A stretch of 64,000 nucleotides of DNA, taken from NCBI RefSeq assembly GCF_030463535.1, contig NC_132880.1:27230987-27294986 (forward strand), written 5' to 3'. Positions 1 to 64,000 of the stretch are shown here, piece by piece (position 1 is the stretch's first letter; the number at the start of each line of letters is the position of its first letter). The notes under the pieces are model-generated. The model was not told the origin of the DNA, made no database searches, and worked only from the letters and a program-made list of their open reading frames with translations. Made by a program: the position numbers and the translations under genes. The DNA comes from Salminus brasiliensis (lineage: Eukaryota > Chordata > Actinopteri > Characiformes > Bryconidae).

Positions 1-500
1 GGGTCGTCTTCAACCTTCCTAAATTCAGCCATGTCTCTCTACTGCTGCGTTCTCTTCACTGGCTTCCTGTAGCTGCTGCCTGCATTAGATATGGAGGACC
101 CTGATGCTGGCCTACAAAGCCAAGAATGGACCAGCTCCTCCATATTTGATGGCAATGGTCAAAAGCCAATCAATACCAAGGGCCCTTTGAGCTTCAAGTA
201 CGGCTTGGCTCAACCCGCCATCCCTTAAGACCCACAGAAGAAAAGCTTCCAGGCTTTTTTCTGTCCTGGCACCAAAGTGGTGGAACAAACTTCACCTAGG
301 TGTCTGAACAGCAGAGTCACTTGCTGTCTATAAACGTAAACTGAAGACCCACCTCTTCTGAGAGTACCTGGGCGACTTGGAGGTATCTTTGGATCCTAGT
401 CTATACAAACTAGCTAGGGTTTTTTTCTGAGTAAACAGCGAAGCACTTGTGTAAGTTGCTCATGATACATGCATCTGCTAAATACCATAAATGTAGATGT
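1..500 (+). repeat. LINE 3' end (non-LTR retrotransposon), cut by window edge
   Basis: Conceptual translation of the first part resembles the C-terminal tail of a fish non-LTR reverse transcriptase ORF (segments such as LMLAYKAKNGPAPP can be read through frame breaks), followed by a 3' tail ending in the familiar teleost 'gtaagttgct...catctgctaaata' type motif near 450-485. Several stops and indels show that the copy is dead. A more diverged copy of the same family lies at about 4085-4680 and shares the segment around 110-136. The family name (L2, Rex1 or another) is not resolved from sequence alone. Confidence 0.7.
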
Positions 501-1920
501 AAAGTTTTACATAAGATAGAAAATGTAGGAAAGCAATTTATAGAAAGATTTAGAAGAGAATGTATGGTGAAGTCATTTACAAAGTCCAAGTATTATCAGC
601 AAATTATTGTAACTATAAGTAGTAGAAGAAAACTGCTCAACTTATAATGTAACTTTTAAAACACTTTAATATTTAATAAATTCAAACATTGTTTAAAAAA
701 GATTATTCTTACAAAGGTCAACATTTGCACCATCATGTCTTCATATGAAAATCAAGTTACATACCAAACAGAATGTCCACAAACACTATGGATGACTTGC
801 TGTAACTGCAGAGTGTTTTCTGCATTAATATATACTCATCATAAACTGATATGAATCTTGATATTTAAATGTGATGGTCAATTCTGCAATGAGGGAGGCC
901 TTTATGAAAGCATTTATTGTAGGCAGTGATGCACAGGCATGCCAGAGGTTTTCATATTAAAATAAAAAAACAAAACAACCAGGAAACCTGAAAGAACAAG
1001 GAAGAAACATGGCATGCAATAGCAGAAAGCCAGGCTTGACATCAGTACTATTTTCATAATGCCGAAGTTGTGATGTCATATGTTTTTGGTTTGTTTGTTT
1101 TACTTTGTTTGTTCACTCGTTTTCTATCTTGTCCACTGGTCCCCTGTGCTCTTTTCATGCATAACCCCCTTGTAGGAAAACATTGTTGAGATGACTTAAC
1201 AGTGAATACATTAATTCTGTTAGATACTATTTTGTTAAGTATTTGAAAAAGTCCCTTAACTTCAGTTTTTATTTGGAGCATAGTCTATGATGAGTGCTGA
1301 GGTACATTTAATAAAGGTTTATTTTACCACCAAATTATTTTACAAATTATTGCAAAGAAGGGATCGTCGTATATTAATTGTATATTCACAAGCACCGTTC
1401 TTATTTAAATCATGCAGACGGAAGGCGTGAAAATAGACTGTTGGCGGGGTGTAAGATAGCAATGAGCATCACAGTGCGCCCCATCACAGGGTGTAAGATG
1501 GGGCCCAAAAACTGTAACAGCATAGCCTTTCCATGTTTAAAAAAGTAAGCAATCAAAATACACCAGCAGAAGTTTGAATTCACTGGTGAAATATTTGAAG
1601 TTTACTATACATATTGATTAGCTTACAACTTAAAAAGCTAATTAACATGCATGTTTTCTATTATTTTTAGCCTATGTGGCATTTAGTACATTGGATGAGA
1701 CTCTTTGTTGGCCAGAGTTGGGCACATTTACCCAAAAGTTTTTGCTAAATAGTTCAGGATTTACAAAATTTAGTATACAGACAAGCTATATTGTCGCTGT
1801 CCGAAGAAAACGTTGAGCGTCCAAAATGGTGACTTAATAGGAGAAGGCAAAAATGATCTTAACTTTGAATGGAAGTCTATGTATGTAAATTAAGAGTTTG
1901 CTCAAAGTAATTTAGAGCAT
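500..1920. other. non-coding, no gene seen
   Basis: AT-rich sequence with only chance ORFs. It contains one dispersed repeat segment (1424-1506, listed separately). No splice-site-bounded coding segment was found on either strand. Confidence 0.6.
1424..1506 (-). repeat. dispersed repeat segment, inverted copy of 5651-5735
   Basis: About 83 bases containing 'ggtgtaagatagcaatgagc' match, as reverse complement, the segment at 5651-5735 with scattered differences. The two copies are about 4.1 kb apart and in opposite orientation. The family is not identified. Neither copy has a convincing reading frame. Confidence 0.65.
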
Positions 1921-1929
1921 TTGAATTGG

Positions 1930-3140
1930 TCCATTTATCCAAAATTATTGAGCAGCTACAGGGTTCAAACCATGGAGAAAATTAAAAATGTGCAAAAATG
2001 GAGAGACATGGTTTTCATTGGACAGCAGCGATATACTGTACTCTGCAAAAAATGGAAAGTGACAAGCACTTGATTCATTTTTGTTCACAAAGTAGAACAA
2101 AAATTGGCACAATACAATTGTATGCAAAGGTTTGGACACTCTTGTCAAGTCAAATCAAATTTATCTTTTTTTTACACCCTGATGTCACAAAGCAGCTTTA
2201 CATAGAAAAAAACGAAAGGAACAAAATAAAAGAGAACATACAGAACACAGTAGTAACCCCAAGTGAGCAAGCCAAAGTAAACAGTGGCACGCAAAGCTGG
2301 AGGAGGAAACCTTGGGTTGAACCAAGACTCAAGACTCGACACATCGTACACTCGTACACATTCCAGTTTCACCATGTTGAAATTATAACATTGTTTTACC
2401 CAGTTCCCCTTATTTCAGGGTATCATAATGTTTAGTACTGAGCAATGATAGGCACATTAAAACAATCGTGTTGTTGCATGTCTCTGTTGAAGTCTGCGGT
2501 ATGGGCGTCACCATACACCTCCAAAGTCATTGTGCTACAGCCTTCAGCAGTTACATCTTCAGAGAAATTAAATATGCCAGTACCTGTGGCATCCATACAT
2601 ACCCAAAGTATGACACCCCCACCACCATGTTTCACAGATGAGATGTTTTAGATCGTGGGCAGTCCACACTTGCTCTTGGATCCACCTGCAGTGAAGGTCT
2701 TCCTTGGCCTACTAATCCCTCTGCGTTTAATGAGCTCACCAGTGCTCACATATCTTTTTAATGACATTCCACACAGTTGAGTTTGGTAATCCCAAGGTTT
2801 GACCGATGTCACTAATGGGTTTCCTCTTGTTTTTCAGCCTTTTAAGAGCTTCTTTGATTTTCATTGGCACAGCTTTTGCTCTCATGTTAAACAACGGCAA
2901 AAACACCTTAAATGGTGTTTGAAAGCTTAGAAGCAAGCCTTGGTGTCTTATGTCCGCACTAATGAAACAACTGAACACACCTGAGTAATCATAAACACCC
3001 GTGAAGCCAAATGAGAATGAAATAAAAGTGTTGTAATTTCAACATGAAATGGAAAATATATACAAACACCCTTAAATTAAAGTGTAATTAATCACATTAG
3101 ATTGGTTTTAGTTTAACATTTGAAACTGTTGAGCAGAAGG
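1930..3140 (-). mobile_element. Tc1/mariner-type transposon remnant
   Basis: On the minus strand, 2978 to 2736 encodes a Tc1-like N-terminal helix-turn-helix part (KEALKRLKNKRKPISD, then GLPNSTVWNVIKK), and 2635 to 2432 encodes a mid-transposase part with KHGGGGVILWVC, the usual Tc1 'GGGSVMVWG' block. The 'gtatgcaaaggtttggacac' at 2119-2138 is typical of fish Tc1/mariner terminal sequence. The frame is interrupted and no intact DDE catalytic triad is present, so the element is dead. Confidence 0.75.
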
Positions 3141-3351
3141 GCATGTCGAAGAAAAGGAAAGGCAATTTTTTACATTTTCCTAATTTAAAAATGTTATGCC
3201 ATCCCTTATAGCAAACAAACAGATTACAGCACAACCTCTATTCATAATTTTATATTAAACATAAAATGTACCATAACCCTTGTACATGCAACAATTGATC
3301 CCCACCCCAATATGTTAAGCAAAAACATTTGCACACAACCATAACAGTAAA

Positions 3352-3356
3352 ACATA

Positions 3357-3387
<31 letters not shown>

Positions 3388-3405
3388 TTATTTTTTTTTT
3401 TTTTA
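3352..3405. repeat. (TA)n followed by T-rich tract
   Basis: A run of TA dinucleotides (3352-3379) passes directly into a nearly pure T tract with scattered A. Simple-sequence repeat with no other feature. Confidence 0.9.
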
Positions 3406-3439
3406 TTTACACCCATACTATGTTCTTGATTAATATATT

Positions 3440-4000
3440 AAATAAAAATAAACATGGCTCCCCCTCTTAGTTTCAGCAGGTATTGCACATAGATGAACCA
3501 TGTGCTTTGGCTGAGCTCTGCCCCTCACCTGATGCTTTTCATGAGACTTAGCTTAGCTTAGGCCTATCCCTCTATGACTACTCTAAAGGGTGCTACCATC
3601 ACCATGCATTGTGGTGGGGAGGGTGTGTCATACCATCTAGTCTGATAGCCAGAAAGCTCTATTTTGGTTTCATGAAACCAAAGAACCATCTTCCAGTTGA
3701 CATTGGAGTTTCCCACATGCTTTTGAGTGAATTGTAGTCAAGCTTTAATTCTCTTTGGCGCTTTTCCATACAGCTCTGACTAGTAAAGAACCCGAGAATT
3801 TCTTTTCAGTCTATTTCTCAATGATGGATTTTCAGTGAGTTTCAGGGATTTTTTTGTATCCATCCACTGGACTGGAGAGTTGTTTTGTTTTCATGGTTTA
3901 TTAGTAGCCTGGAATACTGATTAACCAGTGACTGGACCTTCCAGACAGGTGTCTTTATATTATACTCACTTGAGACACATTTACTGCACTCTGAACACTG
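3440..4000 (-). mobile_element. probable Tc1-like remnant, badly decayed
   Basis: The plus strand carries phrases typical of reverse-complemented fish Tc1 transposase: a 'caccatgcattgtggtgggg' block, then 'ttggtttcatgaaacca', 'ttcccacatgcttttg' and 'agctctgactagtaaagaa' in the usual order (about 3600-3800). No open frame remains. The boundaries are approximate and the assignment rests on pattern recognition only. Confidence 0.4.
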
Positions 4001-4084
4001 AACCATTTCATTGATTGTGGACTTGCCTGGACCTCTGTTGAATTTGGCCAGTCACTTTAAAGGGGCTGATCGGTCCTCTTTCCC

Positions 4085-4680
4085 GACTTATGGTGCAAAC
4101 CTGACTCGGTCATGCAGATTTCTCCTTTACAGCATCCGGAGAATTCAACCTTAACCCCCTACAGAGGCCACCCAGGTGCTCAATCAGTTTCTTGTCATTT
4201 CAAGACTATCTATTGACTGTCTATGGCTGGCTACTGCAACTGCCTTCTGTCTGGCCTTTCTAAGTGTACCATCAGGTTCCTGCAATTGATACTGTCCTAT
4301 AGCTGCCTACAAAGCCAAGAATGGACCAGCCCCTACGTACTTGATGACAACAGTCAAAACCTGATCTGTAACAAGAGCCCACTGAACACTGACCCATCTC
4401 TTCCAAGAGTACTTTAATCAGCACTTATCTTGCACTTGTACTCATGTCTTACTTGATTAGATTGATATTCAGGCAAAGTGTAGTTAAAGTGTTTGTAGAG
4501 TACTGTGTATCTAGGTCTCCATACTGACGTTTGGATTTGGCAGCATCTAGCTTAAGGTATCTTTTGGATCCAAGCCTATACAAACTAGCTATGGATATTT
4601 TTGGAGTAAACAGTAAAGCATTTGTGGATCTATCCATTGTTCTACTTATAAAAGCATTAAAAGGTAAAAACACTGTAAAT
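4085..4680 (+). repeat. LINE 3' fragment, second copy of the family at 1-500
   Basis: Shares 'gcctacaaagccaagaatgg' and the following arrangement with the copy at the window start, and continues upstream into a stretch reading GYCNCLLSGLSKCTIRFLQL, the usual end of the reverse transcriptase region. It is more diverged than the copy at 1-500 and carries insertions. Confidence 0.65.
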
Positions 4681-7600
4681 TTCATGTGATTTTGTAGCTC
4701 ATGGTGTTGCTACTACTACATTTGTAGGAATTTGGGTCTAAACCTGTAAGTTGAAGGATGATGGGTAGAGGAATTTGAAGGAACAGGCCATGACCCTGAA
4801 GATAATATCCCTAAAATCATTTGGTCCCTCATTATTATTGTTACCAATCCTGCAGACAGCATGTAGCCGCATATATTCTAATATAAACAGATAGAAAATA
4901 ATGTAGAATTCTACATACATTTTGTTTTCGATTTGAATGTCCGCTTGTAATGATTTAAAATAAAATATGAACTGAATGCATGAACTCCACCAACTCTCAG
5001 GGCAACACACGCGTGCACACACACACACACAGATGGTAATGGCATTGATGTTTGCCGACAAGGTTTATCTCCTGTTTGGGTAAGCTGTTTGCTTAAGGTC
5101 ATAAAAGAATGTACATATCTGCTGAGCTTCTGAAGCAGACTATTCGGTGAGCAGATCAAGAATTGCATGCAACCATGCTGATATTATAATTAATATTTTA
5201 TCAGGTTTGTGGATAAACCACAGGAGCTGTTCATTGTAGCAAGGCTCAGGAAACAGAAGATACGTCTTGATGAACTAGCCTATACGCATTTGGCCAACTG
5301 GATCAACCTACCAAGTGGAACATCTGGAGCTGCTGGTAGCTGGTAGGTGGTTTTCTGAGGTAAACAGGGGCTGCGTTGTCAAGGTAACTACTGACGCATG
5401 GGAATGGTGGAGAAAACAGCTGTCTTGGGGAGATGAGATGCCGTTCATAATGTATATGGTCAAAATGGCCGTTATGGTCTATGGAGGTATACATTCGTTG
5501 AATATTTTTGTGCTTTGTAATATTAATGTCATAGCAATGTCAGACTAAAATGTCAAAGCTATTACTCTTAAGCTATTTGTCAATTTCTTTTAAAGAAATA
5601 TTAGCTGCCTCCTTTGTTCTTGAGGTGACACAACATGAACTTCAAGTTTAGGGGTCCTATCTTATACCCTGTGCAAGCAGCGTCCCAATGCTCATTGCTA
5701 TCTTACACCCCAGCAACAGTCTATTTTCGCACCTTATGCCTGAGTCATTTAAATAGCAACGGTGCTTGCAAATATATCTGCGGCGATGGGTGTGGTGGTC
5801 TTGAAATAAGATGTGTTCAGGAAAAAGGTGTAAATGAAGCATATGAACTAAGACAGGACTTTTTAAACAAATATATTGTAAACAAACATGACTTGGGTTA
5901 CACAGGTTTGTGTTCCGCAAAAGACATTAGAATTTTGGTTGCTTATATTAGTGAGAATAGTAGCTATTATTATTTAAAGTTTAAAAACAAATTGTTTAAA
6001 TAATATTGTGAATTAGTTTCAAATGATTTATATTTGTAACTGTCAGTAGATATATTTGAAGTTATTAAAACAAAACAATATTATTCTCTAACATTTGTCT
6101 ATTGAATTATTATTTTTCTTAAATTATTTTATTAAAATTACAAACCAATTTAATGTGAAATCCTGACACATTCTTCAGTCACATTTTAGCCCCTTGTAAA
6201 TCCCTTTCTAGAAGTATGTACATGTATATCTAGCTATAACTGTCTCTACTATATAACACTGCAAATGTACATGGTGGCTTGTGGTGTACACTTATGATAC
6301 ACAGTTTTCAATGAATGAATAGTGTGTAGGTCGTTCTAAAGATTTATGATGTATGAAGATTGTTTTTTTTCTTTTTTTCTTATGCTACAAAATATGCCCT
6401 GAAATATGATTGCAGTAAATAATAAAGACAAACCATTTTAATCATCTGGTTAAGTGGTCACTTTTCTACATTTGTAGTGTATTTATATACACTGATGTAC
6501 TAGTTTTGCACTGATCTTTTGGCAGTTAGCTATATATATATATATAGCTAGATTCCAGCTTCTGGCAGCATTTCTGAGAAGCCCATTCCTCATGGGTTTC
6601 TTCTTGGGTTTTTTTTTTTGCTGCAACTGCCTTCTTCAAATCCCACTAAATGTTTTCTATGGGTCTACAGTCATATATAGCACTAATCCACTGACCTCAA
6701 AAAGTTTTGTTTAATTGCCTTACAGAACAGAATCCCAAAGCGTACATATTTATGACTTATTTATCTGGTTTTGAGCAGACTGGAGCAGACCTTTGTTGGG
6801 TTTTTGGGTTAGTAGTACGGTTTTGGAGTTTGGGCATGGAGACCTTCAGTGGTTAGTATGTGCATTACTGTGCAAACTAAAACCTCAATGCCTGCTGCCA
6901 TCAAATCCTGCACTAGATCTTTTGCAGTCACTTTGCAGGAATGTGGTGGCAGCTGGTAATAGCTTCCTCTTTCTGCCACATCCAGGTGTAGCCAGTGTTC
7001 ATTTAACTTTGAACTTGTGAACTCTGCTTCTAGCTGAATGTCTAGGAACGTTCAGTGTCTTTGTTCTTTTTTTGTATCGTTTTACTTGTTTATTTTCTGA
7101 ACTTTTTGGACAACTCTCTTGACTTTTTATCTGAAGCACACCTGATGCAACTAATGAAGCCCTTGGTTTGCCACCTGATTCTATTTAGCGGATTGAATAA
7201 TTCTGAGACTGTAGTTGTCATTAAAAGTGATGTTCTGTGTTGAATTTGGAAAAAATAAAACACTTGTTATGTTATAAGCATCAAGCTATTGAAATTGTTC
7301 TTATTTCATTGGTTCATTGCAAACAGATGGAAGTTTGGGAATATTTATTGTAAGCATAATTTGCAATAAAGATACTGTAGATATATAAACCTATAAGATT
7401 TTTAAACATTTGAAGGAATGCACAAAATGTTACCGACTAAAGGCTACTGTCAGTTATGCAACACAAGCAAAGCAATGCTAGTTAATTAGCAGGGTAAATA
7501 TTCCACCTCTATTATAGGTCAGAAAAACATATTTACGTTGTAATCAACGTTGTAATGCACTGATGTCCTAGGTCTCTGAGGAACAAAAAAAGCAGTGCCA

Positions 7601-9860
7601 GCATGTAATTCCATGTTGGTCTGGTGCTGGTTGACCCGCATACTAGCATTCCCAACACAAGACCATTTTTTTGCTGTATATCATCTATGATGATCTATAT
7701 AAATTGTTTTTGTGCTAAATCATTAATAAAATATCATTGCATATCACTGATAAAATAAGAAAAGTTTGAGGCAAAAAAAAAAAATTGTACCAAACAAAAT
7801 TGCAGTGCATATTAATTTTCCTATGGTATAACAGTTTCAGCAGTGGGTTTGGAAGATTTGGAAGAATCACATGTCGCAACTGTATTGTAAAAAGAAACTG
7901 TACTGTATCTGAAGGTCCTGGTGTGAGGCCCTTGAGAAAAAAAGACACTTCCTTAAATCTGCCACAAGATCATGCTTAGCCATGGTGAAAGTGCATTGTC
8001 ACGCTGGACCAATGTGTTGAATCTGTGAATTCTCAGTAGGATTCAGAGCGCTGTTTGGATTGGAAAGCATTTATTGTTCATTTTCAGTCAGAGTAATGAA
8101 ACAGGGTAACTGACATCTGGAGTGTACAACAGTAATGCAGTTGGAGATCAGAAAAATCATCAAAATTGTTACATTTTGCTTTGTTAGATCAAATTTATCA
8201 CATAACAAAATGATTCAAACAACAGCACTGAGCCATCTGGTCATTAATGGGAAACAGTCGATATGAAGAAATAGCTGCACTTTTACGTCAAACCCAAGTG
8301 GTTATGTGAATGTATAGAAATGTAACATATGAAGCCCAGAATATATTAGAATTAGCATACAAATATCTACATGTAAAACCACTCATGTATATAAAAGTGA
8401 AATCCTCTGGAGCTGTGAACTGCAGGTAACCAGCCCGCCCAGACGCTTCATAAAACAGGTAGATCTGACATTAGCATGTGATTGACCTACAATGCTAAAT
8501 CACACAGTCCTGCCCTGTATGGTTGCCTTTTACATCAGAGACAAATCCTTTCCTGTGGACATAAGTGATGAAGTAACATGCTGAACTTGATGCCTGATAG
8601 ATAACGAAGGACAACACATTTGAGTTATTGCATTGAAAATCGAAGCTATAATGATTGCTCTTAGTTCGAACCTTATATAATATTTCCTTTAATATCTAAC
8701 TTTAATAGACTGCTTAATATCAGCCTATAATAATCTCTCAGGGCTGCTATTATCACTTTTTTTTTATTAACACATACGCAGAGAAGAACAAACACAGACC
8801 TGTAATCTCAGAGATATGCTCTCTGTTAGCGGATGTGGCCTGTGTCATCCAGGCCACCCTGTGTGTGAACCTATACATTAACACATTAACAGCAGTTATG
8901 ACATCTTCCGTTCTCCCTGTTTTAGGGAGTTGCTGAGCAACTCTGTTTGGTCAGCATCAGACATGTTGATTGTGTCAGGAGCTTATTAAATTTCCACGAA
9001 CTGAAACACTGCATCCACCAAAAGATAACATAAGGAAATAAGAATGCCTGAGTCCAAACTGAGGCTACTTTGCTCTTGTATTTGGCACGACGGCAGGACC
9101 GCTGCAAAATGAAAACACAAGCTTTTCAGGGTGAGTTTTATCCAAATTCTCCTAATCTTATGCTTGTATGATTATCTTGCTGTTTATTAATGCAATTAAG
9201 CTATTAAAAAATACTGTTTAATAGTATTCTTTTCCATTAATATCCAGAGTTGATTATGCTATTTATGCTGTTGGAAAACTTGGTCAATCTCTGTAAAATG
9301 ACTAAAGCTTCATATAACTGTCCACCAACCTGGATTGAAGTGCCATAAATTGGCTTCAATTGGCTTATCCATGGTTGCCCACAACTGGGTCCTTTTGCAA
9401 CAAATGTTGCAAGGTTGGACACACTTTGCAGGAATTAGGCAAAGGTCTCATTTAACCCAACAAGAAACAGTAGACTTTACTTTCCCATATGGGTCCCAAT
9501 TGTGCCCAGATGATCAAATTCAGTTGATTAACAACACTGTCAAGGATAGGGGGATAGGGGGCAATTTCCCCTCAATCTCAGGTTTAGTTTTTTATGGATA
9601 TTATATGTTGATATTTAGTTTCATGTTAGTTAAAGACAAGGTGAGTATCTACAAAGCATCCACAGGGGATCATTAAAATAATGTGTTAACATGCATTGTG
9701 TTTATGGTCTCTCATTAGGTTTAATGGGATTTGACATTGTTCTAAAAGCTCGTTCAAACTTGTGAAAAGAAGGCATTTGGTGGACGCAGCATTGATAGGT
9801 CAACTACCATCTACTCCTCTCACCTCTCAAAACTAATTACTGTTCTTGTGTAGTTTTGCA
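4680..9860. other. non-coding stretch upstream of the fatty acid receptor
   Basis: No gene can be supported. The reading frames at 5315-5548 and 5635-6003 show no recognisable domain, and the second begins inside a dispersed repeat. There is a short palindromic TA tract at 6527-6550. A possible non-coding 5' exon of the receptor could end near 9130, where 'cttttcagg' is followed by gtgagt, but this is a guess. Confidence 0.5.
5651..5735 (+). repeat. dispersed repeat segment, partner of 1424-1506
   Basis: Matches the reverse complement of 1424-1506 (shared 'gctcattgctatcttacacc' block). See that entry. Confidence 0.65.
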
Positions 9861-9900
9861 GTGACTCCACAGATGTTTTGTGAAAGACAAGCCCATCACC

Positions 9901-10905
9901 ATGTTGCCCAGCCAGATGCTCTTGCTTGTCTACATCTTTACGTTCCTAGTTGGACTCCCTGCCAATATCCTTGCCTTCTGCACCTTCTGCCGCAAGATTC
10001 ACCGCAAACCTGCACCAATTGACATCCTTCTGCTTAACCTCACCATCTCTGACCTCGTCTTCCTTGCATTCTTGCCCTTTAAGATGAAGGAGGCTTATGA
10101 TGGCATGGTTTGGTTGATGTATGACTTCCTGTGTCCCCTCAGCAGCTTCATGTTCTTCTCTACCATTTACACTAGCACATTCTTCCTGACGGCAGTGAGC
10201 TTTGAGCGCTACTTGGGCGTTGCTTTCCCAATCCGATATGCGTTGTACCGTCGACCTCGCTATGCAGTGATTGCTAGCGTCTTCTTCTGGCTCGTGGGAA
10301 CTGGCAACCTCAGCATTGTTTACATTGTGCCATTTTTGCCTTCGTGCAGTGGAAGCAATAATGACTGTACTCAAAACTGTAGTGCAAAACAACCTGCTCT
10401 GACAAGGTGCTATGACAACTTCACCCAAGAGCAGCTGGATATTCTGCTCCCAGTCCGCCTGGAGCTCTTCCTGGTGCTCTTCTGTGTACCTTTCTTCATC
10501 TGCTGCTTTTGCTACATCAACTTCATACGGATTCTGTCTGGCTTGCCCCACATTGGCCGGCGTCGGCGGCTAAGGGCCATTGGGCTGGCCCTGGTTACTC
10601 TGATTGTGTTTGCTGTATGTTTCGGGCCCTATAATGCATCACACGTGGTAGGCTTCATTCATGAGGGAAGTGAGAACTGGCGCTCGTGGGCTTTGGCATT
10701 CAGCACCCTCAACGCCTGCCTGGACCCTATGATCTTCTACTTCTCATCATCAGCAGTAAGGAGTGCCCTTAGCGGCTTTGTGAAGGGACTCGGGGAGAAG
10801 GTTCATGTCCTGAGATGTAAGAAGCTTCAGTGTTGTCCTCTGCAGATTTCCAAGACTGAGAAATACAGAGAACCACCTCCACCTGATGACCTGAAAGGTC
10901 CTTAG
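9901..10905 (+). CDS. ffar2/ffar3: free fatty acid receptor 2/3-like GPCR
   Basis: Encodes a 334-residue class A receptor predicted to sense short-chain fatty acids at the plasma membrane. It is close in length to human FFAR2. Seven hydrophobic segments are visible. Landmarks are TM2 D51, the TM3-ECL2 cysteines C78 and C170, the E102-R103-Y104 motif followed by LGVAFP, and NACLDPMIFY in TM7. The carboxylate-binding residues known from FFAR2 are kept: R186 (in LLPVRLEL), H248 (in YNASHVVG) and R261. The ATG at 9901 (MLPSQM) aligns with the human start MLP; an in-frame GTG at 9880 is not needed. A good acceptor ends at 9860, so a 5'UTR intron is likely. Unusual: extracellular loop 2 is about nine residues longer than in human FFAR2 and has three extra cysteines (149, 156, 160) and an NCS sequon. 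Some segments look more like FFAR3 (TM1, TM3) and others like FFAR2 (ERYLGVAFP), so the exact paralogue is uncertain. Confidence 0.92.
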   Translation: MLPSQMLLLVYIFTFLVGLPANILAFCTFCRKIHRKPAPIDILLLNLTISDLVFLAFLPFKMKEAYDGMVWLMYDFLCPLSSFMFFSTIYTSTFFLTAVSFERYLGVAFPIRYALYRRPRYAVIASVFFWLVGTGNLSIVYIVPFLPSCSGSNNDCTQNCSAKQPALTRCYDNFTQEQLDILLPVRLELFLVLFCVPFFICCFCYINFIRILSGLPHIGRRRRLRAIGLALVTLIVFAVCFGPYNASHVVGFIHEGSENWRSWALAFSTLNACLDPMIFYFSSSAVRSALSGFVKGLGEKVHVLRCKKLQCCPLQISKTEKYREPPPPDDLKGP

Positions 10906-13178
10906 CAGAGGCCAATAAATTGTTGAGAAAACATTATCTAGGGAGGATTTCTAGCTATGCTATCTGTCTAGACAACTGGCAAATATAGACAAAATACACA
11001 TCATAATGATGCAAACGGCTGATAATTGAATAGAATGTATGCTTAATATGTCATCACATAATGGAATCTGCCATGGTGTTTTAATTAAATGCAGTTAACA
11101 GTTTGAAGTGTTTTGGACAGTTTAAAGGCTTTTCACATTTGGAAATGCCACTTTCTAATATTTATTCATTATAATTGTGGTTGTTTATTTTTTGGAGCCA
11201 GACAATTCTAATTCAGAGTTATTTATACATGGTAGTTACAGGTTGACCTAAGCCAGTATTTAAATATCCTAATTCCATAAGCAAGAGGTTTCACATACAC
11301 CCCATCTCCTTGTTTCTGCATTCTTCCCATAGAGGAGTATTTTATATTTATATACTGTAGTTTTGTAGGTCTAGACTGTTTTCTTACCCTGTTCTTCAAG
11401 GGTCAGGCCTCCACAGAGCATGTATTATTTGGATGATGGGTCATTATTAGCACTGCAGTGACACTGTGGTGGCGTGCTAATGTATGTTGCGCTGGTACGA
11501 GTGGATCGAACACAGGTTGGTTGTCCACCAACCAGAAATATCCAGCCAACAGCTGCCTGTGGGCAACATCCTGTGACCACTGGTGAAGGTCATTACCTCC
11601 TTTTGGGAAATATCACATCTAGTAAATGCTTTTTGTAGGCAGGTCTTTATCAGTCCATAGGACATTGCATTTATCTGACTCCGTTTGAGGTCATATGTAA
11701 TACAGAACAGGGTACAGCCACTGCAGAGTCTGCAAAATCTTCCTGAAGGTCTTTTGCAATAAAACTGTGGTTTTGATTAGCCTTCTAAGCAATCCTGCTA
11801 GCAAGCCTTTCCTTCAAAAAGCATTAAAACCTTAATCATTCCTGTTAACTGTCATTGTCACTCAATTAAATTAGGAACTGAGCACATGGCTACCTGGAAA
11901 TGATTTGCTATCTGCTTATAGCTTTATCCGGTTTTGTGGGCACTGGTTTTTACAGAGTGCTTTACAGATGCTTAGGGAAAGGTTAGAGGAGTCAGAGTGT
12001 AAGCTTTGAAATCAGACTTTTTCTAACGATAATTGTGATCAATCCATAACCCAACAAGTTAATTTGAGTATTGGAGAAAAAAGCAAAAATAAAGCACTAA
12101 TCTTGCTTAAAATCTTGAAAATATGTTTCTTCCTTAACTTCATATCTCAGTTCAACTTCTACATTCTTTTAGTTTTCTTCTCAATCATTAATTTATTCTA
12201 CCAGTCCCTCATCATGTTGTACAAAGTTTCTTCACCTGTAACCATTGTTTATATTTGTGACATAAGTTGGGTCTTTAAAGTAGATGTTCCAGCCATGTTG
12301 TTTTTTTTGCAATGTAGGTTTAGAGGTCATCATAATTCTAATGTTTTAAAAGGGTTTTTTATGAGGAACTGGAGTTTTGTTTCTTTGCTAGACAAAGTCT
12401 TACAGAAGATCTAGCCCCCTTATTATTGACTGATGATGTCAAACACATCAAGAAGGAGTTTTCACCACATATTTTTTCAGCTGGATTGCAAATTTGGAAT
12501 ACAAATAATCACTGGGGTAGACGAGAACCATTTGAAATAGAGAACATGCCAAAAAGTATCTAAATTGGTGTTACCTTTATATTGGACATCTGTTTTTTGA
12601 GCCTACTCTGGCCCAAATTATAAAATTACAGCTATTGGAGGAAATAAAAATGACATTTTGAAACTGTTTTCCTCTTTTTATGTTACAATTATTTGAATCC
12701 TGTCTATTCAAATGTCCATCCAAGGATTACATCCATGTAATGCCACTGGGTTTGGAATTGAAAATTTGATTTGTTTGATTGCTATTTTTTTTTTTTTTGA
12801 TCATTTGTTTCCACTTTGTCCTTGTAAAGTGTCCTTGTAAAGACAAGGGCTAGATAAAAATGACACATCTAAATAACTAAAACAATGACTGTAAAAATCT
12901 AATGAAGTGTTATTGAAGTATTACACAGACCACAATTTACTTCCCAAAGTTTTGTATGTAATTAGAACATGCATGAAATGTAATACCAATTGTTTAAATA
13001 AATAAATAAAATAAATACATATAAAAATACAAACATTCTCGATTATGAAATGAATAAATAGATAAAATAGTAAAAAAAAAAAAAAAAAAAGCAAATCCCT
13101 GATGTTTGACCCCAGTAAAAAAAAAATTACTGGATAAAATAGAATGGAAAAAGTCTACTGAACTCTCCTGGGCATCAC
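10906..13178. other. 3' flank of the receptor gene, otherwise non-coding
   Basis: AATAAA occurs at 10914 (probably too close to the stop) and at 11758-11763, the better polyadenylation candidate. The 116-codon frame at 12064-12414 is AT-rich, lacks an ATG at its start and has no domain, so I do not call it. A run of A and AT-rich repeats lies at about 12995-13095. Confidence 0.5.
11440..11590 (+). repeat. fragment of a common teleost dispersed repeat
   Basis: Contains in order 'gcagtgacactgtggtgg', 'gctggtacgagtggatcga', 'ccaaccagaaatatccagcc' and 'cctgtgaccactggtgaagg', which I recognise as pieces of a short non-coding repeat common in otophysan fishes. Its middle is deleted. The family name is not known to me. 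Confidence 0.5.
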
Positions 13179-15085
13179 TCAGCCAGGAATTGCACCCAGG
13201 CTTTCCACAGTAAAGAAAGTTTTCTGAAGAAACTCCTTAAGATTTTTTTGCGTTTTCTGTGTGACTTTTTTAGGAGGTTTTTCTCTGCTGGCCTGGTGTT
13301 TCCAGGATCCTCCTGTGAGCATAGGATGATGATTGCAAAAGTCATCCCATGATTTTAGTGAATGAATCAGCACAATGTTGTGGAAAAACATCTCAGGATT
13401 CCTGATGACCTCTGAGAACAGGATTGCTGCGACAGCTATGGCATCCTCTGGGCTTCTCACAATGGAGTCCACTTTGTTGTGGTTGCCCATCATGTAATAG
13501 AACAGAGGTTCACTGCATTTCTTGCTAAAAGTTGTTGTTGGCTTTAATTTAGCATAAGACAGTTTCCTCTCATCAAATCGCATGATCTGATGAAGCTTAT
13601 TGGAGCCAAGAGAGTGTTTGTACTGCGGAACAACATAGAAGTCATTTCTCTGCAACTGGAGAACATATATCCCTATCTTCAAATAAACATCGTCCCTTTG
13701 TGGATTTTCTGCCCACTTACTTATGAGAAAAGAAGCATTTTGAGCATACTCCTGAAACTCCCTGTTTACGAGGGCTGTAATGCTGGTGCCAGACTGCAGA
13801 GTTATAGTTTCCATAATCGGTCCATCATCTTTTATGATCTCATGTCCAAGGTTAGCAATCCGTTTGATTTCTGGTATGGCTTTATCTTTCTCCCATGAGG
13901 TACACACTGTAGTTCCATCTTGCATGATCAACACATGTCTTGCATTGCTGGGTTCTATAGCATTCGAAGATCCAAGATTGACTCTGTCTGATTTCTCTGA
14001 AAGTGTGAAAGTGTCTTTCCAATTAGGAGGCCAAAATTTCCTCTGCATCATTTCACTGGCGTTGAGAGACAGGCACATTGGCGGTTTGTCTTCTTTCTCC
14101 TCTGGAGTGGTCTGTGGAAATAGTCAGAAATAATAGTTCAACTGTACAGTTTACAATTACCCCCAGTATCTAGTTTATAAAAGCTTTACTTTGTTCTTCT
14201 GTAACAACCAAACTTCTGCTAATGTGCATTTATTCTAATAATATATAATGCTGTGTACACATACAGTGCTGTGCAAAATTTTACATATTGGAAGATTTTT
14301 TATATATTAAGTGTTTTTGTGAGTGAAATGGTTGACACATGAATTTGAGAAGTTTTATTTTAAGTACACCTTTTATTAGATATTTACATGGATACATGTT
14401 TTTTTTTTCTCACCGTGTCCGAACAAACAGGGCCTTCAGCTCCAGCTCCATTAAAATTGTCCGCAGAATTCTTGGGCTGATGGTAGTCGCTGTAGATTTT
14501 TGCATTTTGATTTAGTTTCAGTTTTCATACAGTGTAGTTAAAGCTCAGTAGCTGGAAAAGTCTGCTAGCTTCTCAAATCTGCGAGCCTTAAAATCTACTT
14601 AAAAAAAATAACAAGAATCAACATACATGGACCATGGTATCATCATTATGTCGAAAAATATGAAATACACTTAAATGTACCTGTTTTTTCTTCGCTTATG
14701 TGTTTCAGGTACGTCATCAAGTGTGAAAGAATTATTGAGTAATGGTCTCTTCTCACTGCATTTCCTAAACAAAAAGAGATCAGAGTACAGTTTGACTCCA
14801 CGTTAGTGCTATGTTGTCATTATGGATCACATGATCTAAAAATGATGCAAAATTATCCTCTGATGAATGCAAGCGCTATGTTCAACAAGAAATACTGTCA
14901 ATGTACGTTTGCTTAATATTGTATGTAATTTGTAAGTCATTATTATGCATTCCATGCACTTATCATGCACAAATCATGGTATAGTAATACTTCTGTCAAA
15001 TTCCAACAAAACACATTCTGAACTTACTCGGAAAACATCTGAGAAGATGAAGACTTGAACCCGTTGTGGCCGTTCTGTCCAGGTG
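13179..15085 (-). CDS. unrecognised multi-exon gene, 5' end not found
   Basis: Four minus-strand coding exons join in frame with consensus splice sites: 15085-15028, 14764-14681, 14489-14414 and 14111-13179 (stop at 13179-13181). They give at least 382 residues. Phases are 2, 2 and 0 across the three introns. The product starts with a low-complexity, Ser/Asn/Gly-rich part (PGQNGHNGFKSSSSQMF), then a basic patch HKRRKN that looks like a nuclear localisation signal, an acidic TPEEKED stretch, and a long globular-looking exon (LNASEMMQRKFWPPNW near its start, SWDDFCNHHPMLTGGSW near its end) finishing in a Lys-rich tail (KPPKKVTQKTQKNLK). I see no transmembrane segment, signal peptide or known catalytic motif. 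The first coding exon upstream of 15085 was not found. I do not recognise the family. The long intact frame and matching intron phases argue for a functional gene. Confidence 0.75.
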
Positions 15086-16029
15086 CTGCAATAAAAATAG
15101 CAACAAATTGACTGTGGTGTTCACTTGACTGATCATATGAATACTGTGTCATTCAATTAAAAGTGGAAGTATGGAGCCAAAAATATATTTGACATACTCA
15201 AATAGTGTGTACATTACTGTCAGAGCAAACCCCCCCAACTCCAAAATGACAAATTCACAGGAGATTAAAACCTTCTTGCCAGAGGACAATGCCATTTATC
15301 TCTAGTAATTATAATATATTTGTATTTGTCCATTCAACATGACATTTTAATATTATTATTGACACAATATTAAGGACAGTTGGTGTTGGTGCTTCATTCC
15401 AACAGAGACAATAAACCGGTAATTTTTTTTTTAAACAAATTAATTTCTTATTACATTTGTTATTACATTTTAACATTAAATACACTTTTACCACACCTCG
15501 GCTGCAACCATAGCCACATACATCTGAACTATATACACATTGTACTAATGAATGCACTACTAATGGTGGTGTGCAATTTTATATAATGTGGTAATACACA
15601 TATGGTTATGACAAATTTTGGAATCATTCTCTGTGTAATCTAGACTGCAGAATAAACCCTATATATAATATATATATATACCCTACATACAATATTTAGA
15701 CAACTGTGAAAACACAAAAATGTAATAATTATAAATAACATTAATATAAAAGGTTTTACAACCCCTCTGCTTCTTTCAGAAAATGCACCCCTCTATTCAG
15801 AACACTGTTGCAGTTACATGCTTCGAGATTCTCATGTTCATTTTTTGCATTGGAACAAAACAAAAAGCTGAAAAAAGTAAAATGTGACATCATTCCACTC
15901 AGAATTCCAGAAATGGACAGAACAAAATGAGAAAGAATATTCGGTAGCCCACATTTTACAAAAACAATAACTGAAATCAATCATGTTCTGTAACCATAAA
16001 TGAGTTTCTTACATTTCTGTATTTGAAAT

Positions 16030-17010
16030 TTAGACCACTCTTCCCTTGCCAACTGCTCCAGGTCTCTCAGATTTTAAGGGTCCCTTCAACCACTGTTTTG
16101 AGAACTCTCCAGTGTCCAGTCCTGGTTCAAGAGGGTTTGGAGCTGGACTCATTGCTGACCACTTCAAAATGCTCCAGCACTACGTCTTAATCCATTTCTG
16201 GTTGCTTTTTGAGGTTTGCTTTGGGTCATCGTGCTACTGGAAGACCCATGACCTCTAATGGAGACCTAGCTTTCTGACTCTGGGCCCTACATTGAGCTCC
16301 ACAATTCTGTTCTTACGATTTTATAATGTGAAACAGTCTATGCCTATCCAGTGCCAGAGGTCACAAAACACCTTTGTATGTCCACCTTACATACAAAGGC
16401 CTCAAAGGCCTTCTTTTAAGGCCTCATTTTATTTTTGTAAATGGTACAATGACTATTGTGATGACTCTATTTTGGTCTCATCTGTCCACAGTATATCACT
16501 GCTGTCCGATGAAAAACATGAATCTCAATTTTTGTTTGTTTTTAGTTTTCTCAGTTCTTTAAACCCTGTAGCTGCCCTGTCCACTGCGTAAATAATTTTG
16601 GATCAATAGACCAGTGTTTCTTGACCCTGCTCCTGGAGGCATCCTGCACTGAACATTTTAGTGCTTTTCCTGCTCCCACCACACCTGATTCAACTAATCA
16701 GCTCTTTAACCAGCCCTTTCAGAGTTGCAGGGAGTGTGTTAAAAATGTAGCGCAGGGTACTTCCAGGACCAGGGTTGAGAAACACTGGGACAGACCAGTA
16801 GAAATGCTGTAATTACTTGGAATTACTTTACACTGGAGTTTGTTTGGAAGTTGAATTTGAACAATCCTTCATAGTAATCTTCCATCAAATTTTCTCTTCC
16901 ATCCATGTCCAGGGAGGTTAGCTAAAGTGCCATGGGCTGTATACTTAATGACGTTGAGCAGAGTGGACACAGGAACATTAAGATCTCTGGAGATGGACCT
17001 GTAGCTTTGA
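16030..17010 (-). mobile_element. Tc1-like transposon remnant with a nested MITE
   Basis: The plus strand shows reverse-complemented Tc1 transposase landmarks in order: 'ggtctctcagattttaaggg', 'aatccatttctggttgcttt', 'tttgggtcatcgtgctactg', 'gacccatgacctctaatgg', 'gctttctgactctgggccc', 'ttttggtctcatctgtccac'. The frames are broken throughout. A 176-bp hAT-type element sits inside it at 16612-16787. Confidence 0.65.
16612..16787. mobile_element. hAT-type MITE
   Basis: 176 bp bounded by inverted ends: CAGTGTTTCTTGACCCTG at the left and CAGGGTTGAGAAACACTG at the right, which are reverse complements of each other but for one mismatch. Next to the ends the inner sequence also pairs ('ctcctgga' with 'tccaggac'). 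The flanking octamers caatagac (16604-16611) and ggacagac (16788-16795) agree at five of eight positions, consistent with a decayed 8-bp hAT target-site duplication. It has no coding capacity. Confidence 0.75.
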
Positions 17011-17169
17011 GATTATGCATACTTTTTTCACAACGTTGGTTCTCACATCTTTATTGTACATCAATATTTTTTGCTCTTCTTTATTTAAACTGGTTGAATG
17101 TGTGATTTCTATTGTATCAGCACCCTTTACTGTCCACAAATACAAATTACACAAGCATCACATGATTGA

Positions 17170-18850
17170 AATCCAACATTTTCTTTTTTTTTTTTTTTTT
17201 TACAATTTTGCTAATAATGTCCAGTCAATTGTTCAAGTTCTATGTGGAATAATATCTGGTTTGACCTTTTCTCTCAGCTTTTTTGTGTTTCAATTCAAAC
17301 ACAAACACAATAAACATGAATACCAAAGCATTTGTAACTGCGACACAATTTCTTAGAGAAGTGGTGCATTTTCTGAAAGAAGTGCAGAGGTGCCAATATT
17401 TAGATACATTTTCAAAGCTCCCCTCAAGGGAGTCTTATTCATAGTTCTCATCCAACACCTGATAACATCCAACAATGTTCAATCAGGTTAGCTGGTGACG
17501 GAATTGTCTGGGGGGAGGAGGGATGTGAAAGGCAATTTAAAAATATTTTTGATGCCTTGATCTGATGAACCTCATTGTAAGTATACAGGTGAGTTTATAT
17601 CTGTAGGTATATTAGTGTGTGTGTACCAGAGCTGAGTCTGAGTCAAGACCAAGACCGGGACACATTGAGTCTGAGTCAAGAAAAAGGCTGATAATAATCG
17701 ATTCTATAATAATCGAGACCAGATTAAGATTTTACCAAAGAAGTTTATAATTCAATGAACAATCATTTTTTATTTATTAAACAAAAATAACATTAAATAA
17801 TATGTAGCCTAAAATGATTATATATTTATATTATAGTCTTAGTGAAACTAAAACAATGTAACTTTTGGAATCAATAATGGGGAGGAGTCTTTTTCTCTTC
17901 TTCCCTGAAACACAGAATCAGAAATCACCACATAAAACCAACTGAGTATAATGCAGCAACATCCAGTCCATCCGTTTTTATTATTGTCACGCTTCTGTGT
18001 CCTCCCTCTGCCTCCGTCACTTCCAATCACTGCTACTCCCATAATCCTTCGCTTTCTGACACTACAGCAACAGGTCACCAGCCCACCAATCAGAGACAGC
18101 TTTCCAGATCTTCGTCACCAGACTACTAACTACACAAACCTGTTTACAGTCCAATCTGCTCTATAGAAACCTGATTGTTGATTACTCTCATCACTGTTTT
18201 TGCCTGCCATGTTGTAGGGCCTTGTTTTGCTCTTTTGGAGCTCCCTTTTGTTTTGTTAGCCTGGTTGTGTTATGTCTGCTTTTCTAGTTCTCAACTGGTT
18301 GCTTTTGCCTTTTTCTAACACTATTGTCTAGAACACTCTCTATCCTAGGTCATAAACTCATACCAAACATGAGAAATTAGTGTAAGCTTGAACCTGGTGT
18401 TTATCAGCACTCTCACTGCAGCGCATTCTGTGCACCATAAGCCTGCTTTGTTCCATATCTGTTCCATATGTTGTGCTATGTGATGCTAAACGGCATTGTG
18501 CACTGCATCCGCTACCCGGTGTAAGATGGACTTAATGGAGAAAGTAGAGAATTGAGCTTTTCAGCATGTTGATTTGTACACCTGACTATTGGTTAATTGT
18601 TAATAGTCAAAAAAAAAAAGACACACTGAACTTCACTGGTCTCTGCAAAAATTTCTGAATCCCCAGACAGAGACAAGACCGATTCCAAATGAGTTTGAGA
18701 CCGAGGCAAGACCGAGATCCAGTACTACAACACTATTTGTAGGCTAGTTTTGATAATAGATGTGTAAAGGAGGCGGAATAGTTCGGAAAACAGGTTACTG
18801 ATTTAGTTAAGTTTAAAATAGTCCTCCTAAAGTCTTTGAATATATGGCTA
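17170..18850. other. non-coding, with related GAGTCTGAGTCAAGACC-type motifs
   Basis: Two stretches rich in 'gagtctgagtcaagacc' (17632-17720) and 'gagaccgaggcaagaccgag' (18695-18718) bracket about 1 kb without a supported gene. They resemble the ends of a known style of fish non-autonomous repeat, but no clean inverted or direct termini could be drawn. Confidence 0.35.
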
Positions 18851-18860
18851 TGATCACATG

Positions 18861-19205
18861 ACCATAGAGAGCATCCTAAGCAGCTGCATCACTGCCTGGT
18901 TTGGGACCTGCACAGCCTCTGACCGCAAGTCCCTCCAACGCATTGTGAGGACAGCTGAGAGGATCATCAGAGTCTCTCCCCCCTCCGTCATGGACATTTA
19001 CACTGCCCGCTGCATCCGCAAAGCAACCAGCATTGTGGATGACTCCACCCACCCTTCACACAGACTGTTCTCCCTCCTGCCATCAGGAAGAAGGTACCGC
19101 AGCATCCGGTCCAACACGACCAGACTCTGCAATAGCTTCTTCCCCCAAGCCATCAGACTTCTCAACTCAACTCAACTTCTGACCTGATGTCTTTTCTGCT
19201 ACATG

Positions 19206-19281
<76 letters not shown>

Positions 19282-19581
19282 ATTTACTCCAGATAAAATG
19301 GGAAGCATTTTTGCACAAAGCATTTGCACAAATGACCTTACTACCTCACTGGACTCAATATTTATTACACACTGCATAATTTGCACAATTATTTATTATT
19401 CTCTGTCTGTACTGTACTGTGTTGTGTTGTCTGTCTGCACTTGTACTGTGTTGCACTTGTGTTCTGTATGCACTGTGTCTATGTTGCACCAGGGTCCTGG
19501 AGGAACGTTGTTTCGTTTCACTGTGTACTCTGTATGTAGTTGAAATGACAATAAAACCCACTTGACTTGACTTGACTTGAC
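18861..19581 (+). mobile_element. 5'-truncated L2-type LINE 3' end
   Basis: The frame from 18861 to 19186 encodes the C-terminal tail of an L2-family reverse transcriptase ORF (ITAWFGTCTASDRKSLQRIV, then SHRLFSLLPSGRRYRS, then NSFFPQAIRLLN). It ends in a TGA and is followed by a CT microsatellite (about 19207-19277), a short 3'UTR with 'ttgaaatgacaataaaaccc', and a terminal TTGAC tandem tail (19560-19581). Such short tandem 3' tails are characteristic of L2/CR1-type LINEs. The 5' part is missing. Confidence 0.85.
19207..19277. repeat. (CT)n microsatellite
   Basis: About 71 bases of CT dinucleotide with one A interruption, inside the L2 3'UTR. Confidence 0.95.
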
Positions 19582-19589
19582 AAAACAGG

Positions 19590-21000
19590 TCAAAGTAGCC
19601 CAACTTTTTTCTGCCATATGTGTGGCAGTGTGAATGGCAAAAAAATACTCAATCTGACATTTTCATTTCTGATCTTGATCACTTTTAAATGCGGCCTTTA
19701 TGTCAATCCATCTTTGCATTCACTAAGGAGATAGGAAAATGGACAATAGCAGGTTTTCAGTGGTGGGATAGTGAGGTAACAGACCTCATAAATAATTGGC
19801 GTGACATCTCTGTTAAAAAATTAATTTGAACGAAATTAGAAGACACATATTGGAAGCGCTTCATGTTTAAAGGATTTTTTAAAGAAATGCCGCAGCTGCA
19901 GTGCCAAAGAAAATCATAAAGCTTTTTACAGTGAGCTCACATGCCTTTTTTTCAGCAGTCAGCTGCTAGAGCTCCTTGATAGAGCATGTGACACTGGTAA
20001 AGATGAAACTGAAACCTCATTTGCGCACATGTGTCATTTGGGCCACTTTACATGCTGTGTGTCTGATTTTCTGGGGAAGGACCTCCATGCCACTGCCCAC
20101 TTTAATTCTCACCATTGTCCCCATACTTTTTTTAACCTTTCCAAACACTTTCCAGAGTCTAAGCATTTTATAACTCCATTCAGTTTATACATTTTGAGTA
20201 AAACTCTTGAATATATTAAAACTGTTAGCTCACAACTTGAATTTCTCAGCCTATAAGTAGCGAACATCAGAACACAGTATAAACGCTGTCAGCTTGCTAA
20301 GCTAGGTAGTAATGTTAAGATCATGTTAGTTGAACAAGGCTAATAGTTTAGTTTGCTAATAGATAACGTCGCTGTCCAAAAAAAACATGTATCTCCAGCA
20401 AAGTGACTTTACAGGAGATGGCAAGGTACCGTAGTATTTCTAAACCCAAGTGGTTCTGGTATGGCTCTCCTGAACTGGAGAGGGAGCCCATGAGCAGAAT
20501 CATCACCATGTTGCTCAGGGATGGAGTTGTTTATGTTGTTCCAGGACAATCATCATTACACTGATCATGACTAGATTAGCTAATGTTGTTCCCAGACCAT
20601 CATTTCAATATTGATCCTGGATAGAATTGTTAATATTGATTAAGAGTAATTAAACAATATTAGTTAAATTTTCCTTTGTTTACATAATGTGTGTCATTTA
20701 AATGTAAATGTGCTTTTATTGTGTGAAAAGATGTGTGGTATATTAATATGAGCTAATGTGTGCAGCATGCAGCCTAAATTGAACAAGAATTAGTCATCTG
20801 AAACAATATACAAAATACACGTTCTGGTAGCACTGGCTACATGCTAATGCTACCAACTTGTCTCATTCTGTTTTCAAATCAACTGGATTCATTCAGCTAA
20901 ATGAAACAAATATATATATACTACATCCTTTGACTATTGGACATATCATAATGGTCACAGTAAGCAATGCTGGTTTTAATAACATTAGCAGACAGTTAAA
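19590..21000. other. non-coding, nothing recognised
   Basis: No coding region, RNA gene or clear repeat was recognised. The short frames present lack domains and exon boundaries. Confidence 0.5.
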
Positions 21001-21009
21001 CAAGTAGAA

Positions 21010-21300
21010 CATGCTATGGAGCAGTGGAACGTTGTTCTCTAGAAAGATGGTGCTCCATCCAATTCTTTTAGATTGAGTTGGGAATGAGGTGGAGTGGTGA
21101 TCACCCCAAAATTCCTCTGTATCGCTCTTGCTGCTGAATGCAAATAAATCCTCACATCAATGCACCAAAATCTGGTAGAAAGCCTTCCCTGGACAGTAGA
21201 TACAGTTATTCTAACAAAAGCAGGACAAACTCTTTTTATTACCCTTTATCTCAGAAGAAGAGATGATTAAGCAGGTGTCCCAAAACGTTTGTCCATTTAA
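21010..21300 (+). repeat. dispersed repeat family R, copy 1
   Basis: Shares an ordered set of motifs with copies at 22890-23115 and 60735-60870: a 'gatggtgctccatccaat' block, 'gagttgggaatgaggtgg', 'gctgaatgcaaataaatcc', 'gtagaaagccttccctgga', then a right end 'gcaggtgtcccaaaacgttt' that looks like a mariner-type terminus. It is non-coding and probably non-autonomous. Confidence 0.6.
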
Positions 21301-21717
21301 ACAAAATTCATTTGATTACTGCATTGTATATAAATGCCACATAATTCATACCTTTATTGTTTCAATCTGTAACAGTTTAGTTTGAGGCATATAACCCCCA
21401 TACAGCAGGTCGCTTAAAGCACGGTGTTATAATTTATCCTTTCAAGAAAAACCCTGGCATCAAAGATGGCCCACTCGCCAAGACTGTTGTAGAACAAGGC
21501 TGCAATTTCAACTCTTTTTAATAACAGCACAGTTTCTTCATTTCTTCACACTGAAGTAACTAAAGTCATCCAAAGGGCAGTGCCATTTCAAACACTGCAG
21601 AAATTGCTTCACTCATATTTGCGTATTTGGAAATACCTGGAATATTTGGAAACCTGTATACCTACTTATTCAAGCAATTATCTAATTAGCCATCATAAGG
21701 GCAGCAGGTTATGGTGG

Positions 21718-21740
21718 TGGTGTGTGTGTGTGTGTGTGTG
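21718..21740. repeat. (GT)n microsatellite
   Basis: Short uninterrupted GT dinucleotide tract followed by G-rich sequence. Confidence 0.85.
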
Positions 21741-22461
21741 GGGGTGTTGGGGGTGTAATTGAATCACATTTTGGGCCTTTTAATAATGATCACAATAATT
21801 TGAATAAATGCCACAGCCTGTTGGAATAAGCATCCCTTCAGAACCACAGTTTGCCCATCTTCTAACAGCTACTTCCAGTATGACAACACACCATGTTACA
21901 AAACAAATCTGCCTTAAACTGGTTTCATTAACATGACAATGTAAGGATCTTCACAGTCACCAGGTAGAACCTCCAACTTTAACAAGAATGTTTCCAACAT
22001 CTTGTGGAATCCACGCTATGAACAATTCACAGTTTTTAAAGCAATGGGAGGCCCTAGCCAGTACAAGCACAGTTCTCCTAATAAAGTGTTTGGTGAGTAT
22101 GACTTCAATATATGATTTAAAAACAAGTCATTGATTTGTTTTGAACATTGGTTTAGGAAGGGCTTAAGGGTAAATAAGTGGTGTTCTTGTAGCAACAAAT
22201 TCACCTTGTGAAATCGAGATTTGGCTGAATGAACACAGGTTTGAATGCAGACCACCCTGCTAAATGCAAAATCCACTCATTTAAAGTTTACCACCAAAAT
22301 GACAGTCATACATTTTTACAAGCAGACTTGGCCATGATTGACAGAAAATACAAATGACACAAGATTTTTTGTGGATTTGTGTGTTTCTAGAGCATCCCTG
22401 AAATAAAAGCTCTAGCAGAAGTTCTACCAGGAGACTGTAATGCAGCATCACCGTTCTTCAG

Positions 22462-22673
22462 CCAATCACCAGCCGCCACCTGTGTTAAAAAGTCCTCTAA
22501 TCACACTGCTTTCAAGAGTTGACGTCACGTTTCTCCCTCCCTCCTTCCTCCCTGCTGCCTCCAGTTTGTTCCCGACGGATGTCCCGGTGCAATACCTGGG
22601 CTGATGACGGGGCCTACGCCAAAGACTAGTTCTTACTTGTTAACATTTGTTTAACAACTGACTCAAGAATAAA
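22462..22673 (+). promoter_or_regulatory. GC-richer island with CCAAT box and perfect CRE
   Basis: CCAAT at 22462-22466 and a perfect cAMP-response palindrome TGACGTCA at 22520-22527 lie about 60 bp apart in a local GC-rich patch. They are followed by a pyrimidine tract, a 16-codon ATG frame (22579-22629) and an AATAAA near 22668. No exon or splice donor could be assigned, so the orientation and the gene served are unknown. It may be a chance cluster. Confidence 0.3.
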
Positions 22674-22889
22674 TCCATGGTTTACTGCTTCATGTCTTCA
22701 GAGTCTTCTGGTAGAACTGCAGTGAGAGACATTATCTATAAAATGAGAACCCTAGGAACCCTAGGTGAAGGCAGAGCAGCATACCACCCAGGAGGTCAGC
22801 AAAGATTCCAGAAGGTTCTCTCATTCTGTCCTTTCTGTCCTTTCTGCAGTATCGTACTGGAACAGCTTGTGTAAAATACTAATAGGAAA

Positions 22890-23115
22890 TGAGTTTGGGC
22901 ACTACAGTAAAAAAGAGAGATTAACTGTGTTCTCTGGAATGACGATGCTCCATCCAATACTTTTGGGATGATTTGGGGAAGTGATCATCCAACTCACTGA
23001 CATCACTTACACATTTTTCTCTGAATGCAATCAAAATCTCACAGCAATGGTCCACAATCTAGTACAAAGTCTTCCCTGGACAATTGAGACTGTTACTCCA
23101 ACAAAAGCATGTACC
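22890..23115 (+). repeat. dispersed repeat family R, copy 2
   Basis: Motifs 'gacgatgctccatccaatac', 'gaatgcaatcaaaatctcac' and 'gtcttccctggacaattgag' match copy 1 at 21010-21300 in the same order and orientation. Confidence 0.6.
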
Positions 23116-23129
23116 ACCGTCTTACAATT

Positions 23130-24700
23130 CATTACAGTTGTAGCCTTCTGAAAAAAAAAAATATTTAGTGCTGAATGAAAAGGGAATAAAACAAACACAC
23201 AAACAAAAAATAGTATTAACAAATACAAATATATGGCAATTTTTTTTTTTTACCTCATTAAATATATTTTTTATTGTTTACTGACATAACAAGCCATGGG
23301 ACAGGAATTAGTTATTTTGTCCCATGACATGGAAGCTAAAGAACCTTTTCATGAACATGCTGGACAGTGTTCAGCCTCCCTACAGGTGTGATCATTTCCG
23401 AACCGTCCTCTAAGAAAACACTTCAATTCAGTTCAATTCAATTCAATTTAATTTAACTGAAGTACTGCTCTGCCATGACTTTTGGCATGTCAATCAATGT
23501 AATTTTTCCTGTCCTGTTATACAACTTCACTGCTAACTGCTATACCTTTTTGTTTTGTTCTGTTAAATATTCAAATGCGTTACAGAAACTTAAATTAACT
23601 ATAACAATAGATTAGATCTGATGTGATGTTTGGTAAAATCGCTTAAAAAATTTCACAGTTATTACTATTCTGATTATTACCATTTCTCCAGTCAAGTTGT
23701 GACTCTTTTTCTTCCTCATTCTTCTTAACGCAGTACCCCTTATCTGGTTCACCTGTGTCCTGCATGTAAACCCACCTAATAATTGTTCTCTTTTACCTGT
23801 GCTTGCTTTAGCAATGTTTTTAAAGGTAATTAGCCCTAGGTTGATGTAGTCTTTTTCATTTTTTTTTTTTTTTTTGTTTTTTTAGGTTTAGTTTCTCGTT
23901 GTTTCTATAGTCTAGCCTTTCATTTTTTTCTTCGAATGGGAGATGCAGGCTTGTATAAAATACAGTGTAACAGTTTGTTTTACAGCCAAGTGTACAGGAA
24001 AGTTCACAGGAACATTTGCAAATGCTTCATAGCTCTTTGCCAACTCATTCTGACTGAAGTGATGTCTACTTAAAAAGCACACAGTCATGTGAATAGTTAG
24101 GATACACCTTGAAAACCATTTACACTGTGTTTTTTGTTGCTACTGTGATTAACAATGCATTTTATAGTAATGCCCTATAAACTGGCTCTTACCCTAAACC
24201 TTTATACCACTGTATGATAATTGTCATTGGCTGTATGAGAATTTTACCTATTCATCTACTGGGCTACCCTTTGTATGTCAAAGTAAGGGCAACCCTTTCC
24301 AAAATAAGTTACGCATGCCTGCGCCATCTATCCATAGGGTGTTGCATTTGTATTCAGTCTGTCTGGAAATCTGTTTTATTTATTTGGTGCTACAGGTTCT
24401 ATATTTCCATAGATTTAGATTCCATAGAGTTTTGGTGATAATTTGGTACAATCATTAAAAATATCTTTAAGTACACTATTTATAAAATTTACTTTTGAAC
24501 TTTTTTAATGAATATTTTAAACTAGAAACCCGGCCTAGGCTTCAGATATATGTATGCACATACTGTAACTCAAAAGGTCTTTTCCCTAACAGGGTGCACA
24601 TTTTCATTTGAATGTTTTGGAAAATGCTAGAATTTTCAAGACTGAGCTTGACTAACAACCACTTGTTGAAATCACAACTATTGCATTCCCCTATTTCTTT

Positions 24701-24732
<32 letters not shown>

Positions 24733-26440
24733 ATTTTCCGTCTAGTAAATATGACATCTTAATGGTTCACAGGTAGAAACCGCTAACCATTTATACCAAT
24801 TAAATGGTTGCTTAAAAAGGTATCTTTGTTAGAGATAATGATACTTTGTAAGTCTGAAGCATCTAAACCACATGTGGTTAATACTAATACAAGCAAATTT
24901 CAGTTCTTCAAAGTTTACATTCTGCAGAATAATATAAATAAATAAAAATAAAAAAGGATAACACTTACTTACTTTGACTAAGATTTTCAGAGGACACAAA
25001 AAAACAAGTGTAACAGTGGTGAAGAAGCCCTCCTTGGTTTCTCTTCTGACCAAATGATGTCACTTGCATATAAAATACTAATAAAGATATTCAAATATGG
25101 TTCCCTGAGTTTGGATGTGAATTTTGCAGCTAGGCAAACTAATTAGGTGAACTTACCATTTCCATTTTGTAAATATATGATTTCACTGCGCTCATCACAG
25201 CTTATTGTAATGAGGAAGACACTGAATGATTGATAAGCTGAACATTCTGTTACGATGGCACTGGATTCAAAGTTCCATTGTGGTGGCTTCTTATCCTAGT
25301 AATGTGGGGTCATCTTGTCACATGATACAATAAGAGTAATAAATATTTTCCTCACAATTTAAAACATCTTTATTTGGCTACTTTTTCAACATATCCAACT
25401 GGGCCCTAACTCATAACTCATGTAATGTTTATTATTTAATACGCAGTGTTATGAAATAACCAAGTTTTGGAAGAAGAAATCTGTCTGAAGCACCTCCTTC
25501 CTAATCCAACGTCCTATAAACTCCACCTCTACTTTGTTCATGTGTCCACGACAACCCTTTTAACCCTGTCATCAGCCATACCTGACTCCATGTATCAGAG
25601 GGGGGAATGGCCCCTACCACAAAGCAGAAGCCACCTGAACTAGAGCCCAAAAAGAGTCTTCGTACAAATCATCATGAGATGACGCCATAGTCCGAACTAG
25701 CCAAAATATATATTGTCTTAGGGTGTAGAAGGAGCTCTTTCTTCATTTTCCTGTGTGTCACTTGTGATCCAGAGAATCTTTACAGCTTTCGAAGGAGTTG
25801 TGTAGCTTGGTAAATGATGAAAATCACCAGAATACACACTGTCCGTTCCTCTCAAACCACTTCAAACTATGCAATCTGTGAGATTTGTGTTAGGATAATT
25901 TCCATCAGCAGTTAGCGCTGTCAGCGCTGTCATCTGAACACCTTTTCAGTAAATTACACCTAATAACCACAGTCCACAGAAACAGACCCTGCTGCATGTG
26001 GGACAACATTTACTTTGTTACATGTCTGTGTGTAATTGCATTGTGTGCAGGATGTTGGACAAACTTTTAATACTCATGTGCAAATGTGTGTGTGTGTGTG
26101 TGTGTTTGTGTGTGTGTGTTTATGTGTATTTTACATCTTCTTGTAGTTGTTTAGAAGAGTATTATCCTAATGGTGAGATGTCACAGAAATCACAGTATTA
26201 CTGCATGTATTCCAAGGAGACACTCAAGTTACAAAGAATGGGACAGTAAACTATTTGGACCATTCCTCATTTGATGTTGATTTACAGAAGGAGATGAGCA
26301 GTAGTGCAGAAGTGCTGTACATTAAAATAGATGTGTGATGTTAATACCATCTGGTCCTCTGCTTTTTCTCATGATGTACGAAGCAAGCCGTTCGAAGCTG
26401 TAGAAGTAAGTCTTGGGTCTTGTTTCGATTGTTTCCTGTA
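23130..26440. other. non-coding, nothing firm recognised
   Basis: Contains T-rich tracts (about 23850-23885), a (TTG)n run at 24702-24732 and a TG-rich run at 26087-26120. No gene is supported on either strand. Confidence 0.5.
24702..24732. repeat. (TTG)n microsatellite
   Basis: About ten TTG units in a row. Confidence 0.9.
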
Positions 26441-26449
26441 CCAGGTTCT

Positions 26450-26690
26450 GTTAAAATCAAAATCAGAATCAAAATCAGAAATACTTTCTTGATCCCAAAG
26501 GGAAATTGGAGTTGTTACAGTTGAAAAGAGAAAGAATTAAATATGTACATGTTTATAAATTATATGAATATAATAAAGTGGCAAGTGACAGTAACTATGA
26601 TAATAAATATTGAATATATTGAATAAAGCAGTTCAACTATTGCACCTGAAATTATTGCACATAAAACCCAATAACCCAGAGATGTTTTTT
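26450..26690 (-). mobile_element. L2-type LINE 3'UTR, outer part
   Basis: 'tactttcttgatcccaaagg' (about 26481-26500) and 'attgcacctgaaattattgc' near 26640-26660 are characteristic of the reverse-complemented 3'UTR of fish L2 elements. The matching inner 3'UTR and reverse transcriptase region resumes only at about 28300, so the element appears split. Confidence 0.6.
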
Positions 26691-26699
26691 GTTTATTCT

Positions 26700-28300
26700 G
26701 AAAGTAAAAGTTTCAAATTTAATGATTAAATCAGTTTACATTTATTTTATTTACTTTTTGGTAACTATTTTGTTCTGTGAATTTGTATATGTACTAAATT
26801 AATTTAATGTAAGTGTGAACATTTATTAACCCGGTGGTAAAGTATTGCCCTCAAGCTACAGACATGTTACAGACATGTCTGCGTACAATAAAAATATGGG
26901 TACAAGTGGGTTTGATATTTCTTCTGGCAATTAGTAAGATACAAAAAATGAATAAATATAAAAAAGAAATATTTATATTTTATATTATATATATTTTTTA
27001 TTATTATTTATATTCTGCATGTTTTAGGTGCTTTCCTGATCCAATACACCTGGTTTAAATTATCAGCTTGTCATAGGGTCCCTGAAACCAGATTTTAAAA
27101 CCACTATGTTAACCCTCTATGGCATGAATTGTATCGAATCAAATCAAATTTGTTTGGGTTCATGCATGCATGCACACATCGCGCCTCACGCACACACATA
27201 CATCACATGTCACTTTATTGGCTGTTCCTTAACTGCCTCCTGAATTCCTAATTCCTATTTTTTTATAGACTTTCTGGGATTCTGGTCTCCACTCTTCCTT
27301 ACTGTCACTCATCAAACTGATTGTCCACAACACAGGAACAAGCAAACATGGATCACAATTGCTACTAGTTTACAATGTACAGTATTTACAGGCACTAATG
27401 GGGGCGCTAGATCCGAGAAAAGCAGAAAGTTCAGAATGTTCTAGAACAGGGTGTGACAGGGTGCCAACAGAGCAGAGAGTAAGGCTGATATATGAATTGG
27501 CACAATGTATTAAACGTGTAAATAAATACAATTAAACCATCAGATATAACAGTCTTCAAAACATCAGAATAAACATGAAATATAAAAATACAAAACTGCA
27601 AGGTCAGTTTACTTTAGAGAATGTACATCTGTCTTAAATATTCTAAAAACTGTGAAGCTTCTAAACAGAACTTTGATTTCCATTTAAATACACTTTATTT
27701 ATACCTTGGTTATCTGAAATAGTAAACTACAAAGATTTACAAAAGAATTTGTACTACTAACATACTAGTACAACAATTAGTAGAATAATACCATATGTAC
27801 TAGTACAATAATGATTACTGTTTTCGTAAGCTGGACCTCTTTCCAAGTTTTCTTGGAAAATAGACATCATTACAGCCATATAACATCAATTCAGGTTTAA
27901 CACCAGCACACATCAATACTTATATAAATACTGGTTCTAGTTCTTAAAGGAAGTTCTCCTTAAAGTTCTCATATCCATTTCCAATTTACATAACTATTTT
28001 TACAATAATCTTATCTTTGAGTTCAAGTTATTTTTGTTTTAAGTAATAAAATTCCACTAAACTTGGGAAAGTATGTTGAAAGCACTTACCGGGACTTCAG
28101 ACAATAATCAGGAAGTTCTTTACCGTGCTCACTGCCTTATATAGCTCCAGGGGTGCGATCCTGTGACGTGTTATGACGCATTATTATTATATCATAATAT
28201 TATGTAAAATATCATAAAACAAAAAAAAATAAGTTCAGAGATAATATAAATAAAGACATATAAGAATAGATTCTAGAGTACTAAATAGAGTATTTTCACT
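26700..28300. other. 1.6 kb of non-L2 sequence between two parts of one L2
   Basis: No coding frame of note on either strand. Near the right side it carries a minus-strand TATA box and splice donor (28088-28143, listed separately). It may be a later insertion into the L2 element, but no target-site duplication or termini were identified. Confidence 0.35.
28088..28143 (-). promoter_or_regulatory. candidate TATA promoter with short first exon
   Basis: On the minus strand a TATATAAG box (28143-28136) within GGAGCTATATAAGG is followed about 45 bp later by a near-perfect splice donor, CCCG|GTAAGT (exon end 28090, intron from 28089). Upstream on the same strand lie CACGTCAC (about 28163-28170) and TGCGTCAT, which resemble CRE/ATF half-sites. 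This spacing suits a very short non-coding first exon. The nearest minus-strand gene downstream is the unrecognised gene at 15085, about 13 kb away; a link is inference. Confidence 0.35.
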
Positions 28301-28442
28301 AAATTTACACAATTAAAAAAATTAAGAACTTAACAGTAGTGTGCAATGTGAAGACGAGAATCACTGAGTATAAAAGTGCAAAGTACAAAAGGAGGTAATA
28401 TTATAATAAAAAGTGATTCATGTTCAGTAAAAAATAATTTGT

Positions 28443-28493
<51 letters not shown>

Positions 28494-29160
28494 CAGTCCT
28501 AGTTGCTATTCTGGCTGAGAGCCTGAATGGTCTGTGGGAAGAAATTCTTCTTCATCCTTTCTGTTTTTGTATCCAGGGAGGTCCTTCACAATCTTCCTGG
28601 CTTTGGTCCTGCTGCACTGCTTGCTGTAGATGGTCTGTAGATGTGCTCAGCTGATCGCACCACCCTCTGAAAAAGCCTGTCTTTCCTGCTTGGAAGCTCT
28701 CCTGCTTCTTGCTGTAGTCCACTGTCAGCTCCTTAGTTAAGGAGGAGATTGTTATTCTGGCTCCAGTTATCCTAGTGTTTAATCTCATCCAAGTAGGCTT
28801 TCTCATTATTATCAAGACCCACAGAGATCAGACAACAGTGTTGTTAGAAAACTTGAAAATGGTGATTGAGCAGGACTTACAGTGTACAGTGAGTATAACA
28901 AGGGTGCAGGACACAACCTGGGGGTACCAGTGTTGATGGTAAGGATGGGATGGGTGAGACCTGCGCAGCTTGTGATCCGGTGACACAGGGATGGTAGAAT
29001 TCCCAGCTGAGCTTTAGTTAACAAACAGCATTTTAACATAAAAACCCCTCCAAGTGTCCAGGTGAGAGAGTGTTGTATGGAGCAGATGTTTGATGCAATC
29101 ATCAGTTGGGTTTGGGGTAGTATGCAAACTGTAGTGGGTCCACCCAGCAATTAACAGCAG
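28300..29160 (-). mobile_element. L2-type LINE, antisense, reverse transcriptase 3' half
   Basis: Read on the minus strand, 29150 to 28812 recalls L2 reverse transcriptase (HSLTWTLGGVFMLKC..., ITSCAGLTHPIL, PAPLLYSLYTVSP in the place of the usual SPLLYSLYTHDC block). It is followed by a degraded C-terminal part and a 3'UTR with a GT tract. Frameshifts and stops make it non-functional. Sequence from 29160 to about 29830 may be its upstream part, less surely. Confidence 0.7.
28443..28490. repeat. (GT)n microsatellite
   Basis: About 48 bases of GT dinucleotide inside the L2 3'UTR. Confidence 0.95.
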
Positions 29161-30660
29161 GTTAAAGATATCTGCAAATACTGGAGAAAGTTCAGCAGAA
29201 TGCTAAGCTCTCCAGAGATGTGTCCACACTTGTCGGTCCAGAGTGTGGGCTTTTGTAGTCCATTATGATCCACAGCCTCTGCCACAGGGTTCTAGAGCCA
29301 CTCTGCTGGAACTGTGACTCTAGGTTCTAACAGTAGAGCTCTGTACTCTGTAGCACACAGCCTTGTACTTGTTCATGTTCTTGCTGATGAGCCCTGCATT
29401 GTAAGCAGTGATGTGTCATTTTTTTTCCAGCTTCTTGTGGTTTCTGGCTGAAAAATGTCCTGATGGTGGTTTTTGGGACGGCAGGATCCACCACACATCA
29501 TGCTGAGTGTTCTGCAGGGCAGCCTCTGAACTGGGACTAGCCGTTTCAGCCTCTGTTTGTATTTTGTCATGAGAAAGATGGCAGCATGCTCCGACTTTCC
29601 AAATGTGGATGAGGCCGTGCCTAATAACTGTCCTTGAACAGAGTGTAGCAGTGGTCCAGTATCCGGTCAGCAGGGGAGATGATGTGCTGATTAAGGTTTT
29701 GGGACTGTGTGCTTGAGGATGGTGCTGTTAAAGTGCCAGACCACAATGAACGCAGTGTCCTGTAGGTGCATCTGAAACTAAGAGTGTGATGTCCATGTTC
29801 GCTTGGGGTGGAATATAGACAAGTGCAGAAAATGGTCTAAACAAGCTCCCAAGGAAGTTAGAAAGGATGAAACTTGAGCAGGGCTGGCACTGTTACACCA
29901 GTTGTTGTTCACCATCATCTACACTCTGCCTTCCACTCTTGACTTCCCTGACTCCACTGCCCTGTCTATGCTGTAAACTGAGAAGAACGTGCTAGGCAAG
30001 GCTGCTCAAGTCCTCAGCTTGTTCCTGGGACCGGCTTGTTTTCCTCTGGGTCGTCGCTTTGAGTTGCGTTTTTTTTTCTGCATCAGGATCTCAGCCAATG
30101 ATGAAGTGGGAGCGGATTGCAGATTAATAGAAACAAGAGTGTTTCTATCACAGCTAATTAGTTTCTAGCACAAGGCACCAAACCTAGCAACTGCTTTTTG
30201 GGCACTGTCAATTTCTTAATTATGCTGTTGGTGTTTAAGCTGCATTCAAATAGATCTCATAACTTTAAACCCAAGCACTAGCTGGGATGTAACTGTGCTA
30301 TAAAGCTAATGGCAAGGGTTTGAAGCAAGTTGCCTCCGCTAACAAAAAGGAAAGTATGGGTATTGTGTAAGTTTTCCAAAAAAAACTTAAAAGTTAAAAT
30401 TGATCTGCATTTAAACACACTTAAGTATACAAGAAATAAAGAAGTGCATCTTATTTGTTATTATTATTATTATTACATTTCTATTTTTGGTGGTCTATGA
30501 TGTGTGCGGTGTGCTACACTGGTAATAATAATAATAATGAGTTACGGGTAGTTTCATTTTACAGTGCAATTACTTTTTTACAGTGCAATGACTTTTGCAT
30601 TTTACAGCGCAATGACTAGTTTAATGTGTTAAATAAATAAAGAGAGAAAGAAAATTCTCC
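29160..30660. other. non-coding, probably LINE-derived at the left
   Basis: 29160-29830 has the composition and phrasing of a reverse-complemented LINE 5' part, but no frame can be followed. The remainder, to 30660, is AT-rich with short TTA/TAA tracts near 30455-30540. No gene is supported. Confidence 0.4.
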
Positions 30661-30669
30661 TTGGGTCTC

Positions 30670-31600
30670 CTTAATTGAAGTGTGTGTAGAACATTCTGTG
30701 CATTCTGTGCATAAGCACCGTGAGTACATACCCGGAAGTTGGAATGCACAGCTGTATGCAATGAATGAAGATACATCCTACCCTGCTCTGCTCCTGCATG
30801 GCCACTCTATACTCTGCATCTAGCAGGATTCTGGTTTCCTGGCACAGATCCAACTTCCACATATTTTCACTATGTGGAGTTAAGGTCAGGACTTTGGGAA
30901 GGCCATTCCAAGAGCTTAATGTTAGCCCGCTTATCCATTCCACAACTACCTCTGATGTGTGTTTGGGGTCATTGTTCTATTTGATCACCCAGCTGTGTCC
31001 AAATTTCAACCGCCCGACTGATAGTATGAAGTTACTTTAGAATTCGGAGGTAGTCCTAATAACATCAGCTAGTGTTTGTGGTGTTGAAGGCATCCCATTG
31101 ACTCCTCCAAACATATCTCTAATCACTGTGGAAAAACAACTTAATTTTTGTCTTATCTTATCATAGAGTGTTTGTCCTGAAGGTTTTTACTTTGTCCATG
31201 TGGTCAGCTACTAACTTTGAGCTTGAAGGTATTGATTAAGGAGCAGGGACTTCTTTCTTGGATGGTAGCTTCTCAGTCCATGGTGATGTAAAAAAAAATA
31301 ATTTGATTGTAGACAATGACGCTGGGTTCTGGCTTTCAGTCTGGGTTTGGATATCCTACACCTCCCGATAAGTTGTACTTAAATACAGAAATTTGAACTG
31401 ATGATCTTGAAATCTGCAGTTGTTTTAGAAATGGCTTCAGAAGACATAGTCAACATAAGTCAACATAGTCAATATAAATCTACGCTCATCTTTTTGGACT
31501 TTCACAGTGTAGGGTGTGTTGGTGCTTTTAAACAGACCCTTTTTAGCACTGGCTACTAGTAGTCAGTGCATTTCTAAAGATACCTAAATGAAATAGCAGG
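30670..31600 (-). mobile_element. Tc1-like transposon remnant
   Basis: The plus strand shows reverse-complemented Tc1 phrasing: 'aggtcaggactttgggaagg', 'ttggggtcattgttctattt', 'ttctcagtccatggtgatgt', matching the arrangement at 40700-41600. The protein frame is destroyed. It is the same or a related family as the usf2-intron copy. Confidence 0.6.
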
Positions 31601-31659
31601 AACCATCATGTTTCACTGTGTGTATTATTTGTATCCATTATTAAACTACCCACAACCAT

Positions 31660-31740
31660 TTACATTTAAGCCATTTGGCAGACGCTCTTATCTTGAGCGA
31701 CTTGCAAAAGTGCTTTGACTTTACCCTTAGCTACCCTTAA
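31660..31740 (-). repeat. LINE/SINE 3' tail
   Basis: 'ccatttggcagacgctctta' followed by 'gagcgacttgcaaaagtgct' is the reverse complement of the common teleost retroposon tail (normally read as gtaagtcgctctggataagag). Only the tail is present. Confidence 0.65.
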
Positions 31741-31854
31741 CGACCACTAACGACCAGTACAATAATGCAGTCTGTGTACAATATTAATACAGTAGTTTTA
31801 TTGGTAGAAACCATGCCACTGCAGATTGCAATGCTGATGTTGGAAGTCTTTCTA

Positions 31855-32110
31855 GGGGCAGCGGTTAGAGCTCCGGGCTATTGATGACAGAGTTGTGAGC
31901 TTGATATCCGGGCTCAGCAAGCTGCCACTGTAAGGCCACTGTCAGGCCCCTGAGCAAGGCCCTTCACCCTCTCCCCTCTCTGCTCCCCAGGCACTGGAGT
32001 TGGCTAACCATTGCTCTGGGTGTGTGGGTGTGTTCACTACCACCGATGGGTCAAATGCAGAGGACACATTTCGCTGTACATTGTGCAGTGACAAACACAT
32101 CCACCTTAAA
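31855..32110 (+). repeat. tRNA-derived SINE
   Basis: A tRNA-like head with an A-box-like 'ggcagcggttagagctccg' and a weak B-box-like 'gagcttgatatccggg' about 45 bp later is followed by a conserved body ('gcaaggcccttcaccctctc', 'gatgggtcaaatgcagagga'). A second copy is at 63262-63470. As a whole it is a retroposon and not a functional tRNA gene. Confidence 0.7.
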
Positions 32111-32114
32111 GAAC

Positions 32115-33030
32115 TGAACTCCATCCACCAGAAAGACCAAAGTCAGATCTGTTTATACAACTAGAATGATGATGAAGCGTTTTAGGAGTCTAATGTACTT
32201 TTTCGATGTATTTCTTGGACCTTAGACCTGCTATGCACCAAATATGTGGCTTTTAGAAACACTGATCAAATTTCAAGGTCCTTTTAAAACTATTTAAAAC
32301 AGTGCAGTGCATTCTGTTTCTAAAACCTTCTCCATATACTGTTGTAGGTCTGCCAAGTCCAACCCAGTCATCTTCTATCTTCTTCAAAATTCTGATACTG
32401 GCTTATAAATGCTTAGAAAAGACTGAGAATAAGCATTATCTAACACTATCTGTTAGATAACAGGATTTCTCAACAAAAAAAAACTCCACTTGACAATTCC
32501 ATAGATCACAGAATACATGATCACTAAGAGATGTTAAATTGCAGTTTAACACATCTGACCCTGGTAATGAAGCCCTTCAGGAATACCTGTGTTTTAGTAT
32601 TTTAGAGCAAGGTGTGTTGGAACTCCCCTGGGAGACAGATCTTCAAGGACTGAAAACCCCTAGTCTTAAAGGCATACTTCAGCCATACTTCGCAAACCCT
32701 GATCTGATTACGTCTCAAAGGTGGGAGTAACATCTGCAAAACTGCAAGTGCTTTGGAATGCATTTTTTGCGGTCTGTACAGAAATGCTGCCAGACTTATG
32801 CACATGCACATACTTGCAGAAGTAAGCCAGGTAGTGAACATGGTGAGAAATTAGAAAGCACATTTCTTAAGCTGGTGTGTTCCTTTAATTGCTTTTAAAG
32901 AAAGTCCTATTCTAGTCATCAGCTATGAACAGTGTTTTGTGCCCAGCATGTTCTTAATAGGACTGTATGTTTTAGTGCATCTCATAAAAAGTGTAAACAG
33001 TATAAATACTGTGTATCTCTCTGTCTAGGT
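32115..33030. other. non-coding, nothing recognised
   Basis: Only short chance reading frames. No domain or exon structure is seen. Confidence 0.5.
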
Positions 33031-33039
33031 CTGCACAAG

Positions 33040-33990
33040 CAACCACAATCATGGGGAAGACTGCTGACTTGTCAAGAACACGATCATCAACTTCATCCAC
33101 AAGGAGGTCTGAAAGAAGAAAAGGTGGTAGGAAAGAGTGCACAAGTAATACAGAAGATCTCAGCAAAAAAGAATCATCAAGAAAAAGTCGACTCGGGAAC
33201 TTGGACGCAACACACATAGACGTTTCCAGGAAAGGGGCTACAACTGCTGCATTTCTAATGTCAAGCCACTTCTAACCCAAAGATGGCACCAGAAGTGTCT
33301 AACCTGGGCTAAGGAGAAAAAGAACTGGACTGTTGCTCAGTGCTCCACAGGTGCATTCAAGGAAATTTTACATTTGGAAATCAAGGTCCTAGAGTCTGCA
33401 GGAAGAGCAGATCCATAATCCAAGGTATCTGAAGTCCAGTGTGAAGATGGTTCGGGGTGCCACATCATCTGCTGGTGTTTTATCAAGTCCAAAATCAACA
33501 CTGCCGTCTACCAGGAGATTTCAGAGCACCATATGCTTCCATCTGCTATCCAGCTGTAAGGAAATGCAGATTTCCTTTTCCAGCACCTGCACACAGTGCC
33601 AAAACTAACTACCAAATGGTTTGCTGACCATGATATTACTGTGCTTGGTTGGTCAGCTAAATCTTCGGCCATGAACCCTATAGAAAATCTATGGGGTACT
33701 GTCAAGAGGAAGATGAGAAACATCTGACCCAGCAAAACAGATGACCTGAAGCAACTATCAAAGCAACCTGGGCTTCGATAACAATCTCAGCAGTGCCACA
33801 AGCTAATAGGCTCCACACAGATGCAGTATAGATCCAAATATTGAATATATAAATGAACATACTAGTCAGAGGTACATTTCTGTATTGTGCATCCTTTTCT
33901 GTTTTATGAAATGTTCTAATAATTTAAATACTGAATTTCTAACTTCCAAAGATGTGAAATGCCACTTAACGTGCAATAAATATATAACAA
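33040..33990 (+). mobile_element. Tc1-like transposon remnant, sense strand
   Basis: Starting at the ATG at 33051 (MGKTADLSRT) the sequence follows the layout of a fish Tc1 transposase. It has a basic N-terminal part, a central stretch near 33270-33500, and a C-terminal block near 33675-33720 reading MNPIENLWGTVKRKMRN, the usual 'LNPIENLWG' motif with the catalytic Glu. Several frameshifts and stops separate these parts, so no functional protein is made. Confidence 0.8.
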
Positions 33991-33999
33991 AAATAATAA

Positions 34000-36015
34000 G
34001 GGTTTACCCTTTTGACTGAATGTCTTTACGACATTCTAACATTTGCATTAGAACAGAAATATGGCTTTTTTTTTTTTTACAAATATTTAAAATCATAAAG
34101 GCTTGTGATTTTGTTTAGCAAGTGGTTAATGATTAATAATGAAACTTAATAAGCAGGCTTGCTTTGAGTTGCCATCCATTTGAGAGGGCCTTAAGGGAGC
34201 CTTCCACAAAAACATACAATCTGATTCCTTATGTTAGGACTTTTGATGGAATCTAGACATTCCACCCCCAAAAAGAGGAAAGATACAGCTACTGGCAGTG
34301 AATGAGAGGTCATGTCACTTAGCAGGACTAAACAATTCATCATACACAGACAGAAGAGAACTATATAATCTGGGCGCTGAGCACAAAAAGAAGCATCAAT
34401 AGGGCCTGACAATGGAAGCTTGTTCAGTTACATTTCCAAGTAACTCAAGGTTTCTGCTAAATTTATTAACTTCTATGATGTTACCATGCCAAAGTAATCT
34501 TGCAGTCATTTGTAAGGCAGGTACAGGCAGGAGAGGAGATTATGAGGAATCATGTCTATGCAGTCTGTAGAGTAGCCAACAATTCATGGCCACTGTTTAT
34601 GTTCTTTAAGTTCGTAAGTAACATAAAAGCCTTCACAGGCCCGCTCAAGACATCTCAAGTCTTTTCACACTATTCCTCCTTTCACTCAAAGAGCTGCACT
34701 CCAGGTGATGTTTCAGCGACTTGGTGTATAAACACTCGAAGGAAGACATATTTGGAATAGTGGCAGTAAACAACAGAGAACAATCAAACTAAAAATACAA
34801 AAAAAAAAAAAAAAACCTTCTACACTTGGTGAGATTTCACAAGCTCACAAAAACGGTTAAAAACAGACGTTAGTGATGGGAGTTGACAGAGCAGGCACAC
34901 GTCAACTTCACCACCCCATACAATGTGGCTTCACTCAAGAAAGAGTGTCAAGTGGTGATTTAATGAAAACATACATTATTCCGATCTGTATTTTTGTTTT
35001 TTAAATACGGCAGGACTATGAGCTGTATGTGTTAAAATGTGGGGCAACACATGTCTTACTTCCCTGCCTCTCCCAACCCTGAGCTATTTATATATATTTA
35101 TATCTTTCCTTCATTACACACTGAGCCTATATTAAGCAGGCCTCAACTATCGTTACATCTGCAGCTTTTAAAGGTACTGTTTTTGCCTCCTATATCCTAC
35201 CCCCACAGAGTACTTAACAGGTATCTGGTTACATCATAACCACGGTCATAAGTCATACTGCAAGCGCATTTGCCCTGATGTAAAACTACCCCTACACCAC
35301 GACCCTGATCTACTTCATTTTACAATCTCACACATCTCTAAAAACATCTGTCAAACGGACTCGGCCACAGATTTTGTTAAAAAAAAAAAAATGCTCTAAT
35401 TATTTTTAAAGCATTTTGAAATTGAAAAAGAAAAAAAAAAACTGAGCTTCACAACTAAGGTTTTATATCCTCTGTTGTGTACTTTCATTTTTCTGTATGC
35501 TAATAAATAATGCAGACAAAAAGAAATCTCTCCATGCTGAAAACAGCAGTAACATTTACAAGGAAATTACTTAAAGAAAAATAAAGAAAAAAAACCAGAA
35601 GGAAAAATAAATCAAACAAGCTTTGAACAAAAATGATCATGAGGCATAGATGAACATTTCAGGTTCATAATTTGAAAACTCAAATTACAACAAAGTCTTA
35701 TGCAAGCGTGTTTACTTCAGGTAAAGGGGAGCGACTCTGAGACGGATGTTGCGGAGTCCAGAAAAGCTCTTGAAGATGGAAGAGATGATGAGATGAAGAA
35801 TACGGTGGGTTTTTTTTTTCCTTTTTCGTTTTTAAACAGTGATTATTTTTAAACTATTGTCCAACAGTCTTTTTCAGCAATGTGTGTTAATATCAAACAA
35901 GCAATCTCATTCTACCAGGTTACTGAACATCTCAAGTCTGTGATGGAGCGTGAGCATGTGTTTCACTGAGGGATTCTTTCATCACACAGTTCAGAGGGGT
36001 GTGTGTGTCCATCAG
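34000..36015 (-). other. usf2 3'UTR and downstream flank
   Basis: No other gene was found here. On the minus strand possible polyadenylation signals are ATTAAA near 34958 and AATAAA at 34467-34462 (TTTATT on plus), giving a 3'UTR of roughly 1.1-1.6 kb. Which one is used cannot be told. The interval contains A-rich tracts at about 34797-34815 and 35378-35391. Confidence 0.4.
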
Positions 36016-44454
<8,439 letters not shown>

Positions 44455-44960
44455 GAAGGTAAGCGATTTAAAACGTGATATTCAGCGACACTGAAATACG
44501 GAGATGGAAGTGCTGATCACGGGGACAAACACGCGGGTCATGTGAGAAAGACAGTCCAGGACACGTGAGGCGCAGGCTGGGCGAGGAGTTAAAATGGAGA
44601 CCGCTGTAGAGACGGAGGTCGCTCGCTCCTCTCCTCCGCGCTCTGCTTTGTCGCTGTGCGAGCGGCGCTGCTGCCGAATTACTCCCTTCGCCGAGGACTG
44701 CGAGTCAAGCCCGGCAGCCCTTTTCTCCTTTCTTGCGCTTAAAATGTCGAGCTGGTGCCGTGTAGGTGCCGATTGCTACGTTGTTCATAAGCTACAGGAG
44801 CGTCCGTGATTTTCTAGCTCTGGATTCTTTGTTTATTTCGACGTCGCCTTTTTCGAAACACTTTCGTTGGACGTATCCATCCGCAAGCCTGAGCCGAGCA
44901 GCCTGTTCTCGGTCGATGCCGTTGATAAGATCTGGAGTGGAGTGTGATTGAGCTCTCCGT
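44455..44960 (-). promoter_or_regulatory. usf2 5' flank: GC-rich promoter with E-boxes
   Basis: The GC- and CpG-rich stretch around the usf2 start codon contrasts with the AT-rich surroundings, as expected of a CpG-island promoter. It contains CACGTG at 44562-44567 and CATGTG at 44539-44544 (USF/MYC-type E-boxes). No TATA box was seen. The exact transcription start is unknown. The plus-strand ORF at 44594-44809 overlaps this island; I consider it a by-product of the low stop-codon density. Confidence 0.55.
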
Positions 44961-47900
44961 GTGTTTGTGGCGTGTGTAGGTTTTTGACATTACAATTTCA
45001 TTAAACTGTGCTGGAACTCATATGACTGGCATTTTCTTCCTTCCCCCTCGTGTTTGTTTTGCTGATCATTTGTATCGGATCGGAAGACTGGAGAAAGGTA
45101 GTGCTAGCTAGCGCCAGTCTATATAGCTAGCGCTAGCTACTACTTCTGTAGGGTCTTACTGTAGGGCAACGGGGGGCTGATCTGTGTCAAATAATCTTGC
45201 AATCACAAATAAAAATGGGGATTGTTTTTTTTTATGGAGCACACCTCCACAAGGCTTCGGGATTACAAAAAATAATGATGAGGTAGTTGTTTCCTCAGGT
45301 GACCGCAGAGATCCAATCCGGGTTTTCAGTCAGACCACATGACACGGACATGACTGCCAGCCTGTATGGCTTCTGCACTGCAGTCAGGAACCCAATGTAG
45401 GATCTATGACTTGGCATTGGACGAAGAGTTACTAAGTAGTTGGGTAACGACGATCGCGGTAAAATATTTAAACATTAAATGTTAGAAGAATAAACTCTAT
45501 AAATATATAGACAAGAAGTTCCCAAGGTGGGAATCTGGCGTCAGTACCCTGGAGCTCATACGGTTAAGAAGGGGGTCGATGTACGGAGAGCCGGCTGTGG
45601 TGGTAATGGAGACGAGATGACTTCAACTCGAAATCAGTAATAACGTGGGGTTTGAAGTTCACCTAAAGCGAGGGGCTATGAATGTAGCCGACGTCGTTCA
45701 TAAGTTTTGGGCTTAGCTACTGCGGGCAGCACCACCGCACCCTACCACACCACACAGTGTGTAAGTTAGTGCCGTTAGCAGTGCTGTGGTTTCGGACGCG
45801 GCCACGGCAGATACGGCCGTAGTTTTCAGCAGAGCTGTGGGCAGCATATTAAATATAACACCCTCCAGAACTGCAGACACTTTTGGTCAAAATGATCGAA
45901 AATTATTTTTACCTTTTTAAGCTTGACTTTTAAAATTGACATTAAAATGATTATTATTAAAGAAAAAGTTGTTTGTGTGTCTGATGTTTGCATTAATATA
46001 ATTAATGTATAATCTAACCTGAGGCTATAAGGTGATGTCACACCTTTGTTTTTATTATCCATAAGCAAAGTGTGCAAACTAAATAATATAGTTCAGATAT
46101 GTGCTTTCATGGATTTCAGTGTTCTTGTGCACATTAAACATGCATCAATGATTCTTGAGCTAAGGGACAAAATATATTTTAAATACTATAATAAATTAAT
46201 GAATTGAATAATTAACTGCATTTATTTAAAATGGGTACACTTGTATACAAATGTCTTGTTTTTCTGTAGACAATATATTTATTATTATTATTATTTTACT
46301 TTTTTATATAAAAAAAAGACATTTATTCACTTTATAAACCGCTGTGTCTTCTTGGTCAGACACACCAAAAAGCTGGCTATTTTAACTTGACCATGTCAAC
46401 AAGAATATAAAGTCCTCAAGTTCCTTATAATGGTGTTCTGTAACACCATTAAGCAATATAGCATTTTTATTCTCATTTCAGACTATTTAGAAAAATCTGT
46501 TTTTAAATTCCTTTATTTTGTATATTTCATTTTTATTAATGTAAATATATATAATCATCATTCTTAGGCAAAGCTGGTGTTGAAACAACACTAAGTTAAA
46601 CTTAAGATAACAGATTTAATTGAAAAAGGACAAAAACCTTCATCTGACTGTGTTGGTAAACAATTGGCTTCAGTGCATTACCATAGGACACAGTGTAAGT
46701 CTCCATCTTTCTAATACAAGAGATCTGTAGCATGATCTAAAACAGGATCAGTTGCTTAAGAATCCTTGCTTTGTTTCCATGTTGTCTGACCTGCTAATGC
46801 AGACATGCTTGCTGTCTGTGAAGTCAATAAATCTTTATTGGCTTTATTGGAGAGGACATGACTGCCTAATTAGTTTCAGAGGATTGTTTTTGACTGGTCA
46901 GAAACCGACATCTCTCCTCCCATTCCATAAACTTTGGCTGTTGAACCATGAGGGTGCATGAACTCCACTTTCACTTCTTGTTGCTCATTGTCTGTCTGCA
47001 TCAATGACCTTTGCTCTCCCCTATCAACTTGGCCGAAGATCCTTTATTCCTGTCCCGTGCATCAGTCTGCAGAGTACCTTGCTCTGGGGCCAGACCCATG
47101 TGTTTGTTTATGCACTGTAAAGAGGGGCTGAAGAAGGCTGGCCTCACTGGAGAGCAGCAACCTAACTGAAAGCCATTTTCTAGATTTGTTCGACTTTACA
47201 ACTTCCAATGTCCTTAAGAAGCGTAAATTGTGTCATAAATGCTTTAAAGAGCGTTGGGAGAGCTGATCAACCCTGTTAGTTTAAATGTCAGATATAAATA
47301 TCAAATGAAATGAATGGTTTAATAAGATATCACATAATATATAACACACAAAGTGAACTTTAAATGATATTTTTCATAAAAAAATAAATGTTAAGCATTT
47401 GTAGCATTATTAAACACTTTTTAAACACAAGGCAGTTTGACATTATGATCTCTTGACGAGGACAGGTTAAGTCACATGTATTTTCCAAGTACAGAGCCTG
47501 CTTTTTAAGAAATTCTAATGAAGTTATTTTACAATATAAATGTCAGGAGCATGCATGCAGGTCCTCCATGTTTAACCTATGAAGTATTTTTAATATTATT
47601 CATTTAGTGAGTTTTAACAGCGTAGGACATGTTTTGCCCCTTATCTCAGGAATCAGTGGCATAGATCAAACTCAGATAATCAGGTAAGAGATACTCCAGG
47701 TAAGATGTGTCATCACACCTAAATAAAAGTGTGTACATTAGTTCTACACACATGATTTGACATGAACACAAATTAAGTAAATTCAGAATTTTTACACAGT
47801 AATTGAGTTGCTGTAACATTTAATTCATGTGAAACCAAGTAAATTAAGATTTTTGTTTAGTGCACTGTTTTTAGCAGTTTTTAGCTGACTAATCTGAAAA

Positions 47901-47985
47901 ATTGTTTAACATTCAGTCTGAAAATAGCTGAAATGGACTTGGCATTAGCCCATGCTAGAAAAGTCAACAGAGCTATGTTTCACAA
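44960..47985. other. non-coding upstream of usf2, nothing recognised
   Basis: CpG-rich sequence continues to about 45830, then the DNA becomes AT-rich. No exon-like segment was found on either strand. Confidence 0.5.
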
Positions 47986-47989
47986 ACAA

Positions 47990-48800
47990 TTGCTCATTTT
48001 GCAAAGATTTTCTTAAGGCAACACAATTTGTGAGTGAATATTAATAACATTTCTGGGCAAAACCAAGAGTTGCTGGTAGGAATTGGCTAGTGGGGTGAAG
48101 CCCCCTTCCCTGATCAGCAACAATATTAAAACCACCTGCTTAATATTGTGTGGTTCCCCCCTCGTGCCACCAAAATAGCTTAGACCTGTCGAGGCATGAA
48201 TTCTTCCAGACCTCTGAAGGGGTCCTGTAGGACCTAGCACCAAGTATCTGTTACCAACAAGGTGGGGCCGAAGTGAGGCCTCCATGGGTCGAACTTGTTT
48301 GTCCAGCACGTCCCACAGAAACCCACATTGAGATCTGGCAAATTTGAAAGAGCTCTCTGTCATGTTCTCAGACGTTCATAGGGAATAGCATTTCCATATA
48401 AGGGTGTAGGTGGTCTGCATCAGTGTTTAGGTAGGTGCCACATGAACGCCAGGACCCAAGGGTTTCCAGCAGAACATTGCCCAGAGCATCCCACTGCCTC
48501 CACCAGCTTGCCTTCTTCCCATCTGGAGCATCCTGGTGCCATCTCCTCCCCAGGTACATAACGGGCAAACACCCTGCCGGCCATGTGATGGAAAAGAAAA
48601 TGTGATTCATCAGATGAGGCCACCTCTTTTTTAATTTTACATTGCTATTGTCCAGTTCTGATGCTCACATGCTCATTGTAGTCTCTTTCAGCAGTGGATA
48701 GGGGTCAGCAAGGGCGCTCTAGCCAGCCTGCAACCGATTAGAAACCTTTAGGAGGCAGGTGTAGATATGTCAATGACTGCTATCTGCAAAGGACTTCATA
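47990..48800 (-). mobile_element. Tc1-like transposon remnant
   Basis: Minus-strand frames 48610-48368 and 48363-48013 read as consecutive parts of a Tc1-type transposase: NHIFFSITWPAG and YLGRRWHQDAPDGKKASW in the mid region, then CGFLWDVLDKQVRPMEASLR in the place of the usual 'LWDVLDKQVR' C-terminal block. A frame break and missing sequence between the two show that it is dead. Confidence 0.8.
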
Positions 48801-49270
48801 AACAGATGTGTAGAGACTACACTGCAAGATGCAAACCACAAGTTAGCCACAAAATCAGGATGGGCAAGTTAAAATCTGCTAGAAAGTACTAGAAAGCGCT
48901 CTTGCTATCGCTCTGATACAAGTACATCTTGCTCTCATATGTCCACTAGAAGCATGTTGGGTATTCCAACTGTCTCTTCCTTCTTACCAATGTTGTAAAC
49001 ACTTGGTTTTGGTAAGAAAGGGTTTGCTAATGCATCTAAACTAAGCTGTTTCCAGAAACTAGTGGCAGATTATCCTTTGGGCCTACTGTACTCAAGCTTA
49101 AGGGCCCCAGCCACTATGGGGCTTTCAAGCAGCATAAACTTTGACACTTTACATTGCAACACAACCAGTAAAACTTTAAAAGACAAGACATGGGTGAGGT
49201 AACATAGTGTACAGCAATGCAAATACAGTTACTGAAGTAAATGTGGAATGTGGTGCAATGAGAATTTTTA

Positions 49271-49434
49271 CACTCAAAAAATAAAGGTGCTAGAAAGGGG
49301 TCTTTGAGCGATGCAATAGAAGAACCACTTTTGGTTCCATCTCTATGACAAGCATTGTTCTTTATGGAACCAAACATATTTCTTCTATGGCATCACCTAA
49401 AGAATCATTTGCAGCACCTTTCTTTTTAAGAGTG
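49271..49434. mobile_element. palindromic MITE flanked by TA
   Basis: 164 bp with inverted ends: CACTCAAAAAATAAAGGTGC at the left and GCACCTTTCTTTTTAAGAGTG at the right (read inward they pair with few mismatches), and inner 'ttctatggcatc' pairing with 'gatgcaatagaa'. Both sides are flanked by TA (49269-49270 and 49435-49436), as expected for a Tc1/mariner-type target-site duplication. I recognise this as a very common teleost foldback repeat. Confidence 0.75.
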
Positions 49435-50569
49435 TACAGTATAGATAATCTCATTAAGGAAGAGGTATTTTCATTGCTTTGCTTTCATGTAGTAAGAAAG
49501 TATATATAAGAAAGTTTTTTTGAAATGTTCTTCCACTTCATATCATATGAAAATCTATTTTGTTGCTTGTAGCTAAGCTATATGCTAATTTATACGCCAT
49601 ACTACTTTATGGGGAAGGCTGTATCCATCTACCCTTGTCCTTGTCATACACTACATCCCACCATTTTTGAAATTTGTCGAGAGAGCTGTGGACCAGTAGT
49701 GTGACCCTCCTGGAAGACATTTAGGTGCATGTTACTTATCTTGCTTGTTTATATATATATTAGATTTTTTTAAATATCATTTAGCTTACTCACCTTACTT
49801 ACTTACTCAGCTTTCCTAGAAAGAACACAATTTTATTTCTTAATTTTAGTTTGATCTTCCTTGAAAGGTATTCTATTAAAAAGTCACTTTTGTGTTTTGG
49901 ATAACATCATTAGTAGTAGCATATGGATTACGGATTGAGCCATCAGTATATAAAATGCTTACACCAACAATTACGACTGTACACTGTTAGGAAACAAGCC
50001 AGAGGCCCAAAGAAAGTGATTAATATATAATCAACATATGCAAACCTTTCTATTTGGCAAATTCTGTTTACAATGTCCAACCATTGGGCTGTTGGGGAGA
50101 ATCTGGCTGTAATAACTTCCAAATGAGAGGTTCCCTCCTTGCTGCCAGTAGAATACATATAAAATAAAGAACAAGTCAGGAGCCACCAGTGTTTGACTGT
50201 AAGATCATTGATTGTACTTCCCTCCGAAATGGTTAAATAACTGGCCCTAAAGTCTGTAAAAGCAATGTGTACAGTAAAACAGATGTATGCCTGGGAGTAA
50301 AACTTTTTTTTAATGAGTAAAATATTGCAAAATATTGTCTTTTTGACTCTCACCCTAGCAGCTCCTTTTTACCACTGTTTTAGCAAATACTTTTCTATCT
50401 GGCATCACAGTTGTGCAGCATAGGAGAATGACTTCATCTAGAAGTGAAATAGCATGCTTTCACCACCAGATCACGCCAAATACTCCACCATACTCCACCA
50501 GAGCTTTCAGGCAAAACAGTGTCATAAAGGATAACATTAAAAGGTAATAAAATAACAGTAATAAAAGAC

Positions 50570-50665
50570 ATTTGTGTAAAGCTGCTTTGTGACAACAACA
50601 GTTGTAAAAAGCACCATACAAATAAAGTTGACTTGACTTGACATTTACATTTACATTTACACTAC
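50570..50665 (+). repeat. L2/SINE-type 3' tail
   Basis: 'aaagctgctttgtgacaaca' followed by 'caccatacaaataaagttga' and a TTGAC tandem tail is the standard end of a fish L2-type retroposon. The tail resembles that at 19560-19581. Confidence 0.7.
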
Positions 50666-50937
50666 ACCCAAATCCACACCCATCCAGTGTTTTTTGTAAA
50701 TAATAATAAACATTTCAGAATCAGAATCTCTTTATTTCTTTCTGTTACACATACAAGGAATTTGAATTAAACACATGGTAGTGGTGTCAGACACATACGC
50801 AATACTGTAACTTTACACTATAAAAACACACCTTAACGTAACAAGCAGTTTAGCTAGGGTTAGTGAGGTCAGATAAGTACGTAAAGCCAGCTGTTTCTTT
50901 TTAAAAGATTTAAAGTATTAACCGTTTACATGTACGT

Positions 50938-50973
50938 TTTTTTTTTGGTTTGTTTGTTTGTTTGTTTGTTTGT
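50938..50973. repeat. (TTTG)n microsatellite
   Basis: Short run of about seven TTTG units following a T tract. Confidence 0.85.
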
Positions 50974-51589
50974 TTTTACCCATGTATACATAGTAACGTT
51001 GTATTTAAAGCTGAACATTACAAAAATAAAAGTTGTCACTCATCCATTATGGAAATGTTTACTTCGGTCTATAACGGAATGCCATGCTGAAACATTCCGC
51101 TGTGGTTATTTTTATTTCTTCTGATGACTTTTAGCCATGTAAAACAGAGCCAAAGTCAACTCTATTAAGGGAATACAGCATGTGATTGAGTTTCAGACTT
51201 TGAAGATCACATTTAGTCATCAGTTATAACTGAGAGAGAGAGAGAGAAAGAGATAGAAAGGGCATTTTAAAGTATGTGGATGTGAGGGTGGCCTCATTCA
51301 AAGAAAGCATACGCTTCAGCATTTTGCTTTGACCGCTCCATCACTGCAATCCTTTGAATAAGCACAGCTATGGAACACGACACACTCCAAACAAACAAAA
51401 GAAGAACCTGCAGTGCCGTATGCACCCACAGCCACACGCTGAAATGTCAGAGACACCAGGGCCCCTAACCTAGTCCACTAAGTGCATTTGTTTAGAGGGC
51501 AGGGATAGCCTTTAAAGGATTTTGCCTCCATCGACAGAAACGGGAAACAGGGGTAACTTTTTTTTGGAATTGTGCCGAGGGAGTCCCTC

Positions 51590-51703
51590 TGATCATTTCT
51601 CCTCTGCTTCTGAACGCCTCTGTCTTTCTCTCTCGCTCAGTCTCTCACTCCCTCTTTCCTCCAAAAGCATAAATATAGAAGAATTTGCTTCAGAGAAAAC
51701 ACG
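51590..51703 (+). promoter_or_regulatory. candidate lim2 promoter or 5' exon
   Basis: A pyrimidine-rich stretch (51600-51660) precedes a TATA-like 'cataaatatag' (about 51668-51678), and a good splice donor, CACG|GTAAGAA, ends an exon at 51703. The acceptor just before the lim2 ATG (ending at 52252) requires an upstream non-coding exon, and this is the best candidate in the preceding kilobase. Without transcript data it remains a guess. Confidence 0.3.
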
Positions 51704-52265
51704 GTAAGAAATTAAATATTACAACGGAACATAGAGGTTTCTGATTTTGGGAGTGTGATGGCTTTTAAGTCTGCTCTCATTGTCCAGGGATTTGACTCTG
51801 TAGGAGCCATAGTTGAAAAAAAACATAGTGTAAATTGATAATATTGTTTTTTTCACTCATAGTTCAGTAAAACAAGCCACAAATTTCTGTTATGAATTAT
51901 ATGCTAAATCAAAATCTTTAATCTTTAATCATCACATTTGTCATTGTAGGCTTGGTCTATGGAAATGGAAATGAAAAGATTGAATTTTCTTTGACTTTTT
52001 TGCCAAACGTTACCATTGGAAAATTGTAAATGGAAGGGCAGACTCAAACCTGTTGATACCAAAAGTTCCCTTTGATATTATGTACCTGTTGGATGGTTTA
52101 AACTTGACATAACATTCGAATGATATAGCAAACAGACATTAGTAGATAGCTCTGCACTTGTTAAGACCTTTCTAAGGATGATTCTTCTGCACATTCAGAA
52201 CAAGCTTTTTTTTGTTGTGTGTGTGTATTCAGTGTGTATCACTGCTTGCTGCAGGTTCTGTCAGG

Positions 52266-55180
52266 ATGTACAGCTTTATGGGTGGCGGTCTGTTCTGTGC
52301 CTTTGTGGCCAACATCCTGTTGGTGGTGTCCACGGCGACTGACTACTGGATGCAGTACCGCCTGTCGGGCAGTTACGCACATCAGGGCCTCTGGAGATAC
52401 TGCATGGCCAACAAATGCTACATGCAGACTGCAAGCATTGGTGAGAAGCATGAACATCAGTGGGTAGCAAAAAAATATGGCTATCCCCTGCTCAATTTTG
52501 TCACACCAGTGACTCCTTTTGCCTCCAGATGGAGGTTCTGATGAAACAAGATTATATTTCAAGTAATGTAATAATATTTTTGTTTGTTCCATTCATCATT
52601 AAATGCACACACACTTTCACACATAGTGTTGGTGGCATTTTAAAAAGGTAGCATTAGAACCGCAGCAGTATGGTGTGGACCTGCTGGTGGGGATCCTTAC
52701 GATTTGAAGGGATTAAGGGATTTCATGAAAATGTGCTGAGAATTTCATGAACAACTCAAAACAAAAACAAACTGTAAAGTATAAAAAGTTGAAACTATGT
52801 TACTGGATCATTCTAAAGACTGCTTTGTCCGTGTGTGCCCAGCATACTGGAATGCCACACGGGCATTCATGATCCTGTCAGCCATGTCATGCTTTGGGGG
52901 CATCATGGCAGGCATCTTGTCCTTTGCACAGTTCTCTGTGTTTGAGAGATTCAACCGCTCCTTTGCTGCAGGCATCATGTTCTTCATCTCCAGTGAGTGG
53001 CCATGCACATACACTTTAGTTTTACTCACTATATGATATGACTCACTCATGATATATGTAAACAGGCTTGGTGATATGGTAAAAATACTTTTTCCAAGAC
53101 ATTTTTCACGATACACAATTTAATTACAGACATACATTACATACACCAGTAGCAGCAGATTCTTAAAAACCACTATTCAGATACTCTCCTGTTCTGAGTA
53201 CAGACATTTGTATTCAACATCTGCTGCTCTTCATCTAATTAAACCAGTCTAATCACACTGTTAGTAATGAAACATACACTTTATCAGTGTTTATTAAGCA
53301 CTAACAATGTCCTTGACAATAAAATTGATCACAATACGATAAAATATTGGCATATTGCCCAGCTCTAGTAAATACCTATACCAATAATACGTAATACGTA
53401 ATAATATGTAATAATGTAATTACTAGTGGAGTAACAATTTAGAGTTTAAATTGATATGATGCAACAAATTGATACATACATCCATACTGAAAAAAAGAAA
53501 ATAGTGGCTGAAAATGTACCTTATGTTAATATGTTACAGTTTCCATTTTCAGTTTATTAAAATGTTGAACATTATACAAGCACAATATTTTAAATAAATC
53601 TCAGATGTGGGCCCAAACATAATATGTCATTAGCCAAAGCTAAGATGCTAGTCACAATACAATATCATATGATACAATACAATGTTGGTATACAAAATGT
53701 GAGTATACTGTAAATTGCTTCATCCTTATTATTTTTAAAAATGAAACATAGCTTTTGTAAATAAAATATTATAAAGCCAGGGGCATTTTGATAAATAAAT
53801 AAATAAATTAATAAATAAAGACAATAACTGGGATAAAGCAATGACCTAGAGCATAAGCACACAGACATCTGCTTTATGCTGAATTCCTATTCAAAAATAG
53901 AAACAGATCATTGACCTCTTTGACACAGTTGTAAAAACAAATAGACTTCCTGCTAGAAATATGAAATTTAACCATTTCAGCTGTTTCTCCATTTTATCCT
54001 CTTGTATCCCCCTCTTGTACTTTTTCATTTGTTTTGCTTTTTTTGCACAAACACTAGCTTTCTTTGTGATGGTGGCCATGGCCATCTACACTGGAGTAAC
54101 CCTGAGCTTCTTGGGCAAGCGGTTTGGTGACTGGCGCTTCTCCTGGTCCTACATACTGGGCTGGGTGGCCATGCTAATGACCTTCTTTGCAGGTAAGTTA
54201 AAATATACCAGTCTGTTAAAACAGTCAGACTGGTTACGGTTGCTGATAATAAAACATCATATATATCATGCATCAGCAAATAGCATTATGCTGGTGGCCT
54301 TGGTGGCTACTAGCTTTTTTTAAGAGAGTATCTGACTGGATGTTGTTGCAACAGAGTGACTTTTTTTTATTGTTTGTTTGTTGTGGTTCACTGGGAAGAT
54401 GCACCAAAAATAGCCCTAAAATAAAATGTACATAGTAGAATAAGATTTCAACTAAAAACTGAGGCTCTATGTATAATTAAAATAATAATGTACTGGACTG
54501 AATCAATTGCACATGTATACATATACATGATACACACTGACTATATTACATAAACACAATCTGTCTTTCATTTTACTTTACATCATTTTAGCCATGTTCG
54601 AACTAAAGCTTGCTTGACCATTTAATAATCATCTTTGTACCAATATGCTTTTGGGAAACCCAGTGAATTCTGATAAAAGATGAGAATGCTGTTTCCCCAC
54701 ATAATGATAAGAAAGTAAAATATTTAATCTGATGTCATAGAAATGCATTAGAAATGCATGACATTCATGCACATGGAAAGATACTTCAGCATTGGTGAAA
54801 AAAAAGAAAAGAAACATGAATGAATTCTAACAACTGAGAACTGTATAACATTTCTCCAATTGTTTCGTATTTCTGCATAATAACCCAAAAAAATGGATTT
54901 CCTTACATGGGTGGTGATAGGAACCAAAAAAAAGTAAAATATGAAAATACACATGTTGTTTATAATAATATTATTGTTTGATATTTATTGTTTGTTAATA
55001 ATATATTTGAATAGCAGTGTACCTTTTACATGTTTGCAATCTATGTGTTCTTACATTGCAATGAATCAAGTCAAATTATTATCAAATTATAGTAATTAAA
55101 GTATTGTGTGTTTTCCAGGGATATTCTATATGTGCGCCCACAGAATGTATGAATCAAGAAGAGTGGTTGGACCTCGCTGA
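52266..55180 (+). CDS. lim2: lens intrinsic membrane protein 2 (MP20)
   Basis: Complete in four coding exons: 52266-52440, 52843-52992, 54058-54192 and 55119-55180, all GT/AG, joined in frame to 173 residues, the same length as the mammalian protein. LIM2/MP20 is a four-pass membrane protein of the PMP22/claudin superfamily, abundant at lens fibre-cell junctions. The product starts MYSFMGGGLFC like human LIM2. The first extracellular loop has the family signature GLW (41-43) with C46 and C51, and an N62-A-T sequon in AYWNATRAF. Membrane segments are at about 4-24, 66-86, 108-128 and 141-161. The block FGDWRFSWSYILGWVAMLM is nearly identical to mammals. The C-terminus reads ESRRVVGPR, so the Ser/Thr pair phosphorylated in mammalian MP20 is missing. 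Fish carry several lim2 paralogues; which one this is cannot be told here. AATAAA sites follow at about 55297-55312 and 55454. Confidence 0.96.
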
Positions 55181-57854
55181 ACAGAAGCAAATCTTTTTGT
55201 TGCAAAACAGAACAGAACAGATTTCCATCACAAGACTTAATGATTTGATACACTGGTGTTCAGAAACTGCTTATACATAGATTTTCACAATGTAAATAAT
55301 AAATAATAAATCCTCTACAGAAACAAGCGTATACACATTTATTTAATTAATTTAACATATTGGATAAAAGTAAAACATAATATATTTAATGTGTTGTGAC
55401 TTTTGCACATGCCACAGTTCAGAGTGTTTTTTTGTAACATGTTAAATTAACCAAATAAACACTTCTAATTCTATAAAATGTGTAGAAGTGTGTTCTCTGT
55501 AGAGGATGCGCCTTATTTACATTTAGAAAATGAACGACACATGTCATTTGACCAGGGGTTCACAAACTTTTGTATAGGACTGTATGCAGACATTAGATAT
55601 TGTAAGCTTTTGCAGGGATTCATGCTGTTTCCATCTGGTTCTTTAGGTTAACGCTTTTTTCATTAAATCATTTTTCCTCTGATTCTACGCACTTGGGTGA
55701 ACTTAGCTGATTATAATTTATTTTTGGTTTTCACAGTCTGTCAGAGCCATTCATCTGTAAAACAAGTCATCTATATTTACGTCAGTTCGCGAAAGCAAGA
55801 TGGGCTAGTTTTTAGCATGTGGTTAATGGTCAGTTTCTCTTTTATTCCCATGTGGTGTTGGACAAGGTCAAGTTCTCCATTCTATTTCTGCAAGACTTAT
55901 TTTCTGCGTTGTATCTTCTGTAGAAATTCTCACTACTCCTTTAACCCCTTAAACAGGATATGGCCTGGTGGTGGGCCAAAAGTGTTATTGCAAACTATAC
56001 ACCTTAGTGTGTAATAAGCATTTCTGCATTTCTTGTGGAGTTTGTCTGGTATGCAGTGATCGGTACCTACCAAAACTGCTTCAAGAAAGTACAACCAGTG
56101 AACCGTCAACTCAAGCCTCACTGATGCTCATAGAGGTTCCAACTCACAACATACATGATTTATTTATTATAAACCCACACGCAAACCCATTAAATGCACA
56201 TTTAATGCATTTCGTTGGAAACATCTGGATAGCTGTTTCAGAGAATGCTGTAGAAAGCCTTGTGTACCTCAGTCTGAGGTCTGAGATGGACTTAAGCTGA
56301 AAGGACTAGAAATATCAGTGGACTTTAACATAATGAGAGACATTTTAATTTGTCCAAGGTGCAGCACTTGGTACACAGCTTGATGATTGTAAGGCAACTG
56401 GAAACTGTGGGTCAAAATAAATGAGAGGGTTTAATAAATTGCTTTAGTTACAACAAATGCCGTCACTAAAGTCTTATGGCACAGTGACTGATTACTCTAC
56501 TGATTACAAAGGGTATGTGACTTGACGTAAGGTCACCATCAGCTGAACTCCCAGGAAGTACTGGTCGTAAGTGTTAGTCCCAAAAAATAGTCCCAAAAAT
56601 ACAAAAAACCTGGAGACTGCATTCACTGGACGTAGACCAGAGCAACAGCCAACCTGTTTGGGAATGTGCTCCACAGGCCACAACACTATGGCACTGGAAC
56701 TCATTTGTTTGAGGTCCTACCAGACTGATTAACAGTCTGGAAATGTAATGTAATCATCTGCGCTGATGTAAGTAAAGTCTAGCCACTGTCTCTTGCATTG
56801 GGGTCTGAGTTAAGATAATTTCCCTTGCTTCCTCTGGGTGCTGTTATTCATTAGCATAGCATTAGCTGTTACAGGTAGGCTTACAGTAAGTACTGCAAGA
56901 ATTGTATGTTGAAAAACGCTTTCCATTGAACTCGCTTCTACTGTAACAGCAGTAGTATGATGTGATCAGAGTTGGGAAGTGACACTAATACTTTTACTTC
57001 TACCTACTACATTTCACAAAACACGAGTATAGCCATCTATGCCTGGATGTCACACTCACCCAATCACCCAGTGTGATGCTAGCAATTGCAGGTGTCTGTA
57101 AGCTGACGGAACAGATGTGAAGTGGTCACGGATGTGGAGCTTGGAGGCAGAGGCAGATCACTCATTTAACAGAAAACAAAATGGAGCAAAACCGAATCCA
57201 AAATGAACCAAAACTATATACAAACACAACCGTCACCAGAGAAGCAAACTAAAGTTGAAACAAACAGACAGGAGCCAAACAAGCTAAGCTAGCTAGAGGA
57301 CAGAGACTAATCAGGCCAAGCAAACAAGCCATGGACTGCCATTAACCCTCATCATCATCTGATCATGTACAAGACCACATCAAGAAACACTGAAACAACA
57401 CTAGGGGACTACAGTTGGGTAGGACTACAAAGAAGGCACATGTGGGAACACTAATGACGAGGCGGGGCTTGGGAAGAGACAAGAGGCCAATATAAACAGA
57501 GCCATGTGCTAATGTGCACATGACAACACTAAACAAAGACTCAGACCAGGAAGGTAAAACACAAGGGCAAGACGTGTTCTCCTTCAAGCACGCTGAGCTG
57601 TTCAAAATCATTGTGTAAGCAGCATTTCAAAAAGATGGAGTGACCGGCTTTATAGGTCACATGTCGCAGGGGCTTGAATTTTACTATCGCACCTGCCCTT
57701 ATCCACAAAACCTGGTGTCCCTGGTGTCTATCCAATATATTAACTATATATTGCCCTTGAATCACTGTAGCAAGTAATTTATTACTAAACTATTTTTCAC
57801 TATCACACACAGCACTGGTGACAACTGATGATGGGTGGACATGCCTCTCCGTAG

Positions 57855-57995
57855 GCCAGGGGTCGGCAACAGAGTCCAGCAGTTTGCTGATTTCCCTGCT
57901 CTAATAGACCTACTAAACCTGGCAGTTCATCAGATGTTGAGTCAGGTGTGCTTGAGGAAGAAAAGTAAATAACTGTGCAGGAATCGCCCACCCCT
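57855..57995 (+). repeat. hAT-like non-autonomous repeat fragment
   Basis: Begins with 'ccaggggtcggcaacagagt', a terminus style typical of hAT elements, and continues with 'catcagatgttgagtcaggt'. The right end is near 'aatcgcccacccctgcctta', which resembles an inverted partner of the start ('cagggg' with 'cccctg'). Confidence 0.5.
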
Positions 57996-58359
57996 GCCTT
58001 AGGCGACAGGGGTGTTTGCTGCTAAAGGAAAATGTGGCTCTTTGACAGTTAGAGATGTCCACTTGGAGAAAAAAATATTTTTGTCATTTCAATTCCATTT
58101 GCCAGTGTCATCATAACAATGATTTACAACATTATTCCCATATTCACAAGATATGGGAAATGGTTTGCACACTTCACAGAAGAGGCACAGGCTTAGGATA
58201 AGTATACCACCCTGCCCACACTGATGGTTGCGACTGAACTATTATGTGAGAAATGATTTAAAATACATATGATACTTTTTGTTTATTACAGCTAGAGGAG
58301 ATGGCCGTCCTGGGCATGGAGTACATCCTGTTGGAGCCAAGTGATGTGCATTATGTAAT

Positions 58360-58512
58360 GTAGGGGTTCCCCAAGCCTGCCCTAGGGACTCACATTTTCT
58401 TACATGTTATTCCCATCACCAGGCGCACCTGATTGAACCCATTAACTGACAAGCTTATGTGATGAGTTAGAGCATGGCGTTCCCAGGATGTACTTTGGGA
58501 AGCCCTGTTGTA
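58360..58512 (+). repeat. short non-autonomous repeat
   Basis: Starts 'gtaggggttccccaagcctg' and ends 'actttgggaagccctgttgt', whose sequences pair as loosely inverted ends ('ggggttccccaa' with 'ttgggaagccc'). The middle has 'caggcgcacctgattgaacc', also seen in fish hAT-type MITEs such as 16612-16787 ('cacacctgattcaac'). Confidence 0.5.
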
Positions 58513-60647
58513 ATGTGTTTGCTGTTGATTTCATTAGCATTCTTCTTTATTTCATGGTGTTTTCTCAAATTCTTTATAGGAGCTGAAGCCTAACTGTGAT
58601 TACTCAGTCCACTGTAGTCCTCCCCAGACTGCTAACTACAGATGCACTGCAGCATTTCCGTACTCTGCATGGAGCAAGATTTTGACCCCTTCAAATTTTA
58701 CTTTGTTCATATGAGTGACAGACAGAATCTCAGTAAACACTAGCTGCTATATTCATTAGTGCACTGTACACTCAGTTTACATACGTGATGCTGCTATAAT
58801 ACCAGACTGGTCTACCTCAGCACACACTCCTGAACTGCCTGTACTCTTCTATTATAACACACAACACATCGCTGCTCTATATATTGATATCTATTAGTAC
58901 AGTAACTCCTTTGGACCGTAATCACCCAGCCTTCAAGCACACTTTTGCACATATTTCTGTATTTACTGTATTTATTGTCTGTGCACCCTGTCTCATGTCT
59001 TGTGTATTGTCCTTGAACTACTGTCTCATGGCCTGCCTACTCTTTATTATGCTGTTTTGGATTTGTTTAATATAATACAAATGAAAATCATTTGTTGAAA
59101 GAAATTTGAGGTTTATTACTTTGTCTGATTACATTTTTTATTATACTGAATATACCTTCTATACTCAAATTGTAGCAACTCTACTGTATATTAAGTCACA
59201 GAAGCTAGCAATTAGAATAACCCATCATAAAAGAAATTCATTCAAAAACATTGACTAAAATATAACCACGGCACTGTATCGCAGATCATTCAGACAGATG
59301 CTCTGTTCACAAACAAAACATTGGTTATGTGTTTAAAGTTTTCTCACTTCTTCTAAACAGTTTGTTTAAAAGGACCTTTTGCTTAATAGAACAAACACCA
59401 GCTCTACTGCAAGCAGACCCTTCTTGCTTTTCCCCGGAAAAAAATGAAAAGATTAATTTGGTTGCAGCAGCTCATTTTGACTTCCTTTCCACTTTTTTTT
59501 CCTTTCTGTTGTTTAATGAGTGTCTATACCCTTCTGTTATGGGCCCTAATGTCCGAACCATCCAAAAAGTGTTTTCACACTGCTAATGAACCAGCTGAGT
59601 TTGATCCAGGACGAGATCACCTCTCCCTTTTGATCAACTAAAAAGTCTAAAAGGTCTGGACCAAACAGGTAAGGTCTGAGAGCACGAAACTCGAACCTGT
59701 TGGCTATATGCCTGCTATGATCACTGCAAATTTAAGCCCACCCACCAATTGCTTTGTGGATCATGCGGGCCAACTTGCCTTGTGCAGACCTTGGTCTTGA
59801 TCTCCTGATGACTTCCCTGAGGTTCACACAGCACACATACCCATTCATGGCAAGGTCTTCAAATGTTCTCCAAAATCACCTGTGGCTTCTGTCATAAATG
59901 TGTCTTCAGTCAACATATTTAGTTCTGATAATTGACCATATAGTGCAGATGCAGCCGAGGGACATGAGGTTGAAGAGACTCTGTATTACTTTGAGAATCA
60001 GGAAAAGAAACACAAATGCTGTTTCTATTGGGGTTTCAATTTACATGAGTTGTATTGATATTGAAATTTGATATTTTGATACTGATATTAATGTTTGATA
60101 TTTAGAAGAAACAGCATACATTTCAGGTAGTTTTAAGAGCAGTATCATAACCTGAGCCAAAATATTTTTTGACGGCAATAACAGTGGAAGAATATAGAAA
60201 TGGATGATTGGCAGCCATGTATTTGAAGTCTGCCATTTGGCTTTGATGAAGCAACACAGGAAGATCTGCTGTTCTATGACCCTTGAGATGTTGAGTTATG
60301 AGATTATTAAAAGCACACATTTTGACTGAAAAGGAAGAAAAACTCAAGCAAAGAGTCTTAATACAGGAAGCAAAACAAAAGCAAGTTCTGCTTAATTTGT
60401 TCTATCCATGTTCTTTCATCCTGAGATGACACAAATAGCACAGTGACACAAATGCTTATTTTTGTTTATTGTTTATACTCAAGCGACATCACTTTTTGCC
60501 ACATGAAATGTGAATACAGTAAAAAAGTGTAATTTAATATGGAAGTTAAAGCTGTCATGGGTTAAATAGTAAGTTTAGTCTTAACTAAACTAAAATCTAA
60601 AACAAGAAATGCTCTTAGACAACCTGCTTTGACACAGATGTGCAGAT

Positions 60648-60650
<3 letters not shown>

Positions 60651-60700
<50 letters not shown>
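60651..60700. repeat. (CA)n microsatellite
   Basis: Fifty uninterrupted bases of CA dinucleotide. Confidence 0.97.
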
Positions 60701-60701
<1 letters not shown>

Positions 60702-60734
60702 CTTGTCTAGTCTCTGTAGAGAAGTACTGCCAAA

Positions 60735-60870
60735 TATAATAGGACTCTCTGGAGCAGATAATAGTTGGTAGTTGGTGCTCTATCCAGTACTTTTAAGATG
60801 AGTTGGGAGTTAGGGATGAGGTGGGGTGGTGGTCATCCAACATCCTGACCTCACTAACGCTGTTGTCGCA
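60735..60870 (+). repeat. dispersed repeat family R, copy 3
   Basis: 'ggtgctctatccagtacttt', 'gagttgggagttagggatga' and 'ggtcatccaacatcctgacc' match copies 1 and 2 at 21010 and 22890. Only the left half is present. It ends about 80 bp from the stop codon of the receptor gene. Confidence 0.6.
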
Positions 60871-60950
60871 ATGCTCCATTAATACCCTTAATTTCAGGAC
60901 ATCCTCTGTTCTAAAAGAAAACATAGATTTAACCCTAGACTGCTTGAGTT

Positions 60951-62195
60951 TTAATCATGGGCCATTCCATCAGATTTGTGCAGCCCTGTTGATTTAACTT
61001 TTGTGATGCAACTGGAACTCTCATCTATAGAGCGCTCTTGAGACTGTGACGTCTGTCCCTCCCAGTCTTCAGCTAGAGCTCTGCGGTAAACCCCAGACAG
61101 GCTTTGTTTGAACCGCTGCCTCATATCCAAACCCATACAGAAATAAAGGAGTGGATTCACGCAGCTGTTAAAATAGGCCAGACCCTTTGCTATGGGTAGA
61201 CCCACCTTTACTACAGGGCTCTTGCTATCCACCATTTTAGCCAAAAGAAGGCAGTGATATGGCCCCCAGCACAAGAAGAAGGCACAGACCAGGGACACAA
61301 GAATGCGGAGGGGCCGTGATTTGCGAGAGATGCGTGTTCGCCGTATCCCTAGACCAGCGAGGACATAGCAGGTAAGGATAACCAGGAACGGCAGCAGAAA
61401 ACCACAGGAGAAGCGAATGCTGTACAAGGCTAGCTTGGCTGTGTTGTCACCTTCAGTTGATTCCTTGACCTGTGGAATTCAATAAAATGGGCAGGTTGGG
61501 AAAAATGCATTGACATTTTTGCCAAACGGAGGAATGGTTAATAAATTATAGAAATCAATCTGCTTAGAGTTTGACCCCTAAACCTGCCTTATTTGCTTGC
61601 CAGTATTCCTAAAGAAGCACCAAAAGGGGAAAGCATTTCTTACCTCCAAGGAGCACTTGCTCAAGTTGTTCTTTCCAATGTAGACTTGCCGATACACGTA
61701 ATATGGTGAGCTGAAGATCACCGCCATAATCCAAACTCCTATGCTGACAAGTCGAGCTGCACGTAGAGTTCGCTGCTGTCGAGTAAACACAGGGCGCCAC
61801 ACGCAAATTGCCCGGTCCAGACTGATGATAGCCAGTAGAAAAACGCTGCAAAACATGTTGGCATACTTGAAGAAACCGTTGAACTTGCAGAGGAAGAGTC
61901 CAAAAGGCCAGTGATCATAGAACAGCTTCTTGACCAAAGAAGTGACACGAGTTAGGCAGAAAATGAGGTCGGCCACAGCCAGGTTGACCAGCCACACATT
62001 GGTGACATTGGCCTTTAGACAGAAGCCAGCCATCCAGATGACCACGGAGTTCCCAGTGGTGCCCAGTAGGATGGTTATGGTGTAGAGGACAATGGTGATG
62101 TTGTCCATAATAGCATCAATGTCCACAGTTGTTTTGTCGTTTTTGGCAAAGATGTTGCCATGGGGTGGGAGGACGAGGGTGCTGTTAGATGACAT
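60951..62195 (-). CDS. chemoattractant receptor, FPR/chemerin-receptor type
   Basis: Two coding exons, 62195-61644 and 61469-60951, join in phase 0 to 356 residues of a class A GPCR of the leukocyte chemoattractant group. Landmarks: N49 in TM1, NLAVAD (71-76) with D76, WPFG (96-99), TM3-ECL2 cysteines C103 and C181, D127-R128-A129 in place of DRC/DRY, SRPLRIL, FFLCWGPYH (248-256), and NSCVNPLLYFCMG (285-297). The C-tail is Ser-rich (EDWEGQTSQSQERS), suited to receptor kinase phosphorylation. Similarity to FPR1 (SRPLR, FFLCW, FNSC.NP.LY..MG.D.R.R) and to CMKLR1 (FLL.IISLDR, SIRF.CGFL.P) is about equally visible by eye. The nearby lim2 favours FPR, because LIM2 and FPR genes are neighbours in mammals. 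The ATG follows a T-rich acceptor (62201-62200 or 62198-62197), so a 5'UTR intron is likely. N-terminal sequons: N4 and N32. Confidence 0.88.
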
Positions 62196-62199
62196 TCTG

Positions 62200-62749
62200 C
62201 TAAAAAAAAAAAAAAAGAAATAATAATAATATATCAAATAAATGATCCAGATAGATTTCATGTTCCATAACATTTAAAACATAATTTCTCTTAAAAATCA
62301 CAGATTTGTGCTCTCGGGCAACAATTTTGTATTAATTTCCTTTAAAATGGTCTCTGGTCACATCCAGTCAGCAGAGACAATAGCAATGTCTCTGGGTTAG
62401 CATTTTATTGGGTAGCTCTACATTGTATATGTATACACTCTGTGGCTATTTAATCAAAAACAACTCTTATAAAGGGGCAATTTGTAGATTTACCGATCTC
62501 AGCATTCTGCTTTATTAAACATATCTGATTCAACTGATTTGTCTAATTATCAAGTAGAGACAAAACAGTAAAAGAACTGGCTGAAAAAATCATGGCCAAA
62601 ATGATCAAGGTTATCAGTATTATCACAGTATTGTTAAAATTTGCTGAAAACATGGTGATATCCAAACGGACATCATCTCAGAAGCATTATTTGGGTTTAC
62701 CTGCTGAATACCCACGTTATAAACAAGGTAATAACAAATGCATTATTGC

Positions 62750-62794
<45 letters not shown>

Positions 62795-63260
62795 TGTAGT
62801 ATTGTGAATAATAATCAATATTTTGTGGCTGCCTCTGTCAAATTTTATCCAGCTCTCGACAAAACTCTGACATGTGTCTTAATGAAAAAATAACTTTCTA
62901 ACAAGTGCTGTACTCTTTCTGATTTCCGTTTCCTAATCCAACCATTAACAAATGTGACTAAAGCTGAATTGTCACCCACATCCAACAAGTTTTAATTTTA
63001 ACCTTTACCACTTCCTGTTTTTCTTTCCTTTCACATGACACAAATGAGTCCACTTCCTCAAAAGCTCCCAGTCTCTTACTCAGTGTCTTTTTCTAAATAC
63101 GTCTGGAAAAGAAGGAAAGAACAAGAATCTCACCCTTTCACCCTACAAAAGCTAGAAGTGGAACACATCTGGCAGAACTGTATTGACAGCAAAGCACGTT
63201 GTTGAATCAGGCTAATCATAAGGGGTCAACAATGGGTAGGGGTGTAGTGATTCAGTATTG
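62200..63260. other. 5' flank of the receptor gene
   Basis: No coding region beyond the receptor. It contains the TTA microsatellite at 62751-62793. A purine-rich 'cacttcctgtttttctttcc' near 63008-63027 resembles an ETS/PU.1 site (TTCC core) and would suit a myeloid promoter on the minus strand, but it is a short motif that is expected by chance. Confidence 0.35.
62751..62793. repeat. (TTA)n microsatellite
   Basis: About fourteen TTA units. Confidence 0.95.
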
Positions 63261-63261
63261 A

Positions 63262-63470
63262 GTGCTGGCTCAGTGGTTAGAGCACCAGGCTATTGATGTC
63301 AGGGTTGAGGGTTCAATGAGCTCCACTGTTAGGCCCTAAAGCAAGGCCCTTCACGCTTTCTGCTCATCAGGTGCCCACCTCTTCGGGCATGTGTGCACAC
63401 TGTCATTGTGTGTGTGAATGCTCATTAGTGTGTATGTGGGTGTGTTCACTGCATGAATGGGTTAAATTCC
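63262..63470 (+). repeat. tRNA-derived SINE, second copy
   Basis: A-box-like 'tggctcagtggttagagc' and B-box-like 'gagggttcaatga' about 35 bp later, then the same body as at 31855-32110 ('aagcaaggcccttcacgctt', 'gtgtgttcactgcatgaatg', 'gggttaaattcc'). The polymerase III promoter boxes are better preserved here than in the other copy. Confidence 0.7.
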
Positions 63471-63482
63471 ATCTGTGGAATG

Positions 63483-63489
63483 ACATTGG

Positions 63490-63525
<36 letters not shown>

Positions 63526-63532
63526 CCAATGT
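63483..63532. repeat. perfect 50-bp palindrome around a (TA)n tract
   Basis: ACATTGGT at the left and ACCAATGT at the right flank a pure TA tract, making a perfect 25-bp-arm inverted repeat immediately downstream of the SINE. Confidence 0.9.
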
Positions 63533-63539
63533 GGCATAG

Positions 63540-64000
63540 GTGACATTTTACAGGAGGACCAAAACAGAATATACAGTCTAACTACTATACAGCATATATA
63601 TATTTTAGCATTTATTATCAAATAAAGTATTTCATACAACATTCTCACAAATTAGTTCCTTGAATGTTATTAATTTAACTAAAAAACCATTTGACTATTT
63701 AACCATTTGTCCAAGTGGGCAAATGAAAAGACATTACAGATGACTTTGTAATAATACAAAAATATGATATTAAGTATCAATAAGTGAATCATTAGTGACA
63801 TTTAATAGCTATTAATTCAAGATGAACTAATTAATAACATTTAGCCATATCACCATTCAAAAGTAGGCTACAGAGCACTGAAATATGAATTAGAATTTTA
63901 CAACACAGCAAAAACAATTGATTTCATAGAGACAATGAATGTTAGAGGTCGATATGGAAAAAGTTGTTAAGCCTGGTGGAAGTCCACATACTTTTAAATG
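63540..64000. other. non-coding, nothing recognised
   Basis: AT-rich sequence to the end of the window with no supported feature. Confidence 0.5.

Follow-up and report, generated by a model that had tools for sequence, protein, structure and literature searches.

Organization of the Locus

The analyzed window, a 64-kb stretch of Salminus brasiliensis DNA, carries on its minus strand a four-exon gene (Table 1), which is likely to be a real, single-copy gene of the host. Its surroundings include three regions recognized by Pfam. These are a rhodopsin-family receptor at 9895-10902, an exon of the PMP22/claudin family near 52.2 kb and a helix-loop-helix (HLH) exon at 37437-37724. Among ten long frames from the stretch upstream of the gene and its vicinity, the HLH exon was the only one recognized at the curated cut-off. 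We take the receptor to be ffar2, the HLH exons to be usf2 and the PMP22/claudin exon to be lim2, an assignment based on the first-pass annotation and on published synteny. In the available excerpt of that synteny work, ffar2b1, usf2 and lim2.4 form one group in zebrafish and in Mexican tetra (PMC10029227). The receptor, HLH and PMP22/claudin genes of the window resemble the order of this group; no counterpart of the four-exon gene at its position is mentioned in the excerpt.

Table 1. Exons of the gene model and repeated elements upstream of it (positions within the window).
Feature	Position	Strand	Description
Exon 1 of the model	15028-15085	-	58 bases; joined in frame; possible start at codon 16; alternatively internal
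Exon 2	14681-14764	-	84 bases; joined in frame; bears the KRRKN nuclear-localization-like motif
Exon 3	14414-14489	-	76 bases; polar acidic linker; joined in frame; strong donor, acceptor without scoring support
Exon 4 (last coding exon)	13179-14111	-	933 bases, 310 sense codons and TGA; predicted folded domain and basic C-terminal tail
Short dispersed repeat	15149-15193	-	just upstream of exon 1; at least 9 other places in the genome
Degenerate Tc1-like transposon	15761-17391	.	upstream of exon 1; 32-base inverted ends, 84% complementary

The neighboring receptor has at least 10 matches in the genome at E up to 1e-30, situated on two contigs (120 of the 444 candidates scored). These FFAR-like receptors are clustered, with at least seven on one contig (C1, 94.18-94.76 Mb) and at least three on another (C3), the latter including the window's own; this too refers to the 120 of 444 candidates that were scored. 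One FFAR-like match (L034) carries an in-frame TGA. A second rhodopsin-family receptor lies on the minus strand of the window in two frames (60951-61478 and 61578-62273), with either a frameshift or an intron between them. A minus-strand frame (L013) to the right of the window contains repeated NDPWG motifs and presumably belongs to an epsin (EPN1-like) gene.

Two repeated elements are located directly upstream of exon 1. The shorter one, about 40 bases long, overlaps a candidate start codon at 15152; the five copies inspected share TTTGGCTCCATACTTCC, on either strand, and the repeat may represent one terminus of a small transposon. Within the degenerate Tc1-like element, transposase-like fragments are found at 15963-16305. 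Further Tc1-like transposase fragments are scattered over the window at 2576-3794, 30704-31319, 33218-33814 and 40744-41152. No match to Rfam was obtained in the window at gathering scores.

Gene Model

The first-pass annotation had described four minus-strand exons that join in frame to at least 382 residues, and this is confirmed by the joined translation: frame 3 of the joined exons 1-4 (13179-15085) gives 382 residues and a single terminal stop, the TGA at 13181-13179, whereas the other two frames of the same join contain 15 and 26 stops. The junctions proposed at 15027/14765, 14680/14490 and 14413/14112 correspond exactly to the first and last intron bases. The KRRKN motif is also present as described, at residues 42-46 of the joined protein. 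The last exon, which had been called intact, is open throughout.

All four exons are preceded by AG, and exons 1, 2 and 3 are followed by GT. Scored against the minus-strand AG and GT sites of the window, the acceptor and donor of exon 1 rank in the top 1.8% and 2.3%, those of exon 2 in the top 0.7% and 5.2%, the donor of exon 3 in the top 0.6% and the acceptor of exon 4 in the top 1.9%. The ranks of six of the seven splice sites of the chain thus lie between the top 0.6% and the top 5.2%. The exception is the acceptor of exon 3, which is average, as 55% of the minus-strand AG sites score equally well.

Several 5' ends compete. An ATG at codon 16 of the joined frame would give a protein of 367 residues. 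Should exon 1 instead continue unspliced past 15085, translation could begin at an in-frame ATG at 15152, which follows a stop at 15155, and would give 405 residues. Further exons upstream of exon 1 are candidates for an alternative 5' end. The scan of 15086-37200 returned 60 internal and 19 first-exon candidates, none of which was linked to the four-exon gene, under score limits that would also pass over acceptors no stronger than the one of exon 3. Some of these candidates, such as 25634-25582, have good splice scores, and some, such as 25634-25527 and 22595-22480, have a phase that fits exon 1. At the 3' side, a scan of 1,378 bases from the stop onward found a single AATAAA, 982 bases beyond the exon end, and no ATTAAA.

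Coding Signal

Exon 4 is very probably coding: its frame runs for 314 codons from stop to stop, and it shows a 3-base periodicity. In 40 windows of 64 kb generated by a first-order Markov model, the longest run without a stop, whichever the frame, averages 152 codons and peaks at 231. The periodicity of the exon amounts to 4.6, whereas the 126 steps of 933 bases across the window have a median of 0.97. Of these steps, the one at 13001 overlaps exon 4; its value of 4.7 is the third highest, exceeded by the steps at 61501 and 10001 in receptor genes. A scan for exons with a codon model was disregarded, since its training set included exon 4.

That exons 1-3 belong to a real gene is moderately supported. 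Of the three-exon chains in the 1,089-base interval before exon 4, theirs scores best. When 200 segments of 1,089 bases were taken at random from the window, 5 reached this score and 162 contained no chain at all; in this search, the score limits had been lowered to admit exon 3, segments overlapping the gene were kept in, and short exons give little power. An intact frame and a coding signal, as looked for in a functional host gene, were thus both found. The proposal of a real gene stands well for exon 4, on run length and periodicity, and to a moderate degree for exons 1-3, on splice scores and the rank of the chain.

Homology Searches and Copy Number

The gene had been described as matching no family, and this was borne out in every collection searched. 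Searches of Pfam, NCBIfam, PHROGs and PADLOC with the exon 4 protein returned no family at E up to 10, with HMMER filters that drop many weak or remote matches. The exon 4 protein likewise gave no match among 177,635 distinct PDB sequences at E up to 10 and none among the phage records at E up to 1. With the joined protein, Pfam returned nothing at E up to 1. In the viral contigs, two pattern stretches were found, none confirmed, and in the prokaryote contigs six, none confirmed; both scans use exact short peptides, so they reach close relatives only. Neither result is informative on fishes. As possible identities, several genes of meiosis and of human chromosome 19 were weighed and dropped, as no resemblance was apparent. 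A missing Pfam match is common among fast-evolving vertebrate proteins, and the absence of a match therefore does not show novelty.

No straightforward transposon match emerged, either in Pfam or in the protein search of the fish's own genome. The features looked for in a transposable element protein were not found: neither exon 4 (E up to 10) nor the joined protein (E up to 1) matched a Pfam family, in searches that lose many weak matches, and the genome searches gave one match each. Origin from a multicopy transposon is unlikely, because exon 4 matches only itself genome-wide, by DNA and by protein. The DNA of 13179-14000 has a single match, itself, in the 1.07-Gb genome, a first look that could miss strongly diverged copies. 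The exon 4 protein has, again, itself as its single match in the same genome at E up to 10, so that no paralog was found by this protein search. Nor was a second copy found in the flanking 100 kb on each side (all 20 stretches searched), where the best E of 3.7 was taken as noise, or in 18 loci that include 6 kb beside the receptors of contig C1, where the best E of 0.31 was taken as noise as well; a strongly diverged paralog may lie in the rest of that C1 region.

Predicted Protein

By composition, the protein starts with about 90 polar, disorder-prone residues; the stretch between about residues 105 and 330 is less prone to disorder, and a basic tail follows. AlphaFold2 models made without an alignment had a mean pLDDT of 33.7 for exon 4 and of 33.5 for a 213-residue part, values that make them unusable. 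Judged from composition alone, exon 4 may form one folded domain of roughly 200-250 residues followed by the basic tail. The first 90 residues or so would constitute a disordered polar segment with KRRKN as an import signal.

Because this N-terminal segment carries the putative KRRKN import signal, the protein probably acts in the nucleus, a suggestion drawn from one short basic motif. Short basic motifs of this kind are common by chance. In the proposed mode of action, the folded domain would bind a partner, either a protein or a nucleic acid, while the tails would serve import and contacts. The basic motif and the composition point to a nuclear binding or adaptor protein as the most likely mode.

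Interpretation of the Gene

The reading we prefer, with a probability of about one half, is that a functional single-copy host gene encodes a nuclear protein, some 367 residues long at least, whose vertebrate or teleost family either evolves fast or has escaped cataloguing. A relation to a gene that already has a name is a possible, tentatively held explanation: the gene would be orthologous to a named vertebrate gene but too diverged to be recognized with the sensitivity of the libraries used, and so be known under another name or already be annotated in other fishes as uncharacterized. The interval does have conserved teleost neighbors, and remote matches are lost in the HMMER filters; against this stand the empty results at E up to 10 in both Pfam and the 177,635 PDB sequences, and the gene is not known to have a named ortholog. 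It is unlikely that exon 4 is real while exons 1-3 are partly wrong, with exon 3 misplaced, for instance, or the true 5' exons situated elsewhere, in which case the N-terminus and KRRKN may not belong to the protein. The weak acceptor of exon 3, the competing 5' ends and the 5 in 200 random segments with an equally good chain would fit such an error. The chain nevertheless ranks best among the three-exon chains of its interval, and three of the four acceptors lie within the top 2% of AG sites.

The repeats directly upstream, the distance to the poly(A) signal and the several start candidates, none of them settled, might also be expected of a recently dead gene whose last exon is still unbroken; the open joined frame, the intact AG and GT at all exon boundaries and the coding periodicity of exon 4 make this very unlikely. 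Single-copy domesticated genes do occur in vertebrates, and transposon relics lie nearby. A transposon or virus-derived gene, now domesticated and in single copy, is nonetheless very improbable, given its spliced structure, the lack of any match in Pfam, PHROGs and the phage records, the lack of a confirmed relative in the viral contigs, and the lack of a repeat family of the exon 4 protein in the genome itself. Nothing in what was observed is a sign of a new kind of system. A stronger version of novelty, in which the gene would represent a nuclear protein family restricted to teleosts or to the order, with a fold in its C-terminal exon that has no known relative, is improbable.

According to a study of zebrafish, shorter length and fewer exons are among the traits of orphan and teleost-specific genes (PMC3599513). 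The conserved teleost-specific and orphan genes of that study are likewise protein-coding and without a recognized family. Their lineage restriction was shown by genome comparison, whereas the present gene was examined in a single genome.

The preferred reading of a functional host gene presently has the status of a well-supported gene model without an identity. If it proves to be a diverged ortholog, naming the gene closes an annotation gap. Should the gene really be confined to some fishes, it would provide a clean single-copy case for the origin of nuclear proteins beside conserved neighbors.
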